From Halorubrum sp. (GTDB taxonomy: Archaea > Halobacteriota > Halobacteria > Halobacteriales > Haloferacaceae): a stretch of DNA of 40,978 nucleotides. The stretch spans positions 1 through 40,978 of the forward strand of contig PWGU01000003.1 of the NCBI GenBank assembly GCA_003554605.1, read 5' to 3'. The notes beneath the pieces are model-generated. The model worked only from the letters and a program-made list of their open reading frames with translations, did no database searches and was not told the DNA's origin. The position numbers were made by a program, and so were the translations under genes. Of this stretch, positions 1 to 40,978 are shown piece by piece (position 1 is the stretch's first letter; every line of letters begins with the position of its first letter).

Positions 1-1068
1 CCGACGATCGCGCTCATCTCGACCGGCGGCACCATCGCCTCGACGGTCGACTATCGGACGGGCGCGGTCACCGCGCAGTTCGACGCCGAGGACGTCCTCC
101 GGGCCGTCCCCGAACTCGCCGGCCGCGCGAACTACCGCGGGCGGGTCGTCGCCAACATTCTTTCTGAGAACATGGACCCCTCCATCTGGCGCGACCTCGC
201 CGCGGCCGTCGCCGAAGAGGTTGAAGCCGGCGCGGACGGGGTCGTGGTCATGCACGGCACCGACACCATGCAGTACTCGGCGGCCGCGCTCTCGTTCCCC
301 CTCGACCTCCCGGTTCCCGTCGTCTTCACCGGCAGCCAGCGCTCGGCGGACCGGCCCTCCTCCGACAACGTGATGAACGCAGTCTGTGCCGTGGAGGCCG
401 CCAAGGCCGATCACGCCGAGACGCTCGTCTGCATGCACGCGAGCTCCGACGACGACGTCTGTGCGCTCCATCGCGGCACCCGCGTCCGGAAGAACCACAC
501 CTCCCGGCGGGACGCCTTCGAGACCGTCGGCGCGAAGCCGCTCGGGACCATCGCGTATGAGGCCGCGAGCGAGGCGGGCAAGGACGGCGGGTCCGCGGAC
601 GGGACCATCACCTGGAACCGGGAGCCGATCCCGCGTCCGGAATCCGAGGACGGAGAGACCGCGATCGAGACCGCACTCGATCTCGAACGCGACGTCGAAC
701 TGGTGAAGTTCACGCCCGGGATGGACCCGGCCGCGTGGGACTACCTCGACGGGAAGGCGGGGGTCGTGATCGAGGGGACGGGCCTCGGCCACGTCCACAC
801 CGACCTCATCCCGCGGATCGAGTCGCTCGTCGCGGACGGGACCGTCGTGGTCATGACGAGTCAGTGTTTGGAGGGTCGGGTCTGTGACCGCGTCTACGAC
901 ACCGGCCGCGACCTCCTCGATGCGGGCGTGATCGAGGCGGGCGACACCCTGCCCGGCACCGCGAAGGTGAAACTGATGTGGGCGCTCGCGAACGTCGCCG
1001 ACCCGGCCGACGCGATGCGGCGCGACCTCGCCGGCGAGCTCACCGCGGAGTCACAGCCCTGGCGGTAA
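1..1068 (+). CDS. gatD: Glu-tRNA(Gln) amidotransferase subunit D (5' truncated)
   Basis: Asparaginase-like subunit of the archaeal GatDE complex, which releases ammonia from glutamine so that GatE can convert Glu-tRNA(Gln) to Gln-tRNA(Gln). The frame is open from the first base of the window, so the N-terminal part (I estimate 60-90 residues) lies outside; the track's ATG at 172 is internal. Visible family motifs are the nucleophile loop STGGTIAS at fragment residues 7-14, the second catalytic segment MHGTDTM, the segment VFTGSQRSADRPSSDN and RKNHTSRRDAF, which probably carries the catalytic lysine. The length and the insertion-bearing C-terminal half fit archaeal GatD better than a free L-asparaginase. 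gatE is not in the window. Confidence 0.93.
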   Translation, partial: PTIALISTGGTIASTVDYRTGAVTAQFDAEDVLRAVPELAGRANYRGRVVANILSENMDPSIWRDLAAAVAEEVEAGADGVVVMHGTDTMQYSAAALSFPLDLPVPVVFTGSQRSADRPSSDNVMNAVCAVEAAKADHAETLVCMHASSDDDVCALHRGTRVRKNHTSRRDAFETVGAKPLGTIAYEAASEAGKDGGSADGTITWNREPIPRPESEDGETAIETALDLERDVELVKFTPGMDPAAWDYLDGKAGVVIEGTGLGHVHTDLIPRIESLVADGTVVVMTSQCLEGRVCDRVYDTGRDLLDAGVIEAGDTLPGTAKVKLMWALANVADPADAMRRDLAGELTAESQPWR

Positions 1069-1173
1069 GCGATCGGAGCCATCCGCTTCGCCGGTAGCCC
1101 GCGGGACCGATAGTGCCACGGGCCGCATAGAATCGATCGCTACGCTCTTTTTATTCGCCGTGTGACTCCACGC

Positions 1174-1407
1174 ATGGACCCGGTCCTCGTCGAAATTGGG
1201 GTGATCTGGTCGCTCCCCGTGACGGTGGCGGTCTACGGCATCCTCGTGTTAGTCGCCATCTGGATCTACCGGGACGCGAAGGCGCGCGGGAGCAGGTGGC
1301 CGATCCTGTGGTTCCTCGCGACGCTCGTGTTCACCATCATCCCCGTCCTGATCTACCTCTACCTCCATCGGGAGGATAGCCCCCTCGGTGGGAGCAACGG
1401 GGAGTGA
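1174..1407 (+). CDS. Small two-span membrane protein
   Basis: Predicted protein of 77 residues with two hydrophobic helices separated by a short basic loop containing YRDAKARGSRW, and a charged C-terminal tail. The RDAKARG loop between two helices resembles small haloarchaeal membrane proteins of the PLDc_N type, but I cannot assign a function. The track starts at GTG 1162. I prefer ATG 1174 because a TATA-like TTTTTATT at about 1148-1155 sits roughly 25 nt upstream, which fits a leaderless transcript. Confidence 0.72.
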   Translation: MDPVLVEIGVIWSLPVTVAVYGILVLVAIWIYRDAKARGSRWPILWFLATLVFTIIPVLIYLYLHREDSPLGGSNGE

Positions 1408-1442
1408 GTCCGGGCGGGCGGTCGTCCCCCTCTCGAATCGGG

Positions 1443-1871
1443 CTATTCGTCCACGGTCGGCAACACGACGGTCGGAAGGGTGGGCTCGGCGATGAGCTTC
1501 GAGCGCACGTCACCGGAGAGGAACCGGACGATCCGACTGCTCCCCCGCGAAACGAACGCGATGGCGGTCGCCTCATGTTCGGTTGCGGCATCGACGATGG
1601 CGTCGACGACGTCGGTATGGTATCGGATCTCCTCATCGACGGAGACGCCGTCGGCGGCGGCGAGTTCGGCGAAGGCCCCGAAGGCCTTCTCGGCGACTTC
1701 CTGACGCTGCTCGACGCCGGCTTTGTCGGGTGCGCCACCCGCCTTCTCGATCACGTTGACGAGCAGCGGGCGCGAGTCGGGGTCGAGATAGGGTGCCGCC
1801 GCCGCGTAGGTCGTCTTCGCGTCCGTCTCGTTCGCGATCGGGATCACCGGTCGCGCCATCAGGTCGGTCAT
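1443..1871 (-). CDS. UspA-family universal stress protein
   Basis: Single-domain universal stress protein of about 142 residues, the usual length for one UspA domain. It starts ARPVIPIANETDAK, where the first strand of the fold is expected, and ends with the segment SRGSSRIVRFLSGDVRSKL followed by PTVVL, corresponding to the nucleotide-loop and last-strand region of the family. The ORF track begins at 1934. I chose ATG 1871 because CTTTA at 1895-1899 on the minus strand lies about 26 nt upstream; ATG 1859 is an alternative. It converges with the small membrane protein gene. Confidence 0.85.
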   Translation of the reverse strand: MTDLMARPVIPIANETDAKTTYAAAAPYLDPDSRPLLVNVIEKAGGAPDKAGVEQRQEVAEKAFGAFAELAAADGVSVDEEIRYHTDVVDAIVDAATEHEATAIAFVSRGSSRIVRFLSGDVRSKLIAEPTLPTVVLPTVDE

Positions 1872-1930
1872 GCCGGACCCACTCGCCGCCATCATAAAGT
1901 GGTTTCCGACGAAGGGCTCGGGCGGTCGCC

Positions 1931-2521
1931 TCAATCCGTGGCGGTCGACTCGACGGCGTCGTCGTCGGATCGGACCGTATCCTGATCGCCGTTGCCGTCG
2001 GTCAGCGTCATCTCGGCGTGGGTGGGAAGCGGGTCGGCGGTGACCCGGACGAACGCCCGCGGATAGGTGAGCACCGTGCTACAGACCTCGTCGTCCTCGG
2101 CGCTGTCGGCGACGGCGGCCTCGCCGCTGACGGGTTCGTTCTCCACGGAGAACTCACCGAACTCCAGCCGGTCGTGACACGCGTCCGGACCGATCGACTC
2201 GACGTATAACAGGACCGACTCCTCGAAATCGGTCTCGCGCACGAACGCCTCGGTTTCCTCGCCGACGTCCTCCAACAGCGGGTCGGCGTCGTCCGCGTCG
2301 TCGATGAGGAGACAGATCCCCGGGCGCTCGCGGTAGTCCCACTCAAGCCCGACCGAGCGGGCCGCCGCGTGATGTACGTCAGTCGTGAGCGACGCTCCCG
2401 GGTCGCCATCGTCGTCGTCCGATCCACCGCCATCTCCCGGCTCGTCGATACAGGCGGCAAGTGGGAGGGCACAGAGCGCGGCCAGCCGCCGGACGCTCGC
2501 TCGCCGTGTGAGCCGTGTCAT
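1931..2521 (-). CDS. Secreted haloarchaeal lipoprotein, unknown function
   Basis: Predicted 196-residue protein with a positively charged N-terminus (RLTRRASVRRL), a short hydrophobic stretch and a lipobox-like LAAC at about residues 21-24, followed by a Gly/Asp/Ser-rich linker. This is the standard architecture of a haloarchaeal lipoprotein. The mature part is acidic with conserved-looking cysteines (GICLLI, DACHDRLEF, EVCSTVL). I do not recognise a named family. The start at 2521 is supported by CTTATACTC about 24 nt upstream. It is divergent from the thioredoxin-domain gene at 2647. Confidence 0.78.
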   Translation of the reverse strand: MTRLTRRASVRRLAALCALPLAACIDEPGDGGGSDDDDGDPGASLTTDVHHAAARSVGLEWDYRERPGICLLIDDADDADPLLEDVGEETEAFVRETDFEESVLLYVESIGPDACHDRLEFGEFSVENEPVSGEAAVADSAEDDEVCSTVLTYPRAFVRVTADPLPTHAEMTLTDGNGDQDTVRSDDDAVESTATD

Positions 2522-2540
2522 GGGCGGCGGTACGTGGACC

Positions 2541-2549
2541 GAGTATAAG
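2541..2549 (-). promoter_or_regulatory. TATA box of the lipoprotein gene
   Basis: The minus strand reads CTTATACTC here, centred about 24 nt upstream of the ATG at 2521. That is the expected spacing for a leaderless haloarchaeal transcript. Confidence 0.5.
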
Positions 2550-2646
2550 TGTTTCCTGCTGGGGTGTGTGATGAGGAGGGGCGGATTCGGGCGGTACGCG
2601 GGACGCTCTCGAAGCGCTTACCCGCGGGCGACCCCGACCCGGTGAC

Positions 2647-4305
2647 ATGACTGACGGGACGTACGTCGAGTGGCGTGAGTGGGGCACGGAGGCGTTTGCC
2701 GAGGCGGACGAGTCGAACCGCCCCGTGTTGCTCTCGCTGTCGGCGACGTGGTGTACGGGCTGTCACGAGATGGACGCGACCACCTATGCCGAGCCGCGGA
2801 TCGCCGCGAACGTTAACGAGGGGTTCGTCCCCGTCCGCGTCGACGTCGACCGCAACCCCCGCGTCCGCGAGCGCTACAACATGGGTGGGTTCCCGACGAC
2901 CGCCTTTCTGACGCCGACGGGCGAGCTGCTCACCGGTGCCGGCTACCTCACCCCCGACGGGATGCGAGGGGTGCTCGAATCGGTCCGGGAGATGTGGGCC
3001 CAAAAGGGCTCCGAGGCCGGGCGCGTTCCGCGGGCGCTCGACGCCGAGTTGCCGCCACGTGGGGAGGTGAGCGAGGCCATCGAGAGCCACCTCGCGGGGC
3101 AGTTGGAGGTCAAATACGACGACGAGCACGCCGGCTGGGGGACGGACGCGAAGTTCCCGTTGCCGCGAACCGTCGAGTTCGCGCTCAAACGGGACCGACA
3201 GCGGGCGCTCCGGACGCTCGATGCCGTCCGGGACCACCTCGCGGACGACGTCGAGGGCGGCTTCTTCCGCTTCGCGGGCACCCGCGAATGGAGCGACGTC
3301 GCCTACGAGAAGCCGATAGATACGAACGCCGCCGTGACCCGCGCCTTCGCGAACGCGTACCTCTACACCGGCGAGGCGGCCTACCACGACCCCGCGGCGG
3401 CGGCGGTCGAGTTCCTCACCGACGACCTCTGGACGGGCTACGGCATCGGCGGAAGCCTCGGGCCCGGCCTCGGACGCGCGTACTACGCGGCCCCGGCCGA
3501 CGAGCGAGCGGAACTGGACCCCCCGCGAACGGACCTCACCGTCTACGCCGGCGGCAACGCGCTCGCGGCCGACGCGTTGCTCACGTTCGGGGCCTATACC
3601 GACGCGGACCGTCCCCGTGAGTACGCCGAACGGATCCTCTCAGGGCTCGAACGCGACCTCATCGACGCCGAAACGGGGGTCGTCACGCGCTACCGCGCCG
3701 GCGACGAAACAGGCGAAACGGACCTTCTGGAGGACGCCGCGCGCGTCGTCGCCGCCTACACCCGCGCCGCCGGCGTGCTCGGTGAGGGGGCAGACATCGC
3801 GCGCGCCGTCGCCGACCGGGCGATCGACGAACTCCACGTCGACGGCTCGTTCGTCGACGGCCCCCGTTCCGGCGCGGGGCTGCTTGACCGGCCCTTCCGT
3901 CCGCTCGATGGGAACGTGGAAATGGCGACGGCGCTCTGTGACCTCGCGGCGCTGACCGGCGAGGAGCGCTACCGCGAGGTCGCCCGCGAAACCGCCGAGG
4001 CGTTCGCGGGCGCAACCGAACGGCTCGGCGTCCAGGTCGCCGGATACGGAAGCCTCGCCGGTCGTCTCCTCCGCGGGACGACCGTCGTCGCCGTCGGCAC
4101 CGAGCCGGGAAGTGACCTCCATCGGGCCGCCTGGCGCGTCGCCGACCACGAGAAGGTGGTCGTGCCGAACGCCCATCACGAGGACGCGCCGGGTCCCCTC
4201 ACGGTCGATGAAGGCGAGGCAGTCGTCCGTGTCGGCGAGGTTGCCTCCGCGCCGGCGACAACGCCCGACGAGTTGATGATGCGGGTCGCCGAGGCGGTCG
4301 AATAG
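2647..4305 (+). CDS. Thioredoxin-domain protein, DUF255/YyaL type
   Basis: Protein of 552 residues with an N-terminal thioredoxin-like domain (about residues 5-125) and a long C-terminal helical, glycosidase-like repeat region as in YyaL/spermatogenesis-associated protein 20. The redox motif is ATWCTGCHEM with Cys36 and Cys39, and the cis-Pro loop is GFPTT. The family is DUF255 with a six-hairpin-glycosidase-like C-terminus, and its reaction is not established. Bacterial YyaL is longer (roughly 680 residues), so this is the shorter haloarchaeal form. It is transcribed divergently from the lipoprotein gene and no operon partner is evident. Confidence 0.85.
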   Translation: MTDGTYVEWREWGTEAFAEADESNRPVLLSLSATWCTGCHEMDATTYAEPRIAANVNEGFVPVRVDVDRNPRVRERYNMGGFPTTAFLTPTGELLTGAGYLTPDGMRGVLESVREMWAQKGSEAGRVPRALDAELPPRGEVSEAIESHLAGQLEVKYDDEHAGWGTDAKFPLPRTVEFALKRDRQRALRTLDAVRDHLADDVEGGFFRFAGTREWSDVAYEKPIDTNAAVTRAFANAYLYTGEAAYHDPAAAAVEFLTDDLWTGYGIGGSLGPGLGRAYYAAPADERAELDPPRTDLTVYAGGNALAADALLTFGAYTDADRPREYAERILSGLERDLIDAETGVVTRYRAGDETGETDLLEDAARVVAAYTRAAGVLGEGADIARAVADRAIDELHVDGSFVDGPRSGAGLLDRPFRPLDGNVEMATALCDLAALTGEERYREVARETAEAFAGATERLGVQVAGYGSLAGRLLRGTTVVAVGTEPGSDLHRAAWRVADHEKVVVPNAHHEDAPGPLTVDEGEAVVRVGEVASAPATTPDELMMRVAEAVE

Positions 4306-4407
4306 GGATCGATCGCCGCATGAGGGCAGCTCCATCCTTCAGCGACACGGCCCGGACGGATCAGTCCGCCGACAACCGGAAACGTGTGTAAACTGTCGGT
4401 GTGTTTT

Positions 4408-4423
4408 TCTCGCTACCGCGAGA
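4408..4423. promoter_or_regulatory. Inverted repeat upstream of the TrmB-type gene
   Basis: TCTCGC-TACC-GCGAGA is a perfect 6-bp inverted repeat with a 4-bp centre, ending 9 nt before the ATG at 4433. The position, near the expected transcription start, suits an operator for autoregulation by the encoded TrmB-type protein. A chance repeat in GC-rich DNA is possible. Confidence 0.4.
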
Positions 4424-4432
4424 AGGTCCGCT

Positions 4433-5239
4433 ATGGCATCCCTCCGCGACCTGGGCCTTTCGGAGTACGAATCCCGCGCGTATCGCGCGTTATTACGAAC
4501 CGGCCCGACGACGGCGAAGGACCTTTCACGGGCCAGTGAGGTCCCGATGGGGCGGATCTATGACGTGCTCAACAGCCTGGAGAGCCACAGACTCGTCCGG
4601 AGCCAGGCCGCGAGCCGGCCGAAGAAGTACGTCGCCGTCGAGCCCGACGCGGCGCTCGATCGGCTCCTCGCGGAGCGGAAACGCGAACTCGAAGCGCAGG
4701 TGACACAGTACGAGGAGGTCGTCTCGACGCTCGCGACGGAGTTGGAGTCGGGCGAGCCCGTCGAGAGTGGCTTTTGGACCGCGGCGCTCGGTGCCGAGGA
4801 GACGATCGAGCTGCTGCTCGAACGGATCGCCGCCGCCGAGCGCGACGTGATCGTCGTCGCGGGCGCGCCGGCAGCCGGGCTCGACCTGGGGACCGTCGGC
4901 GAACGCGTGACCGCGGCGCTCGAAACCGCACTCGATCGTGGGGTGGCCGTCCGCGTCCTCCTCTCGCCGACGGCCGTCGACGAACTCCCCCGAAGCGTCG
5001 GGCGACGATACACCGCCACGTTGGCCGAAAGCGAGAACTTTCAGGTGCGGACCGCCCCGGACGTGACGGGGACGTTCAACGTCTTCGACGGCGTCGAGGT
5101 CTGCATCGAGGTGCCGCATCCGCTCTCCGATGAGGAACCCTTCGCGATGATCGACGTGAAGGACGTGGAGTTCGCGACGAACGTGGCCGAGGAGTTCGAG
5201 CCGCGGTGGGCGGAGGCGAAGCCGTTAAATTTCGGATGA
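4433..5239 (+). CDS. TrmB-family transcriptional regulator
   Basis: Protein of 268 residues with an N-terminal TrmB winged helix (about residues 1-75). The segments LGLSEYESRAYRALLRTGP and SEVPMGRIYDVLNSLE form the typical helix-turn-helix, and RPKKYVAVEP is the wing. A coiled-coil-like stretch (about 80-110) leads into a phospholipase-D-like effector domain (about 115-260) with ESGFWTA and VAVRVLLSP. This class usually senses sugars or other metabolites in archaea. The neighbours (a DUF255 protein upstream, a convergent PNPOx-like gene) do not reveal its regulon. An inverted repeat at 4408-4423 may be its own operator. Confidence 0.88.
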   Translation: MASLRDLGLSEYESRAYRALLRTGPTTAKDLSRASEVPMGRIYDVLNSLESHRLVRSQAASRPKKYVAVEPDAALDRLLAERKRELEAQVTQYEEVVSTLATELESGEPVESGFWTAALGAEETIELLLERIAAAERDVIVVAGAPAAGLDLGTVGERVTAALETALDRGVAVRVLLSPTAVDELPRSVGRRYTATLAESENFQVRTAPDVTGTFNVFDGVEVCIEVPHPLSDEEPFAMIDVKDVEFATNVAEEFEPRWAEAKPLNFG

Positions 5240-5270
5240 GCGGCGGATCGGACCAGCGCGGGAGGTCGAC

Positions 5271-5720
5271 TCACCGCGTCGGCGCATCGGGCATCCGACC
5301 CGTGAAATCCCACGTGTGGAGCCGTTCGGGCTCGATTCGAATGTGCACCTCCTCCCGTTCGGGCCGGAGCAGCCGCCGGCCGAGGTCGCTGTCGGTCCCG
5401 CCGAGGTACCGCTCGAACAGGGCTCGGAGCTGTGTCTTCTCGACGTCGGATGTAACCGTCGCGGTCCCCCGTCCGCGGACACCTTTATATGGCGGGTCGT
5501 TCGTCGAGATCTCGAAGGAGACGTGGTCGTCGTGGGCGAGAAACTCAACAAGGGCCGCGTCCGCGCCGGTCGCACAGTGGACCGCCCCGTCCCAGGCGAA
5601 CCACAGCGAGACGATCCACGGATCCCCGGCGGGCGTGCGACAGCCGATCCGGACGGGAATGCGGGCGGCTTCGAGGAACTCGTCGATTCGGTGCCGCTCC
5701 CACGGCCCCGTGACCTTCAT
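5271..5720 (-). CDS. Pyridoxamine 5'-phosphate oxidase-like flavin/heme-binding protein
   Basis: Protein of 149 residues with the split-barrel FMN-binding fold. Visible are the first strand region PVRIGCRTPAGDPWIVSLWF, the central VHCATGADAALVEFLAHDDHVSFEIS and the C-terminal EEVHIRIEPERLHTWDF. The length is typical of single-domain PNPOx-like proteins, many of which are F420- or FMN-dependent with unassigned substrates. I do not claim pyridoxamine oxidase activity. It is convergent with the TrmB gene and divergent from arcS. Confidence 0.8.
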   Translation of the reverse strand: MKVTGPWERHRIDEFLEAARIPVRIGCRTPAGDPWIVSLWFAWDGAVHCATGADAALVEFLAHDDHVSFEISTNDPPYKGVRGRGTATVTSDVEKTQLRALFERYLGGTDSDLGRRLLRPEREEVHIRIEPERLHTWDFTGRMPDAPTR

Positions 5721-5833
5721 GATCGAGGGAGGGGCGGGGGCGTCCTAAACCCACCGTCGCACGGCGCGCCGTGAGGCGATCGGAGCGCCACGGAGAACAC
5801 AAGAGAATTGACCGTCCCCGGGAGAGGAAGGGT

Positions 5834-7624
5834 ATGACCGAGTATTTCGAGGTCCACGAACGCGACGGCGCGGCGCGGCTTGGCGAACTCCGCCTCGTCG
5901 ACCCCGTGATGACGCCCGCGCTCGCGGACCCCGTTATCGAGGACGCCGGAAGCCTCTGGGCGGCCGAGCGCGGGATCCCCGAGGGCGACGAGGCGAAACT
6001 CACCGTTCTCCCGCACCGCGCCTTCCCGGCCGGGACGCGCGAGGAGGTCGCCGACTCCTTCCGGGTCGACCATCCCGCAGTCGAGTTCCCCGCCGCCGCG
6101 GTCGTCGACGTTGCGGGGGCTCGCGACGTCGGCGCGGACGCCTACGTCTTCGCTGACGCCGCGGGCTTCATCGGTCACGGGGAGGCGTTCCGCGACGCGG
6201 TCGTCTCGGCCACCGGGTCGTTGCCGGCGGACGCCGCCCGCATGCTCTCCGGGGTCGCCACGCCGCGAAACGTCGCCACGCTCGCGTACGCCGGGATCGA
6301 CCTGTTCGACGGATCGCGTGCGCGGGCGATGGGGCTGCAAGGTCGCTATCTCACGACCGACGCGACCCACTTCCTCGAAGATCTGAGCGAATTGCCGTGT
6401 GCGTGTCCGGCCTGTGCGGGGCCGCGCTCGGCATTCACGCGCGCCGACTGCGCCGAGCATAACGTCAACGTCCTGCGCGCGGAGCTGGCTCGGGTCCGTG
6501 AGCGGATCCGCGCGGGTCGCCTCCGGGATTACCTCGAAGGACAGGTGCGACACGAGGGGTGGCTCACGGCGACGCTGCGGGAGTTCGACACGCAATGGGG
6601 CTACCTGGAGGAGCGGACGCCCATCCTGCGCGACGCGGAGATCACCGCCGCGAGCGCGGAGACGCTCGACCGCGTGGAGATCAAGCGGTTCGCCGACCGG
6701 GTGACGACCCGCTATAAAAACCGGTTCACCGACCAGCCGCTCGTGTTGGTCCCCTGTTCGGCGACGAAGCCCTACAGCGACTCCCAGAGCCACCGGCAGT
6801 TCCACGACGCGATCGCCTGGCGCGGCCACACTGTCTCGATGACCTCGCCCATCGGCGTCGTTCCGCAGGAACTGGAGACGACCTACCCGGCCCAACACTA
6901 CGACACCGTCGTCACCGGCGACTGGTCCGAGGCGGAGATCGGGTTCGTCGCCGAGGTGTTGCGTCGGTACCTGCTCCGAAACGACGGCTACTCACGGGTT
7001 ATTGCCCACGTTCCCGCGGAGGGCTACCGGGAGATCTGTGAACGCGTCGAGGCCGACCCCGAGGTCGAGATCCCCTTCGAGTACACCTGCGTCGACCACC
7101 CGACGACCGACGAGTCGCTCGCGGCGTTGGCGGCGGCGTTGGAGGGCGAGCCGGCCTACAGCAAGCGCGAGCGCGAACACAACACCGTCCGGGCCATCGC
7201 CGACTTCCTCCTCGGCGACGCCGCTGGCGACGACCTGTTCGGGTCGATCCGGACGACGGGCCGGTACCCGAAACTCCAAGTTCGGACGGACGACCCGAGC
7301 GGCGGCCGCGACGGCGAGCCGGGCGCACAGCTCGCGACGATGGTCCCGCAGTACGGCACGCTCTCTCTCACGCTCGCGGGCGCGAGGCGGTGGGTCGAAA
7401 GCGACGCCCCGACGAAACGGGTCGCGATCGATCCGTTCGTCCCGCGAGGGTCGGTGCTCGCGCCGGGGATCACGGATGCGGACCCGAAAATCCGCGTCGG
7501 CGACGAGGTCGTGATCGAGGGGCCGAAGGCGTTCGCTGTCGGCCGTGCCGAGATGAGCGGCCCCGAGATGGCCGCCTCGACCCGCGGCGTCGCCGTCGAG
7601 GTTCGCCACGTCGAGGAACGGTAG
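5834..7624 (+). CDS. arcS: Archaeosine synthase ArcS
   Basis: Catalyses the late step of archaeosine (G+) formation at position 15 of the tRNA D-loop, acting on preQ0-modified tRNA. Protein of 596 residues. An N-terminal TGT-like region carries the zinc ligand pattern C189-x-C191-x2-C194 with C206 and H209. The diagnostic ArcS signature PC-x3-KPY-x2-S-x2-H is present exactly as PCSATKPYSDSQSH (residues 307-320). A PUA domain closes the protein (about residues 515-596; VAIDPFVPRGSVLAPGI). The track starts at 5771. I place the start at ATG 5834, which begins the conserved MTEYFEVHERDG. Confidence 0.94.
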   Translation: MTEYFEVHERDGAARLGELRLVDPVMTPALADPVIEDAGSLWAAERGIPEGDEAKLTVLPHRAFPAGTREEVADSFRVDHPAVEFPAAAVVDVAGARDVGADAYVFADAAGFIGHGEAFRDAVVSATGSLPADAARMLSGVATPRNVATLAYAGIDLFDGSRARAMGLQGRYLTTDATHFLEDLSELPCACPACAGPRSAFTRADCAEHNVNVLRAELARVRERIRAGRLRDYLEGQVRHEGWLTATLREFDTQWGYLEERTPILRDAEITAASAETLDRVEIKRFADRVTTRYKNRFTDQPLVLVPCSATKPYSDSQSHRQFHDAIAWRGHTVSMTSPIGVVPQELETTYPAQHYDTVVTGDWSEAEIGFVAEVLRRYLLRNDGYSRVIAHVPAEGYREICERVEADPEVEIPFEYTCVDHPTTDESLAALAAALEGEPAYSKREREHNTVRAIADFLLGDAAGDDLFGSIRTTGRYPKLQVRTDDPSGGRDGEPGAQLATMVPQYGTLSLTLAGARRWVESDAPTKRVAIDPFVPRGSVLAPGITDADPKIRVGDEVVIEGPKAFAVGRAEMSGPEMAASTRGVAVEVRHVEER

Positions 7625-7666
7625 TCGGTTTAAAAAGGAGTGCGTTGGCCTCCGTTTCCGTCCGCG

Positions 7667-8218
7667 CTACTCGTCGACGAGTTCGACATCGAGGCGCTCC
7701 TCGATCGCCCGGACGACCGATCCGCCGACGCCGGCGCGGGCGGCGCGGCCCTGTTCGACGGCGAGCAGGTCGTCCTCGTCGAGTTCGAGTTCCGCCGCGA
7801 GCTCCTCGACGGTGAGTCCCGCGTCCTGTCTGGCCGCGACCGCGCGGTCGTCGTAGCCCGAGACGAGGTAGGGAAGCCGGTCCTTCTCGTAGTTGGTCCC
7901 CTCCTCCTCCCAGTGGGTCGAATCGCCCGTCACCGCGTCGTAGACGCGGGCCTGCTTGCGGGCGACCTCCTTGCGCCGATTGGTCGACCCGCCGCTCGAT
8001 CCACCGGAGGAGCCGCCCGAGGAGCCGCCACCACCGCCGCCACCGTAACCGCCACCCCGGCCCTTGCGTGAGTCGTCGTGGGGGCTACAGTTCGAGCAGA
8101 CGAGCAGCTGTGCGCCGGCGACGTTCGCCTTCCGGAGGTTCGATGAGTCGCGTCCGCAGAGCTCACAGGCACCGCCGCCGCCGTCGCCGCCGCCTCCGCC
8201 CGTCGAGTATTTGGCCAT
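7667..8218 (-). CDS. mbf1: Multiprotein bridging factor aMBF1
   Basis: Archaeal homologue of the transcription and translation factor MBF1. An N-terminal zinc ribbon (CELCG...CSNC) is followed by a Gly/Ser-rich linker of nearly pure G and S (roughly residues 50-85) and a basic segment NRRKEVARKQ. A Cro/C1-type HTH occupies about residues 120-180 (DRAVAARQDAGLTVEELAAELEL). The total of 183 residues is in the family range. It starts leaderless from a TATA box about 28 nt upstream. It is convergent with arcS. Confidence 0.9.
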   Translation of the reverse strand: MAKYSTGGGGGDGGGGACELCGRDSSNLRKANVAGAQLLVCSNCSPHDDSRKGRGGGYGGGGGGGSSGGSSGGSSGGSTNRRKEVARKQARVYDAVTGDSTHWEEEGTNYEKDRLPYLVSGYDDRAVAARQDAGLTVEELAAELELDEDDLLAVEQGRAARAGVGGSVVRAIEERLDVELVDE

Positions 8219-8240
8219 ACTCCCCCCTTACGGCGGCGGC

Positions 8241-8250
8241 TTTTTAAAAG
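8241..8250 (-). promoter_or_regulatory. TATA box of the aMBF1 gene
   Basis: The minus strand reads CTTTTAAAAA, centred about 28 nt upstream of ATG 8218, consistent with leaderless transcription. A second T-rich element, TTTTTTATT at 8265-8274, faces the plus strand, so the gap may contain a divergent promoter. Confidence 0.5.
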
Positions 8251-8350
8251 GTGCGTGGCGGGCCGTTTTTTATTCGGGCGAGCGTATCGACGACCGGCCG
8301 ATGACGATCCACCGCTCCGAGCCGACTAGGCACCGGCGACGACGAGCCCT

Positions 8351-8470
8351 ATGAGTGCCGAGGTCGACACACACGTGCCTGTTTTCACGGGGGTGGAAAC
8401 ACGAAGACGACTTCGTGAGGGGATCCACACGGACCTCGGGAGGGAGATCCGTTCGATTCAGCGGTTTTGA
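8351..8470 (+). CDS. Candidate 39-residue ORF in the 312-bp gap
   Basis: The gap 8219-8530 holds no recognisable gene. An ATG at 8351 opens a 39-residue frame beginning MSAEVDTHVPVFTGVE and rich in Arg and Glu towards the C-terminus. Third-position G+C is only about 64 percent by my count, clearly below that of the neighbouring genes, and the frame contains two stem-loops, so a non-coding explanation is at least as likely. A plus-strand TATA-like element lies at 8265-8274. I do not recognise the peptide. Confidence 0.22.
   Translation: MSAEVDTHVPVFTGVETRRRLREGIHTDLGREIRSIQRF
8381..8417. repeat. Two adjacent stem-loops in the aMBF1-racemase gap
   Basis: GTTTTCAC-gggg-GTGGAAAC (8381-8400) is an 8-bp inverted repeat with one G-T pair. 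It is followed at once by the perfect 7-bp hairpin CACGAAG-acga-CTTCGTG (8400-8417). Together they make a compact double-hairpin element. No T-run follows, so it does not look like a simple terminator. It could be a structured RNA element or a protein-binding site. Confidence 0.45.
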
Positions 8471-8530
8471 GGATTTCACAGGCGGACAGCCGTTTCCGCG
8501 ACGGAGGCGGCGGAGGCGACCCGGGCCCGT

Positions 8531-9259
8531 TCACTCCCCGTCGCGCTCGAACAGCGTACCCGGCCCCTCCACTGGAAGCGACGCGACGCGGCAGGCATCC
8601 CACAGCGTCGCCCCGTTGCTGGTGATCACGGGGAGGTCGAGTTCGGTCTCAAGCGCCGCCACCGCATCGAGCGATCGGTAGTTCGTACAGGAGATGAAGA
8701 CGGCGTCAACCCGGTCGACCGTCTCCGACAACTCGATCACCTGTTCATGGGCGTCGTCGGGGCCGAGCGCGCCGATCTCGACGTTCGCCTCGATGCCGCG
8801 ACCGTCGATGGCGACGACCTCGAAGCCGGCGGCCGCGAGGAAGTCACGCTCCCGCTCGTCGAGGTCGGCGGTGTACGGGGTCGCGACGGCGATCGCGTGG
8901 GCATCGAGCGTCTCCAGGGCTCTGACGACAGAGCGGGCCGTCGCGACCGCCGGCGCGTTCGCCGCCGCCGAAAGCGTCTCCTCCAATTCGGCATCGAAGC
9001 CCGGGCCATGCAGCAGGCTACCGGTCGTGCAGGCGTAGGCGACGACGTCGACCTCGGCGTGGCCGAGGAGTTCGGCCGCGCGTCCGGCACCGTCGCTCAT
9101 CGCGTCGAGTTCGTCAACCGAGACGGATTCGAGGGCCATCCGTGCCGTGTGGATAGAGACAGCCTCCGGGGTGTACCGGTCGAACTCGACCTCGGCGGTC
9201 GTGTTCGAGGAGGGCACGACGAGTCCAAGCCGTCCGCCCGAGCCCGCGTGCCCGCTCAT
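8531..9259 (-). CDS. Asp/Glu racemase superfamily enzyme (maleate isomerase/decarboxylase-like)
   Basis: Protein of 242 residues in the Asp/Glu/hydantoin racemase superfamily. It begins with a Gly-rich strand RLGLVVPSSNTTAEVEF as in maleate cis-trans isomerase and arylmalonate decarboxylase. The two active-site cysteine segments are YACTTGS and ISCTNYRS, so both catalytic cysteines of the two-base type are present. It is the last gene of the hyu cluster. The start at 9259 (not the track's 9292) is fixed by an ATGA overlap with the stop of the upstream hyuB-like gene. The context suggests it racemises or isomerises a product of the hydantoinase; the substrate is unknown. Confidence 0.82.
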   Translation of the reverse strand: MSGHAGSGGRLGLVVPSSNTTAEVEFDRYTPEAVSIHTARMALESVSVDELDAMSDGAGRAAELLGHAEVDVVAYACTTGSLLHGPGFDAELEETLSAAANAPAVATARSVVRALETLDAHAIAVATPYTADLDERERDFLAAAGFEVVAIDGRGIEANVEIGALGPDDAHEQVIELSETVDRVDAVFISCTNYRSLDAVAALETELDLPVITSNGATLWDACRVASLPVEGPGTLFERDGE

Positions 9260-10899
9260 CGGCTGCCCTCCGATCGTTTTTCGTCCGCGCAATCGGCGGC
9301 GAGCGCCGCCTCGTCACGCTCGGCCGGGTCGCCGTGGCCGCCGCCGCCGGGCGTCCTGACGGTGACCGTCGTCCCCGCCTCGACGTCGACGGTTAGCTTG
9401 GACGCCACAGGGTCGCCGTCGATCTGGTTCTCCCCCACCTGACCGTCCTCGCCGCCGGCGACGCCGCTCGGGGCGTGGCGGCGGCGCTCGGTCAGAAGCG
9501 AGACGGTCGCGTCGCGCTCGACGGTCACGGTCCGTTCGAGCCCGAGACCCCCACGGAACCGTCCCGCCCCGCCGCTGTTCGGGCGGAGCGCGTAGCGTTC
9601 CACTCGGAGGGGGTACTCCGTCTCGATCGATTCGACGGGCGTGTTGAGCGTGTTCGTCATCCCGACCTGTACACCGTCCATCCCGTCGGCGGTCGCCCGA
9701 GCGCCGAAGCCGCCGCCGATCGTCTCGTAGTAGGTGAACGATCCGTCCCGGGCACCGATCGTGAGGTTGTTCATCGTCCCCTGTCCCTGTGCGGGAACGC
9801 GGTCGGGTGCCGCGTCCGCGAGCGCCGTGAAGACGACGTCGGTGACCCGCTGGCTCGTCTCGACGTTGCCCCCGACGACCGCCGCCGGCGGCTCCGGATT
9901 GAGTAGCGAACCCGCCGGGATCTCGACGGTAACGGGCGCATAACAGCCGTGGTTCGGCGGGATCTCCGGGTCGGTGACACAGCGAACAACGAAGTAGACC
10001 GCGCTCGTCGCGACCGCGAGCGGGGCGTTGAGGTTCCCGTCGAGCTGGTCGGCGGTCCCCGCGAAATCGACGTGGATCGTCTCCCCGTCGACGGTCACCG
10101 CCACCGCGATCTCGATGTCCGCCTCCGTGAGGCCGTCACCTTCGAGAACGTCGCGCGCCTCGTACGTGCCGTCCGGAAGCGACGCGATCTCGGCGATGAT
10201 CCGGTCGTGTGAGTAATCGATCACCGCATCGAAGCCGGTGAGGACGGTCTCACGGCCGTGTTCGTCGAACAGCGCGCCGAGCCGAGTCTCCGCACGTTCG
10301 TTCGCCGCCAACTGGGCGCGGAGGTCGGCCTTCCGTTCGCCCGGGTTTCGCACGTTCGCGAGCAACAACGATCGGACGTCCTCACGGATCTCGCCGGCTT
10401 CGACGAGGCGCGTGGGCGGGATGCGGAGCCCCTCCTGATAGATCTCGCGTGCGCCGGCGGGCATGCTCCCCGGCGTCATCCCGCCCACGTCCGCGTGATG
10501 GGCGCGTGAAACGGCGTAGCCGACGATCTCGTCCTCGGGCGCGAGCGGAGAGACCATCGTCACGTCGGGGAGGTGGGTTCCGCCCCGGAAGGGGTCGTTG
10601 AGCACGAAGACGTCCCCCGGTTTCGGGTCGTGTTCCATGATCGCCTCGACCGACTGGGGCATCGCGCCGAGGTGGACCGGGATGTGCTCGGCCTGGGCGA
10701 CCATCCGGCCCTCGGCGTCGAACAGCGCTGTCGAGCAGTCCCGCCGTTCCTTAATGTTCGGCGAGTACGCCCCACGGATCAGGGTCTGGCCCATCTCCTC
10801 GGCGATGCTTTCGAACTGATTGCGCAACACCTCAAGGGTGATCGGGTCGATCCCGTCGGTCCCCGACGGCGAGCTCGGCGGATTTGGCGGGATCGCCAT
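9256..10899 (-). CDS. hyuB: Hydantoinase/5-oxoprolinase subunit B
   Basis: Subunit B of an ATP-dependent hydantoinase/oxoprolinase, which with HyuA opens a cyclic amide (5-oxoproline, hydantoin or N-methylhydantoin) using ATP. Protein of 547 residues, normal for the family. Characteristic segments are [20 protein letters not shown], the core [17 protein letters not shown], and a C-terminal [12 protein letters not shown]. Its start overlaps the stop of hyuA by one base (TAATG) and its stop overlaps the racemase start (ATGA), so all three are translationally coupled. The exact substrate cannot be read from the sequence. Confidence 0.9.
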
Positions 10900-12908
10900 T
10901 ACGCGGACACCTCCGTTCGGCGCATGGCGAGCGCGCCGTCGGCGAGCACCTCACCCGTCCATCCCGGGGGAACGACGGTCGTACTCTCCGCCTGCTCTAA
11001 GACCGCCGGAGCGGCGATCGTCGTGCCCGAGGCGAGACGGTCCCGGTCATAGACGGTCACCTCCCGGGAGCCGACGTCCGGGAAGTACGCCTCCCGACTC
11101 CCGATCCGGGCGTCCCCCTCGCCGTCGTGGCGGATGACCGGGTCGGACCCCTCGATCGTCGCCGTCACGCGAAGGTTGACCACCTCGACCGCCTCGTCCA
11201 TCGTGTAGCCGTAGGTCCGGTCGTGGGCGTCGTGGAATCGGTCGATGACGGTCGCGGCGTCGAGCGTGCCGTCCACCGGCACGGAGAGTTCGAAGCTCTG
11301 TCCGACATATCGGCAGTCGGCCGTTCGCGAGACCGTCGCGGCATCGGGGTCGGCGGTCTTCGCCAACACGTCGGCGACGAGGTCGTCGTAGACGGCATCG
11401 AGGTGATCTATCCCTCCATCACCGATCTCGACGCCGACCGTCCGGACGGCATCGTAGCTCTCGTCGGCTGCCAACAGGCCGAACGCCGAGAGGACGCCGC
11501 CGGGTCGAGGGACGACGATGCGCTCGATGTCGAGCGCGGCCGCGAGCGCCGGCGCGTGCATCGGACCGGCCCCGCCGAAGGCGACGAGCGTGAACTCGCG
11601 CGGGTCGTGGCCGCGTTCGACCGTCACGGATCGGATCGTGCGGGTCATGGTCGCGTTCGCGACGCGATAGACGCCCCGGGCCGCCTCACGGGCGTCGGCG
11701 AGTCCCGCCTCCGCGGCGAGTCGGTCGAGGGCCTCGTGGGCGGCGTCGATGTCAAGGGTCATCTCCCCGCCGAGCGCCGTCCCCTCGCCGATATAGCCGA
11801 GCACGACGTTCGCGTCCGTCACCGTCGCGGCCGTCCCGCCACGGCCGTAACAGGCCGGACCGGGCTCTGCACCCGCTGAGCGGGGGCCGACCCGCAGTGC
11901 GCCGCCGGCATCGACCCACGCGATCGACCCGCCGCCAGCCCCGACGGTGTTCACGTCCACCATGGGCGTTCGGATCGGGAGCCCCGCGATCGTCGAATCC
12001 GTCGTCCGTTCGGCCCGTCCATCACGAGCGAGGCTGACGTCGCTGGAGGTGCCGCCCATATCGAAGGTGACGAGCCCCGACGCGTCGGCGTCGTCGACAG
12101 TCGCCGCCGCGCCGACGACGCCGGCGGCCGGTCCGGAGAGCGTCGTCGTCACGGCGTGTTCACGGACCGTCGCCGGGTCGGCGATCCCGCCGTTTGCCTG
12201 CATGATCCGCGGCGTGGGGATCCCCGACTCGTCGGCCTCCTCGACCAGACGCCCGACGTAGCGGTCGATCGCCGGTCGGAGATAGGCGTCGACGGCCGTC
12301 GTGGACGTGCGCTCGTACTCGCGGAACTCCGCGAGCACCTCGTGGGAGGCCGAGACCGGGACCGACAGCTCCTCACGAAGGATCTCGGCGACGACCCGCT
12401 CATTCTCGGGGTCCGCGTAGGCGTGAAGCAGGCTGATCGCGACGGCCTCGACGTCCCGATCGCGAAGAGTGTCCGCGAGGGCACGGACCGCGTCGGGATC
12501 GACCGGCGTTTCGACACCCGCCGCGGTGGTGCGCTCGTCGACCTCAAACCGGCGGCGACGCGGGACGAGCGGGTCGGGCTTCTCCGCGTCGAGATCGTAC
12601 AGGTGCGGACGATCCTGTCTGCCTATCTCCAGGACGTCCCGGAAGCCCGCCGTCGTCACAAGCGCCGTCTTCGCCCCGCCGCGTTCGAGCAGGGCGTTCA
12701 CCGAGACGGTCATCGCGTGGGCGAACCCGTCGAGGTCGCTCGGGTCGATACCCGCCCGTTGACACGCTTTCTCGATCCCCGCCAACACGCCGACGCTCTG
12801 GTCGGCCGTCGTCGGCACCTTCGCGGTCACGAGCCGATCCCCTACTGATAGGGCGATGTCGGTGAACGTGCCGCCGACGTCGACGCCGATGGTTGTTTCT
12901 CCTTCCAT
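10899..12908 (-). CDS. hyuA: Hydantoinase/5-oxoprolinase subunit A
   Basis: ATP-binding subunit of the hydantoinase/oxoprolinase pair, with an actin-like ATPase fold. Protein of 669 residues. Visible are the phosphate-1 motif IGVDVGGTFTD (about residues 7-17), the second phosphate loop TFDMGGTSSDVSL, NTVGAGGGSIAWVD and GAEPGPACYGRGG. Length and motif order match HyuA/N-methylhydantoinase A. It starts 6 nt after the stop of the NRAMP-like gene, so it is read from the same transcript. The order transporter, A, B, racemase suggests uptake and ring opening of a cyclic amide. Confidence 0.92.
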   Translation of the reverse strand: MEGETTIGVDVGGTFTDIALSVGDRLVTAKVPTTADQSVGVLAGIEKACQRAGIDPSDLDGFAHAMTVSVNALLERGGAKTALVTTAGFRDVLEIGRQDRPHLYDLDAEKPDPLVPRRRRFEVDERTTAAGVETPVDPDAVRALADTLRDRDVEAVAISLLHAYADPENERVVAEILREELSVPVSASHEVLAEFREYERTSTTAVDAYLRPAIDRYVGRLVEEADESGIPTPRIMQANGGIADPATVREHAVTTTLSGPAAGVVGAAATVDDADASGLVTFDMGGTSSDVSLARDGRAERTTDSTIAGLPIRTPMVDVNTVGAGGGSIAWVDAGGALRVGPRSAGAEPGPACYGRGGTAATVTDANVVLGYIGEGTALGGEMTLDIDAAHEALDRLAAEAGLADAREAARGVYRVANATMTRTIRSVTVERGHDPREFTLVAFGGAGPMHAPALAAALDIERIVVPRPGGVLSAFGLLAADESYDAVRTVGVEIGDGGIDHLDAVYDDLVADVLAKTADPDAATVSRTADCRYVGQSFELSVPVDGTLDAATVIDRFHDAHDRTYGYTMDEAVEVVNLRVTATIEGSDPVIRHDGEGDARIGSREAYFPDVGSREVTVYDRDRLASGTTIAAPAVLEQAESTTVVPPGWTGEVLADGALAMRRTEVSA

Positions 12909-12914
12909 GCTGTT

Positions 12915-14151
12915 TCAGAGACCGAGGAGGCCGGTAATTACGTCGATAAACGCCGGGAGGTTGTCGTTGAGCGTCAACGCGCCGATCACGATAGCCACCA
13001 GCGTGACGAGGATGCCGAGCATGTTCTGGAGGGTGCTGTTCGTATACTCGCCGAGGAGTTCCTCGTTGTTCATCGCGTAGATCAGGAAGATCGCGAGAAC
13101 CGGCAACAGCAGGCCGTTCGCGACCTGCGCGAGGAGGATCACCTCGACCGGGTTGAACCCGAGGCCCGAAAAGACGATCCCGACGGCGAGGATCGTCATC
13201 CAGATCGCCCGGAACCGCGTGGATTTGAGGTCACGCTCCCAGCCGAGCGCCCCCGCCGTGGCGTACGCTCCCGCGAGTGGGGCGCTCATGGCGCTGGTGA
13301 ACCCGGCCGCGAACAGCCCGATCGCAAAGAACGTGAGCGCGAATCCGCCCATCACTGGTTCAAGCTGGTCGGCCATCTCGCCGACGTCGGCGATGGTGGT
13401 TCCCTCGGGGAACACCGCAGCGGCGGTGACGACGATCGCCGTGGTGATCAGCCCGCCGATCGCGATAAGGAGGATCGTGTCGTACCGCACTTCGTCCAAG
13501 TCATCGGGGTCGTCCCACTTTTCCTGAACGGTGCTCGCGTGTAAAAACAGGTTGTACCCGACGACAGTCGTCCCGATGAGTCCGGCGATCAGAAGCGCCG
13601 ACCCCTCCGGAACCGTGGGGACGAGGCCGAAGCTCAAGGCGGCGATGTCGGGACGAACGACGATCGCGTTCACGATGAACGCGAGCCCATCACCCCCACG
13701 AGCGCGATGAACACCCGCTCTATGAGCTTGTAGTTCCCGGTGAAAAGCAGCGCGCCCGCGATAAGTCCGATCACGGGCCCCAGATGTTCTCGCCGACCCC
13801 GGTTATCGTCGTGAGTCCGGCCGCGCCGCCGGTGATATTGCCGGTCTGGAACGCCGCGGTCCCGACGCCGATCGCCGTGACCACCAGCCCGACAGCGAGC
13901 GCGCTCAACACGGGATTTTCGAACTGCTTGCGAAGCGCTTCCCCGAGCCCCTGCTGGGTGATCAAGCCCAGCCGAGCGCTCATCTCCTGAAGCACCATCG
14001 TCGCGAAGACCGAGAAGACGATGGTCCAAAGCAACACGTAGGCGTACTCCGCGCCGATGACGCTCGCGGTCGTGACGGTTCCGGGGCCGATGAACGCCGC
14101 CGCGACGAGCGCGCCGGGTCCAACTGATCTGAGCCTGTCTATGAATGACAT
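12915..14151 (-). pseudogene. NRAMP-fold transporter interrupted by two -1 frameshifts
   Basis: Three minus-strand frames together give one NRAMP-family protein. Residues from ATG 14151 run to GENIWGP at about 13775. The next frame continues VIGLIAGALLF to VGVMG at about 13688. The third continues LAFIVNAIVV to the stop at 12915. Each junction needs one extra base, and both lie in G/C runs (GGGGCCC and GGG). Restored, the protein would be about 412 residues with some eleven membrane spans. The TM1 motif is GPGT instead of DPGN, and the TM6 region reads VGYNLFLH where metal transporters have MPHNLxLH, so it is probably not a Mn/Fe carrier. The frameshifts may be real inactivation or sequencing errors. 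Confidence 0.85.
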
Positions 14152-14184
14152 GGGTGAAATCCACTCGCACTCATCCATCTATTC

Positions 14185-14193
14185 GATAAAAGG
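14185..14193 (-). promoter_or_regulatory. TATA box of the NRAMP-hyu-racemase operon
   Basis: The minus strand reads CCTTTTATC here, centred about 38 nt upstream of ATG 14151. The transcript would start near 14163 with a leader of about a dozen bases. The track's upstream ATG at 14178 is too close to this box to be used. Confidence 0.45.
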
Positions 14194-14212
14194 GTTGTTA
14201 CGAATTGATCAT

Positions 14213-14252
14213 ACAGGTATCTTTGATCGGTGGGTGGAGTATGAACAGGTAT
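14213..14252. promoter_or_regulatory. Direct repeat upstream of the hyu operon promoter
   Basis: ACAGGTAT occurs at 14213-14220 and again at 14245-14252. The 32-bp period is about three helical turns, so both copies face the same side of the helix just upstream of the TATA box. Ribbon-helix-helix proteins often bind repeated short sites, and the gene upstream encodes one. Confidence 0.35.
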
Positions 14253-14312
14253 GAGACGAGCAGGGCCGTGGAGCGGCGATGCATGTACGTGCACCACGGG
14301 CGGTGACCCCGA

Positions 14313-14861
14313 TCAGTCTCCCTCGGGACGTTCCCTGATGATCGCCTTCGAGACGCCCGGTTCGATCTCGACGTCGAACGGAAGCTCGGCCACGCTCCGT
14401 TCGATGAACCGGGACATAAACCAGCGGATCGGCTCCGAGGGAAAGACGACGTGATACGCCCCATCATCCTCGGAGCGAACCGTGAGGAAACTACAAAACG
14501 AGAGCCATTCGAGGAGCTCACCGACGCCCGTGAATCGCCCCGCGTACTCGTGTGCATGGTAATCCGAGACGCGGTCCGCCGCTTCAACGAAGGACGGAGC
14601 GGGGCCGCTCGGATCGTAGACGTGCTCCAAGAAGGCGTGAAGGAAATCGACGTCCAAGAGGACGTGCTCGCCCGACGAGAGCATCAGGTAGTATTGCTCT
14701 AAATTATCGCTCGGTTGCTCGCCGGCGGCCTCGAAGTTCGCCGCGTAAAACGACAGCGCGCGACGGATGACCTCGCTCTGTCCCTGTTCGGTTTCGGCGC
14801 TGAGCGTCTCCAGGGCCGCCCGCGAGTCGTCATCGAGCGATACCGTGACACGTCGAGTCAT
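14313..14861 (-). CDS. Ribbon-helix-helix (CopG-type) DNA-binding protein
   Basis: Protein of 182 residues. The N-terminal 42 residues are a clear ribbon-helix-helix (RRVTVSLDDDSRAALETL then QSEVIRRALSFY). The remaining 140 residues form an acidic, aromatic-rich domain (YYLMLSSGEHVLLDVDFLHAFLEHVY) that I do not recognise and that may bind a ligand. The start at 14861, not 14921, is supported by AACTATACAA about 28 nt upstream. It lies directly upstream of the NRAMP-hyu-racemase operon on the same strand with its own promoter, which makes it the leading candidate for that operon's regulator. Confidence 0.82.
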   Translation of the reverse strand: MTRRVTVSLDDDSRAALETLSAETEQGQSEVIRRALSFYAANFEAAGEQPSDNLEQYYLMLSSGEHVLLDVDFLHAFLEHVYDPSGPAPSFVEAADRVSDYHAHEYAGRFTGVGELLEWLSFCSFLTVRSEDDGAYHVVFPSEPIRWFMSRFIERSVAELPFDVEIEPGVSKAIIRERPEGD

Positions 14862-14884
14862 AGCGAACCCGATGCGGGCGGGGA

Positions 14885-14894
14885 TTGTATAGTT
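14885..14894 (-). promoter_or_regulatory. TATA box of the RHH regulator gene
   Basis: The minus strand reads AACTATACAA about 28 nt upstream of ATG 14861, which suits a leaderless message. Confidence 0.45.
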
Positions 14895-14981
14895 CACGCA
14901 TAGGGAGATGCTTTTGAACACACATACGCTAAAAGCAAGGATATGTTGACGGCGACCATTGAGAGGCGCCGGAACCCCGCC

Positions 14982-15206
14982 TCAGCGATCGTCTTCCCCG
15001 TCGGTCGTATCGATTCCGAGCGCGGCGTTCAACCCACAGAAACAGGTGACCGCGTTGAATCCGAAGCCGATAGCGCCGAGGCCGGCGAACAGCGCGGGAG
15101 TGCGACGGCCGGAACGCGCGGCGGCCACCGCCACGACCGCAAGCACGGCCGCGAGCGCCGCCCGGAGGAGCCGATCACGACCGCCAACGTTTCGTTCGAG
15201 TGTCAT
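14982..15206 (-). CDS. DUF2892 small membrane protein
   Basis: Protein of 74 residues with two hydrophobic segments. The family signature is visible at both ends: RNVGGRDRLLRAALAAVLA at the N-terminus, and TCFCGLNAALGIDT near the C-terminus, matching the usual CPxxxxLGINT of DUF2892/YgaP-type membrane domains. Such proteins often accompany rhodanese or sulfur-related enzymes, but none is present here. The function is unknown. The plus-strand ORFs at 14943 and 14959 are antisense shadows. Confidence 0.8.
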   Translation of the reverse strand: MTLERNVGGRDRLLRAALAAVLAVVAVAAARSGRRTPALFAGLGAIGFGFNAVTCFCGLNAALGIDTTDGEDDR

Positions 15207-15279
15207 ACGTCACGGAACGCTCCCCGATGACTTGGCTCTTACTCGGAGCAGCTGTCGGGGCCCAACCCGGCCGAACGAC

Positions 15280-16569
15280 CTACGCGATCCAGTCGTCGAC
15301 GACGGCCTCCAGCACGTCGTGGGCGATCGCTGCGTCCGCGAGTGCGATCGACTCGTCGACCGTGTGCGCCTGATCGAGGTCGCCGGGCCCCCACGTGACG
15401 GCGGGTATTCCCGCGTCGTTGACGAAGTTTCGCGCGTCGGTGGCGGCCTCGATCCCCCACGGCGCGGCGAGATCCGGTCCGGCGGCGGCCACGTCGCCGT
15501 CGGGCGCTCGCTCGCCGGTCGTACCGAGCGCGTTGATGGACCGGTCGCGCAAGGCGGTCGCGATCGGATGATCGGTCGGCACCTCCGAGGAGGCGTACGT
15601 CTGGATCCGGGTCGCCTCGACCGTGGCCCCGGGCGCATCGACGGCGTCGAGAAGCGCCTCGACCTCTGTATCGACGGCCGCGACGTCCTCGCCAGGGAGC
15701 ACGCGACGGTCGAGGACGATGCTCGCCCGGTCGGGGATCACCGCGAGGTTGCTCCCCGTGCCGGCCTCGATCTCCGTCGCCGTCGCGAAGGCACCCCCGC
15801 AGAGCGACTCGCCGCGGGACCGGAGGTCGGCGTCGTAGTCGTCGATCGCATCGAGTACCGCCCGTGCGCCGTCGATCGCGTTGACGCCGGCGTCGGGCTG
15901 GCTGGCGTGGGTGGCCTCCCCGTGGACCGTGACGCGGTAGACCACGAGCCCCTTCGTGCTCGTCGCGACGCGGAAGTTCGTCGGCTCCAAGACGATCCCG
16001 ACATCGCCGTCGTAGCCGCGGTCGAGCAGGGTTCGCGTGCCCGGATCCGCGGTCTCCTCGCCCATCGCGGCGTGGACGACGATCGACCCCGACCGCTCGC
16101 CGTCACGGATCGCGGGCGCGAGGTCGCGGGCGACGAGCATCGCCAGCGCGAGCCCGGTCTTCATGTCGGCGCTTCCGCGCCCGTAGAGCCGACCGTTCTC
16201 GACGACCCCCCCGTAGGGGTCACGGGCCCACGCCTCGGGGTCGCCCGCGGGAACCACGTCGAGGTGGCCGTTCAACACGACCGTCTTCCCCGCGGGGTCC
16301 TCGGGTCCCACCCGCGCGCCGACCTGCAGCCGATCGGGGTCGGGTTCGGCGATCAGTTCGGCGTCGATGCCGGCGTCGTGGAACCAGTCGCACACGAACT
16401 CGGCCGCGGGCGACTCGCCACCCGGGGGGTTCTCCGTCGGGATGGAGACGAGGTCCGCGGCGAGGTCGCAAAGCTCGGCCATCCGGTCGTCGTCCGGGGT
16501 ATCCTCGACGCCACCGTCGCCGTCGTCGGTATCGTCGGTATCGTCGGACCCCCGGTCGGATGCGGTCAC
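15280..16569 (-). CDS. M20/ArgE-DapE family metallopeptidase or deacylase
   Basis: Dizinc amidohydrolase of the ArgE/DapE/ACY1 group. Visible are the metal-ligand segment VLNGHLDVVPAGD, the bridging Asp in YGRGSADMKTG, the catalytic Glu pair in AAMGEETAD, a later ligand region EPTNF, the dimerisation-domain THASQPDAGVNAI and the final His in LDQAHTVDE. These indicate hydrolysis of an N-acyl or peptide bond; the substrate cannot be told. The start is uncertain: the track's GTG at 16668 precedes a long acidic leader, GTG 16569 gives a shorter one, and ATG 16485 begins exactly at the conserved MAELCDLAADLVSIPTENPP. Confidence 0.86.
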   Translation of the reverse strand: MTASDRGSDDTDDTDDGDGGVEDTPDDDRMAELCDLAADLVSIPTENPPGGESPAAEFVCDWFHDAGIDAELIAEPDPDRLQVGARVGPEDPAGKTVVLNGHLDVVPAGDPEAWARDPYGGVVENGRLYGRGSADMKTGLALAMLVARDLAPAIRDGERSGSIVVHAAMGEETADPGTRTLLDRGYDGDVGIVLEPTNFRVATSTKGLVVYRVTVHGEATHASQPDAGVNAIDGARAVLDAIDDYDADLRSRGESLCGGAFATATEIEAGTGSNLAVIPDRASIVLDRRVLPGEDVAAVDTEVEALLDAVDAPGATVEATRIQTYASSEVPTDHPIATALRDRSINALGTTGERAPDGDVAAAGPDLAAPWGIEAATDARNFVNDAGIPAVTWGPGDLDQAHTVDESIALADAAIAHDVLEAVVDDWIA

Positions 16570-16719
16570 GGGAGACCCCCGCGCGGGCGCTGGCTGCCGG
16601 TCATCGTCGGTGAAACACGGGAGACGGTCATCGATCCACCCTGTCGCGGCGGGTGAAATAAAGCTCACGACGGCGGACGCCCGCGCTCTTAAGCGGACGC
16701 AGGCCCTCCATTCGATCGG

Positions 16720-17277
16720 ATGAGCGAGCAGCCGTCCCGTGAGGAGCCCTCCGGTGAATCCGCCGTCCGTGAGCGTACGGATCGTGTCGACGACGACGTG
16801 AAACGCCGGCTGGAGCAGGCCTACTTAAACGACGAGGAGGACACCCTCGTCGTGTGTGCGGTTCGATCGGCCGCCGACGGCGACGAGATACACGTCGACC
16901 TCCGGCCGCCACACGGGGACGTGGTCCATACCGAACGGTTCACCGCGCCGAAACACGGCTCGCTCGCGGAGTGTACCGACCTCCTCGCCTTTTTAAATGC
17001 TGCGGGGGTCTCCCCGCTCGACCTCGACGCGCTCATCGGGACCCGTGTCCCGGCCTCGTTCGACCCCGAGACCGGCTGGCGGATCGACGCCGACGCCCTT
17101 CCGTCGGGGACGAATACGCGGTGGGACGGGAGCACGGGGACGGCCGACCGGGAGCGGACGGGCCGATGGGATCGGGGCGCGGAGTGGCTTCGAACCTACC
17201 GCGACTGGCTGATCGTGATCGTCGTGATCGGGGTCGAGTTACTGTTCATCATCCTGTTGATCCTCCTTTTCGCCTGA
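16720..17277 (+). CDS. Tail-anchored acidic protein, unknown function
   Basis: Predicted protein of 185 residues with a hydrophilic acidic N-terminal region, a middle domain containing DTLVVCAVRSAADGDEIHV and LAECTDLLAFLNAAGVSPL, and one strongly hydrophobic C-terminal helix (WLIVIVVIGVELLFIILL). The topology predicts a cytoplasmic domain anchored by its C-terminus. I do not recognise the family. It is divergent from the M20 peptidase and convergent with eIF1A. Confidence 0.72.
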   Translation: MSEQPSREEPSGESAVRERTDRVDDDVKRRLEQAYLNDEEDTLVVCAVRSAADGDEIHVDLRPPHGDVVHTERFTAPKHGSLAECTDLLAFLNAAGVSPLDLDALIGTRVPASFDPETGWRIDADALPSGTNTRWDGSTGTADRERTGRWDRGAEWLRTYRDWLIVIVVIGVELLFIILLILLFA

Positions 17278-17319
17278 GCGGTCGCTCGCGGCCGGTAGAC
17301 CCCGAAAATTCGTGGGCGA

Positions 17320-17604
17320 TTACTCGATATGGCCTTCGCGGCGGAGCTGATCGGCGTCCTCGTCGGTGTAGCGCCACTCGACGTTCGCCTTCTCGTCCTG
17401 CCAGGACCAGGGCTCCGCGATGACCACGTCGCCCTCGTTGATCCACGTTCGGTACTTCATGCGGCCGGGGATCCGGCCGAGCCGTTCCTTTCCGTCCACA
17501 CAGCGGAGGCGGACGTGATTGCCGCCGAGATGCTCGGTGACGACGGCGAACACTTCGTCGCTTGAGGGCATACGGAGGTTCCGTCGCCCGGATTCTTTGC
17601 TCAC
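17320..17604 (-). CDS. eif1A: Translation initiation factor aIF1A
   Basis: OB-fold initiation factor that promotes mRNA and initiator tRNA binding on the 30S subunit. Protein of 94 residues starting [21 protein letters not shown], with the OB core [26 protein letters not shown] and the C-terminal [14 protein letters not shown]. The track ORF runs to 17916 in an artificial extension. The true start is GTG 17604, fixed by family alignment and by TTATAAAG about 25 nt upstream (leaderless GTG). Haloarchaea often carry more than one eIF1A copy, so this may be a paralogue. Confidence 0.95.
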
Positions 17605-17624
17605 AGGCGTAGTAACACCGCACG

Positions 17625-17632
17625 CTTTATAA
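17625..17632 (-). promoter_or_regulatory. TATA box of the aIF1A gene
   Basis: The minus strand reads TTATAAAG, centred about 25 nt upstream of GTG 17604. This spacing decides the start codon. Confidence 0.6.
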
Positions 17633-17695
17633 CTCATGGGAGATCCGTGATAGCGTCGGGCGTACGGCGGGACGGGCACGGTACCCGGAAGCCGT

Positions 17696-17720
17696 CCCCC
17701 TATTCGGGCGAAATAGGGGG
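17696..17720 (-). terminator. Stem-loop after the P-loop kinase gene
   Basis: CCCCCTATT and AATAGGGGG form a perfect 9-bp inverted repeat around a 7-nt loop, starting about 12 nt past the kinase stop codon and upstream of the eIF1A promoter. No T-run follows, so it is not a standard archaeal terminator; a processing or protein-binding role is possible. Confidence 0.35.
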
Positions 17721-17731
17721 CGTCGGGCGAA

Positions 17732-18349
17732 TCAGTCGATAAAAAGCGCCGTATCCACCTGCTCGTGGGTGGTCTCGCGCGCGCCGGAGTTATCGATGAC
17801 GACGTGGTCGCGGTCGAGGGGCTCGAACGATCGCTTGAACTGGAGGTACACGTCGAAGTCGGCGTCGCTGACCCCGTCACGGCGCTCGATACGTCGCCGG
17901 ACGACCGCCTCGTCACACTCGACTTTCACGAGTTCGAATCGGTCCGCGACGCTCGCCGCCGCCTCGGTGACGGCCCCGCGAAACCGCCGATCCGCGAAGG
18001 TCGCATCAAGGACGACGCTGTCGCCGTCGGCGGCGAGCGTACGGGCCCGCGAGAGCAGCTCGGCATAGACCGCCTCCGTCTCCGAGTCGGCGTACGTCGG
18101 GTCCGGAAAGAGTTCCTTGCGGATCACGTCGGTTCGAAGCACCTCACCGTCGACGTGTTCGGCGATCCGCTTTGCGACGGTCGATTTGCCGACCCCGGGG
18201 AGCCCGCAGACGACGACGAGCGCGGCGGCCCCCGCGTTCGTTGCGGCCACACCGGCTGACTCGGGACCCCCCGTGTGAGCCTCCCGCGCCACGCGGGAGC
18301 CCCCCTCGACACACCGCGCTTCGGCACCCTGCCTCCCGGCATCGGTCAT
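17732..18349 (-). CDS. P-loop (AAA/zeta-type) kinase
   Basis: Protein of 205 residues. After a roughly 40-residue unconserved leader comes the Walker A motif [10 protein letters not shown] (residues 48-57), then [11 protein letters not shown] and the Walker-B-like [13 protein letters not shown], followed by [16 protein letters not shown], typical of small-molecule or tRNA-type kinases and zeta-toxin-like P-loop proteins. No antitoxin gene is adjacent, so I do not call it a toxin. The leader may mean the real start is further downstream, but no in-frame ATG is available. Confidence 0.78.
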
Positions 18350-18452
18350 ACGTTATATTCCTATATCGAACACCACATGAACGTTGCCCTCGACGGGTAA
18401 CGGCCGGTAAGCGAGCGAAGCCTTCAAATCTCGTGGCGACGATCGCTCCCCT

Positions 18453-18578
18453 ATGGAAGATATCATTCTCGATGAGGACGACGAGATGCTCGCGCCGGCG
18501 GTCGTCGTCGCGACGATCGCGCTCATCGGGGTCTTCGCCGTCGGGCTGGTGTTCACCGCGATCACCGCCGTCATCTAG
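18453..18578 (+). CDS. 41-residue single-span membrane microprotein (below ORF-track cut-off)
   Basis: An ATG at 18453 opens a frame of 41 residues: an acidic N-terminus (MEDIILDEDDEML) followed by one hydrophobic helix (APAVVVATIALIGVFAVG) to the end at TAG 18576. Codon third positions are nearly all C or G, as in real haloarchaeal genes. A weak TATA-like CTTCAAAT lies about 27 nt upstream. The acidic-head, single-helix layout is seen in many haloarchaeal microproteins. Function unknown. It precedes carbonic anhydrase by 53 nt on the same strand. Confidence 0.6.
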   Translation: MEDIILDEDDEMLAPAVVVATIALIGVFAVGLVFTAITAVI

Positions 18579-18631
18579 TCAGCGGGGGCCAAGTGAGGCG
18601 ATATGACCGTTTTCGACGATAACCGGTACGA

Positions 18632-19330
18632 ATGTCTATGAACAGCCGCCTTCTCTCCTCCCTGCTGTCCGGCAACGACGAACATGTCGCCGCGTTGACC
18701 GCGGAAGCGTTCGACAGCTGTCGAGAGGAACAGCACCCGCCGGTCGTCTCCGTCTGCTGTTCGGACTCCAGGGTTCCCCAGGAGGGAATGTTCACCACCA
18801 CCGACCCCGGCTTTCTGTTCACCGCCGGCAACATCGGCAACCGCGTCCGGGATCGCGTCGACGGCGAGGACGTACTCGACGGGAGCGTCGCCTATCCGCT
18901 CGCACACACAGACACCGAGGTCGTCGCCGTCGTCGGCCACACCGGTTGCGGCGCGGTCGGGGCCGCGATGATCGCTGCACAGGAGGGAACGTACCCGTCG
19001 GAACCGGGGGTTCGTGCCGACGTGGCCGAACTCGTCCCTATCGTCGAGGAGGGCCTCGACCATCCCGCTATCGACGTGACGGGCGGGTCGACGAGCGTTC
19101 ATAACCAACTCGTCGAATACAACGTCCACGAGCAGGTGTCGTTCGTTCTCGACAGCGACGAGGCCACCGACGCCGACGTCTATGGCTTCGTCTACGACTT
19201 TCACTGGGCCTACAGCGAACGCGACGGGGCCGTCTACCTGGTGAACGCCAACGGCGAACGCGACCCCGAGGCCCTCCGGGAGCTTGTCGACGACGGGCAG
19301 GAGGAACACGTACGGTCGCTGCTGGCGTGA
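18632..19330 (+). CDS. Beta-class carbonic anhydrase
   Basis: Interconverts CO2 and bicarbonate using zinc. Protein of 232 residues with the beta-class metal and dyad motifs CCSDSR (Cys and Asp-Arg pair) and HTGCGA (His and Cys), plus the segment LFTAGNIGNRV. The start is either ATG 18632 or ATG 18638, two codons apart. A microprotein gene precedes it, and a degraded membrane-protein remnant follows on the opposite strand, so a former bicarbonate or anion carrier could have been paired with it; that is speculation. Confidence 0.93.
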   Translation: MSMNSRLLSSLLSGNDEHVAALTAEAFDSCREEQHPPVVSVCCSDSRVPQEGMFTTTDPGFLFTAGNIGNRVRDRVDGEDVLDGSVAYPLAHTDTEVVAVVGHTGCGAVGAAMIAAQEGTYPSEPGVRADVAELVPIVEEGLDHPAIDVTGGSTSVHNQLVEYNVHEQVSFVLDSDEATDADVYGFVYDFHWAYSERDGAVYLVNANGERDPEALRELVDDGQEEHVRSLLA

Positions 19331-19353
19331 GCCCACACGCTCTGGGAGGAGCA

Positions 19354-19524
19354 TTATGAGGGGATGGAGGACCGTCGGGACACGAGCCAACCCAAAAGCC
19401 AACACAGGACACTGACCGTGGCGAGCGGGATCAGGAACCCGTGCAGGCTGCCCGCGGATACGATCGGTAATATCCCTCGGCACCAGCCATCGACAGCGGG
19501 CAGATATCCGAGCAAACGTCCATT
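19354..19524 (-). pseudogene. Remnant of a membrane-protein gene (C-terminal fragment)
   Basis: An open minus-strand frame of 56 codons with no ATG ends at TAA 19354-19356. Its translation contains two clear hydrophobic stretches (GILPIVSAGSLHGFLIPLA and VSVLCWLLGWLV) followed by a basic tail SRRSS, as at the C-terminus of a transporter. An in-frame TAG precedes it at 19525-19527. I read it as the last piece of a decayed gene between carbonic anhydrase and the MFS carrier. It is not in the ORF track because it lacks a start codon. Confidence 0.4.
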
Positions 19525-19527
19525 CTA

Positions 19528-19552
19528 AGCAATATTAGTGATCAATACTGCT
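19528..19552. promoter_or_regulatory. Inverted repeat upstream of the NarK-like gene
   Basis: AGCAATATT-agtgatc-AATACTGCT is a 9-bp inverted repeat with one mismatch and a 7-bp centre, in a locally AT-rich stretch 53 nt before GTG 19605. Its form suits a dimeric regulator. No regulator gene is adjacent. Confidence 0.42.
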
Positions 19553-19604
19553 CGGACTGAACGGAATTCACATGGCTTTTGACGTATCAGCGAAACGCTA
19601 ACCT

Positions 19605-20894
19605 GTGACGCAGGTACCATCGGTCCGTGGCTCCCCTCGGAGAGGACTGGCTGCTGCGACGTTCGGATTTTTTATCGGATTCGCCGGTGTTGTCGTCTAC
19701 GGGCCGGCGGCCAGCCGATTCGAGGAGGCGATGGGACTGTCCGGGATCCTCCTCGGACTGTTGGTCGGTGCCCCCAACCTGATCGGATCGCTGATGCGGA
19801 TCCCCTTCGGCGCGTGGACCGACGATGTCGGGGCAAAAAAACCGTTCTTGATCCTGTTCGGATTATCGATCATCGGCCTGGCTGGATTGTCAACGATCCT
19901 CGTGCTGTTTTACCCCGATGGGCTGACGAGGGAGATGTATCCACTCATCTTCATCTTCGGCGCGTTGAGCGGGTGCGGGATCGGCGTCTTTTCGGTCGGA
20001 ACGACGCAGATCGCCTACTGGTATCCGGTCGAAAAACAGGGCACGGTACAGGCGATCTACGCCGGCCTCGGAAACAGCTCGCCCGGTGTTTTTACCGTGT
20101 TGATCCCGGTCGTCATCGCCGCGGTCGGTCTGACATGGACGTACGTCCTGTGGTTGGCGCTTCTCGTCGCCGGGATGGTTCTCTATGCAGTCGTCGCGGT
20201 CGATTCGTACTACTTCCAGTTGCGCAAGCAGGGGGTATCCGCCGAGAAGGCCGAAGATCGCGCGCGCGATCTGGGCCAGGAGCTGTTCCCGAGCGGTAAC
20301 GCGTTCCAGTCGCTCCGGGAAGCCGCATCGCTCTCACGGGTGTGGGCGCTCGTCGCGATGTATTTCGCATCCCTCGGCGGGTTTCTCGCGTTGACCGTCT
20401 GGTTTCCGTCGTACTGGATCTCCCTTCCCGGCTTGGACGCCAGCACGGCCGGCGTGTTGACCGCGCTGGCGTTTATTCTGCTGGCGACGTTCATTCGTAT
20501 CCCGGGCGGCAGGTTGAGCGACCGGATCGGCGGCGAACGGACCGCAATCTTGAGCTTTTCAGTCATCGGCATGGGGGCGCTCGTGCTGATGCTCACCCGG
20601 GATGTCATCGTCGCCGGCGGCGGAATGATACTGCTGGCGGTCGGGATCGGCATCGCCAACGCGGCTGTTTTTCAGCTGCTCCCACATTATGTACCGGAGG
20701 CCATCGGCGGTGCGTCGGGACTGATCGGTGGACTCGGTGCATTCGGTGGGTTTGCCATACCGCCGCTTCTGGGGTTGTTCGTGGATCTGTTCGGCGTGAC
20801 CGGATACGCAACGGGTTTCATCGTCTATCTCAGCCTTGGAATGCTCGGCGTGGGACTCTCCGGACTGTTGTATTTCGTTGTTGATCAGAAGTAA
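19605..20894 (+). CDS. MFS transporter, NarK (nitrate/nitrite) type
   Basis: Protein of 429 residues with about 12 membrane spans. NarK-type features include GILLGLLVGAPNLIGSLMRIPFGAWTD in TM2-3, the glycine-rich nitrate-signature positions IYAGLGNSSPGVFT (TM5) and ASGLIGGLGAFGGFAIPP (TM11), and the MFS loop IPGGRLSDRIGGER. These fit the nitrate/nitrite porter family, but the specificity is not proven and no nitrate or nitrite reductase gene is in the window. The start is GTG 19605. A short palindrome CCTCG-TT-CGAGG follows the stop (20900-20911). The gene looks slightly more AT-rich than its neighbours. Confidence 0.82.
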   Translation: MTQVPSVRGSPRRGLAAATFGFFIGFAGVVVYGPAASRFEEAMGLSGILLGLLVGAPNLIGSLMRIPFGAWTDDVGAKKPFLILFGLSIIGLAGLSTILVLFYPDGLTREMYPLIFIFGALSGCGIGVFSVGTTQIAYWYPVEKQGTVQAIYAGLGNSSPGVFTVLIPVVIAAVGLTWTYVLWLALLVAGMVLYAVVAVDSYYFQLRKQGVSAEKAEDRARDLGQELFPSGNAFQSLREAASLSRVWALVAMYFASLGGFLALTVWFPSYWISLPGLDASTAGVLTALAFILLATFIRIPGGRLSDRIGGERTAILSFSVIGMGALVLMLTRDVIVAGGGMILLAVGIGIANAAVFQLLPHYVPEAIGGASGLIGGLGAFGGFAIPPLLGLFVDLFGVTGYATGFIVYLSLGMLGVGLSGLLYFVVDQK

Positions 20895-21040
20895 GGCCCC
20901 CTCGTTCGAGGTGGATCACGGCCGTAGGAAGGGGCGTTATATGAAAATTACTCAGCCGTCATCGAATGGGAGTATATAAGGATAGAAGCGTGCAGGACGT
21001 CGCCGAAATCCGGTACGTCCCAGTTGTAGCGACGCCTGAC

Positions 21041-21517
21041 TTATGCGTCGAGGACGTCGTCGTACTCACCGGCGTCGACGCGGTCGTCGAACGTCCGGGC
21101 GTCTTCGCCCTCGATGGTGACGCCGAGGGAGGCGCACGTGCCGCCAACCTCCTTGGCGGCGTTCTTCGTGTCGTACGCGAGCAGGTCCGAGGACTTCTGC
21201 TCGGCGACCTTCTTCACCTGTTCGATCGACATGTCGGCGACGAAGTCCTTCTGTGGCTCGCCAGAGCCCGTTTCGAAGCCGACCTCATCTTTGATGAGTT
21301 CGGCCGTCGGCGGCACGCCGACCTCAATGGTGAACGAGCCGTCGTCCTCGTACTCGACGGTGATGGGGACCTCCATGCCGTCGAAGGCGGCGGTCTCCTC
21401 GTTGATCTGGTTGACGACGTCCTGCACGTCCACGGGCGTCGGGCCGAGCTCCGGACCGAGCGGCGGTCCGGGGTTGGCCTGCCCGCCGGGGACGAGCGCT
21501 TCGATAGTTCCAGCCAT
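21041..21517 (-). CDS. rpl11: 50S ribosomal protein L11
   Basis: GTPase-centre ribosomal protein binding 23S rRNA, 158 residues. It begins MAGTIEALVPGGQANPGPPLGPELGP, the classic L11 N-terminus with the proline-rich PPLGPELG motif, and carries the rRNA-binding C-terminal part (VADMSIEQVKKVAEQKSSDLLAYD). The track's extension to 21724 is spurious. A TATA box about 25 nt upstream supports ATG 21517. The genes for L1, L10 and L12, which often lie downstream in haloarchaea, are absent here. Confidence 0.97.
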   Translation of the reverse strand: MAGTIEALVPGGQANPGPPLGPELGPTPVDVQDVVNQINEETAAFDGMEVPITVEYEDDGSFTIEVGVPPTAELIKDEVGFETGSGEPQKDFVADMSIEQVKKVAEQKSSDLLAYDTKNAAKEVGGTCASLGVTIEGEDARTFDDRVDAGEYDDVLDA

Positions 21518-21538
21518 GTCTGTACGGACCCGGTGACG

Positions 21539-21546
21539 ACTTTTAA
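21539..21546 (-). promoter_or_regulatory. TATA box of rpl11
   Basis: The minus strand reads GTTAAAAG, centred about 25 nt upstream of ATG 21517, which fits leaderless or near-leaderless transcription. Confidence 0.5.
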
Positions 21547-21594
21547 CGGTTGTTCTTTCACGCGCGGGGCGCGAGGGGTTCACACGGGGTCGAT

Positions 21595-22956
21595 TCACGC
21601 CTCGGCGGCGAACCGCCCGGGCAGGAACGTCCCGGTCTCCCGGCGAACCCCGACGAGCAACACGAGCCCCGCGAGCAGCGGAATGATCGCACAGGCCGCA
21701 TAGATCGGCGTGAAGCCGACCCACTCGATGAGCGGCAACGAGACCATCGGCCCCAACCCGCCGCCCACGTCGCCGAGGACGTTGTTCGTCCCCGACGCCC
21801 GACCCATTCGCTCGTCGGGCGTGAGGTCGGCCAAAAGCGCCATCATCGGCCCGCTCGTCCCGCCCTGGCCCGCGCCGATGAAGAGGCAGGCCAACGCGAG
21901 GTCGACCGTGGACCCCGCCCGGGCTAAGAGTAGGAACCCGGCGAACGACACGACGAGAAAGACGAGCAGGATAGGGGTACGGGACTCACGCGAGTCGGAG
22001 ATCCGGCCGCCGGCGAGCATGAACACCGACGCGGAGATCACCGTCCCCGCCATGAACACTCCCGAGGTCCCCTGTGCGTCGAGCCCGAGCAACGAGATGT
22101 CGTTCGCCCCGAGGAACAACACGAGGGTGGCGAACAGCGCGCCGATGTAGGCGAACATGAGCCCGAAGTTGACGAGCCCGACGGTGAGCGCCGGGATCGA
22201 CGTTTCGACGTCCCACGGCTTTATCGACGACTTCTTCGCGCCGCTCGTGACGTGCGTTTCCGGGACGAGTTTATACGCGACGACGCTCGCGAGGAGCGCG
22301 AACGCGGCGGCGGCGGCGAACGCCGCGACGTTGCCGGCGAGCGAGGAGACGACCCCGCCGAGGACGAGCCCGGCCGGAAAGCCCATCGTGATCCCCCCGC
22401 GGACGACGCCCATGTTCGTCCCGCGATCGCTGCCGTCGGAGACGTCTGCCGCGATGGTGTAGGCGGTGGCGAACACCGCGGCGGAGCCCAGCCCCCAGAG
22501 GATCCGCGCGAGGAGGAACCACGTCTCCGGGGCGACGACGAGCGCGATGGGGGCGAACCACTGCTCGGCCCCGATGACGACCGAGCCGACCGCAACGGTC
22601 GGCAGCGCCTCCGCGACCCACCGAAGCGACTCCGCCGGCGGCATGAGCAGCGCGACGACGTAGCCGAGCGTCGCGATCCCCTCGATGAGCAGGCCGTAGA
22701 CGAACGGCTTGCGGGTCCCGTAGCGGTCGACGAGCGCCCCCGCCGGCGCGTTGGCAACGAGCCGGACCCAGCGGTTCGCCGAGAGGATCACCCCGACCAT
22801 GAACGCCGAGATCCCCAACACGGCTCCGAGGTTCGGGAGGATCGGAAAGACGACGCCGCCGCCGAAGCCGACGAAGAACGTGCTGGCGATGACGGCGAGC
22901 AGCACCGTCGGCGGGCGGGAGAACCCGAAAGTCGGTAGCCGTCCCACGCCGGTCAC
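21595..22956 (-). CDS. MFS efflux-type transporter controlled by the adjacent TetR
   Basis: Protein of 453 residues with about 12 membrane spans. MFS motif A variants are seen at NAPAGALVDRYGTRKP (TM2-3 loop) and AGGRISDSRESRTP (TM8-9 loop), and GGITMGFPAGLVLGG lies in TM5. The architecture matches proton-driven multidrug efflux proteins. Its start codon overlaps the TetR stop (ATGA at 22953-22956), so the two are co-transcribed from the operator-bearing promoter at about 23750. Substrate unknown. Confidence 0.88.
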   Translation of the reverse strand: MTGVGRLPTFGFSRPPTVLLAVIASTFFVGFGGGVVFPILPNLGAVLGISAFMVGVILSANRWVRLVANAPAGALVDRYGTRKPFVYGLLIEGIATLGYVVALLMPPAESLRWVAEALPTVAVGSVVIGAEQWFAPIALVVAPETWFLLARILWGLGSAAVFATAYTIAADVSDGSDRGTNMGVVRGGITMGFPAGLVLGGVVSSLAGNVAAFAAAAAFALLASVVAYKLVPETHVTSGAKKSSIKPWDVETSIPALTVGLVNFGLMFAYIGALFATLVLFLGANDISLLGLDAQGTSGVFMAGTVISASVFMLAGGRISDSRESRTPILLVFLVVSFAGFLLLARAGSTVDLALACLFIGAGQGGTSGPMMALLADLTPDERMGRASGTNNVLGDVGGGLGPMVSLPLIEWVGFTPIYAACAIIPLLAGLVLLVGVRRETGTFLPGRFAAEA

Positions 22957-23723
22957 CCGTCCGCGCGGTCGTCGCCCTCGGCGGTACCCTCATCGTCGCC
23001 CTCGGCGGTACCCTCATCGTCGCCCTCGGCGGCGTGCTCCTCCGCGACACCCTCGCTCGGGCCGCCGCCGGTGCGCGCGGGCATCGACGCGATCGTTTCG
23101 TCGATCGTCGGCAGGTCAGTTCCCTCGGTGAGCAGCGGTTCGATGACCCGGCTGACCGTCGCTTCGGCCACCGCCCGGGTGTAGGCCGTGCCGCCGGGTT
23201 CGACGCCGCGCATCGTGATCTGTCTCGTGCGGGCCCCATCGAGCGTCGCCACGACCAACGCGGCGGTCCGTTCGACGTCGACCTCACGGAAGACGCCGGC
23301 GGCGATGCCGTCGGTGAGGATCTCCGCGATGGTCCCCCGCAGGAGTTCGTCGCTTCGGACCAGCTGTTCGTGGATCCGCTCGTTGAACGGCCCCTGCGAG
23401 CGAAGCTCCAGGAGGCCGATATGAAACGATTCCCGGTCCGTCTCGTCGCTCTCGAAGACGAACCAACAGACCATCTCCATCAGCCGCTCGACCGGGGGAC
23501 GGTTCCCACGCTCGGCAACCCGTCGCTCGAAATCGGAGATCGCGCGTTCGAGAAAGGTGACGAGGAGGTCCTCTTTGGTGTCGTAGTGGTAATGAAGCAG
23601 CGACTTGCTCTTTTCACACTCGTCGGCGACCTTCTGCATCGTCAGCCCGCCGTAGCCGTGTGCACAGAGCGCCCGATAGACGCCGTCCATGATCGCGTCG
23701 GCCGTCGGCCGCCCCTCGCTCAT
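22953..23723 (-). CDS. TetR/AcrR-family repressor
   Basis: Protein of 256 residues. The N-terminal TetR helix-turn-helix is clear (IMDGVYRALCAHGYGGLTMQ, KSKSLLHYHYDTKEDLL; about residues 10-55). A helical ligand-binding domain follows to about residue 215. The C-terminal tail (about 225-256) is an acidic tandem repeat AEGDDEGT encoded by 24-bp DNA repeats, outside the folded part. It is the first gene of a two-gene operon with the MFS transporter. A 7-bp inverted repeat lies 8 bp before its ATG, between the TATA box and the start, which indicates autorepression. Confidence 0.92.
   Translation of the reverse strand: MSEGRPTADAIMDGVYRALCAHGYGGLTMQKVADECEKSKSLLHYHYDTKEDLLVTFLERAISDFERRVAERGNRPPVERLMEMVCWFVFESDETDRESFHIGLLELRSQGPFNERIHEQLVRSDELLRGTIAEILTDGIAAGVFREVDVERTAALVVATLDGARTRQITMRGVEPGGTAYTRAVAEATVSRVIEPLLTEGTDLPTIDETIASMPARTGGGPSEGVAEEHAAEGDDEGTAEGDDEGTAEGDDRADG
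22964..23028. repeat. 24-bp tandem repeat in the TetR C-terminus
   Basis: The 24-bp unit beginning GCGGTACCCTCATCGTCG occurs twice exactly (22981-23004 and 23005-23028), with a partial third copy at 22964-22980. It encodes the acidic octapeptide AEGDDEGT in tandem at the end of the TetR protein. Such repeats can change copy number by slippage in 8-residue steps without altering the frame. Confidence 0.8.
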
Positions 23724-23730
23724 TGATTGA

Positions 23731-23746
23731 CTGACTGGTCAGTCAG
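23731..23746. promoter_or_regulatory. TetR operator
   Basis: CTGACTG-GT-CAGTCAG is a perfect 7-bp inverted repeat with a 2-bp centre, typical of TetR-family operators. It sits between the minus-strand TATA-like ACTATACTC (about 23752-23760) and ATG 23723, so binding would block transcription of the tetR-MFS operon. Confidence 0.75.
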
Positions 23747-23848
23747 CAGCGAGTATAGTCCTATCGATACACGCCATCCCTGCCGGACGTCGCGGTCGCT
23801 CACGGTCGAGATCGTTCGAAAAAGCCGATACCTCCGTAGTCCGTCGAC

Positions 23849-24043
23849 TTACAGGCGCGTGACGTTGGTCGCGCGGGGGCCCTTGTCGGCCTCCTCGATG
23901 TCGAACTCGACCTCCTGTCCCTCCTCGAGATCCGGGCCGCCGACGTCTTCCATGTGGAAGAACACGTCCTCGTCCGCGTCGTCAGTTTCGATGAATCCGT
24001 AGCCGCCAGTGTCGTTGAAGAAATCAACCTTCCCTTTCGCCAT
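23849..24043 (-). CDS. Cold-shock domain protein (CspA family)
   Basis: Single cold-shock domain of 64 residues, an OB-fold nucleic-acid chaperone. [20 protein letters not shown] carries RNP1 in the variant [17 protein letters not shown] carries RNP2, and [11 protein letters not shown] ends the domain. The start at 24043 follows the family N-terminus; the track's extensions to 24112 or 24114 are spurious. A TATA-like CCTTATA about 30 nt upstream supports it. Confidence 0.95.
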
Positions 24044-24232
24044 TGCAACTGTACGAGGACGCCACCGACGTATAAGGGTTCCGTCAAGCGCGGATGCATG
24101 AGAACTCCCCACACAGCATATGTAAGAAGGATCCGAAGGACACGCGGATCGGAATCGAAGGAGCGGCGGTCCGATAGCCTACCCCACCGCGTTAGAAACT
24201 ACTATACGACCCCGCTTCTGAACGACATACGT

Positions 24233-24658
24233 ATGAGTCAGTCGTACAATCGGGGCCTCATCGAGGACTTCAGCCGATGGCGGGAGTTCTCGGCGGGGAT
24301 GTGGGCGTGGATATTCCACAAATTCACCGGCTGGGTGCTCGTGGGATACCTCTTCACGCACATCGCCGTGTTGAGCACCGCGATCCCGGCTGCGGGCCAG
24401 GAGGCGGCCGTGTTACAGGCCGGCGACGACGTCTATACCCAGACGATCGTCACGCTCGAGGAGCTGCTTCTCGTGCGTATCCTGGAGGTCGGACTCCTCG
24501 CAGTGGCGGTCTTTCACATCCTCAACGGAACCCGGCTCCTCTTAGTCGACCTCGGTATCGGACTGGAATCACAGGACAAGAGCTTCTACGCGTCGCTCAT
24601 CCTCACGGGAGCGATCACCGTCGCGTCCGTACCGACGTTCATCGCGGGGGCGTTCTAA
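24233..24658 (+). CDS. sdhC: Succinate dehydrogenase cytochrome b556 subunit
   Basis: Membrane anchor subunit of complex II, 141 residues with three hydrophobic helices and candidate heme or quinone-site histidines in [20 protein letters not shown] and VFHILNGTR. It begins the sdhCDBA operon. The start at 24233 is supported by ACTATACGAC about 28 nt upstream; the track's 23954 start is too early. The stop is separated from the sdhD ATG by one base. Confidence 0.93.
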
Positions 24659-24659
24659 G

Positions 24660-25031
24660 ATGGCCGAACGCTACTCCTCGTTCCAGCAGGGCGGAACGAT
24701 GTGGCTGCTCCAGCGGCTCACGGCGGCGTTCCTCGTCGTGGTGCTCTCGTTCCACTTCTTCCTGCTCCACTTCGTCCACCACGCCGATGAGGTCTCGTTC
24801 CTCATGAGCGCGGGCCGGATGGAGACCTGGAGCTACTACTCGCTCATGATCCTGTTCTTATTGACCGCGACGTTCCACGGCGTGAACGGCGTCTACAACG
24901 CGCTCATCAACCAGGGCCTGAGCGGCACGAAGCGGACCGTGATCAAGTGGACGCTGATCCTCGCGAGCGTCATCCTCATCGTGCAGGGTATCCGCACCGC
25001 GAACGCGTGGGCGGGGATCCCGCTCTACTGA
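24660..25031 (+). CDS. sdhD: Succinate dehydrogenase membrane anchor subunit
   Basis: Second membrane anchor of complex II, 123 residues with three hydrophobic helices and histidine-rich segments SFHFFLLHFVHHADE and TATFHGVNGVYNAL, where heme or quinone contacts are expected. It follows sdhC with a one-base gap and precedes sdhB by 25 nt, so all are on one transcript. Confidence 0.92.
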   Translation: MAERYSSFQQGGTMWLLQRLTAAFLVVVLSFHFFLLHFVHHADEVSFLMSAGRMETWSYYSLMILFLLTATFHGVNGVYNALINQGLSGTKRTVIKWTLILASVILIVQGIRTANAWAGIPLY

Positions 25032-25056
25032 TTATGCTGGCATCACAACACCACCC

Positions 25057-25953
25057 ATGAGCACGCAAGTTCCCGAACAACCGGAGGAATCGACCGAGTC
25101 GGCCGCGGAGACCGAGACACAGATACCCTCGAAGGGGGACGCCCGGCGCGAGGAGAAGCGCCGGCGCGCGGCCGAACGGCGGGCCCAGAAGCAGGCCGAG
25201 GAGGCCGAACGGGCGGCCGCCGATGAGGACACGATCGAGTTGAAGGTCTTCCGATATGACCCCGAAGTCGAGGGAAAACAGGAGCCGCGGTTCGACACGT
25301 TCCACGTCCCCTTCACGAAGGGGATGACCGTCCTCGACGCGCTCATGTACGCCCGCGACACCTACGACTCCTCGCTTACCTTCCGGCACTCCTGTCGGCA
25401 GGCGATCTGTGGGTCGGACGCGATGTTCGTCAACGGCAGCCAGAAGCTCGCGTGTAAGACCCAGATATCGGAGCTGCAGGAGCCGATCCGCGTCGAGCCG
25501 CTCCCGCACGCCGAGGTGACGAAGGACCTCGTCATCGAGATGGAGCACTTCTACGAGCAGATGCACGCGGTCGAACCCTACTTCCAGACGAACGAGCTTC
25601 CCGACGGCGAGTTGGAGGAGCAGCGGCAGTCACGGGAGAACCGCGAGAAGATCAAGATGTCCACGCGCTGTATCTGGTGTAGCGCCTGTATGTCCTCGTG
25701 TAACATCGCCGCCGGCGACAACGAGTACCTCGGGCCGGCCGCGATCAACAAGGCCTACCGGTTCGCGATGGACGAACGCGAGGGCGAGGACATCAAACAG
25801 AAGCGCCTGGAGATCATCGAGCAGGAACACGGCGTCTGGCGGTGTCAGACCCAGTTCTCCTGTACGGAGGTCTGTCCGAAGGACATTCCGCTCACCGAGC
25901 ACATCCAGGAGTTGAAGCGCGAAGCGGTCAAAAACAACCTCAAGTTCTGGTGA
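25057..25953 (+). CDS. sdhB: Succinate dehydrogenase iron-sulfur subunit
   Basis: Electron-transfer subunit of complex II, 298 residues. A highly charged, helical N-terminal extension of about 57 residues (Glu/Arg/Ala-rich) precedes the ferredoxin domain. The [2Fe-2S] ligands are C113, C118, D121 and C133; Asp in the third position, in CGSD, also occurs in the E. coli protein. The [4Fe-4S] and [3Fe-4S] ligands lie in CIWCSACMSSC (C205, C208, C211, C215) and CQTQFSCTEVCP (C263, C269, C273). The N-terminal extension is the only unusual part. Confidence 0.96.
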   Translation: MSTQVPEQPEESTESAAETETQIPSKGDARREEKRRRAAERRAQKQAEEAERAAADEDTIELKVFRYDPEVEGKQEPRFDTFHVPFTKGMTVLDALMYARDTYDSSLTFRHSCRQAICGSDAMFVNGSQKLACKTQISELQEPIRVEPLPHAEVTKDLVIEMEHFYEQMHAVEPYFQTNELPDGELEEQRQSRENREKIKMSTRCIWCSACMSSCNIAAGDNEYLGPAAINKAYRFAMDEREGEDIKQKRLEIIEQEHGVWRCQTQFSCTEVCPKDIPLTEHIQELKREAVKNNLKFW

Positions 25954-26006
25954 GCGTCGCAAACACGTTCAAGAGCATCCAGACCTAACCACTTATCATA
26001 CAACCC

Positions 26007-27836
26007 ATGCACGAACACGACGTCATCGTGGTCGGCGCCGGAGGGGCGGGCCTTCGGGCGGCGATCGCGGCACAGGAGGCGGGCGCTGACGCGGCGATCG
26101 TCTCGAAGTTGCACCCGGTTCGATCACACACCGGTGCCGCCGAGGGCGGAATCAACGCAGCGCTACGCGAGGCGGACTCCTGGGAGGATCACGCCTACGA
26201 CACGATGAAAGGCTCCGACTACCTCGGGGACGCTCCCGCCGTCGAGGCGCTCTGTAAGGGCAGCCCCGAGGAGGTCATCACCCTCGAACACTGGGGGATG
26301 CCCTTCTCGCGCGAGGAGGACGGCCGCGTCTCACAGCGCCCCTTCGGCGGGCTCTCGTTCCCGCGGACGACCTACGCGGGCGCGGAGACGGGTCACCAGA
26401 TGCTCCACGCGATGTACGAGCAGGTCGTCAAACGGGGGATCACGGTCTATGACGAATGGCACGTGATGGACCTCGCGGTCACCGACGAGGAGGATCCGGA
26501 GGATCGAACCTGTTACGGGGTCGTCGCCTACGACATCGCGAGCGGCGAGATCAGCGGCTTCCGCGCGAACGACGGGGTCATCCTCGCGACGGGCGGGATG
26601 GGACAGGTCTATGACCACACGACGAACGCGGTCGCGAACACCGGCGACGGCGTGGCGATGGCCTACCGCGCGGGCGTCCCGATGGAGGACATGGAGTTCA
26701 TCCAGTTCCACCCGACGACGCTGCCCTCCACGGGTGTGCTCATCTCCGAGGGGGTCCGCGGCGAGGGTGGGATCCTGTATAACGCCGAGGGTGAGCGATT
26801 CATGTTCGAACACGGCTACGCGAACAACGCCGGCGAACTCGCCTCCCGTGACGTCGTCTCCCGCGCGGAGTTGACGGAGGTCAACGAGGGCCGCGGGATC
26901 GAAGACGAGTACGTCCACCTCGATATGCGCCACCTCGGCGAGGAGCGCATCATCGACCGGTTGGAGAACATCCTGCACCTCGCGGAGGACTTCGAGGGTG
27001 CCGACGGGCTCACCGAGCCGATGCCCGTCAAGCCCGGCCAGCACTACGGGATGGGCGGCGTCGAGACGAACGAACACGGCGAGACCTGCATCAGCGGCCT
27101 GTATGCGGTCGGCGAGTGTGCCTGTGCGTCGGTGCACGGCGCGAATCGACTGGGCGGGAACGCCCTGCCCGAGCTCATCGTCTTCGGCAAGCGGGCGGGC
27201 CGCCACGCCGCCGGCGACGACCTCGGTGAGGCGGAGATCCCGACCGGCAAGACCGGCGAGTACGAGATGGCCGACTACGAGTTCGAGACGGAACTCGGCG
27301 AGTTGGGCGGAACGAGCCCCGCGGCCGCCGACGGTGGCGCGGTCGTTACGGACCCCGAGACCGTCCTCTCGGCCGCGGTCCAGCGGGCGGAAGCGTACGT
27401 CGAGGAGCTGATGGACCGGCGCGGGCGCAACCACGCGGAGATCCGCTCGGCCGTCCAGAAGACGATGACCCAACACGTCAACGTGTTCCGCGAGGAACCG
27501 GGGCTCAAGCAGGCGTTGGAGGACATCCAGGAGGCCCGCGAGGCGTACAAGGACGTCGCCGTCTCGGACCCCTCCCGGACGTACAACACCGACCTGATCC
27601 ACACGATGGAGACGCGAAACCTGCTTGACATCGCGGAGGCGCTGACGATGGGCGCGCTCGCGCGCAAGGAGTTCCGCGGCGCCCACTGGCGCAAGGAGAA
27701 TCAGATCCGCGACGACGAGGAGTGGCTCAAACACACGATGGTCTCGTGGAACGATGGCGAGCCGGAGCTGTGGTATAAACCCGTCATCCTTGAGGGCGAG
27801 AACAAGACGTACGAGCCGAAGGTCCGGTCCTACTGA
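26007..27836 (+). CDS. sdhA: Succinate dehydrogenase flavoprotein subunit
   Basis: Catalytic FAD subunit of complex II oxidising succinate to fumarate, 609 residues. The N-terminal Rossmann motif is VVGAGGAGLRAA. The histidine for covalent FAD is H41 in SHTGAAEGG. Active-site segments include QFHPTTLPSTGVLISEGVRGEGG and HGANRLGGNALPEL. The C-terminal helical domain carries NHAEIRSAVQKTM. A TATA-like CTTATCATA precedes the gene within the 53-nt gap after sdhB, so an internal promoter is possible. The 511-residue antisense ORF is a shadow. Confidence 0.97.
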   Translation: MHEHDVIVVGAGGAGLRAAIAAQEAGADAAIVSKLHPVRSHTGAAEGGINAALREADSWEDHAYDTMKGSDYLGDAPAVEALCKGSPEEVITLEHWGMPFSREEDGRVSQRPFGGLSFPRTTYAGAETGHQMLHAMYEQVVKRGITVYDEWHVMDLAVTDEEDPEDRTCYGVVAYDIASGEISGFRANDGVILATGGMGQVYDHTTNAVANTGDGVAMAYRAGVPMEDMEFIQFHPTTLPSTGVLISEGVRGEGGILYNAEGERFMFEHGYANNAGELASRDVVSRAELTEVNEGRGIEDEYVHLDMRHLGEERIIDRLENILHLAEDFEGADGLTEPMPVKPGQHYGMGGVETNEHGETCISGLYAVGECACASVHGANRLGGNALPELIVFGKRAGRHAAGDDLGEAEIPTGKTGEYEMADYEFETELGELGGTSPAAADGGAVVTDPETVLSAAVQRAEAYVEELMDRRGRNHAEIRSAVQKTMTQHVNVFREEPGLKQALEDIQEAREAYKDVAVSDPSRTYNTDLIHTMETRNLLDIAEALTMGALARKEFRGAHWRKENQIRDDEEWLKHTMVSWNDGEPELWYKPVILEGENKTYEPKVRSY

Positions 27837-28015
27837 GCCGGCGGGCCAGCCGCACGGATCCATCACCGTCGATCCGGATCCCTCACGGTTTCATATCCGT
27901 CAGGGGTCGAAAACGGTCGCCCTTCGGACGGAAACAGGGGTGTAATAAGGCCGTCTGCTGCCGACGATTGTATATTGAACGGCCAAAATCGGCGCTTTTG
28001 AGCTCTCTTGTGGTG

Positions 28016-28055
28016 TTTCGACGATCGTTGAATAGGGGGTTTATTATCGTCGAAA
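28016..28055. promoter_or_regulatory. Inverted repeat flanking the promoter of the small HTH gene
   Basis: TTTCGACGAT (28016-28025) and ATCGTCGAAA (28046-28055) form a perfect 10-bp inverted repeat 20 bp apart. The TATA-like TTTATTATC (28040-28048) lies inside it, about 30 nt upstream of ATG 28073. Arm centres are 30 bp apart, close to three helical turns. This is a strong candidate operator, probably for the encoded HTH protein. The surrounding 236-bp gap is AT-rich and contains no other gene. Confidence 0.6.
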
Positions 28056-28072
28056 TACTAAGTCCAACCAAG

Positions 28073-28291
28073 ATGTTACAAACGGAGGCGGCGACGCGAC
28101 CGCTACCACCGGAGTTGCAGTCACCGCGCGCCAAACTCGTGTATCTGTATCTGACGACGAACGGCGAGGCGACCGTCGGCGAACTGGCCGACGACCTCGG
28201 CATGAAGAAGATCGCGCTGTACGGCGTGTTAAAGACCCTCCGCCAGCAGGACCTCGTCGACGCCGATCACGAGACGTACACCCTCACGTGA
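28073..28291 (+). CDS. Small winged-helix DNA-binding protein
   Basis: Protein of 72 residues consisting almost only of a MarR/TrmB-like HTH: SPRAKLVYLYLTTNGEATVGELADDLGMKKIALYGVLKTLRQQDLVD, then a short wing (HETYTLT). It lacks an effector domain. ATG 28073 is preferred over the track's 27968 because of the TATA box about 30 nt upstream and because the extension is AT-rich and unlike coding sequence. It is probably autoregulated through the flanking inverted repeat. Other targets are unknown; sdhA lies upstream and a uracil-DNA glycosylase downstream. Confidence 0.8.
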   Translation: MLQTEAATRPLPPELQSPRAKLVYLYLTTNGEATVGELADDLGMKKIALYGVLKTLRQQDLVDADHETYTLT

Positions 28292-28336
28292 CTGGCGGGC
28301 GAGCCATTTAGGCCCCTTCGACACCAGAATCGGATC

Positions 28337-28972
28337 GTGGACGCCAATCAACGCGAGTTCGCGAACCCGTTCGGGATGGATACCGCCTGTGAGAACTGTC
28401 CCGAGCTTTGCGACTCTCGCGAGCGGATCGTCCACGGCTACGGCGACGTCGGCGCGGAGTTCCTCGTCGTCGGCGAGGCGCCGACGGCCGCCGCCGAGGC
28501 GAATGGCGTCCCCTTCACAGGCGCAGAGGGCGGCGAGCGGATGCAGGACATCTTTGCCGAACTCGGCTTCGTTCGCTCGTCGCCGAAGGCGACGGAGCCG
28601 GACGTCCAGAACGTCTTTTTCACGTACCTGACGCGCTGTCGACACCCCGAACGCGACCCGACCGACCGGGAGGTGGAGACGTGCGAGCCCTTCCTCAACG
28701 CCGAGATCCGGAGCATCAACCCCCAGATCATCGTGCCGGTCGGCGAACGGGCGCTACGTGCGCTCGCGCTGGAGTACACCACGCGTCGACCGGATTCGTT
28801 CGACATCGACGCCGAGCACGCGACGACGATCCGCGGCCGTGGCTTCGAGATCGTTCCGATGCGTGAGCCGGCGGGGATGACCGACGCCGAGGCCGATGCC
28901 TTCATCGAACACCTCCGCGGGGAGGTCTTGAGCCGGGATTACCGGCAGACGAAGGGTCGCCAAAATCGGTGA
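28337..28972 (+). CDS. udg: Family 4/5 uracil-DNA glycosylase
   Basis: Removes uracil from DNA in base-excision repair. Protein of 211 residues from a GTG start, with a TATA-like CATTTAGG about 28 nt upstream. Fe-S cluster cysteines appear in CENCPELC (C18, C21, C25) and in CRHPERDPTDREVETC. The catalytic region is LVVGEAPTAAAEANGVPFTG, and the C-terminal loop is EIVPMREPA, where the family often has HPS/HPA; this variant position deserves alignment. It is convergent with moeA. Confidence 0.87.
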   Translation: MDANQREFANPFGMDTACENCPELCDSRERIVHGYGDVGAEFLVVGEAPTAAAEANGVPFTGAEGGERMQDIFAELGFVRSSPKATEPDVQNVFFTYLTRCRHPERDPTDREVETCEPFLNAEIRSINPQIIVPVGERALRALALEYTTRRPDSFDIDAEHATTIRGRGFEIVPMREPAGMTDAEADAFIEHLRGEVLSRDYRQTKGRQNR

Positions 28973-28991
28973 GCGCGAAGACGACGTCCGT

Positions 28992-30950
28992 CTATTCCGA
29001 ATAGCCGGCGAGCCCGCGGAGGATGTCGTCAACGTCCGTGAGCGCCGTCTCAACCTCCGTGACGGCGTCCCGATCGACCCGGTCGGGGGCGGCACGGACG
29101 ACGACCCGCTGCTCGCCGAGCGGGACGAACGCGGCACCGAGCCGGCTGGCCGTCGCCCTGAGGCCGAGGCCGACGTCCGCGTCGCCGGCGAGGACCCGGC
29201 GGACGGGGCTTTCGAAGGCGCGCACCGTCAACCCGTAGCCGTCGATCGCCGCCGTGAGCGCCGTCCGTTCGACGTCCCGTTCGGCGGCGAGCTCCGCGAG
29301 GGCATCGTCGAGGCTTCCTCGGAGCCCGGAATCGGTCGGGCGGTTCACGAGTCGAAGGTCGCGGTCGACGAGGTCGGCGAGCTCGCGGACACCCCGTGGA
29401 TTTCCGTCAGGGACGACGAGCCCCCACTCGCGGGTCCAGCCGCCGAGTTCGACGTGGTCGACCTCGCGGGCGAGCGGCCCGGCAGTGACGGCGATATCGG
29501 GCACGCCGTCACGGAGCCGTCGGAAGCCCTCGCGGGAGCCGACGGGGAGGTATCGGGGGTTCTCAAGCCGGTCGAGCAGCCGGTTGAGCGCGGGGTCGTC
29601 CTCACCGACCCCGAGCAGCGTGGGGGGACGAACGTCGGGTGAAAAGAGCGTGACCGTCACCGGCTCGTCCGCGTCGAGGTATTCGGTATCGGGATCGACG
29701 GCGACGATGCCGTCCGCCTCGACGAGGCTCGTCGTCGCGCCCGAGCCCTTATCAACCGGATAGACGAGCGGGGCAACTTCGGGTTCACCGCCCGTCTCAT
29801 CCGCGTCGCCGTCGGACGGGTCCGAAACGTCAAGCACGCCGACCGGCATCAGTCGAAGCCGCCCCTCGCCGTAGCGCTCGCGGAGCGCCATCCGCCCCTC
29901 GACCGTCGCCGTCGGCGGCTCGGGACGCCCGGCCGCCCGACGGATCGCGGGGGCGACGAACGTCCGGAAGATCGTGAGCGCAGAGACGGGGTAGCCGGGA
30001 AGTCCGACGTAGGCGGATTCGCCGCCGTCGGCGCGGTCGAGCCGCCCGATGAGCATCGGCTTGCCGGGTTTGACCGCGACACCATGCACGAGGAGGTCGC
30101 CCCGCTCCTCGATGACGCGGTAGATCACGTCGACCGCGCTCGCCGAGGTCGACCCGCTCGAACAGACGAGGTCGCACTCGTCGGCGGCACGTCGGAGGAG
30201 CCGCTCCATCTCGTCGTAATCGTCGCCCGCGTGCGGATAGAGAACCGGCTCGCCGCCCGCCTCGGCGACGCCCGCGGCGATCGTCGTCGAGTTGACGTCG
30301 TAGATCTCCCCGCGGGTGGGGTCAAGCGGCTCGCCGGGACGAACCAGTTCGTCGCCCGTCGAGACGATCCCCACGGTGGGTTTCCCGCGGACCGGCACCG
30401 CCTCCACCCCAAGCGCCGAAAGGAGGCCGATCTCCCGGGCGGTCAGCCGCGTGCCGGGGCCGAGCGCGCGGGCACCGGCGGCGACGTCGGCACCGGCGGT
30501 CATCACGTGATCCCCGGGCGCGACGGCGGTTCGGATGGCGATCGTGGCTCTTCCGTCGCTCGCGTCACCGACCTCGTCCGTGCGCTCGACCATCACGACC
30601 GCGTCCGCCTCCTCGGGCATCACGGCACCGGTCGAGATCTCGACGCAGGTGCCGGGCTCGACGGTCACCGAGGGCGTCTCACCCGCGTGGACGGCCCCGA
30701 CACGGATCAACTCGGCGGGGTCGGCCTCGTCGGCCCCGAAGGTATCGCGTGCGCGGACCGCATAGCCGTCCATCGACGCCCGGTCGAACCCCGGCACGTC
30801 GAGGTCGGCGTCGATCCGTTCGGCGAGGACGCGACCGCGCGCCTCCGAGAGCGGCACCGTCTCCGGCTCCGGGGTGAGATCGAGCGAGGCGATCGCCTCG
30901 TGGGCGGCCTCGGGCGACACGAGGTCGTGGAACTCCCGGCGGTCGCTCAT
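28992..30950 (-). CDS. moeA: MoeA fused to a periplasmic-binding-like (substrate-binding) domain
   Basis: Molybdenum cofactor protein of 652 residues. The N-terminal MoeA region (about 1-400) has RASMDGYAVRARD, VGIVSTGDELVRPGE, SSGSTSASAVDVIYRV and GLPGYPVSALTIF. The C-terminal region (about 430-640) is a LysR/PBP-like domain (EGFRRLRDGVPDIAVTAGPLA, LRLVNRPTDSGLR, GLGLRATASRLGAAFVPLG), probably sensing or binding molybdate or tungstate or the cofactor. The start at 30950 overlaps the upstream moeA stop (ATGA), so the two are co-translated. In place of the TGGSSVGE loop seen in its partner it has SGSTSASA, as in other PBP-fused MoeA proteins. Confidence 0.92.
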   Translation of the reverse strand: MSDRREFHDLVSPEAAHEAIASLDLTPEPETVPLSEARGRVLAERIDADLDVPGFDRASMDGYAVRARDTFGADEADPAELIRVGAVHAGETPSVTVEPGTCVEISTGAVMPEEADAVVMVERTDEVGDASDGRATIAIRTAVAPGDHVMTAGADVAAGARALGPGTRLTAREIGLLSALGVEAVPVRGKPTVGIVSTGDELVRPGEPLDPTRGEIYDVNSTTIAAGVAEAGGEPVLYPHAGDDYDEMERLLRRAADECDLVCSSGSTSASAVDVIYRVIEERGDLLVHGVAVKPGKPMLIGRLDRADGGESAYVGLPGYPVSALTIFRTFVAPAIRRAAGRPEPPTATVEGRMALRERYGEGRLRLMPVGVLDVSDPSDGDADETGGEPEVAPLVYPVDKGSGATTSLVEADGIVAVDPDTEYLDADEPVTVTLFSPDVRPPTLLGVGEDDPALNRLLDRLENPRYLPVGSREGFRRLRDGVPDIAVTAGPLAREVDHVELGGWTREWGLVVPDGNPRGVRELADLVDRDLRLVNRPTDSGLRGSLDDALAELAAERDVERTALTAAIDGYGLTVRAFESPVRRVLAGDADVGLGLRATASRLGAAFVPLGEQRVVVRAAPDRVDRDAVTEVETALTDVDDILRGLAGYSE

Positions 30951-32236
30951 GGGGTCACCTCCCACAGCTGCACGTCGACGAGTTCGCCGGCGTCGAGGCC
31001 CTCCCGCGGCTCGGGGACGACGACCCAGCCCGTCGCGAGCGCGACGCTCGACAGGACGCCGGAGCCGCTCGCGCGGGTCGGGGTGGCGATGTGTGCCACC
31101 TCCCTCGCCGCGTCGCCCTCGGCGTCCTCGCCCCCCGCGTCGGCGTCGGCATCCTCCACCCCTTCGCCGTCGGATGTCAACCGTACCCGTGCGAACGTCC
31201 GGGTTCCCGGTTCGCTCGGGATCTTTCGGTCCAGCCGGGCCCGCCGCGTTGGGAACGGCTCGGTGGTGGTCCCCGCGACCCTTTTTAACACAGGACGGAG
31301 GAACTGCGCGGCGTTGACGATACAGGCGACCGGGTAGCCCGGCAGGCAGACCACGGGCGTGTCCTCGATGACGCCGAGACAGACCGGGTGGCCGGGTTTG
31401 AGCGCGACCCCGTGGACGAGCACCTCCCCGAGGTCGTCAAGGACCTCCGGGATCAGGTCCCGCTCGCCGACCGAAGATCCGCCGGTCGTCACGACCACGT
31501 CGGCGTCGAGGTCGCGCTCGAATGCCGCCGCGAGCGACTGCTCGTCGTCGGTGACGATCGACCGATAGCGGGGGACGCCGCCCCACCGTTCGACCAGCCG
31601 GGAGACGGTGAGCCCGTTGGTCTCGATCACCTGCCCCGGTTCGGGGTCCGATTGAACCAGTTCCTCCCCGGTCGGGATCACGGCCACCTCGGGGCGCTCG
31701 TGGACGGTCACCGACTCGATCCCCACCGATTTACACAGCCCGAGATCCGAGGGGCGGAGGACGTGACCGGGCCCGTAGAGTCGCTGTCCCTCGGCGACGT
31801 CCTCGCCGGCCGCCCCGACGTTCTCGCCGGCGGCGACCGCGTCGAACGTCTCCACCTCGTCGCCGACCTCCTCGACGTGTTCGATCATCACGACCGCGTC
31901 GGCACCCGCCGGGAGGTCGCTTCCGGTGTGGACGCGGGCGGCCTCGCCGGGGCCGACCGGTCCCTCCCGCGCTGTCGCTCTGAGGACGGCGGGCGAGCGG
32001 TTGGAGGCCCCGAAGGTGTCCTCGGCGCGGACGGCGTATCCGTCCATCGCTGCCCGGTCGTAGCCCGGGACGGGAACGGGTGCGTCGATCGGCTCGGCGA
32101 GGACGCGGCCGTCGGCGTCCCCGAGGGGGACCGTCTCCGACCGCCCGTGGGGGGAGGTGGCATCGAGGAGCGTCGAGCGCGCCTCGGCGACGCGGGTCCG
32201 TTGTTTGAACCCGGCCTGACGTCTGTCGTTGGTCAT
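30947..32236 (-). CDS. moeA: Molybdopterin molybdenumtransferase MoeA
   Basis: Inserts molybdate into adenylylated molybdopterin. Protein of 429 residues with canonical MoeA motifs: RAAMDGYAVRAEDTFG, VHTGSDLPAGADAVV, IPTGEELV, TTGGSSVGERD and LPGYPVAC. An acidic linker DADADAGGEDAEGD interrupts domain IV near residue 370. It is the first gene of a two-gene operon with the PBP-fused MoeA. Paired moeA genes are common in haloarchaea and may separate Mo from W insertion or two steps of the reaction. Confidence 0.93.
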   Translation of the reverse strand: MTNDRRQAGFKQRTRVAEARSTLLDATSPHGRSETVPLGDADGRVLAEPIDAPVPVPGYDRAAMDGYAVRAEDTFGASNRSPAVLRATAREGPVGPGEAARVHTGSDLPAGADAVVMIEHVEEVGDEVETFDAVAAGENVGAAGEDVAEGQRLYGPGHVLRPSDLGLCKSVGIESVTVHERPEVAVIPTGEELVQSDPEPGQVIETNGLTVSRLVERWGGVPRYRSIVTDDEQSLAAAFERDLDADVVVTTGGSSVGERDLIPEVLDDLGEVLVHGVALKPGHPVCLGVIEDTPVVCLPGYPVACIVNAAQFLRPVLKRVAGTTTEPFPTRRARLDRKIPSEPGTRTFARVRLTSDGEGVEDADADAGGEDAEGDAAREVAHIATPTRASGSGVLSSVALATGWVVVPEPREGLDAGELVDVQLWEVTP

Positions 32237-32278
32237 ATCCCTCGTTTCGGTTCCGGGAGCAAAAACCCCGCTCTCGGC

Positions 32279-32611
32279 TCACGCGAGGACGACGAATCGG
32301 AGGATCCAGAGCGTCACCATGCCGACGCCGATGGTCGCGAAGACGTTCTCGGTGCGCCACGCGACCGCGCCGGCGACGACCCCGGCGATCAGCCGCTCGT
32401 CGAGCAACGTGGCCGCGACGGTGGGTCGAAGCGTGACGAGGTCGGGGACGACGAGCGCGGCGAGGACCGCCGGCGGGACGTATTTGAGCACCCGCATCAC
32501 CGTCGGCGGAACCGCGTCGATCCGGCCGAAGAGGTGGATGAACGAGTAGCGGAAGCCGTAGGTCGCGACCCCGATGAGGACGATGGCGAGCCAGATCCGG
32601 GCATCGCTCAT
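32279..32611 (-). CDS. azlD: AzlD-family branched-chain amino acid transport protein
   Basis: Small membrane subunit (110 residues from ATG 32611) of the AzlCD exporter pair. It has four hydrophobic segments, an N-terminal MSDARIWLAIVLIGVATYGFRYSF and VLKYVPPAVLAALVVPDL, matching AzlD. A GTG at 32662 overlapping the azlC stop (GTGA) would add 17 residues and is a possible start given the coupling. It is read after azlC on the minus strand. AzlCD exports branched-chain amino acids in characterised bacteria. Confidence 0.88.
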   Translation of the reverse strand: MSDARIWLAIVLIGVATYGFRYSFIHLFGRIDAVPPTVMRVLKYVPPAVLAALVVPDLVTLRPTVAATLLDERLIAGVVAGAVAWRTENVFATIGVGMVTLWILRFVVLA

Positions 32612-32658
32612 CGCGGTCGTTCCCGCGGAGGTACCCACGACACCGCCGGAGGCGGGGA

Positions 32659-33330
32659 TCACGTCACCACCTCGACGAGGAGCCCGGCGACGATGCCGGC
32701 GGTCGCGCCGACGAGCAGGCCGAGGCTGAACGGCACGCCGGCGGCGAGAAGGGCGACGACCCCACCGACCGCGCCGGCGACCGTCGTCGGGCGGTCCTTC
32801 ATCGCGGGGACGAGCAGCGCGAGGAAGACGAGCGGGACCGCGAAGGTGAGCCCCCACGCCTCCGGGACGCCCGCGCCGAGGACGAACCCGATGACGGTCG
32901 AAACCTGCCAGACGAGCCACAGCGGGGTGGCGACGCCGAGGTAGTATCGCCAGCGGCTCCGCTCCGTGTCACCGGTGAATTCGGCGATGGAGAGCGCGTA
33001 CGCCTGATCGGTGAGGACGTAGGCGAGCCCCGCACGCAGCCGCTCGCCGTACTCGGCGAAGTGCGGGGCGATGGAGGCCGAGTACATCACCACCCGAAGG
33101 TTGATCACGACCGCGGTCGCGACGACGACCGCGAAGGGCGCGTTCGCGCCGATGAGGTCGAGCGCCGCGAGTTGGGAGGCCCCCGCGAAGACGATGACGG
33201 ACATCCCGACCGCCTGTGTGAACCCGAGTCCGGCCTCGACGGCGGCGATCCCGGCGACGAGCCCGAAGGGCGCGATCCCCAAAAGCAGCGGCGACACGTC
33301 GCGTGCGCCCGCTCGGAGGTCCTCATGCAT
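32659..33330 (-). CDS. azlC: AzlC-family branched-chain amino acid transport protein
   Basis: Large membrane subunit of AzlCD, 223 residues. Typical AzlC segments are GIAPFGLVAGIAAVEAG, VIVFAGASQLAALDLIG, VVINLRVVMYSASIAPHF and YVLTDQAYALSIAEF. ATG 33330 is chosen over the track start 33357, because a TATA-like GATTTAAAAACC lies between them. It is translated just before azlD with a stop/start overlap if the GTG start of azlD is used. The transported substrate is inferred from family only. Confidence 0.9.
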   Translation of the reverse strand: MHEDLRAGARDVSPLLLGIAPFGLVAGIAAVEAGLGFTQAVGMSVIVFAGASQLAALDLIGANAPFAVVVATAVVINLRVVMYSASIAPHFAEYGERLRAGLAYVLTDQAYALSIAEFTGDTERSRWRYYLGVATPLWLVWQVSTVIGFVLGAGVPEAWGLTFAVPLVFLALLVPAMKDRPTTVAGAVGGVVALLAAGVPFSLGLLVGATAGIVAGLLVEVVT

Positions 33331-33429
33331 ACGTTCGGTTTTTAAATCAGGGGCCAAGTCGATACCGGATCGGTGACGGGTCGGTGACGACCGGGACCGT
33401 GGGACTGACCGCCACCTGCGGTCCCGGGA

Positions 33430-34272
33430 TCACTCCCGCGAGTACAGCGGCTCGTCGTACTTCGCCGCGAGGAAATCGGCGTGATCGAGTTTGGCGTTCG
33501 CCTTCCGGAACGTCCCCAAAAGCGAGTGGACCTCACGGTCCGTGGGGTGGGCACGGCCGAGCAGCCGGCGCATCAACAGCGCATTCCGCTCGCGACGATG
33601 TGCTCGCTCGCCAGTCGCCGCGAGGAACTCCCCGAAGAACTCGTGGAACTGTTCGATGTCGGCCTCCGAGGCGCGAGTGACGTCGACGTCCGGGAGTTGG
33701 GTCTCGGAGACGGTCAGATCGCGGAGCTCATATAAAAGGACCGTGGCGGCCTGCCCCAGGTTTAACACGGGGTAGTCGTCCGCGGCGGGGATCGAACAGA
33801 CCTCGTCGATCCGGGAGAGCTCGTCGTTGTTGAGCCCGCGTCCCTCGCGGCCGAAGACGAGCGCGGTCGGCGCGGCGACCGCCTTCAACGACTCGCGAAG
33901 CTCGACGGGCGTTTTAAACGGGAACCGTTCGTGGCGGCGGTCGTCCTCGCCGGTGATCGCCGTCGTCCCCACAGTGTAGTAGTTCTCTACGACCTCCTCG
34001 AAGGTGACCTCCTCGGCGTTCGGAAGCACGTCCTCGCGGGCGTGGCCGGCGAAGCCGTACGCCTCGCCGTCGGGGTCGAGTTCGGGGGGGTTCACGAGCT
34101 TCAGCTCGGAGAGCCCGAAGTTCTTCATCGCCCGGGCGATGGTGCCGATGTTGCCGGGGGTCTCCGGTTCGACCACGACGACGACCGGCTTCGGGCGATG
34201 AGCGGGACGATGATCGTCGCTACCGGCGGGGTCGTCGATGGGTGAGCCGTTCGCTGGTTCGTCGTCGCTCAT
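33430..34272 (-). CDS. trmJ: SPOUT RNA 2'-O-methyltransferase, TrmJ-type
   Basis: SpoU-class methyltransferase, probably tRNA (cytidine/uridine-32)-2'-O-methyltransferase TrmJ. Protein of 280 residues: an acidic leader of about 27 residues, then motif 1 NIGTIARAMKNFG, motif 2 ALVFGREGRGLNNDEL and motif 3 NLGQAATVLLYEL, forming the trefoil-knot SAM site. A helical C-terminal extension follows, as in TrmJ. Its start overlaps the stop of the upstream cysteine-containing gene (ATGA), so the two may act together. Confidence 0.9.
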   Translation of the reverse strand: MSDDEPANGSPIDDPAGSDDHRPAHRPKPVVVVVEPETPGNIGTIARAMKNFGLSELKLVNPPELDPDGEAYGFAGHAREDVLPNAEEVTFEEVVENYYTVGTTAITGEDDRRHERFPFKTPVELRESLKAVAAPTALVFGREGRGLNNDELSRIDEVCSIPAADDYPVLNLGQAATVLLYELRDLTVSETQLPDVDVTRASEADIEQFHEFFGEFLAATGERAHRRERNALLMRRLLGRAHPTDREVHSLLGTFRKANAKLDHADFLAAKYDEPLYSRE

Positions 34273-34862
34273 CGATCGGACGGATACTCCGTCGAGAGGT
34301 CGAGGTCGGCGAGGTCCTCGTCGGTGACGCGCTCGTCCTCGCTCGGCTCCTCCGTCCCGGCGAGCTTCCGGATGTCGATCCGCTCACGTTCGAAGCCGGC
34401 CTCCTCGGCCAGCCGCTCCTGGATCTCGCGTTCATCCGGCGGGTCGGGGAGCCCGTCGGGGTCCTCATCGACGTGTTCGACGGCGCCGTAGCCCTCGGGG
34501 GCCTCGTTGCCCGCGGCGGCCCACTCGTGAAAGTGCTCGGCGAGTGCGCGGGTTCCTTTATGCTCGCTTCCACCCGCCTCGTGGAACCAGTAGACGAACG
34601 ACGGCTCGTGACCGGGGCATAAGAGGACCTCGCCTCGTGGCTCCCCGTAGACGATCCGTGCCTGATTACAGCGGTGGATCTCCGCCTCGCCGTACTCGAG
34701 ATAACAGACGTCACACGGCTCCTCGACGAGCCGGGTCAGGCGGACGAGCCGCTCGCGGGGGTCCTCGGGGATCTCATCGAGCGGCTTCAGTTCGCCCTCC
34801 TCGGTGAAGATCTCCTCCTCGTCGAACCGCCAGCCGCGGAGTCCGACGCTCACTTTCGCCAT
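34269..34862 (-). CDS. Conserved-looking haloarchaeal protein with possible zinc site, unknown function
   Basis: Protein of 197 residues beginning MAKVSVGLRGWRFDEEEIF. A CxxC (CDVCYLEYGE) is followed by HRCNQARIVYG and LLCPGHEPSFVYWFHEAGG, giving cysteines and histidines that could bind zinc. The C-terminal third is highly acidic. I do not recognise a named family. The start at 34862, not the track's 36071, is fixed by a TATA box (CCTTTTATCC, about 26 nt upstream). It is co-translated with trmJ through ATGA, so a role in RNA modification is possible but unproven. Confidence 0.75.
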   Translation of the reverse strand: MAKVSVGLRGWRFDEEEIFTEEGELKPLDEIPEDPRERLVRLTRLVEEPCDVCYLEYGEAEIHRCNQARIVYGEPRGEVLLCPGHEPSFVYWFHEAGGSEHKGTRALAEHFHEWAAAGNEAPEGYGAVEHVDEDPDGLPDPPDEREIQERLAEEAGFERERIDIRKLAGTEEPSEDERVTDEDLADLDLSTEYPSDR

Positions 34863-34988
34863 GGGGGAGGTTCCGCCCGGCGCGGATAAAAGGGCGTCCC
34901 TCCGGGTGCGGGCGATGGGATATAAATGAGGAGCCCGATCGACCGCCGCTTTCGAGGGTTCTATAGGTGTTCCACCCGTGATACGGAT

Positions 34989-36185
34989 ATGCGAAACGTG
35001 GACGCCGCAGGCCTTGGGATCGGCGACGAGTATCCACCCCGGATCATGGGCGTGTTGAACGTCTCCGAGGAGTCGCCGTACGACCCGAGTGTCTACGACG
35101 AGCCCGACGAGGCGGCCGCCTACGTCGACGAGGAGCTGATCGGCGAGGGGGCCGACATCGTCGACGTGGGGCTCGAATCGGCGAACAAGGAGCTCGACGT
35201 GCTCAGCGCCGACGAGGAGTTGGAACGACTCGATGTCGCGGTCGAAACGATGGCGTCCACCTCCGGCGACGCCGTCTGGTCCATCGAGACCCGCTATCAC
35301 GAGGTCGCCGAGGAGGCGCTCGCCCGCGGGTTCGACATGGTCAACGACGTCTGTGGCTTCGCCGACCCCGAAATGGCCCGCGTCTGTGAGGAACACGACG
35401 TCGCCGTCGCGAAGATGGCCTCCCCGCCTGACCTCGAACGTCCCGGCGCGGTCGACGGCGTCGACGCCGTGTACGAGGCGCTCTCGAACGGCGGCTTCAC
35501 CGACAAGACGATCCTCGACCCGGCGTTCGGACGCTGGTCGGAGACGGCGACCCTTGCGGACGACCGCGACACCTTCAGACGGCTCCGGGAGTTCCGCGGC
35601 TACGGGCGGCCGATCCTCGTCTCGATCAACCGGAAGTCGTTCCTCCGGAAACTCGTCGGTCGGGACACCGACGGCGCGCTGCCGGTGTCGCTGGCGGCAA
35701 CCTCGATGGCCGTCGAGCGCGGCGCACACGTGATCCGCACCCACGACGTCGCGGAAACGCGTGATGCGGCGATCATCGGCGCGGAGTTCGCCCGTGACCG
35801 GGTCAGCCGGTCCGGGGAACCCTCCATCGAGGAACTCGACGTGACGACGACCCGGGAGGCCGCACGCCACCTCGACCGACTCGGCGGCGATACGGACGGG
35901 GCGGACCACGCCGTCACCCGCGTCTACGAACTCACCGGATTGAGCGAGGCCGAGGTCGGCGCGTTGCGTGCGGCGGCCGCGGACGGCGGCGCTCGGTTCG
36001 TCGCCGCAGACGGAGCGGAACGACCCTCCGAGGGGGGCATCGAGACCGCCTCCGATGGGGGGACGGGCCACCGCGGGCTCCTCGTCGGGACGCTGGCGGA
36101 GATCGAGACGACGAAATCGGTCGTTTCGGACGTTTCAGTGGGCCTTAGTGACGTTTTGGATGATGTTGGCGACTCCTTCAAGTAA
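34989..36185 (+). CDS. folP: Divergent dihydropteroate synthase
   Basis: TIM-barrel pterin enzyme of 398 residues. DHPS landmarks are recognisable but altered: IMGVLNVSEES for MGILNVTPDS, DVGLESANKE for DIGGESTRPG, NDVCGFADPEM for NDVSGGxxDPEM, ILDPAFGRW for the DPGIGFGK loop, VSINRKSFL for the SRKxF motif, and HVIRTHDV. A C-terminal extension of about 110 residues follows the barrel. ATG 34989 is preferred (TATA-like TCTATAGG about 25 nt upstream); the track's 34926 is an alternative. With mptE next, it points to folate or methanopterin-type synthesis. Confidence 0.82.
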   Translation: MRNVDAAGLGIGDEYPPRIMGVLNVSEESPYDPSVYDEPDEAAAYVDEELIGEGADIVDVGLESANKELDVLSADEELERLDVAVETMASTSGDAVWSIETRYHEVAEEALARGFDMVNDVCGFADPEMARVCEEHDVAVAKMASPPDLERPGAVDGVDAVYEALSNGGFTDKTILDPAFGRWSETATLADDRDTFRRLREFRGYGRPILVSINRKSFLRKLVGRDTDGALPVSLAATSMAVERGAHVIRTHDVAETRDAAIIGAEFARDRVSRSGEPSIEELDVTTTREAARHLDRLGGDTDGADHAVTRVYELTGLSEAEVGALRAAAADGGARFVAADGAERPSEGGIETASDGGTGHRGLLVGTLAEIETTKSVVSDVSVGLSDVLDDVGDSFK

Positions 36186-36344
36186 GAGAAAGTTTATGCC
36201 GCCGTGTGGACAACGATTCAACCGGACGCTGGAGGGGCACGCGGGTAGGGGTACTCTGTGCCACTCCGGCCCATACAATATTTTCACCCGGGAGCGACAG
36301 CGCCCGCACCGGCAGCGACGAGCGAAGAGACGGGTGAAGCGCCG

Positions 36345-37064
36345 ATGAACTTCGAGGAGTTCGAGCCGGTATATGAGGCGATCATCGCCGATTTCGGCTT
36401 CGGACGGGCGGCCGACGAGCGGGCGCGCGACGTCGCCGCCGAGTTCGCGACCCCGTTCGCGTTCGAACGGTTCGCCGACTGGCGTGGGGCGACGGTGGCG
36501 ATCGCGGGGGCCGCACCCACCCTTCCCGACGAACTGGCGCTCGCCCGGTCGGCCGACGTGGTCGTCGCCGCCTCGACCGCGGCCGACGTGCTGATCGATG
36601 CCGGGATCGACGTGGACTGCATGGTCACCGACCTGGATAAAAACCCGGAGACGGGGGCGGAACTGACCGCCCGCGGCGTCCCGGTGGCGGCGCACGCACA
36701 CGGTGACAACATCCCGGCGGTCCGCGAGTGGCTCCCCGAATACGACGCGGAGAGTACCCTCGTGACGACGCAGGTCGCCCCGCGTGGGGCGGTCGAGAAC
36801 GTCGGTGGGTTCACCGACGGCGACCGTGCGGCCTTCCTCGCCGATCACGTCGGGGCTGGGCGGCTCGTCTTTCCCGGCTGGTCGTTCGACGACCCGACCG
36901 TGGATTCGATGAAGGCGAGAAAGCTGACGTGGGCGGCGCGGCTGCTTCGATGGCTCGAACGACGTCGCAATGAGCGGTTTGACGTGCTTGATGGCCGACG
37001 GAAGACGCTGGACGACGGCTCCGCCCTCGCCGTCGGTCGGTGGGGGAAGGGGGCGTCACGGTGA
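36345..37064 (+). CDS. mptE: 6-hydroxymethyl-7,8-dihydropterin pyrophosphokinase MptE
   Basis: Archaeal replacement for FolK (DUF115/MptE family), 239 residues. It activates hydroxymethyl-dihydropterin with ATP for condensation by DHPS. Family motifs are VAIAGAAPTLPDELA, the metal/phosphate site CMVTDLDKNPE, AHAHGDNIPAVREW and NVGGFTDGDRAAFLA. The start is ATG 36345 rather than the track's 36258; a TATA-like ATACAATATT (about 36273-36283) lies upstream. It is located 159 bp after the dihydropteroate synthase gene, matching consecutive pathway steps. Confidence 0.93.
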   Translation: MNFEEFEPVYEAIIADFGFGRAADERARDVAAEFATPFAFERFADWRGATVAIAGAAPTLPDELALARSADVVVAASTAADVLIDAGIDVDCMVTDLDKNPETGAELTARGVPVAAHAHGDNIPAVREWLPEYDAESTLVTTQVAPRGAVENVGGFTDGDRAAFLADHVGAGRLVFPGWSFDDPTVDSMKARKLTWAARLLRWLERRRNERFDVLDGRRKTLDDGSALAVGRWGKGASR

Positions 37065-37102
37065 GATGTCAATCGCGTCGAGGCGAACCGCTTCCACGAC
37101 GT

Positions 37103-37297
37103 TCAGAGGCCGCTTAAGAGCCCGAACAGGAAGATCACGATCAGCGCCGCCGTCAGGATCAGGAGCACCCCTCGCTTGGTGATCGAGAATCGACCGTGGA
37201 GAGCGGATCGGCCGCTGGGACGTTCCGTCCCGCGATCGACCCGCTGTGCCCGCTGGCCGTTACGACGGCCGGCCATCGTCGCAAGCCGGCCCGTCAT
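37103..37297 (-). CDS. Small single-span membrane protein
   Basis: Protein of 64 residues from ATG 37297 (57 from ATG 37276): a basic, hydrophilic N-terminal half and one C-terminal hydrophobic helix (GVLLILTAALIVIFLFGLL). It overlaps the end of the hidden 56-residue ORF, so it is the last gene of the SipW operon. Function unknown; a membrane subunit of the export module is possible. Confidence 0.6.
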   Translation of the reverse strand: MTGRLATMAGRRNGQRAQRVDRGTERPSGRSALHGRFSITKRGVLLILTAALIVIFLFGLLSGL

Positions 37298-37430
37298 CGT
37301 TCACCCTTTCACCGTCGTCGTCAGCCGTTGATCTCGTTTCTTCGTTGTCATCGTGTTCCTGCCATGCCTCGTTCCATCCGACACCGGGAGCCCAGCGCAC
37401 GGGCGCACCGACAGCCGTTCGGTTGCTCAT
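37260..37430 (-). CDS. Hidden 56-residue acidic ORF in the SipW operon (not in the track)
   Basis: An ATG at 37428-37430 overlaps the stop of the acidic protein gene (ATGA) and opens a 56-codon frame ending at TAA 37260. The peptide has two tryptophan-containing motifs (PVRWAPGVGWNEAWQEHD) and a D/E-rich tail, a composition normal for haloarchaeal proteins, and it overlaps the next small gene. The overlap pattern matches the rest of the operon, which is the main reason to believe it. No family is recognised. Confidence 0.5.
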   Translation of the reverse strand: MSNRTAVGAPVRWAPGVGWNEAWQEHDDNEETRSTADDDGERVNDDGPACDDGRPS

Positions 37431-38344
37431 GCTGCGGTCTCCCCATCGCCGACGTCATCGTCGCCGTCGTCGTCTTCGTCGCGGTCGATGGTCTCGGATC
37501 CGTCGCCGTCCTCGCTACCGTCGCCGTCCTCGCTACCGTCTTCTTCGGCGTCCGCTGCGCCATCGTCGGCATCACCTCCACCGTTCGTCCCGCCTTTATC
37601 GGCCTCCGAATCGTCGCCGGCAGCGTCCGAGCCGCTTGCATCGGCGTCCGACTCGGCCTCCGACCCGGCGTCATCCGCCTCGTCCTCCTGATCGACATCG
37701 GGAGCATCGTCGGGAGCCGCCGTGTCGCCCGACCCTGATCCCTCCACGTCGTCCGTCTGCTTCCCCTCTTCGGTCGCGTTCGCGTCGTCATCGGCGTCCA
37801 TCTCCGGACCCGTCGGCTCCCCGTCGGTGGCGGTGTCGTCGTTCACCGCGGACTCCGACCCGTCGCCATCGCCGGTACCCGGTGCGCCGGTTTCGTCATC
37901 ATCCGACTCGTCGGGGTCGTCGACAGCCGGGCCGTCGGAATCATCGCCGTCCGATCCGTCGGGATCGTCCGCCGGCAGTTCGTCGTCCGGGGATCCGTCG
38001 ATCGCCGTCCCGTTCGGGTTCTCCGCTCCCGGACCCTCGACCGTTTCGTTCCCGATCGGGCGATCCGTTGTGGTCCCGTTCCCCATCGCCGAGTCCGCCG
38101 TTGTCCCGTTGCCGGCGGTGGATCCACCGTCGACATGGCTGCGGTCGCCGTCGATCGAGGGTTCTGCCTCCTCGGGCGGGGACTCCTCGATCGGCGTGAA
38201 GTCGTCCACCGAGGTGAACTCGCCCTCGATCGACGCATCGTCCGTGAACAGCGCCACGGTGGCGTAACCACCGCCGAACGCCGCCGCGAACACGACAACC
38301 GCCGAAAGCGTCACGGCGAAAACCGACGTCGCTATCCGGTTCAT
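37427..38344 (-). CDS. Acidic low-complexity surface protein with N-terminal membrane anchor
   Basis: Protein of 305 residues. One N-terminal hydrophobic helix (SVFAVTLSAVVVFAAAFGGG) is followed by a short ordered-looking part (ASIEGEFTSVDDFTPIEE), then some 250 residues made mostly of D, E, G, S, A and T. Several N-glycosylation sequons (NGT, NET, NAT) are present. It is probably an extracellular extended stalk or cell-wall-proximal protein. It overlaps the signal peptidase (ATGA) upstream and the 56-residue ORF downstream, so it is part of the SipW operon. The ADDGAADAEEDGSEDGDG region contains DNA tandem repeats. Confidence 0.78.
   Translation of the reverse strand: MNRIATSVFAVTLSAVVVFAAAFGGGYATVALFTDDASIEGEFTSVDDFTPIEESPPEEAEPSIDGDRSHVDGGSTAGNGTTADSAMGNGTTTDRPIGNETVEGPGAENPNGTAIDGSPDDELPADDPDGSDGDDSDGPAVDDPDESDDDETGAPGTGDGDGSESAVNDDTATDGEPTGPEMDADDDANATEEGKQTDDVEGSGSGDTAAPDDAPDVDQEDEADDAGSEAESDADASGSDAAGDDSEADKGGTNGGGDADDGAADAEEDGSEDGDGSEDGDGSETIDRDEDDDGDDDVGDGETAA
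37501..37536. repeat. 18-bp tandem repeat in the acidic protein gene
   Basis: CGTCGCCGTCCTCGCTAC occurs twice in tandem and encodes repeats of the acidic hexapeptide GSEDGD. Copy number could vary without frameshift. Confidence 0.7.
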
Positions 38345-39402
38345 CGCGACCCCTCCGGGGACCCGCGGGCGGTGTTCGACGGGAAGTCGTCGTGATCTCC
38401 GTCCTCCATTCCGCCGTCGGGCGTCGGCTCGGGCGATGGGTCGATCGCTCGGTCGAAGCCGTCATCGAGGATCGGTGAATCCGCTTCATCCACCCTCTCA
38501 TCGGCGACCGGCACATCCGCTTCATCGGCCGTCTCATCGACCGCGACTGGCGTGCGGGCACGCCGGCCCGCAACCAACAGCACGGCGATGCCGAGGGTGG
38601 TGAGGATGGCACCGGTGCCGAACGCGATCGTGAGCGCCGTCGGCGTCGTGTAAGCGACGTAGACCGCGTAGGGCGCAAAGACGAGCAGTACGCCGAGACC
38701 GCCCTCAAGCGTCCGGTCCGTGATCATGAACCCACCAGCATCAGCAGCGGGGCTCGCCGGCACGCCGACACCCGTGGTGCCGTCGGCGACTCCCCCGTCG
38801 TGAGCGTTCGACACGTCGTCGCCCGACGGGTCCGTGTCCGCACGCTCGTCGCCCGACGGCTGGGCTTCGGCCGCACCGGCACCGGTCGATGCCGCCGAGC
38901 GCGCACGGTAAAGACTCCAGACCTCCGAAAGCGCGAGCAGCGCGAACGGCAACACGACGAGCACGGCGAAACCGAGCGGCGAGCCGGCGAACTGGATCAC
39001 GTACCCGATGTACGGGATCGTCAGCGCCACCGCGCCGATCACGTTGGCCCCCGGCACGAGCGAGGCGTCGGGTGCGCCGTTGGCATCACCCTGCGTCTCG
39101 AAGGCGACACCGCCGGGGCCATCAACCACGTCGATGACGCGGTGGGTCACGGGGACTTCGTTGTCGCCGCGGACGAACGTGATAACGTCGCCCTCGACGA
39201 TCGCCGCGGGGTCGCGCTCGGCGACGATCACGACATCCCCGGGCGCGATGGCCGGCGTCATGCTCGCGGTGAGCACGACGAAGCTGTGATCCGCGCCGAT
39301 CACCCCCGGTACCGCGTACACCACGAAGGGTGCGACGAGGGCGATCAACAGGACGATCCCGAGGACGTTTGCGATTGTTTTGAGTGAGATTGGTCGGGTC
39401 AT
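38341..39402 (-). CDS. SipW/archaeal-type signal peptidase I
   Basis: S26B signal peptidase, 353 residues. An N-terminal membrane helix precedes the catalytic serine S47 in LTASMTP. The histidine H87 lies in VPVTHRVIDVV, and an aspartate D106 in TQGDANG. The Ser-His-Asp set is that of archaeal, ER and SipW enzymes, not the bacterial Ser-Lys type. Further membrane helices lie at about 125-165 and 230-285, followed by a long acidic C-terminal tail, longer than typical SipW. It sits between its likely substrate and the acidic protein, overlapping both (TAATG and ATGA). ATG 39402 is preferred to the track's 39423 because of this overlap. Confidence 0.9.
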   Translation of the reverse strand: MTRPISLKTIANVLGIVLLIALVAPFVVYAVPGVIGADHSFVVLTASMTPAIAPGDVVIVAERDPAAIVEGDVITFVRGDNEVPVTHRVIDVVDGPGGVAFETQGDANGAPDASLVPGANVIGAVALTIPYIGYVIQFAGSPLGFAVLVVLPFALLALSEVWSLYRARSAASTGAGAAEAQPSGDERADTDPSGDDVSNAHDGGVADGTTGVGVPASPAADAGGFMITDRTLEGGLGVLLVFAPYAVYVAYTTPTALTIAFGTGAILTTLGIAVLLVAGRRARTPVAVDETADEADVPVADERVDEADSPILDDGFDRAIDPSPEPTPDGGMEDGDHDDFPSNTARGSPEGSR

Positions 39403-40922
39403 TACTGCTCCTCCGAGCCGCAAAGCGGCCTTCCGTCGGTGGTCGTTCCGGCGATGATCTCGTAGCGCGGATCCTCCGTCGGGAACGTGTCACCGACCTG
39501 GAGCGGCTCCGAGCAGCTCACGTGAACGTCCGTCGTCCCCGCAGCGTCTTCGATCCGAATGTCCGGGCCGAGCCGATCCGAGCCCTGTCCGGGTCGGTCG
39601 ACGTCGGCCCCGTCGATCGTGAACTCCTCGCCGGTGTCGAGTTCGTCGTCGAAGAGCACGCCGCTCGTGTTCCCCTTGGCCGACTGAACGCTGGTCCGTG
39701 TCGATCCGGGTCCGATGTACGCGAGCGTGAGCGTCCGAAGGCTGACCCGTCCGTCCGCACAGACGACGCAGTCGTCTGTCGGCTCCTCGGGTTCCTCCGG
39801 GCCATCCTCCCCGTTTTCACCGTCGTCGCGAGCGTCACACAGGTCCATCCCGTCGATGGTCGTGGCCGAGACGATCTCGAAGTTGCCGAAGACCATGCCT
39901 GGTTCGAGCGGTTCCGAGCAGCTCGTGTGGATCTTCACTCCCCGAACGCGAGTGGAGCCGCCTGCGTGTCCTGGCGTGCCATTGCCACCGGAAGCGGTCC
40001 CCTCATCATCGACGTAGAGGTTCGGGCCGATCCAGTTGCCGTCCGGTCCGGCGACATCGGTCGATCCGGCGTCGACGAGGAACGTCTCGTCGGGGTCAAC
40101 TGACCCGTCGAACACGACCGTTCCACCTTGTCCAGCGCCACCCGCACCGCCGCCGGTTGCGGCAGCGGTCACGTGTGCCGTCTCCGCCCCGAGGTATCGG
40201 AGCCTGAGCGAGCCGATCTTCACGCCGTTGCCGTCCGCACAGATCACACACGGGTCCGGACACGTCTGGGCGTCAGCGAAGGGGTTCGAGTTCTCCGCAG
40301 TCGCCTCCGAGACGTGTCGGCACTGTTCGGTGTATAATTGCACCCCGAACGGCGTGGACGCGCCGGCGGCCCGCTCGGGCGCATCGGCGGGAAGCGACCA
40401 GTCGAGGACGAGTTCGAGCGGGTCGCCAGCGGGATCGAGGCAGGCGTCGCCATCGAGGTCGTCGAGCCGGATGCCGGAGACGAGCTTTCGACGGATGTCG
40501 GCGACCGATCCCGAGGCGAGCGTCGTCTCCGAGGAGCCGATACCCGCCGAAAGCGTCGCCTGGATGGCGTCGCCGAGCGGGTCGAAGGCGGGCGGGCAGT
40601 CGGTGCCGAGCCAGAGCCGAGCCCGGTTCGTCCGTACCTCGATCCGGAAACGCTCAGTGTCGGATTCGCCGCGGTCGATGCTATCAACCTCGAAGGCGAG
40701 GGTACCATCGGGCGCGGGCGTTCCGTCGATCAGGATCTCGACCTCCCCTGCGCCGATCCCGTTGTCCGCGAACGACGCGGCATCCGTGAAGTACGCCGAG
40801 GTGCCCGCGCCGCTTGCGGCGCCGATTGCGCCGATGCCGCCGAGCCCCGCGAGGAGCCGGCGGCGGCTCAGGCCGAACACAGAGTGTCCGCCCGCGGAGC
40901 CGTCGCGGCCACCCGCGGTCAT
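39402..40922 (-). CDS. SipW-dependent TasA/CalY-like secreted protein with two tandem Cys domains
   Basis: Protein of 506 residues. The N-terminus has a twin-arginine-like SRRRLLAGLGGIGAIG stretch and the TasA/CalY boundary TSAYFTDAASF (about residues 41-51), then a TasA-like domain to about residue 215 (PFGVQLYTEQCRH near its end). Two homologous domains follow: CVICADG...HTSCSEPLEPG (about 225-362) and CVVCADG...HVSCSEPLQVG (about 385-501), joined by an acidic linker GEDGPEEPEEPTDD. The start at 40922 is set by GGAGGG 6 nt upstream and an ATGA overlap. It is probably an extracellular filament or surface protein matured by the adjacent peptidase. Confidence 0.82.
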   Translation of the reverse strand: MTAGGRDGSAGGHSVFGLSRRRLLAGLGGIGAIGAASGAGTSAYFTDAASFADNGIGAGEVEILIDGTPAPDGTLAFEVDSIDRGESDTERFRIEVRTNRARLWLGTDCPPAFDPLGDAIQATLSAGIGSSETTLASGSVADIRRKLVSGIRLDDLDGDACLDPAGDPLELVLDWSLPADAPERAAGASTPFGVQLYTEQCRHVSEATAENSNPFADAQTCPDPCVICADGNGVKIGSLRLRYLGAETAHVTAAATGGGAGGAGQGGTVVFDGSVDPDETFLVDAGSTDVAGPDGNWIGPNLYVDDEGTASGGNGTPGHAGGSTRVRGVKIHTSCSEPLEPGMVFGNFEIVSATTIDGMDLCDARDDGENGEDGPEEPEEPTDDCVVCADGRVSLRTLTLAYIGPGSTRTSVQSAKGNTSGVLFDDELDTGEEFTIDGADVDRPGQGSDRLGPDIRIEDAAGTTDVHVSCSEPLQVGDTFPTEDPRYEIIAGTTTDGRPLCGSEEQ

Positions 40923-40978
40923 GCGGATCCCTCCATACCGCACGGGCTGACGCCGAACGCGACGTCGAAGTCGACGGA
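40919..40978 (-). CDS. 3' end of an upstream gene of the SipW operon (partial)
   Basis: The last 60 bases of the window read open on the minus strand as VDFDVAFGVSPCGMEGSA and then a stop that overlaps the next ATG (ATGA). The tail has the alternating hydrophobic pattern of a beta strand followed by a cysteine, similar in style to PFGVQLYTEQC in the TasA-like neighbour. It may be another SipW-type substrate. Only 19 residues are visible. Confidence 0.5.
   Translation of the reverse strand, partial: SVDFDVAFGVSPCGMEGSA
40929..40934 (-). promoter_or_regulatory. Shine-Dalgarno site deciding the start of the TasA-like gene
   Basis: GGAGGG on the minus strand lies 6 nt before ATG 40922. Most genes in this window appear leaderless, so a strong SD here supports internal translation within an operon and argues against the track start at 40943. 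Confidence 0.6.

Follow-up and report, generated by a model that had tools for sequence, protein, structure and literature searches.

Many salt-loving archaea carry a conserved gene cluster that most likely makes a fibre on the cell surface. Its subunits, related to TasA, a biofilm protein of Bacillus, would leave the cell by the twin-arginine (Tat) route and be trimmed by a signal peptidase dedicated to them. The window analyzed here, 40,978 nucleotides long, comprises an entire contig (G000:C195) from a Halorubrum-like MAG (genome 2.5 Mb, 80% complete). The contig end at 40978 cuts the locus, and the window holds only its downstream (3') half. This is probably half of a dedicated surface-filament locus that combines Tat export, SipW-type cleavage, and donor-strand assembly of TasA-type subunits. 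The original prediction had proposed a dedicated haloarchaeal fibre system from these genes. Its export module of SipW/TasA type stands, well supported because of conserved synteny, co-occurrence, and fold, and makes up only the 3' half of a locus that extends further; fibre formation is the part that we infer. From 40978 to 37103, the minus strand holds six frames, the first a gene end and the other five of 506, 353, 305, 56, and 64 aa, listed here with their features:

40919..40978, minus strand: last 19 codons and stop of a ~260-aa Tat/TasA-fold protein (T264), truncated where the contig stops (C-terminus resembles those of relatives)
39402..40922, minus strand: 506-aa TasA-like plus DUF7467 protein (TIGR04088, PF24269, synteny)
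40782..40871, minus strand: twin-arginine and SipW-cognate signal of this protein, LSRRRLLAGLGGIGAIGAASGAGTSAYFTD, predicted cut near A43/Y44 (sequence; TIGR04088 match at 40740-40838; columns conserved in relatives)
40305..40793, minus strand: its predicted TasA-fold domain, approximate bounds (AlphaFold2 and Foldseek; profile match to TasA-fold subunits, 99.3%)
39849..40262, minus strand: its DUF7467 repeat 1, approximate bounds (PF24269, 39 bits at 39867-40148)
39405..39770, minus strand: its DUF7467 repeat 2, approximate bounds (PF24269, 29.7 bits at 39483-39686)
38341..39402, minus strand: SipW-type (archaeal/ER-type) signal peptidase I, 353 aa, start ATG at 39402 (TIGR02228, invariant residues, SEC11A match)
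37427..38344, minus strand: 305-aa low-complexity acidic protein with an N-terminal SipW-type signal, GGGYATVALFTDD (relatives lie 3' of the peptidase)
37260..37430, minus strand: 56-aa ORF, probably not a gene (weak coding score; uncalled in relatives)
37103..37297, minus strand: 64-aa protein with a single transmembrane segment (counterparts in Halorubrum-type loci)

All six minus-strand frames that had been described from the sequence are present, with the overlaps as reported. The partial gene and the TasA-like gene share an ATGA at 40919-40922, the TasA-like and peptidase genes a TAATG at 39402, the peptidase and acidic protein genes an ATGA at 38341-38344, and the acidic gene and the 56-aa ORF an ATGA at 37427-37430; the 56-aa and 64-aa ORFs overlap by 38 nt. 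Among haloarchaeal relatives, the ~260-aa and DUF7467 genes meet at -4 in 31 of 44 cases, and the DUF7467 and peptidase genes at -4 or -1 in 32 of 46. Because these junctions recur across haloarchaeal relatives and the gene order is conserved, the coupling of the genes goes beyond chance. An MptE-like gene at 36345-37064 converges on the minus-strand genes and marks the end of the locus. The converging plus-strand flank (34926-37064), which carries the MptE-like and dihydropteroate synthase genes, also adjoins the module in several Halorubrum loci.

In relatives, the order runs from a divergent DUF7344 regulator through one to five TasA-fold subunits, a ~260-aa TasA-fold protein, a TasA-fold plus DUF7467 protein, and a SipW-type peptidase to a low-complexity protein that is often acidic; in some loci, including those of many Halorubrum, a 45- to 64-aa membrane protein closes it. 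Among 54 haloarchaeal peptidase loci, a biased sample for synteny since the loci were picked by similarity to the window peptidase in a way that favours the module, the full order is present in 42, the DUF7467/TasA gene lies immediately 5' of the peptidase gene in 46, a same-strand gene follows within 60 nt 3' of the peptidase gene in 47, and a divergent DUF7344 gene is found upstream in 43. Of 148 genomes drawn from the family, 84 have both the peptidase and the TasA-like gene, 5 only the peptidase, 3 only the TasA-like gene, and 56 neither (Fisher p 6e-31, relatedness ignored). A peptidase that usually occurs without these partners had been named in advance as the pattern that speaks against a module; when tested, it did not hold in the 54 loci or in the 148 genomes. 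In the class as a whole, a profile built from the DUF7467/TasA protein finds matches in 153 of 294 genomes, the weaker ones sharing the signal or the TasA domain only. Because the minimal version of the module, in two Haloferax loci (L130 and L134), consists of the Tat-TasA protein, the peptidase, and the acidic protein, these three genes are suggested to form its core. In Natronocalculus amylovorans, two module copies (L078 / L111) face each other, with convergent peptidase genes.

The partial gene at the contig end had been listed as unknown, and it is the C-terminus of the conserved ~260-aa protein: the fragment, SVDFDVAFGVSPCGMEGSA followed by a stop, resembles the T264 C-termini of relatives (for example, ...SVDFDVTFGVDPCG in L091). 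The genome encodes additional TasA-like subunits at the end of another contig, C28 (L064, 637-1941 and 3-506), together with a divergent gene for a DUF7344-type regulator (2327-2860), and the gene order in relatives suggests that C28 and C195 are neighbours. The DUF7344-type protein on C28 appears to have two hydrophobic segments at its end, which would make the regulator membrane-bound. A choice-of-anchor W domain is present in one C28 subunit (1.3e-20) and a vWA domain in a subunit of locus L065 (5633-7228; Pfam, 2.7e-19). The vWA-like metal-site motif occurs in 52 of 151 subunits, about a third, by a regular-expression count with Pfam backing for the L065 proteins only; the window's own genome, in which the locus is incomplete, showed no vWA subunit. 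Several assemblies stop within the locus (the window at 40978, L086, and L096), perhaps at near-identical repeats coding for the signal peptides.

The 506-aa protein matches TIGR04088 at 19.2 bits, just above the cut-off of 19, and PF24269 (DUF7467) over two stretches (2e-17). It had been described as a TasA-like protein with two repeats; structure prediction agrees with the TasA-like fold, and the repeats are those of DUF7467, not of TasA. Its AlphaFold2 model (pLDDT 79.3) matched TasA in Foldseek (8aur, prob 1.00, E 2e-3; 5of2, prob 1.00). Other beta-rich matches of the whole protein (virus capsid, CfaB, and RbmA) were left without interpretation, and an informative structural match was not found for the DUF7467 part. 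For the model of a 292-aa subunit (L084, pLDDT 68.6), TasA was the only match in the PDB at E<0.001 (8aur, 5of1, and 5of2, all prob 1.00), at low TM-scores of 0.34-0.51. Model confidence is moderate, and the N-terminal strand is disordered in the AlphaFold2 models. These predictions also bear on the second result named beforehand as contrary to the original prediction, the absence of a TasA-like fold, which was not what was found.

In comparisons of sequence profiles with the signal regions removed first, the subunits, the ~260-aa protein, and the N-terminal domain of the DUF7467/TasA protein match one another at 98.9-99.3%, and the unrelated controls (the catalytic part of the peptidase and two other families) reach at most 1.1%. 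A profile match to the full-length peptidase (99% over 5-10 columns) was rejected as spurious and put down to the low-complexity tail; it vanished when the catalytic part only was used. TasA ranks first, weakly, for the subunit profile (E 0.04). Peptidase_M73 (camelysin/TasA, Pfam) reaches 25.4 in one subunit against a gathering score of 22.5, 13.8-22.0 in five others, and gives no match in the window protein.

The peptidase scores 108.4 bits against TIGR02228 (archaeal signal peptidase I; cut-off 51.85), and S47, H87, D106, and D112 are invariant in alignment columns of 14 relatives, which bears out its initial description as a Ser-His-Asp signal peptidase. Against NF046067 (Bacillus SipW) it scores 103.5 bits, under the equivalog cut-off of 190, and is SipW-type by context, without the status of a Bacillus SipW equivalog. 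Its nearest named relatives are mostly from Halorubrum, and its C-terminal extension bears additional hydrophobic segments. A SipW-type box is present in 139 of 151 subunits, and conservation across all subunits is among the highest in the strand that follows the SipW site; the ~260-aa protein lacks the motif. Twin arginines are found in the signal regions of 135 of 151 subunits, 41 of 44 T264 proteins, and 39 of 48 DUF7467/TasA proteins. The general Tat-signal model TIGR01409 stays under its cut-off for the proteins scanned, so the use of Tat is read from the motif; the subunits would be Tat substrates, and TatC genes are present in the window's own genome. TIGR04088 gives three signals in this genome, in the window TasA-like protein and the C28 subunits, and the SipW-type signals that it detects are confined to the locus (C195 and C28).

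The signal of the acidic protein is SipW-type by eye and is not one of these three; in a relative of the protein (L066) the signal scores 18.4, just below the same cut-off of 19. Relatives directly 3' of the peptidase also have this signal, a low-complexity tail of D/E/S/T/N/G, and N-x-S/T sequons. The acidic protein had been called anchored, which needs amending: the sole hydrophobic segment in the sequence is N-terminal, and a C-terminal anchor is absent. The 56-aa ORF exists as an overlapping frame, as first described, and is poorly supported as a gene, with a coding score of 0.06 per codon vs 0.20-0.29 for the large genes; in relatives, the acidic gene and the small membrane gene adjoin directly, and no ORF is called between them. 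The 64-aa membrane ORF does have counterparts (...TKRxVL...FG...), which follow the acidic gene in loci of Halorubrum type, among them L084, L085, L088, L089, and L091.

Cleavage, Tat dependence, polymerization, and the role of each subunit, as we infer them, would fit together as follows. TasA-type beta-sandwich subunits with twin-arginine signals would be exported by Tat, probably folded, and the locus-encoded peptidase would cut them after the G-x-G-T-x-A motif. The cut would free an N-terminal strand (YFSDEESFxxNTxxAG), which could complete the sandwich of the next subunit by donor-strand exchange, as in TasA (PMC9674648). The vWA-bearing subunits and the protein with two DUF7467 repeats may mediate adhesion or form the tip; the ~260-aa protein may be a cap or base, and the acidic protein, with its SipW-type signal and low-complexity, sequon-rich tail, a strand-donating or stalk-like terminator. 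A fuller version is tentative: the subunits may pass through Tat already folded and be activated only afterwards, when the dedicated peptidase frees the donor strand, and the filament, decorated with vWA domains, may end in an acidic protein that amounts to hardly more than a donor strand and a disordered, glycosylated tail.

Some subunits are long and have large insertions, which is unusual for a repeating filament subunit and counts against the filament reading. The inserted or appended domains are large and varied, and each locus encodes several different subunits, as might be the case if the products were SipW-processed surface adhesins that do not polymerize, with the TasA fold as a membrane- or S-layer-proximal platform for the vWA, choice-of-anchor W, and DUF7467 domains. 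However, the conserved strand after the SipW site fits a donor strand, and TasA, a homologue of solved structure, assembles into fibres through donor-strand exchange (PMC9674648); we regard non-polymerizing adhesins as unlikely. It is less probable still that the locus encodes a secreted biofilm-matrix set, fibre or not, laid around the cells instead of attached to them. TasA is a matrix protein (PMC9674648), and the tail of the acidic protein, rich in sequons, could be a binding site for ions or matrix, but the conserved small membrane protein and the hydrophobic extension of the peptidase suggest assembly near the membrane. Finally, the peptidase falls in the general archaeal model TIGR02228, yet it is highly improbable that it is a general signal peptidase merely adjoining secreted-protein genes, since its patchy distribution tracks the TasA-like gene, its overlap with neighbour genes is conserved, and a second archaeal-type signal peptidase above the TIGR02228 cut-off is encoded elsewhere in the genome.

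The surface-filament locus proposed here resembles the tapA-sipW-tasA operon of Bacillus subtilis in having a SipW-type peptidase beside TasA-fold substrates. The two systems have the KPGD and N-x-x-Q-G landmarks in common, and the predicted fold matches 8aur and 5of1/5of2. In contrast to the B. subtilis operon, most haloarchaeal substrates have twin-arginine signals, and the locus encodes several subunits in which a vWA domain is inserted or a DUF7467 or choice-of-anchor W domain is appended; it also adds an acidic protein with a SipW-type signal and a regulator, DUF7344. The AbpA bundling pili of Pyrobaculum calidifontis are, as described in the papers that cite them, archaeal donor-strand filaments with a TasA-related structure and to that extent comparable (PMC9674648, PMC9715654); the sequence match of the subunit profile to the "AbpX" chain 9sj2 is weak (E 0.44). 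The threads of Sulfolobus acidocaldarius (Saci_0406) are likewise archaeal fibres of the donor-strand kind, for which a cap subunit has been suggested (PMC9715654); the thread subunits gave no match in sequence or fold searches. TIGR04088, the NCBIfam model for SipW-dependent signal proteins whose curated cut-off is passed by the window and C28 signals, describes the signal alone, without the locus or the twin-arginine character. As for a type IV pilin system, no class III signal, pilus ATPase, or platform protein family is common to the neighbourhoods displayed. In kind, the locus is of the TasA/SipW or AbpA type, and it is a variant by its twin-arginine signals, multi-domain subunits, and acidic partner. 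No description of the haloarchaeal locus or of this combination of features was found in the literature searched, whose coverage leaves out many journals.

The subunits of the known TasA and AbpA fibres leave the cell through Sec. If the proposal is true, a widespread haloarchaeal twin-arginine version would show how a folded-export route can feed donor-strand polymerization. The locus would also offer a defined target for work on haloarchaeal adhesion or biofilm and a context for two annotated unknowns, DUF7467 and DUF7344. A solved "Pilin" structure (PDB 9p0a, chain C) begins with a similar RR...GTGAFSS signal region.
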